This document shows, in pieces, positions 1 through 12,814 of a stretch of DNA of 12,814 bases. The DNA comes from an uncultured Solirubrobacterales bacterium. Its GTDB lineage: Bacteria > Actinomycetota > Thermoleophilia > Solirubrobacterales > 70-9. The notes under the pieces are model-generated. The model was not told the origin of the DNA. It ran no database searches and saw only the letters and a program-made list of their open reading frames with translations. The stretch covers positions 1 through 12,814 of the forward strand of contig CALEMO010000121.1 in NCBI GenBank assembly GCA_937910825.1. Direction: 5' to 3'. The translations under genes were made by a program, and so were the position numbers. Numbering within the stretch: the stretch's first letter is position 1; each line of letters starts with the position of its first letter.

Positions 1-228
1 GCGCTTCCTTCTTTCGGAGAATCGTGGCACCATAACCATCACGCATTCCCTCGCTCGGCAGAGCATGGCCTGAAGAAGTGGGAGCTTGATCCTTCAGCCT
101 GGGTGATCACCCTGATGGAGAAAATCGGGCTGGCCCACAAGGTTGTTCGGGTTACTCCGGAACGGCAGAGTCAGAAACTCGCCCCTGTTGGGCAGCGGGT
201 GGATCAGACCAAGTCGAGTTCGACCTGA
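1..228 (+). CDS. acyl-CoA / fatty acid Delta9-type desaturase, C-terminal fragment
   Basis: The gene is open from the first base and ends at TGA 226-228, giving the last 75 residues of a membrane di-iron fatty acid desaturase. The window starts inside the conserved third histidine box: residues 7-15 read ESWHHNHHA, the HxxHH motif whose histidines bind the di-iron centre, followed by FPRSAEHGLKKWELDPS, which is typical of the stearoyl-CoA/acyl-CoA Delta9 desaturase family. Such enzymes put a cis double bond into saturated acyl chains at the membrane, using O2 and an electron donor. The catalytic first two histidine boxes and the membrane segments lie outside the window. The final 25 bp overlap the 3' end of the convergent siderophore-interacting gene. 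The family call is strong; the double-bond position is inferred from the family only. Confidence 0.85.
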   Translation, partial: ALPSFGESWHHNHHAFPRSAEHGLKKWELDPSAWVITLMEKIGLAHKVVRVTPERQSQKLAPVGQRVDQTKSSST

Positions 229-1043
229 CGTTTCCATTCGGGTTTTTCTTCGCGCCAGCCCTCTTCCGTCCTTGAGTACTTCCAGTACCCGGTAGCCGAA
301 AGCATTTCCCGGGGGATGCCCCGCTCGAGGATCAGGTGCTTCCTCACGGCACGCACCATTCCGGCTTCGCCGTGGATGAATGCCCCCGGAAACCCGGGCG
401 GGAATTCCAGACCACGGATCGCTTCGAAAATGAGGCCGGCTTCGCTATGCGGTCGCCCCCGGCGAAACAGCCAGGTCAGCTCGATGTCGGCCGGCGAATC
501 CAGCGGCCGCACTTCGCTTTCGTCCTCCACCTCCAGAAAGACGCGGGCGGTGGACCCTTCGGCCAGCCGCGAGAGAGTCACCGAGATCGCAGGGATCGCC
601 GCATCGTCTCCGGCAAGCAGGTGCCAAACGGCGTCTGGGGATGGCATGTAGGCGCCGCCTGGCCCGATCATTTGGACCCTGTCCCCCCGGGAAGCTGAAG
701 CGGCCCAGGGTCCGGCGAGGCCCTGGCCATGGGTCAGGAATTCAATGCCGAGCAGACGGTTCTCCGGGTCCCAGGTTTTCACCGTGTATGTCCGCTGGCG
801 AAACCATTGCTGCTTTGGCCGCGTAGCCTTTATCTGCTTCGTTTCGAATGGAGGTCCGTAGTCCGCCCCCGGGGGTGGCAACTGAAGCTTTACGTAGCTG
901 TCCGAGAAAGGGACGGGGTCGAATCCGCACAGCCCTTCGCCGCCGAAAGTCAACCGGATCATCTGTGGCGTGATCTTCTCGCTCGAGAAGACTTCAGCCA
1001 CAAACGGCCTGCGGGCCCTGCTGCTTGCTGGTGATTTGGGCAC
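204..1043 (-). CDS. siderophore-interacting protein (FAD-binding ferric-siderophore reductase family)
   Basis: This 279-residue protein has the usual length and motif order of the SIP/ViuB family: a FAD-binding beta-barrel followed by an NAD(P)H-binding SIP domain. The visible FAD motif is RTYTV (84-88), with HGQGLAGPWA (95-104) and GDRVQMIGPGG (110-120). The SIP domain shows LAGDDAAIPAI (133-143), EVEDESEV (161-168), GEAGMVRAVRKHL (225-237) and GYWKYSRTEEGWR (252-264). Family members reduce ferric siderophores in the cytoplasm so that iron is released. The start is GTG at 1043. No good Shine-Dalgarno precedes it, but on the minus strand a TANNNT hexamer (plus 1050-1055) ends 6 nt before the GTG, so a leaderless message is possible. 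It is divergent from the DUF4235 gene and ends inside the desaturase gene. No siderophore biosynthesis or uptake genes are visible nearby. Confidence 0.9.
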   Translation of the reverse strand: MPKSPASSRARRPFVAEVFSSEKITPQMIRLTFGGEGLCGFDPVPFSDSYVKLQLPPPGADYGPPFETKQIKATRPKQQWFRQRTYTVKTWDPENRLLGIEFLTHGQGLAGPWAASASRGDRVQMIGPGGAYMPSPDAVWHLLAGDDAAIPAISVTLSRLAEGSTARVFLEVEDESEVRPLDSPADIELTWLFRRGRPHSEAGLIFEAIRGLEFPPGFPGAFIHGEAGMVRAVRKHLILERGIPREMLSATGYWKYSRTEEGWREEKPEWKRQVELDLV

Positions 1044-1093
1044 GCGCCAATGCTATGTGTTTCTTTTTCGGCGAATGCGGGAAGATGGAACTC

Positions 1094-1375
1094 GTGAGCA
1101 TCCTCTTCAAGCCACTTGGCATCCTCTCGGGAGTTCTTGCCGGCATGCTGGCGCGCAAACTGATCGAGAAGGTCTGGCTGGCCGTGGACGATCAGCAGCC
1201 GCCGGATGCAGAGCATCGCGGCGTCGACTTGAAAAAGATGGTGATTGCGCTGCTTCTGGAGGGTGCGATCTTCAGTCTTGTTCGGGGCCTGGTTGACCAC
1301 GGAGCGAGGGTGGCATTCGCGCGCTATACCGGCGTCTGGCCTGGTGAGGAACGCCCCGAGCTGGACGAGGGGTAG
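1094..1375 (+). CDS. DUF4235 small membrane protein
   Basis: This protein of about 93 residues matches the actinobacterial DUF4235 family: an N-terminal 'ILFKPLGILSG' helix, 'ARKLIEKVW', a short polar stretch with a conserved Pro-Asp, a second hydrophobic helix 'ALLLEGAIFSLVRGLV', and the closing 'TGVWPGE'. Two transmembrane helices are likely. The biochemical function of the family is unknown to me. I chose GTG 1094 because GGGAAG at 1079-1084 is a Shine-Dalgarno with 9-nt spacing to it. The in-frame ATG at 1085 directly abuts that site, and the longer in-frame extension to TTG 1025 adds residues not typical of the family. The gene ends at TAG 1373-1375, converging with the small minus-strand gene ending at 1412. 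In related genomes DUF4235 genes tend to be single housekeeping-like envelope genes, so no pathway is assigned. Confidence 0.75.
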   Translation: MSILFKPLGILSGVLAGMLARKLIEKVWLAVDDQQPPDAEHRGVDLKKMVIALLLEGAIFSLVRGLVDHGARVAFARYTGVWPGEERPELDEG

Positions 1376-1411
1376 GCCAGCCCGCCGCGCGGCAGGGTCG
1401 GCCGGTTCAAC

Positions 1412-1702
1412 TTATTTGCCGGTGAAGGCCTTGGCCACCAGTTCCTGGACTCGGCCGCGGTCTTCCTTTGGCACGATCTTTTGATCCTTGGTCGGGACCA
1501 CCAGCCTCATGAATTCCCGCCGCTCATCTTCGCTCAGGTTGTTATAGAGCCTCTTGGTGTGGTGGCTGAGCCATTGGGCCCGGAGCCAGACAGCAGGCCA
1601 GTCGACCCGCTTGGCGAATTCCACGCCACGGCCGGCCAGCCCGATTGCGGCTCCCGCCCGGGAGGCCTTGGACTTGGACGCCTTTGATTTCTTCGCCGCC
1701 AT
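1412..1702 (-). CDS. small basic conserved hypothetical protein
   Basis: This 96-residue protein starts with a lysine/serine-rich tail (MAAKKSKASKSKASRAG), then an Ala/Gly stretch, a tryptophan-rich segment (residues about 43-56, VDWPAVWLRAQW) and a helical C-terminus with 'NLSEDERREFMRLV' and 'RVQELVAKAF'. I do not recognise a named domain. The 'LSEDERREF' helix resembles short helical segments seen in small actinobacterial proteins, but this gives no function. ATG 1702 is chosen because residues upstream in the same frame belong to a sigma-factor remnant. There is no Shine-Dalgarno, but a TATGCT -10-like hexamer ends 8 nt before the ATG. The open frame continues upstream into the remnant, so a longer fusion product from 1960 cannot be excluded. 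It converges with DUF4235 across 36 bp. Confidence 0.6.
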   Translation of the reverse strand: MAAKKSKASKSKASRAGAAIGLAGRGVEFAKRVDWPAVWLRAQWLSHHTKRLYNNLSEDERREFMRLVVPTKDQKIVPKEDRGRVQELVAKAFTGK

Positions 1703-2124
1703 GCTGCCAGAGCATAAGGCAGCCGGGTTTTCGATCAGGCGGGGATGGGGATCGTGATGATCGGTGCCGTTTTCACTGGCTCGGCTTTCCAGGACGCCGT
1801 CATCGTCAGAGTCGAGAGTCGGCGCCTTGCTCGCCTTGCTTCTGAGCATGTCGATCGCCCGGTTCCTGACGATGCCGAGGCACCAGGCTCCGGCGCTGCC
1901 GCGGTCGGGGTCGTAGCGCTCACCGCTTTTCCAGATTGAGAGAAATGCTTCCTGGACCACGTCTTCTGCGGCCGAGCGCTCACCGACTACGGGTAGGCGA
2001 GGGAGAAGGCCCGGCGTTCAAAGCGATCGTAGAGGGCTTCGAAAGCAATCTGATCGCCTAGCCCGACCCGGGTCGGCAGATCTTCGTCGTCGAGCTGCCT
2101 GGCTGATTGTGGAGTGGTCTGCAT
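1703..2124 (-). pseudogene. ECF-type sigma factor remnant (frameshifted, region 4 missing)
   Basis: From ATG 2124 the minus strand encodes 45 residues that look like the start of sigma region 2 (ending EALYDRFERRAFSLAYP) and then hits TAG at 1987-1989. In the next frame the domain continues without loss: VVGERSAAEDVVQEAF, then LSIWKSGERYDPDRGS and IVRNRAIDMLRSK, the region 2.2-2.4 signature. One missing base around 1987-1995 explains the change of frame. After region 2 comes a linker of about 45 residues, then the frame runs into the small basic protein at 1702. No region 4 helix-turn-helix (the LSQSEIA...GTVKSR type) appears in any frame. Promoter recognition by region 4 is therefore lost, so this is a decayed gene even if the frameshift proves to be a read error. 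It is related in region 2 to the intact sigma gene at 5452. Confidence 0.75.
1711..1716 (-). promoter_or_regulatory. possible -10 element for the small hypothetical gene (leaderless)
   Basis: On the minus strand the hexamer reads TATGCT, fits TANNNT, and ends 8 nt upstream of the ATG at 1702. Transcription would then start at or next to the start codon. There is no clear -35 and no Shine-Dalgarno. This supports an independent start for the small gene rather than translation as a fusion with the sigma remnant, but a six-base match alone is weak. Confidence 0.3.
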
Positions 2125-2158
2125 TCTTTTCGGTTCTATCTGGGCCAAGTATTGAGCA

Positions 2159-2187
2159 ATGACGCGACGACGGTGAAACCGGGTAAA
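2159..2187 (-). promoter_or_regulatory. weak ECF-like promoter candidate ahead of the sigma remnant
   Basis: On the minus strand TTTACCC (plus 2181-2187) is followed after 16 nt by CGTCAT (plus 2159-2164), about 34 nt upstream of the remnant's ATG at 2124. The spacing and the CGT core resemble ECF sigma promoters, which would fit autoregulation of the former sigma gene. The -35 lacks the usual AAC core, so confidence is low. The rest of 2125-2307 carries the 5' region of the exporter gene on the plus strand; I see no other feature there. Confidence 0.2.
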
Positions 2188-2307
2188 TCGCGCCTCACCA
2201 TTTGCTGTGTTTTCAAGCGGTGCTGCAAAGAGCTACGACAAATCGCCGCGATCGGATCAAAATGCACAGATCTGCTCAACCAGCTGTGTCGAATATAAGG
2301 TGAGACT

Positions 2308-3687
2308 GTGGACAGAAAAACGATTCTGGCTCTTGGGACGATGGCACTGGGAGTCTTTGTTATCGCCAACGACATCACCGCGATGAACGTCGCCGTTCCG
2401 GCGATCGAAAAGGATTTCGGTACGAGCACGACGACGGTCCAATGGGTCGTAAACGCCTACTCGCTTTCATTCGGGGTGCTGATCGTCACCGGTGGTCGTC
2501 TGGCCGACCTTTTCGGGCGGCGTGAAGCGTTCTTTCTCGGCGCAGGGATATTCGCCGTGTTTTCCCTGCTCGGTGGTCTTGCGCCGACCGAAGCGTGGCT
2601 GATCGCCGCGCGGGCACTGATGGGCATCGGCGGTGCTCTGATGTGGCCCGCGATCCTCGGTATGACCTTCGCCCTGCTGCCCGCGGAGAAGGCCGGCCTG
2701 GCCGGTGGACTGATCCTCGGCATCGCCGGCATCGGCAACGCAGTGGGGCCGATGCTTGGCGGGGCACTTACGGAATTCGCCAGCTGGCGGTGGATCCTCT
2801 TCCTGAACGTTCCGATCGCCCTGATCGCGATCGCTGTTGTTTACATGCTGATCCACCAGCCTCGACCGGAATATACGGACCGGAGGATCGACTATGGCGG
2901 AATCATCACCGTTTCGCTCGGGCTCTTCATCTTCATGATCGCCCTTGATCAGGTCGTGGACCTCGGCTGGGGAGATCCGCGAATAATCGCTGCGGTCGTG
3001 CTTTCAATGCTCTTGCTGCTCGCTTTCGTGGCGGCCGAGCGGCGAGCCGGGGACCATGCGCTGGTACCCGACGACGTATTCGGAAATTCCGCCTTCCGCT
3101 GGACCTGTGCGGCCATCTTCTGCATGTCCGCGACCTTTTTCAGCGCGCTGTTTTTCCTGCCTCAGTACATGCAGAAGGAATTCGGCTATTCGGCTTTTGA
3201 ATCCGGGTTGGGACTGCTCCCGTTCATGGCGGTATTCGCCCTGACTTCATTCATCGCCGGCCCCCTCTACAACCGGGCCGGCGGCAAGCTGATTATCTCG
3301 GTCGGCTCAGCCTGCATCGCCGCCGGCCCATTCCTGCTGGCCCTGGGCATCCGGTCAGGTGGCGACCTGCTTTCCGTGGTTCCCGGGATGGCGGTGCTAG
3401 GGGTCGGGATCGGGCTGTTTTATTCCTCGGCGACTACGATCGCAGTTACATCGGTTGATGACTCCCGCAGCAGTCTGGCTGGAGGCATCATCTACATGTT
3501 CCAGATTGCCGGCGGTTCGGTCGGGTTGGCTCTGACCACCACGATCTTCGCTTCGCAATCGGGTCTGATCAGCGGACTGCATGCAGGATTCAGGTTCAAT
3601 TCAGCACTTGCCCTGATCGGCTTTCTGATCACGCTCGCCTTCGTCGGAGGCCGTTTTCGCAGCCGCCGAAAGAAAATTCAGGCCTGA
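2308..3687 (+). CDS. MFS drug efflux transporter, DHA2 family (14 TM)
   Basis: This 459-residue integral membrane protein is the length of DHA2 (EmrB/QacA-type) proton-coupled multidrug exporters. It shows the motif near TM1 (NDITAMNVAV, 21-30), the TM2 signature QWVVNAYSL (45-53), motif A GGRLADLFGRR (62-72) between TM2 and TM3, and the antiporter motif C GIGNAVGPMLGG (141-152) in TM5. Hydrophobic segments recur to the C-terminus, which ends in a basic RSRRKK tail. Start GTG 2308 follows AAGGTGAG (2297-2304), a good Shine-Dalgarno with a short 3-nt spacer. The gene stands alone: about 180 bp from the divergent sigma remnant and about 80 bp from the next gene. Substrate cannot be told from sequence. 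No adjacent intact TetR or MarR regulator is present. Confidence 0.92.
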   Translation: MDRKTILALGTMALGVFVIANDITAMNVAVPAIEKDFGTSTTTVQWVVNAYSLSFGVLIVTGGRLADLFGRREAFFLGAGIFAVFSLLGGLAPTEAWLIAARALMGIGGALMWPAILGMTFALLPAEKAGLAGGLILGIAGIGNAVGPMLGGALTEFASWRWILFLNVPIALIAIAVVYMLIHQPRPEYTDRRIDYGGIITVSLGLFIFMIALDQVVDLGWGDPRIIAAVVLSMLLLLAFVAAERRAGDHALVPDDVFGNSAFRWTCAAIFCMSATFFSALFFLPQYMQKEFGYSAFESGLGLLPFMAVFALTSFIAGPLYNRAGGKLIISVGSACIAAGPFLLALGIRSGGDLLSVVPGMAVLGVGIGLFYSSATTIAVTSVDDSRSSLAGGIIYMFQIAGGSVGLALTTTIFASQSGLISGLHAGFRFNSALALIGFLITLAFVGGRFRSRRKKIQA

Positions 3688-3701
3688 AAATCTGGCAGTA
3701 G

Positions 3702-3731
3702 TTCAACCAGTCGCGCCAGTCTCCACGTAGT
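3702..3731 (+). promoter_or_regulatory. ECF-like promoter candidate for the HtaA-like/fasciclin/sigK/rskA unit
   Basis: TTCAACC at 3702-3708 is followed after 17 nt by CGTAGT at 3726-3731. The AAC core with a CGT-type -10 is the general pattern of ECF sigma promoters. It predicts transcription from about 3738 and a leader of about 32 nt that contains the strong Shine-Dalgarno at 3755-3764. It resembles the candidates at 6825 and 8397, which suggests one sigma factor, plausibly the sigK product of this operon. Base matches only; not tested. Confidence 0.4.
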
Positions 3732-3754
3732 CCCGGGTAGAAGTCAATTCGACC

Positions 3755-3764
3755 AAGGAGGTGA
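3755..3764 (+). promoter_or_regulatory. strong Shine-Dalgarno that decides the HtaA-like start
   Basis: AAGGAGGTGA is an almost perfect anti-16S match. It overlaps the upstream in-frame GTG at 3761, which therefore cannot be the start. It lies 5 nt before GTG 3770, which I take as the start. Confidence 0.8.
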
Positions 3765-3769
3765 CTACG

Positions 3770-4852
3770 GTGGTATCAGCCGTGGATCAGGTGGCAGGCC
3801 CGAAGTCATGGGCGCAGATGAGGCTGGGGCTCGGTCTGTTTGTAGCAATCGCAGTGACAATTACCGGCGTCACGGCCGGAAGTGCCTCGGCCAATCCGAT
3901 AGCCGGGGGCGAAACGACGCTCCGGCTGGATAAGCCGGTGGCCAAGCTTCTGAAGAAAAACGGTGTGAAGGTACAGCGCGTTAAGCCTGCGAAGGTGCGC
4001 GACGGCGCGGTCCGCTTCCCCGTAATCGGCGGCAAGCTCAATCCGACGAGCGTGGCCGGCAAAATCAAGCATTCCGGAGGCCTGAGTTTCAAGGCGGGCA
4101 AGAAGCGCCTGGTCGCGAAGAACTTCGTGATCCTGACTGGCAAGAAAAACGTGCTCCGGGCGAAGGTCGGCAAGAGCAAGGTGAATCTACTGAAGGTCGA
4201 CCTCAGCCGGGCCCAGATCAGCCGCGACGGCTTCGGAATTACCGTCATGAGGGTTGGTATTTCGCTTACCGGGACCGCCGCCAAGGCACTCAATTCAACT
4301 TTCGGGGTCAAGCTGTTCAGCAAGAACCTGAGGATCGGACACGCGGTCGTCAAGACGCAGCCGGAATCAGTTGGACTGGCAGCAGAAGGCAGCACCGATC
4401 TCGCCCTCGACCCGGATACAGCTGAGGCCCTGACAAGCCTCGGGGTTACCGCGGCACCGATTGATCCTGCGTCGGTCACGCCGGTCGGCGAGCTTTCGTT
4501 CCCGATAACAGGAGGCCGGGCGAATGCCTCGACCTTCGCCGGATCGATCAGCCACAGTGGAGGTATCTCCCTGACTGCGGGCATGACCCGCGTGGAGCTG
4601 ACCGACTTCCGGATCAACGTCGATTCCGATCCGGATCTGACTGCGAGGCTGGGTGATTCAAGGGTTTCGATCCTCTCGCTCGACCTCAGTGGTCTGAATG
4701 CCGGCGTGGACGGACTCGACATCACTCTGGGCAACGTAGTCGCATCGCTGACCGCGCAAGCGGCAGCGGCGCTCAACGAGGCATTCGGAGTGACTGCATT
4801 CACTGAAGGACTGGTTCTCGGTACGGCGACTGTCAACGCCGTAACCCGCTGA
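3770..4852 (+). CDS. secreted two-repeat HtaA-like domain protein
   Basis: This 360-residue exported protein starts at GTG 3770, set by the Shine-Dalgarno just upstream. A signal peptide follows a longer n-region: hydrophobic residues about 21-37, and a likely signal peptidase I site after SASA (about 41). The mature part is two homologous units of about 146 residues (about 49-194 and 209-355). Each has the order 'VRFPVIGGKLN/LSFPITGGRAN', 'GKIKHSGG/GSISHSGG', an 'NF/DF' strand, 'VNLLKVDLS/VSILSLDLS', and a final 'AKALNSTFGV/AAALNEAFGV'. This resembles the HtaA-domain proteins common in Solirubrobacterales; corynebacterial HtaA binds haem, but I cannot confirm haem ligands here. There is no C-terminal anchor or sorting signal. 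Repeat 1 is rich in lysine and repeat 2 has none. It is first in a tight unit with fasciclin, sigK and rskA. Secretion is well supported; the HtaA label is moderate. Confidence 0.7.
   Translation: MVSAVDQVAGPKSWAQMRLGLGLFVAIAVTITGVTAGSASANPIAGGETTLRLDKPVAKLLKKNGVKVQRVKPAKVRDGAVRFPVIGGKLNPTSVAGKIKHSGGLSFKAGKKRLVAKNFVILTGKKNVLRAKVGKSKVNLLKVDLSRAQISRDGFGITVMRVGISLTGTAAKALNSTFGVKLFSKNLRIGHAVVKTQPESVGLAAEGSTDLALDPDTAEALTSLGVTAAPIDPASVTPVGELSFPITGGRANASTFAGSISHSGGISLTAGMTRVELTDFRINVDSDPDLTARLGDSRVSILSLDLSGLNAGVDGLDITLGNVVASLTAQAAAALNEAFGVTAFTEGLVLGTATVNAVTR
3914..4351 (+). repeat. HtaA-like protein repeat 1 (lysine-rich copy)
   Basis: First of two homologous coding repeats of about 146 codons. It aligns by eye with 4394-4834 through FPxxGG, HSGG, the DLS strand and the 'LNxxFGV' end. 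By my count it has 23 lysines and only about 4 acidic residues. Confidence 0.75.
4394..4834 (+). repeat. HtaA-like protein repeat 2 (acidic copy)
   Basis: Second homologous repeat of about 147 codons. By my count it has no lysine and about 17 Asp/Glu, the opposite charge of repeat 1, with the same motif order. The nucleotide sequences have diverged, so this is an old duplication. Confidence 0.75.
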
Positions 4853-4884
4853 GCCTCTTATAAACAAAGTTGGAAAGGAATCAA

Positions 4885-5448
4885 ATGATGATCAAGAAGA
4901 AACTCCTGTTGCTGCTATGCGTGCCGGTACTGGCATTCGGAGTCGCTGCCTGCGGCAGTGACGACGATGGCTCGTCAAGCTCGGACGATACGGCGGCCGT
5001 GGAAGCGACCGGAACCACTGACAACGCTCAGGCGCAGACGGATATCGTTGCGACCGCACAGGCGACTGACGACCTCTCGACGCTGGTTGACGCGGTTGTC
5101 GCGGCCGACCTCGTCGAGACACTCCAGAGTGAGGGTCCCTACACGGTGTTCGCACCGACCAACGAGGCCTTTGCCGCGCTGCCTCCGGCAGAGCTGGAGC
5201 GCCTGCTGAAGCCCGCCAACAAGGACGAGCTGGCCAATATCCTTACCTACCATGTCGTATCGGGTGATGTGATGGCCGCCGATCTCTACGACGGACAGAT
5301 GGTTGAGACCGTCCAGGGCGGCAAGCTCAAGGTGAGCATCGATGGCGACACCGTGATGATCGGTGACGCTCAGGTGACTCAGGCAGATATCGAGACGTCG
5401 AACGGCACGGTCCACGTGATCGATTCCGTTCTTCTGCCTCAGTCCTAG
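4885..5448 (+). CDS. fasciclin-domain lipoprotein (MPT70/MPT83-like)
   Basis: This 187-residue surface lipoprotein starts at ATG 4885 behind GGAAAGGAA (4872-4880); ATG 4888 is nearly as good, and an in-frame TTG at 4870 overlaps that site. The signal peptide MMIKKKLLLLLC... ends in a lipobox VAAC with the lipidated cysteine at residue 23, followed by a disordered Ser/Asp/Thr linker to about residue 53. One complete FAS1 domain follows: TVFAPTNEAF (87-96, the H1 box), LTYHVVSG (around 120-127, the YH motif) and GTVHVIDSVLLP (174-185, the H2 box). FAS1 domains mediate adhesion at the cell surface. The closest functional analogues are mycobacterial MPT83 (lipoprotein) and MPT70, which are SigK-controlled. 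The next gene, a SigK-like sigma factor, begins 3 nt after the stop, strong evidence for co-transcription. Confidence 0.92.
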   Translation: MMIKKKLLLLLCVPVLAFGVAACGSDDDGSSSSDDTAAVEATGTTDNAQAQTDIVATAQATDDLSTLVDAVVAADLVETLQSEGPYTVFAPTNEAFAALPPAELERLLKPANKDELANILTYHVVSGDVMAADLYDGQMVETVQGGKLKVSIDGDTVMIGDAQVTQADIETSNGTVHVIDSVLLPQS

Positions 5449-5451
5449 GGA

Positions 5452-6093
5452 ATGGGGGTGGCTGCGATGAATTCTATGGTCCAGTCACCCCCAATTTTCT
5501 TCCTGCGCCCAGTCGTGATTGACTACGTCTCGACCTTGACTGACGAGACTGCCGCCAGCGACGATTCAATCCTCCTGAAGCGAATCTCTGATCAGGACCC
5601 TCAGGCGCTGCGTGAGATATACGAGCTCTATTCAGGGCCGGTATTCGGATTTCTGGTGCGGTTCCTTGCGGACCGCTCCACGGCCGAGGATGTCCAGCAG
5701 CAGGTATTCATGGAGGTCTGGCAGAAAGCGGGGCGTTTTGACCCCGAACGCGGCAGCTTCATGACCTGGGTGATGACCATCGCGCGCAGTCGCGCGATCG
5801 ACCAGGCACGAAAGAAGGTTCCCGTGCCCCACGATCCCGAGACTGCCTCGCGGCTCGCGGATTCGGCTTCGGGCGGAACTGACGAAATCTCTGAATTCAT
5901 CGGGGCGTGGCAGTTCAACCAGCTGGTCAGCGAACTTCCCTCCGAGGAGTCCGAACTGCTGCGATACCGTTTTCAGGGAGAGCTGAGTCAATCGGAAATC
6001 GCGAAGAAGACAGGCATTCCACTCGGAACAGTGAAGTCCCGCATGGTGAGCGGCCTGAGTCGCCTGCGAGAAATGATGGAGGCTGAATCGTGA
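5452..6093 (+). CDS. sigK: ECF sigma factor, SigK-like
   Basis: This protein of up to 213 residues has the two-domain ECF layout. Region 2 is at about 52-120, with ALREIYELYSGPVFGF, STAEDVQQQVFMEVWQ, FDPERGSFMTWV and ARSRAIDQAR. Region 4 is at about 158-209, with LVSELPSEESELLRY, the helix-turn-helix LSQSEIAKKTGIPLGTVKSR, and LSRLREMM. It directs RNA polymerase to a specific promoter set. The start is uncertain: ATG 5452 sits 1 nt after AGGGA, while GTG 5458 and ATG 5467 have better-spaced purine-rich sites; all are in frame. It lies 3 nt after the fasciclin stop and overlaps rskA by 4 nt (GTGA). The symbol is given because sigma type, RskA partner and fasciclin neighbour agree with SigK; orthology itself is not proven. 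It contains no cysteine, unlike M. tuberculosis SigK, which has a redox-sensitive pair. Confidence 0.88.
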   Translation: MGVAAMNSMVQSPPIFFLRPVVIDYVSTLTDETAASDDSILLKRISDQDPQALREIYELYSGPVFGFLVRFLADRSTAEDVQQQVFMEVWQKAGRFDPERGSFMTWVMTIARSRAIDQARKKVPVPHDPETASRLADSASGGTDEISEFIGAWQFNQLVSELPSEESELLRYRFQGELSQSEIAKKTGIPLGTVKSRMVSGLSRLREMMEAES

Positions 6094-6809
6094 GCGACCA
6101 GCAACGCGATCTCGCAGTGGAGTACCTGCTGGGTGAACTCGACGATTCCGAGCGGGCCGATTTCGAAGACAAGATGAAGGAAGACGCCGAGCTCTCCCGC
6201 ATCGTTGACGAGCTGAAACCGGTAGTGAGCAAGCTTGGAGCAATACCCGAAGAAGTGTGGGATCCGCCGCAGCCGCCGGCGCTCGTAATGCCTGGTGTGG
6301 CCCCGGACACATCCGTAGCCAGACCGCGTCAGAAGGAGAGTTCCAGCTTCTTCAATCTCGGCTGGATGCGTCTGGGCGCGGGACTGGCGGCAACCTGTCT
6401 TGTGATGGCGGTCGGTGTGCTCGTGGGCGTGCAGCTGGGCAGCGACGGAAGCGGGGAAACCGCTGCGCCCGTGCAGACCGTTGTGCTCGATTCGATCGAC
6501 GTCGGTCCTCCGGCGGCAAGTGGTGAGGTGCTGGTCAGCGACTCCGCAGAAGACGCGGTGACTCTCGATGTCAGTGGCCTCACACCGACGGCAGACGGCG
6601 AGTTTTACGAACTGTGGCTGCTCGGGGACGGCGGTGAGCTCGTTGCGCTCGGTTCGTTCCGGATCCCGTCTGACGGCCAGTCGAAGATCGACGTGCCGCT
6701 GCCGGTCAGCCCGGACAACTACGAATACTTCGACGTCTCGATCCAGGAAGAGAATGGTGATCCGGCACATTCCGGACGTTCGGTCCTCCGGGGCGTGACC
6801 CGGGCTTGA
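6090..6809 (+). CDS. rskA: membrane anti-sigma factor, RskA-like
   Basis: This 239-residue protein begins with GTG 6090, overlapping the sigma stop by 4 nt (GTGA), a classic coupled sigma/anti-sigma pair. The N-terminal cytoplasmic part (1-50: DLAVEYLLGELDDSERADFE...) matches the short helical anti-sigma domain of RskA and has no Cys or zinc-binding HxxxCxxC motif. A Pro-rich linker (55-80) leads to one transmembrane helix (about 91-117). The outside C-terminal domain (about 120-239), with FYELWLLGDGGELVALGSF and YFDVSIQEENGDP, is the RskA C-terminal domain (PF10099 type). It should hold the sigma factor at the membrane until regulated proteolysis releases it; in mycobacteria this uses the site-2 protease Rip1. 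No such protease is encoded in the window. The signal sensed is unknown. Confidence 0.9.
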   Translation: MSDQQRDLAVEYLLGELDDSERADFEDKMKEDAELSRIVDELKPVVSKLGAIPEEVWDPPQPPALVMPGVAPDTSVARPRQKESSSFFNLGWMRLGAGLAATCLVMAVGVLVGVQLGSDGSGETAAPVQTVVLDSIDVGPPAASGEVLVSDSAEDAVTLDVSGLTPTADGEFYELWLLGDGGELVALGSFRIPSDGQSKIDVPLPVSPDNYEYFDVSIQEENGDPAHSGRSVLRGVTRA

Positions 6810-6824
6810 CTATCGGCCGGGCGA

Positions 6825-6853
6825 TTGAACCGGCTGCGGCCTGCCTGCGTATC
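6825..6853 (+). promoter_or_regulatory. ECF-like promoter candidate, leaderless, for the patatin gene
   Basis: TTGAACC (6825-6831), a 16-nt spacer and CGTATC (6848-6853) are followed after exactly 7 nt by ATG 6861. Transcription would start at or one base from the ATG, giving a leaderless mRNA. This agrees with the lack of a Shine-Dalgarno there. The layout is the same as that ahead of the COG2907 gene at 8436. Confidence 0.45.
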
Positions 6854-6860
6854 ACCAGTA

Positions 6861-7808
6861 ATGGATAAGACTGACAAAGCCGCCGGCCCCGTTGCGCCGG
6901 ACCACCTCGTGCTCGGCAGTGGGGGAGTTCTTGGCGACATCTGGATGACCGGACTCGTGCTCGGACTCGCCCGCAGTGGGGTGGTAAACCCCGGCGCCTC
7001 GGGACAGTTCGTCGGGACATCGGCCGGTTCGATCGTCGCCACCCGTCTCGCGGTGAGTCAGGATCTCGAAGCGCTTGTCCGTCGCCACGTCGAGCGCGAG
7101 ATTGATCCCCCGCCGTCGCAGGGGCCGACCGCGTTCGAAAGGCAGTCGTCTTCGTCACAGCTCGCCGGTCGGATATTCGGAGCCCACGGTACTGGCGGGC
7201 GGCTGCTTCGCCGGGCCGGTCTGGGCCTGCTGCCGGAAGGCAAGAAAAAGCTCCGCTACCTGGAAGCGGAAATGGCTTCTCTTGCGCGGCAGTGGCCGGA
7301 CCGCCTCAACATAACGGCGGTGGACGCCCGTACCGCTCGAAGAGTCCTCTTCAACCGGAACCAGAACGACGGTTTATCGGTTAGCGAGGCGGTCCAGGCG
7401 TCCTGCGCAATTCCGGCCGTATTCAGACCGGTGGCTAGCGCAAACGGAAGCGGAAAGACCTATGTCGACGGTGGCGTCTGGAGTCCGGTCAACCTGGACG
7501 CGGTACCGGTAGAGCCGGGCCAGACGGTGCTTTGCCTGACCCCGACCGGAAGTGATCAGGGTGAAAGGAGCCTGAGGAGCAAGGCTGTTTCGGGAGTTTT
7601 CAAATCGATCGTCGCCCGCGAAGTGTCCAATTTGCGTGAGGAGGGTGCCCGGGTCATCAACGTCGTACCGGACGAATCGGCGTCTGCGGCTATCGGTCCG
7701 AGCCGGATGGCCCACGGCCGCGAAGAGCCCGTATTTGCCGCTGCCATAGGCCAGGGGCTTGCCCTGGCCTATCCTCTGCTCGACTGGCTCACAGAACCTG
7801 GCCCTTGA
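6861..7808 (+). CDS. patatin-like phospholipase family protein
   Basis: This 315-residue protein carries the full patatin catalytic set: the glycine-rich oxyanion loop GSGGVLG (19-25), the nucleophile elbow GTSAGS (52-57, Ser54), and the Asp dyad partner in YVDGGVWSPVN (Asp203). The conserved 'VSEAVQASCAIPAVFRPV' segment precedes the DGG motif. Family members are cytosolic or membrane-associated Ser-Asp acyl hydrolases acting on phospholipids or other acyl esters. There is no signal peptide. ATG 6861 is chosen over the in-frame TTG 6825 because the latter lies inside the -35 of a likely promoter and adds no conserved residues. It lies 51 bp after rskA and converges on the broken GST gene, overlapping it by 20 bp. 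Its promoter resembles that of the fatty-acid-modifying operon, so a role in membrane lipid turnover under the same sigma factor is a reasonable inference. Confidence 0.88.
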   Translation: MDKTDKAAGPVAPDHLVLGSGGVLGDIWMTGLVLGLARSGVVNPGASGQFVGTSAGSIVATRLAVSQDLEALVRRHVEREIDPPPSQGPTAFERQSSSSQLAGRIFGAHGTGGRLLRRAGLGLLPEGKKKLRYLEAEMASLARQWPDRLNITAVDARTARRVLFNRNQNDGLSVSEAVQASCAIPAVFRPVASANGSGKTYVDGGVWSPVNLDAVPVEPGQTVLCLTPTGSDQGERSLRSKAVSGVFKSIVAREVSNLREEGARVINVVPDESASAAIGPSRMAHGREEPVFAAAIGQGLALAYPLLDWLTEPGP

Positions 7809-8344
7809 GCCAGGACGGGGGGAATGCGCCGGCCGGTACGTTGCCTGGGTAATCGGGGAAGTAACGCAGCGCGAGTCGCTGGGCGGTGCTGCCTTCCAGC
7901 GCAGGCCTGAGATCACCCAGGGTCATCAGGAGCCTGGCTGATGACGCCAGTTGGAGATCCGCGGCCGTGGGCAAGTCTCGATCGATCAGGAAGGCTGCGG
8001 GCCAACTCCTGAAAAACTTCGTCGCCCCAGCGCTCTGCCGCGCTTACTTCGGCTGCGATCGCTTCCGGATACAGGGGGTTTTCCGGCACCGTCTTTTCAA
8101 GGTGTTCGAGAATGCTCACCGACCCATGAACCGGCTGGCCGTCGATCACGATTCCGGGCACCGTATGACGACCCTCTCCGTAGATTTCTTCGATCTTTTC
8201 AGCGTGTTCCCAGCCGGGATTGAAAGAAATCTCTTCGTATTCAAGTACCTTGTGCTCAAGCGCGGCCCTGACGGTCATGCAGGGATGGGAGAGCGGTACG
8301 ACATGGAGGGTCACGATTTCGGAAGCAGCCTGTTCGGGACACAT
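7789..8344 (-). pseudogene. glutathione-S-transferase-like gene with internal deletion and frameshift
   Basis: From ATG 8344 the minus strand encodes a thioredoxin-fold GST N-terminal domain: LHVVPLSHPC, the cis-proline loop TVPGIVID, VHGSVSILEHLE (the Glu/Ser glutathione-contact segment), then AERWGDEVFQELAR. After about 8000 this frame loses similarity and stops at 7913. In another frame the true C-terminal end of the same family appears: LPTAADLQLASSARLLMTL, DLRPALEGSTAQRLALRY, FPDYPGNVPAGAFPPSWL, stopping at 7789-7791. From memory of the family (about 240 residues), some 70-80 residues between AERWGDE and PTAAD are missing, so a single out-of-frame deletion near 7975-8000 explains both defects. 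A product from the first frame would lack most of the alpha-helical domain. Translation may begin at GTG 8314, as relatives start near 'xTLYxxPxSHP'. It is divergent from the COG2907 operon. Confidence 0.7.
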
Positions 8345-8396
8345 AACCAGACCCTATCCAGCTTCGACCCGAACAAGTTGAGGGTTTATTCGACGG

Positions 8397-8428
8397 TTTG
8401 CATCCGTATCGCCCCTGGCGGACGTATT
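8397..8428 (+). promoter_or_regulatory. SigK-like promoter candidate, leaderless, for the COG2907-DUF1365-ufaA1 operon
   Basis: TTTGCATCC (8397-8405), a 17-nt spacer and CGTATT (8423-8428) lie so that the -10 ends exactly 7 nt before ATG 8436. GCATCC matches 5 of 6 bases of the CCATCC -35 I recall for M. tuberculosis SigK, and CGTATT matches 4 of 6 of its CGAATA -10. It predicts a leaderless transcript; only a weak AGG precedes the ATG. Confidence 0.45.
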
Positions 8429-8435
8429 CAGGTCA

Positions 8436-9710
8436 ATGAAAGTCGCAATCATCGGTACCGGAATCTCTGGCATGGCGGCCGCTTATCACCTCCGTGATTC
8501 GGCGGATCTGACGATCTTCGAGGCGGGTCACAAGCCGGGCGGCCACGCCAATACGGTCGTGGTCGAGTCGGAGCGCGGTTTTGAAGCGGTGGACACCGGC
8601 TTCATCGTTTTCAACGACCGTAACTATCCCGAGTTCAGTCGCCTGCTCGAGGAACTTGAGGTGACCAGTCGGCCTTCGACCATGAGCTTCTCGGTCAGCG
8701 ATGGTGACTTCGAATACACGGGCCGCAACCTGAAGGGGCTTTTCGCCAGGCGCCGCAACCTGATCGACCCGCGCTTCCTCAGGATGCTGACCGAGTTCCC
8801 CAGGTTCCAGCGGCGCCTCCGGGAGATTTCCGAGAGCGGCGAAAACGGACCCTCGCTGGCTACCTTTCTCAGCGACGAAGGTTTCTCCGACCACCTGCGT
8901 GAATACGTGGTGTTGCCTCTTGTCGCTTCCGTCTGGTCGGCTGACCCGGATCAGATGTGGAGCTTTCCGGTGCGATTTCTCGCGCGTTTCCTCGACAACC
9001 ATGGCCTGCTGTCGCTCAGGGGCCGGCCACAGTGGCGAACGGTGGAGGGCGGTTCCTGGTCATACGTTGAAGCCCTGACCGCCCCGCTGCGCGACCGGAT
9101 CTGGACAGATACGCCGATCGAGCGTATTGAGAGGTTCCCCGACCGGGTCGAAGTCACCCCTCGCGGCCAGATGCCCGAAAAGTTCGATCAGGTGATCGTC
9201 GCTACCCACTCGGACCAGGCCCTGGAGATCCTCGGCGATGCGAGCAAGAAAGAGCGCCGGATCCTCGGCGCGATTGAGTACCAGCCGAACGAAGCGGTAC
9301 TCCATACCGACGAATCGCTTCTCCCCCGGCGTTCTGCCGCGGGAGCCTGCTGGAACTACCACCTGACCGCCGGGGCGACCGGCAGGGCCGCCCTTACGTA
9401 TGACATGAATCGCCTGCAGAACCTCGGGTGCGAGCGCCAGTTCTGCGTCACCTTGAACCTGACCGAGCGGATCGATCCGGACCGGATTATCGAGACTTTT
9501 CAATACGCACACCCGGTTTTTACCCCAGGCGCCATGGCCGCACAGACCCGGTGGGGTGAGATCAGCGGCACGAACAGGACACACTTCTGCGGCGCCTACT
9601 GGCGAAACGGCTTCCATGAGGATGGTGCCTTCAGCGGCCTGCGGGCGGCCCGCGATGTGCTCGCACAGGGCAGGCCAACCATTGATGCGTTGCCAGAGGC
9701 GATTCAGTGA
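8436..9710 (+). CDS. FAD-dependent amine-oxidase-like oxidoreductase (COG2907, Rv0449c family)
   Basis: This 424-residue flavoprotein opens with a Rossmann dinucleotide motif, VAIIGTGISGMAAAYHL (GxGxxG at 7-12), an acidic ribose-binding position (IFEAG) and the GGHANTV motif of amine-oxidase-like enzymes. It continues with DTGFIVFNDRNYP and VASVWSADPDQMW and ends with AYWRNGFHEDGAFSGLRAARD (387-407), the FAD-contacting C-terminal signature of COG2907. Such proteins sit next to DUF1365 and CFA-synthase-like genes in many bacteria; in M. tuberculosis the homologue Rv0449c is in the SigK regulon. It probably performs a redox step on an acyl chain, but the exact reaction is not known to me. It is the first gene of a coupled operon, with a 4-nt GTGA overlap to DUF1365. 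There is no signal peptide or membrane helix. Confidence 0.88.
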   Translation: MKVAIIGTGISGMAAAYHLRDSADLTIFEAGHKPGGHANTVVVESERGFEAVDTGFIVFNDRNYPEFSRLLEELEVTSRPSTMSFSVSDGDFEYTGRNLKGLFARRRNLIDPRFLRMLTEFPRFQRRLREISESGENGPSLATFLSDEGFSDHLREYVVLPLVASVWSADPDQMWSFPVRFLARFLDNHGLLSLRGRPQWRTVEGGSWSYVEALTAPLRDRIWTDTPIERIERFPDRVEVTPRGQMPEKFDQVIVATHSDQALEILGDASKKERRILGAIEYQPNEAVLHTDESLLPRRSAAGACWNYHLTAGATGRAALTYDMNRLQNLGCERQFCVTLNLTERIDPDRIIETFQYAHPVFTPGAMAAQTRWGEISGTNRTHFCGAYWRNGFHEDGAFSGLRAARDVLAQGRPTIDALPEAIQ

Positions 9711-10561
9711 TTCCACTTGAGTCAGCCATCTATGAAGGCACCGTCCGGCATCGCCGCTTCGAGCCGGTCGGCCGCGAATTCAACTACCGGATTTTCATGC
9801 TCTACCTGGACCTCGATGAAATCCCGACTGTCATGAAGGTCCACCCGCTTTTCTCAACCCGCCGCCGCTCGCCGGCCCGCTTCCGTCGAGCGGACTACCT
9901 TGGGCCGTCAAACCTCCCGCTGAAAACCGCGGTGCTCGACCTCGTCCAGCAGCGGACCGGAATCCGGCCAAGCGGTCCGGTGCGCATGCTCACCCACCTC
10001 AGGTACTGGGGCATGATTGAGAATCCGGTGACAATCTATTACTGCTTCGACCCATCCGGAGAAACGGTCGAGACCGTGGTGGCCGAAGTAACCAATACGC
10101 CCTGGGGCGATCGCCACGCCTATGTGATCGAGTCCGAACCCGGGACGAGCCTGGTATCGGGCAAGAAAGACAAGCAACTGCATGTCTCCCCCCTGATGCC
10201 GATGGATCATGAATACAATTTGAGCTTCGCTCGGCCAGGGAAACGCTTGCCGGTTCATATCTCCAGCGGGCAGGGCAGCAGAACGATCTTCGATGCGACG
10301 CTCAACCTGGCCAGGACAGAGATTTCTCGGCGGACTTTTTCCCGTCTCCTGGTGGCGTACCCGCCGATGTCGTTCAGGGTTGCCGCCGGCATCCACTGGC
10401 AGGCGGCGCTGACCTGGCTGCGGGGAGTCAGGTATCACCCAAGACCTGACAGCGAGACTGAATCCGGCACCTTGCGAAGCTCGCCGAAAATCGCGAATAT
10501 GTGTCCGGTGCATGGCGACGCTGCGGAAATATCATCCAGGCCGACCGAGAGCGTGATCTGA
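9707..10561 (+). CDS. DUF1365 family protein (Rv0448c family)
   Basis: This 284-residue protein starts at GTG 9707 within the TGA of the previous gene. It has the DUF1365 hallmarks: SAIYEGTVRHRRFEPV at the N-terminus, YRIFMLYLDLDEI, the arginine-rich RRRSPARFRRADYLG, RMLTHLRYWGMIENPVTIYYCFD, EVTNTPWGDRHAYV and KQLHVSPLMPMDHEYNL. The biochemical role of the family is unknown; it almost always accompanies COG2907 and CFA-synthase-like genes, so it is thought to act on or bind the same lipid substrate. The family part ends near residue 245 (RGVRYHPRP). The remaining 40 residues are a polar, probably disordered tail. Translation likely couples to the methyltransferase, whose GTG begins 2 nt after the stop. 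Confidence 0.88.
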   Translation: MIPLESAIYEGTVRHRRFEPVGREFNYRIFMLYLDLDEIPTVMKVHPLFSTRRRSPARFRRADYLGPSNLPLKTAVLDLVQQRTGIRPSGPVRMLTHLRYWGMIENPVTIYYCFDPSGETVETVVAEVTNTPWGDRHAYVIESEPGTSLVSGKKDKQLHVSPLMPMDHEYNLSFARPGKRLPVHISSGQGSRTIFDATLNLARTEISRRTFSRLLVAYPPMSFRVAAGIHWQAALTWLRGVRYHPRPDSETESGTLRSSPKIANMCPVHGDAAEISSRPTESVI

Positions 10562-10563
10562 TC

Positions 10564-11772
10564 GTGTGGCGCAAAGTCGTCCTGTCGGTAATCGGCCGCC
10601 TGCGTGACGGGAAAATCGAGATTCAGGAAGGCGATCGCATCACCGTGATCGGCGATCCCGAAAGCCACCTGGCTGCGAAGGTGACTGTGAATTCCCCGAA
10701 GATCTGGCGGCGCATGCTGCGTGGCAGTACCGGGATGGCCGAAGGGTTCATCCGCGAGGAATGGGACTGTGATGACCTGGTGGTCCTTTCGACGATTGCC
10801 GGGCTCAACCTGCCGCGCCTTGACAGGTTGCGCCGTCGTTTCAGGTTCATCACCTCACCGGTGCAGAAGGTCGGCTTGCTGATGCCGAGGACGACCAGGT
10901 CCCGCGGCAAGAAGCAGATTGCGGCGCACTACGACCTCGGCAACGATCTCTTCTCCCTCTTCCTTGACCGGTCGATGAACTACTCGGCAGCCGTCTTCAA
11001 TGACGAAAGCGACGACCTCGAGGCTGCTCAGGTCAACAAGATGGATCGCATCGCCGACCAGTTAAAACTTGAGTCGACGCACCACGTACTGGAGATCGGC
11101 ACCGGCTGGGGCGGGCTGGCGATCCACCTGGCCGAGCTCAGCGGCTGCCGGGTGACGACCACCACGATTTCCGGGGAGCAGGCCGCTCTGGCCCGAGAGC
11201 GTATCGCCCGGGCGGGCCTTGAGCAGAGGATCGAAGTTATCGAGGTCGATTACAGGGACCTAGAAGGAAAGTTCGACCGGCTGGTATCGATCGAAATGAT
11301 CGAAGCGGTCGGCTGGAAAGATTTTCCGACGTACTTTCGCCAGTGTTCGAATCTGCTCAAGAGCAACGGAGCGATGCTGCTCCAGGCGATCACCATCGAA
11401 GACTCCGCCTATGAGCTGGAAAAGGCATCCAGAAGTTTCATCAGTCGCTACATTTTTCCCGGGGGATGCCTTCCTTCGGTTGAAGAGATCGACCGTTGTA
11501 TCGCCGATGAGACCAACTTCGGCAGAGTCGACACCCTGGACATCGGCCTCGACTATGCAAGGACCCTCAGTATCTGGAGCCGCCGTTTCTCGGGGGCGAC
11601 CGGACAACTGGAGGCACTGGGCTACGACCGCCGGTTCAGGCGAATGTGGTCCCTCTATCTGGCGATCGCCGAAGGAGGTTTCCGCTCCCGCCGAAACAGC
11701 GACTTCCAGATGTTGCTGGCCAAGCCGGAATTCGCCGCGCTCAGCAACCGGCTCGACGCAGCCAGCATGTAG
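10564..11772 (+). CDS. ufaA1: UfaA1-like S-adenosylmethionine-dependent fatty acid methyltransferase (CFA synthase family)
   Basis: This 402-residue protein has an N-terminal lipid-facing domain, with GMAEGFIREEWDCDDL around residues 58-73, and a SAM methyltransferase domain: AAHYDLGNDLF (about 120-130), SAM motif I VLEIGTGWGG (175-184), SIEMIEAVGW (242-251) and RYIFPGGCLPS. The family transfers a methyl(ene) group to the double bond of phospholipid acyl chains, giving cyclopropane or 10-methyl products; M. tuberculosis UfaA1 (Rv0447c) has been linked to tuberculostearic acid. GTG 10564 is chosen because it is 2 nt after the DUF1365 stop and fits the family N-terminus; GTG 10501 would add 21 unrelated residues. 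Two departures from E. coli CFA synthase are seen: the cysteine of the YSC motif is Ala142, and the His of 'LLHT' is Gln274. UfaA1 shares the Gln as I recall it. The symbol rests on this and on gene order. Confidence 0.85.
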   Translation: MWRKVVLSVIGRLRDGKIEIQEGDRITVIGDPESHLAAKVTVNSPKIWRRMLRGSTGMAEGFIREEWDCDDLVVLSTIAGLNLPRLDRLRRRFRFITSPVQKVGLLMPRTTRSRGKKQIAAHYDLGNDLFSLFLDRSMNYSAAVFNDESDDLEAAQVNKMDRIADQLKLESTHHVLEIGTGWGGLAIHLAELSGCRVTTTTISGEQAALARERIARAGLEQRIEVIEVDYRDLEGKFDRLVSIEMIEAVGWKDFPTYFRQCSNLLKSNGAMLLQAITIEDSAYELEKASRSFISRYIFPGGCLPSVEEIDRCIADETNFGRVDTLDIGLDYARTLSIWSRRFSGATGQLEALGYDRRFRRMWSLYLAIAEGGFRSRRNSDFQMLLAKPEFAALSNRLDAASM

Positions 11773-11843
11773 TTTCCCTGCCGGTACGATAGTTGGCGAT
11801 ACTTCCAGGCTGGGGGATGGTTATCTGTGTTGTGGGTGATCTC

Positions 11844-12814
11844 ATGAAATCGATCGGACGCATTGTGGCGCTCGCTTTGTTCGCTGCGGCGATTCCGGCT
11901 TCGGCGTCGGCCGGTACCGCGGCAGTCGGCGTGCCGGAACGGTCTGCCGAAGCGATTATTCTAAAGGGGGCCCAGACCCAGGGACTGATCGGCGTGCCGC
12001 CGGGAGACCTCGTCGCCTTCCGTTGGCAGTCGGGGTGGCAGCAGGTCCCTGTCCAGGTCGATGAAAGAAAGCTCGTCGATTACAGGATCCTGAGGCAGTG
12101 GCGTAGTAACGGCGCCGGGGCGGAGCCATTTTTCTCGAGTGAGGTTTACGCCGATCCCGGCACCTACGCCGGAGCCGACGGCTCGCCTCAGCCGACGAGC
12201 TCAAAAGGCCCGGCCTATGGCCCCGATTTGTCCAATCCAGTCCCCCCGGGGGACAAGAACCTCGACTCGAACGACGAAATCGCCATGATGGCCTCCGATG
12301 CCGGCGCCTCGGCTTTCGGGCAGGCAAATCCCCCCGGCATTTTTGGATCGAGCCGCACCGCGATCCTCGTGGAGGACCCGCTCGATCCGGACGGTCGCCG
12401 GTTCCTTTATCTGTTCCGCCGCAGCGGCTCACTCGACCCGACTGCGGGCCGGGACTACGTCAACTACGAGCAGCGCTATTCGCCGCTGCTTGCCGGGGGC
12501 TACTTCGGCGGCTACAACCACGCAAGCATCGGAGACAACGTCAACGGGCCTCCGGTAAATCCGGAAGCGTCGACGATCAGCAGCGATCTGTACGAGCAGA
12601 CCTTCCCCGGCCGCTGGCTGATCGACGGACTGCGCATCAAGGCAGGGGCGGCAACCGGAGTGGACATCCTCGATGGTGACAAATCTACGGTCGGGCAGAC
12701 GGCCTGTGGCCGCAACGAATTGACTTTCAGCCGCGGCGGCGGCGGTGTGATCGCGGCAATCGACGGGCCGGTCAGGGCGATGATCTCACCCGGCATAAGA
12801 TCCAGCGACGCGCC
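11844..12814 (+). CDS. secreted protein of unknown function, N-terminal part
   Basis: The frame is open from ATG 11844 to the window end (323 residues, no stop). Just upstream is GGTGATC, a match to the downstream half of the Shine-Dalgarno. A Sec signal peptide is clear: MKSIGRIV, a hydrophobic core ALALFAAAIPA, and a cleavage site after ASASA (about residue 23). The mature part starts with a beta-rich region containing PERSAEAIILKG and VPVQVDERK. Later come LDSNDEIAMMASDAG, TAILVEDPLD, RFLYLFRRSG, a Gly/Tyr-rich turn (YFGGYNHAS) and IDGPVRAM. I do not recognise a named domain; similar secreted proteins occur as hypothetical proteins in soil actinobacteria. It lies 71 bp after ufaA1 on the same strand, without a convincing terminator or promoter between, so co-transcription is possible but unproven. 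Confidence 0.75.
   Translation, partial: MKSIGRIVALALFAAAIPASASAGTAAVGVPERSAEAIILKGAQTQGLIGVPPGDLVAFRWQSGWQQVPVQVDERKLVDYRILRQWRSNGAGAEPFFSSEVYADPGTYAGADGSPQPTSSKGPAYGPDLSNPVPPGDKNLDSNDEIAMMASDAGASAFGQANPPGIFGSSRTAILVEDPLDPDGRRFLYLFRRSGSLDPTAGRDYVNYEQRYSPLLAGGYFGGYNHASIGDNVNGPPVNPEASTISSDLYEQTFPGRWLIDGLRIKAGAATGVDILDGDKSTVGQTACGRNELTFSRGGGGVIAAIDGPVRAMISPGIRSSDA

What the first reader, a model, noticed from the sequence alone, without database searches (positions are those of the whole stretch)
4885..11772. A compact, complete-looking SigK regulon outside mycobacteria
Seen: a fasciclin lipoprotein, a SigK-like sigma, an RskA-like anti-sigma, and a COG2907-DUF1365-UfaA1 operon all lie within 7 kb. 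Known: in M. tuberculosis the SigK regulon is made of the fasciclin proteins MPT70/MPT83 at one locus and Rv0449c (COG2907), Rv0448c (DUF1365), Rv0447c (UfaA1), Rv0446c (DUF1295), sigK and rskA at another. Inference: this window may show the ancestral single-locus form, linking surface adhesion proteins with acyl-chain modification under one membrane-gated sigma factor, here with an HtaA-like protein and a patatin lipase as new members.
Basis: partly seen in the sequence, partly recalled or inferred. Interest (0 to 1): 0.75.

Follow-up and report, generated by a model that had tools for sequence, protein, structure and literature searches.

The report
Fasciclin and furan-lipid sigma-factor regulon
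An uncultured actinobacterium carries, in one 8-kb block, a membrane-gated transcription switch together with surface proteins and the likely genes for an unusual protective membrane lipid; relatives of the tuberculosis bacterium and light-exposed proteobacteria have much the same set under other switches, which hints that all of them answer light-type oxidative damage.

Summary
In detail: HtaA-fold protein, fasciclin lipoprotein, ECF sigma, RskA-type anti-sigma, patatin, then a COG2907-DUF1365-CMAS operon. The sigma is not a SigK: it forms its own clade (100/99), scores 122.9 against the SigK model's cut-off of 226, and has no cysteines. But the cluster looks like one regulon. A motif, CAACC-N16/17-CGTA or close to it, lies upstream of the sigma operon head in 29 of 34 orthologous loci (resampled mean 0.23), 29 of 34 have fasciclin or HtaA adjacent, and the window has such sites before HtaA, patatin and COG2907. 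SigK-linked loci show C(C/A)ATCC...CGAAT instead where a site was found (4 of 10). The trio matches UfaD-UfaO-UfaM, which makes furan fatty acids and belongs, with a fasciclin, to the singlet-oxygen regulon of Rhodobacter. UfaD trees put the trios of SigK loci in another clade; a second lineage of the window's order also joined the trio to this sigma. Best reading: a lineage-specific, probably photo-oxidative stress regulon, convergent with SigK and RpoE-ChrR regulons. The signal is inferred, not shown.

The parts
3703..3729 (+). ECF-type promoter site TCAACC-N17-CGTA before the HtaA gene
   Evidence: related motif before the sigma operon head in 29 of 34 orthologous loci
3761..4852 (+). secreted protein of two tandem HtaA-fold domains, without any Tyr or Cys
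4870..5448 (+). fasciclin (FAS1) lipoprotein; lipobox VAAC read from the sequence
   Evidence: PF02469 147.4 bits
5467..6093 (+). ECF sigma factor of a clade found so far in Solirubrobacterales (ORF open from 5452)
6090..6809 (+). membrane anti-sigma factor, RskA_C domain outside, N-terminal part without a zinc motif
   Evidence: PF10099 54.9 bits; alignment
6826..6851 (+). promoter site TGAACC-N16-CGTA, 9 nt before ATG 6861
6861..7808 (+). patatin-like lipase, GTSAG and DGG motifs read from the sequence
   Evidence: PF01734 57.4 bits
7913..8344 (-). GST_N/glutaredoxin-like protein; follows the trio in several relatives, here lies before it; not counted as a regulon member
8400..8426 (+). promoter site GCATCC-N17-CGTA, 9 nt before ATG 8436 (perhaps leaderless)
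   Evidence: GCATCC also in G001 and G007, GCAACC in G005
8436..9710 (+). UfaD-like FAD oxidoreductase (COG2907)
9707..10561 (+). UfaO-like protein (DUF1365)
   Evidence: PF07103 246.5 bits
10501..11772 (+). UfaM-like SAM methylase (CMAS family); the true start may lie after 10561
   Evidence: PF02353 266.4 bits; 270.2 against a cut-off of 400 for the cyclopropane synthase model PRK11705

Best explanation
A compact, autoregulated stress regulon of Solirubrobacterales. An RskA-type membrane anti-sigma holds a lineage-specific ECF sigma. On a signal outside the membrane, probably photo-oxidative (singlet-oxygen) damage, the sigma is released and transcribes from CAACC/GCATCC-N16/17-CGTA promoters its own operon (HtaA-fold protein, fasciclin lipoprotein, sigma, anti-sigma), the patatin, and the UfaD-UfaO-UfaM operon, which converts unsaturated phospholipid chains to furan fatty acids that scavenge singlet oxygen. 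Fasciclin and HtaA-fold proteins would act at the cell surface, and patatin would remove damaged acyl chains. Shown by computation: gene content, recurrence, shared promoter motif, a sigma and a UfaD outside the SigK-linked clades. Inferred: sigma-promoter pairing, furan product, signal, roles of the surface proteins and patatin.
For: Motif before the sigma operon head in 29 of 34 orthologous loci (300 first-order Markov resamplings of the same zones: mean 0.23, most 3); 45 hits in 13,589 bp of promoter zones against 36 in 471,059 bp elsewhere in the same loci; in 14 of 21 loci with divergent fasciclin/HtaA the motif also faces that gene. In the window three such sites stand before three gene starts of the block. 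Within the genus the trio's -35 box follows the sigma: GCATCC or GCAACC in the four genomes with the sigma linked and an own trio site, TGATCC in the three (G011-G013) without it. The three families stand in the order ufaD-ufaO-ufaM of R. palustris, by its locus numbers (passages of PMC7380195). Fasciclin RSP_1409 and RSP_1090/1091 are in the R. sphaeroides RpoE regulon (table in PMC7074977); Qingshengfaniella has TGATCC...CGTA before rpoE, UfaD and fasciclin; Mesorhizobium terrae has RpoE-ChrR, FAD oxidoreductase-DUF1365-CFA, fasciclin, MsrPQ and photolyase genes in one locus.
Against: A scan of the window's genome for CAACCG-N15/18-CGTA gave 8 hits against 11 for the reversed control, and none of the 8 lies in the window, so the motif alone picks out no wider regulon and the window's own sites are variants of the consensus. 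In G009 the trio has no own site, and in G006 it is unlinked and without the motif. Patatin is absent from the clusters of G001 and G007. No rhodopsin was found in the window's genome, 81% complete. No transcript, lipid or binding data exist here. 30 of the 34 orthologous loci lack the trio within the stretch held, some of them short contigs. The sister group of the sigma is unresolved.
Confidence: 0.6

Rival explanations
1. It is a true SigK regulon in ancestral single-locus form.
For: SigK is the best NCBIfam hit (122.9 bits); the RskA_C anti-sigma is present; SigK-type sigmas of unnamed f32 and f27 genomes stand near the trio (7 loci), three f27 genomes also have a fasciclin there, and Tsukamurella has trio plus sigK-rskA; a joint clade is not rejected (p-AU 0.09).
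Against: Own clade outside SigK; score far below the cut-off; no cysteines; promoters CGTA not CGAAT; UfaD of SigK-linked loci in another clade; the best solved-structure hit is Rhodobacter RpoE (99.1 bits) and not SigK (78.2).
Confidence: 0.12
2. Two independent units that merely lie side by side: an HtaA-fasciclin-sigma-RskA operon with its own regulon, and a furan-lipid operon that happens to be next to it.
For: Trio and sigma are unlinked in G006; the trio loci of other genera of the order that were fetched (L083-L096) show no such sigma nearby, and 30 of 34 sigma loci show no trio.
Against: Trio joined to the sigma in two lineages whose UfaD are not sisters (window genus and L258); the trio promoter carries one -35 type where the sigma is linked and another where it is absent; in L258 the UfaD frame overlaps the end of the anti-sigma gene.
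Confidence: 0.2
3. A haem/iron or general envelope-stress regulon; the lipid trio makes cyclopropane or 10-methyl fatty acids rather than furans.
For: HtaA fold and a siderophore-interacting protein at 204-1043; the third gene is of the CMAS family; UfaA1 was reported to make 10-methylstearate in vitro (cited in PMC5660069, passages).
Against: The HtaA protein has no Tyr or Cys, so the known haem-ligand type is missing (ligand recalled); 10-methylstearate was made in E. coli by a FAD oxidoreductase and a methyltransferase, BfaA and BfaB, alone; the methylase scores 270.2 against 400 for the Cfa model; families and order are those of the furan pathway.
Confidence: 0.08

Closest known systems
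SigK-RskA regulon of Mycobacterium tuberculosis and relatives
   Same: ECF sigma plus RskA_C membrane anti-sigma; fasciclin proteins and a COG2907-DUF1365-methylase trio as neighbours or targets
   Different: different sigma clade, no cysteines, CGTA instead of CGAAT -10 box, UfaD in another clade, HtaA-fold protein and patatin added, one locus instead of the two of M. tuberculosis (the latter recalled)
RpoE-ChrR (ECF11) singlet-oxygen regulon of Rhodobacter and other Proteobacteria
   Same: ufaD, ufaO, ufaM-type and fasciclin genes in one regulon; CGTA -10 box; in Mesorhizobium and, without ufaM in the stretch seen, Qingshengfaniella in one locus
   Different: anti-sigma is ChrR (zinc, cupin-like domain) there and RskA type here; -35 box TGATCC there; sigma clades distinct
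Furan fatty acid pathway UfaM-UfaD-UfaO of R. sphaeroides and R. palustris
   Same: three families and gene order
   Different: product not shown here; regulation by another sigma
HtaA/ChtA haem-binding domains of Corynebacterium
   Different: two tandem domains without any Tyr; haem binding doubtful

Membership tests
SigK (NCBIfam NF007228; ECF18/ECF19) | score above the curated cut-off of the SigK model | tested here: not met
   122.9 bits against 226
SigK (NCBIfam NF007228; ECF18/ECF19) | falls in the SigK clade of a sigma tree | tested here: not met
   own clade 100/99, SigK clade 100/96 apart; a union is not rejected, p-AU 0.09
SigK (NCBIfam NF007228; ECF18/ECF19) | two redox cysteines (133 and 183 in M. 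tuberculosis) | tested here: not met
   no Cys in 213 residues; the feature as described in PMC7509140 (Introduction section and passages). Present in 94% of ECF18 and 56% of ECF19 by that paper, so absence is not exclusion
SigK (NCBIfam NF007228; ECF18/ECF19) | adjacent RskA-type membrane anti-sigma | tested here: met
   PF10099 54.9 bits against 29.4
SigK (NCBIfam NF007228; ECF18/ECF19) | promoters of the C(C/A)ATCC...CGAAT type | tested here: not met
   window sites end in CGTA; SigK-type sites were seen in 4 of 10 SigK-linked loci scanned (L145, L148, L162, L167), near variants in three more (L146, L147, L154), none in L149, L150, L163
ECF11 RpoE-ChrR | ChrR anti-sigma with zinc-binding anti-sigma domain and cupin-like domain | tested here: not met
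   the anti-sigma is RskA_C with a membrane segment and no Cys/His zinc motif in its N-terminus
ECF11 RpoE-ChrR | falls in the ECF11 clade | tested here: not met
   6 ECF11 rows form 99/97 without it; a union is not rejected, p-AU 0.29
ECF11 RpoE-ChrR | TGATCC-N16-CGTA promoters | tested here: inconclusive
   -10 box the same, -35 box TCAACC/TGAACC/GCATCC
UfaD-UfaO-UfaM furan fatty acid pathway | FAD oxidoreductase, DUF1365 protein and SAM methylase of the right families in one operon | tested here: met
   order as RPA2571-2570-2569 by number
UfaD-UfaO-UfaM furan fatty acid pathway | makes methylated furan fatty acids | not testable with these tools
   needs lipid analysis; the R. sphaeroides and R. 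palustris proteins themselves were not compared
HtaA | HtaA fold | tested here: met
HtaA | haem-ligating tyrosine (recalled) | tested here: not met
   0 Tyr in 363 residues

The most novel reading that the evidence does not exclude
Fasciclin plus UfaD-UfaO-UfaM is a portable photo-oxidative protection module that at least three ECF sigma lineages (this one, SigK, RpoE-ChrR) have taken under control separately. If so, the unknown signal of SigK, and the role of its fasciclin antigens, would be singlet-oxygen-type membrane oxidation, and the SigK locus would make furan fatty acids.
Probability: 0.4. Interest if true: 0.85.

Novelty: new variant of a known kind. Interest (0 to 1): 0.62.

Why it matters
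The signal that switches on SigK is still unknown according to PMC7509140 (passages), and the function of its fasciclin antigens is unclear (recalled). Finding the same gene set under another sigma in Solirubrobacterales, and in the singlet-oxygen regulon of Rhodobacter, gives a concrete and testable guess for signal and product. It also suggests regulon convergence: sigma and promoter differ while the target set stays. On print: a search for at least three of fasciclin, furan fatty acid, DUF1365, SigK, MPT83 and singlet oxygen found 4 papers; the only one of them that holds fasciclin, furan fatty acid and SigK together is PMC7074977, whose passages remark that R. capsulatus RpoE-ChrR resembles SigK-RskA more than R. 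sphaeroides RpoE-ChrR but, in what I saw, draw no link from SigK to furan lipids or fasciclins. The library is open-access only, other wordings (such as furan-containing) would be missed, and Veyrier 2008 and Dufour 2008 are not held.

Tried and rejected
SigK identity: rejected as above. ECF11 membership: rejected on anti-sigma type and clade. A genome-wide regulon by motif scan: one search gave no enrichment (8 hits, reversed control 11). The version with a start codon 5-12 nt behind gave 7 hits in the window's genome, 2 of them in the window (binomial p 0.001); of the other five I checked two, and neither precedes an ORF longer than 10 codons. Over 18 genomes the ATCCG pattern had 69 hits against 6 for the reversed control and the AACCG pattern 53 against 21; I do not use these ratios, because the reversed pattern differs in dinucleotide and codon make-up, and genomes without the sigma have hits just as those with it do.

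A first sigma tree (63 rows) held mis-framed rows; it was replaced (8 rows removed: duplicates, mis-framed or unrelated ECFs; 55 left; 3 more removed: L023 and L032, mis-framed, and Thermus; 52 left). Deep order among the window clade, SigK, ECF11 and Sig2 stays unresolved: none of the four unions tested was rejected (p-AU 0.093, 0.221, 0.294, 0.246).

The promoter expression is that (set on genus and order loci) with G or A required after the -35 box; it was fixed after the hits had been seen. 25 of the 34 loci were not among those on which the motif was first noticed, and 22 of these 25 have it, but several are near-copies (L256/L257, L267-L269, L260/L263/L272). The five misses among the 34 are L239 (contig edge), L245, L251, L259 and L266. 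Rhodopsin as a sign of light exposure: 4 of 8 genus genomes with the sigma against 0 of 10 without (p 0.023, not corrected for kinship; none in the window's genome); a hint only. phmmer of the HtaA protein and of the anti-sigma against solved structures found nothing.
Full report
WHAT IS THERE. The window is a whole contig (C121) of a 1.8-Mb, 81% complete metagenome-assembled genome. The best named homologues of the sigma and DUF1365 proteins are from MAGs called Solirubrobacterales, Thermoleophilia or Actinomycetota (120 of 1435 and 120 of 7483 hits are listed, most without an organism name). Gene calls and Pfam give, left to right: siderophore-interacting protein (-), DUF4235, a broken sigma remnant (-), MFS transporter, then the block in question: HtaA-like protein, fasciclin lipoprotein, ECF sigma, RskA_C anti-sigma, patatin, a GST/glutaredoxin-like gene (-), and COG2907, DUF1365 and CMAS genes with overlapping ends.

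RECURRENCE. Of 61 genomes searched (own included), close orthologues of the sigma (45-59% identity) occur in 7 other genomes of the genus and 4 beyond it. In the genus, fasciclin-sigma-anti-sigma stands in 8 of 18 genomes. The trio follows in the window, G001, G007 and G009 directly, and in G005 across a contig break (one contig ends inside patatin, another begins with a patatin end followed by COG2907). G006 has the trio on another contig; G008 and G017 have no DUF1365 match. G011, G012 and G013 show no close orthologue of the sigma but have the trio beside the same MFS gene and beside a second ECF sigma, Sig2, whose anti-sigma has zf-HC2 plus RskA_C.

NAMED SURVEY. A scan of one genome per species with an alignment of 10 sigma orthologues confirmed 77 loci. 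The 34 with at least 42% identity (L239-L272) carry Solirubrobacterales, Thermoleophilia or broader Actinomycetota/Actinomycetes names, among them Solirubrobacter soli, S. phytolaccae, S. taibaiensis, Conexibacter and Svornostia, except two that look mislabelled (Chlamydiae, Bifidobacterium). In 29 of the 34 a fasciclin or HtaA-like gene adjoins the sigma, either upstream on the same strand (8 loci) or divergent (10 fasciclin, 11 HtaA); 4 of 34 hold the trio in the stretch held. One of these, L258, is not of the window's genus: fasciclin diverges from sigma-anti-sigma-UfaD-UfaO-UfaM, and its UfaD groups with family f3 genomes (98/95), not with the window's genus (100/100). So the trio was joined to this sigma at least twice, or was once joined and mostly lost.

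PROMOTERS. Upstream sequences showed GCATCC-N17-CGTA 9 nt before the ATG of COG2907 in the window, G001 and G007, although the gene before it differs. A regular expression set on genus and order loci found TCAACC-N17-CGTA before HtaA and TGAACC-N16-CGTA before patatin in the window, and CAACC-type sites before operon heads of relatives. On the 34 loci a form with one more letter fixed occurs upstream of the sigma operon head in 29, against a mean of 0.23 (most 3) in 300 first-order Markov resamplings. Zones of 13,589 bp hold 45 hits on both strands; the remaining 471,059 bp hold 36. In 14 of 21 loci with a divergent fasciclin or HtaA gene a site faces that gene as well. This is what an autoregulated sigma with fasciclin/HtaA as core targets would leave. 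In genus members G011-G013 without this sigma the trio has TGATCC-N16/17-CGTA (3 of 3); with the sigma linked and an own trio site it has GCATCC (G000, G001, G007) or GCAACC (G005); G009 has no own site and G006, unlinked, has none. UfaD trees pair G001 (with sigma) with G013 (without; 100, 100/100), and G007 with G011 and G012 (96, 94/78), so the -35 change happened more than once or was undone. Against this, the simple motif is not enriched over the whole genome.

NOT SIGK. The SigK model scores 122.9 against a cut-off of 226; the best solved structure is Rhodobacter RpoE, 99.1 bits, then SigK, 78.2. In a tree of 52 sigmas the 11 orthologues form one clade (100/99), SigK 100/96, ECF11 99/97 and Sig2 99/99; no union of the window clade with any of them is rejected or shown. 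The sigma has no cysteine, so the cysteine switch described for M. tuberculosis SigK (PMC7509140, Introduction section) is absent. Of 35 phylum loci fetched around DUF1365 (L132-L166), 9 hold a SigK-type sigma, 7 of these with all three trio genes and 3 with a fasciclin; Tsukamurella has the trio with sigK-rskA. Sites there are of the type C(C/A)ATCC...CCGAAT, seen in 4 of 10 SigK-linked loci scanned (L145, L148, L162, L167). The 8 UfaD rows from SigK-linked loci lie in a 14-row clade (SH-aLRT 100, quick tree), apart from the clade of 22 rows of the window's order that holds the window (95; two rows of the order, L080 and L089, fall elsewhere). Group labels differ between papers: PMC7509140 puts M. 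tuberculosis SigK in ECF18 (passages), while PMC7406223 labels its anti-sigma AS19-1 (passages).

WHAT THE TRIO DOES. Passages of PMC7380195 report that UfaM methylates, UfaD desaturates and UfaO (a DUF1365 protein) is needed for the oxygen step that gives a methylated furan fatty acid, and that RPA2569-2571 suffice. The window has the same families in the order UfaD-UfaO-UfaM. By PMC7074977 (table and passages) the RpoE regulon of R. sphaeroides holds RSP_1090/1091, cfaS and the fasciclin RSP_1409 (log2 change under photo-oxidative stress 2.8 at 7 min, 4.5 at 45 min). PMC10949492 (passages) cites a fasciclin of Azospirillum under RpoE-ChrR. PMC4067076 (passages) lists CFA1, CFA2, FAS2 (fasciclin-like) and a DUF1365 gene among SAK1-dependent singlet-oxygen genes of Chlamydomonas. 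PMC9861118 (passages) reports light induction of the fasciclin genes mpk83 and mpk70 of M. kansasii, which have putative SigK sites. Plasmid records show RpoE-ChrR with FAD oxidoreductase-DUF1365-CFA, fasciclin, MsrPQ and photolyase genes together in Mesorhizobium terrae, and DUF1365, FAD oxidoreductase, RpoE-ChrR and fasciclin in Qingshengfaniella, where rpoE, UfaD and fasciclin each have TGATCC...CGTA. Other records looked at had RpoE-ChrR-type genes near DUF1365 without a fasciclin in the stretch (Shinella, Pseudoalteromonas, two Azospirillum, Aminobacter), the trio with a MerR regulator and no ECF (Salinivibrio), or the trio with neither ECF nor fasciclin (Rhodococcus). The consensus TGATCC-N16-CGTA is from PMC5507510 (passages); Shewanella sites are in PMC4336711 (passages).

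VERDICT. One regulon: likely (about 0.8). Furan fatty acids as product: likely. Photo-oxidative signal: a guess from shared gene content (about 0.55). SigK orthology: unlikely. The gene set itself is known from RpoE-ChrR; new here are a further, lineage-specific sigma with its own promoter motif that seems to govern it, and the reading that SigK and RpoE-ChrR regulons share one functional core.

Noticed in passing
window 1412-2260 (-): Remnant of a second ECF sigma (Sig2 of relatives): frame break near 1990, sigma region 4, its zf-HC2/RskA_C anti-sigma and a GreA-like gene missing, rest fused to a small conserved ORF; its TGATCC-N16-CGTA promoter (2234-2259, -) is still there. Could be real decay or an assembly error.
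   Followed up: partly
window 11844-12812 (+): Open frame running off the contig, probably secreted by its start; no Pfam family.
   Followed up: partly
L258 and L272: Contigs titled Chlamydiae and Bifidobacterium carry Solirubrobacterales-type loci; probably mis-binned.
   Followed up: partly
L275-L280: ECF sigma with a fasciclin gene about 1 kb downstream in Bacteroidota and sphingomonads: the fasciclin-ECF link is wider still. Pantoea and Agrobacterium plasmids also have ECF, anti-sigma and fasciclin together.
   Followed up: no
L077:7190-9037 and similar ORFs in L035, L078, L079: About 620-residue conserved ORF between the MFS gene and the trio (or HtaA); the copy scanned has no Pfam family.
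   Followed up: no
L080 (G015): A genus member whose UfaD (49% of columns filled) falls in the clade of SigK-linked and other proteins, away from its order: possible transfer or contamination.
   Followed up: no
L035, L036, L046, L077-L079: Sig2 loci: ferritin-like (Ferritin_2) genes upstream of Sig2 and a GreA-like gene downstream (families checked for some copies), with TGATCC...CGTA sites.
   Followed up: partly
L146 (G224): A fasciclin near a SigK-linked trio has a GCAACC...CGTA-type site instead of CGAAT.
   Followed up: no
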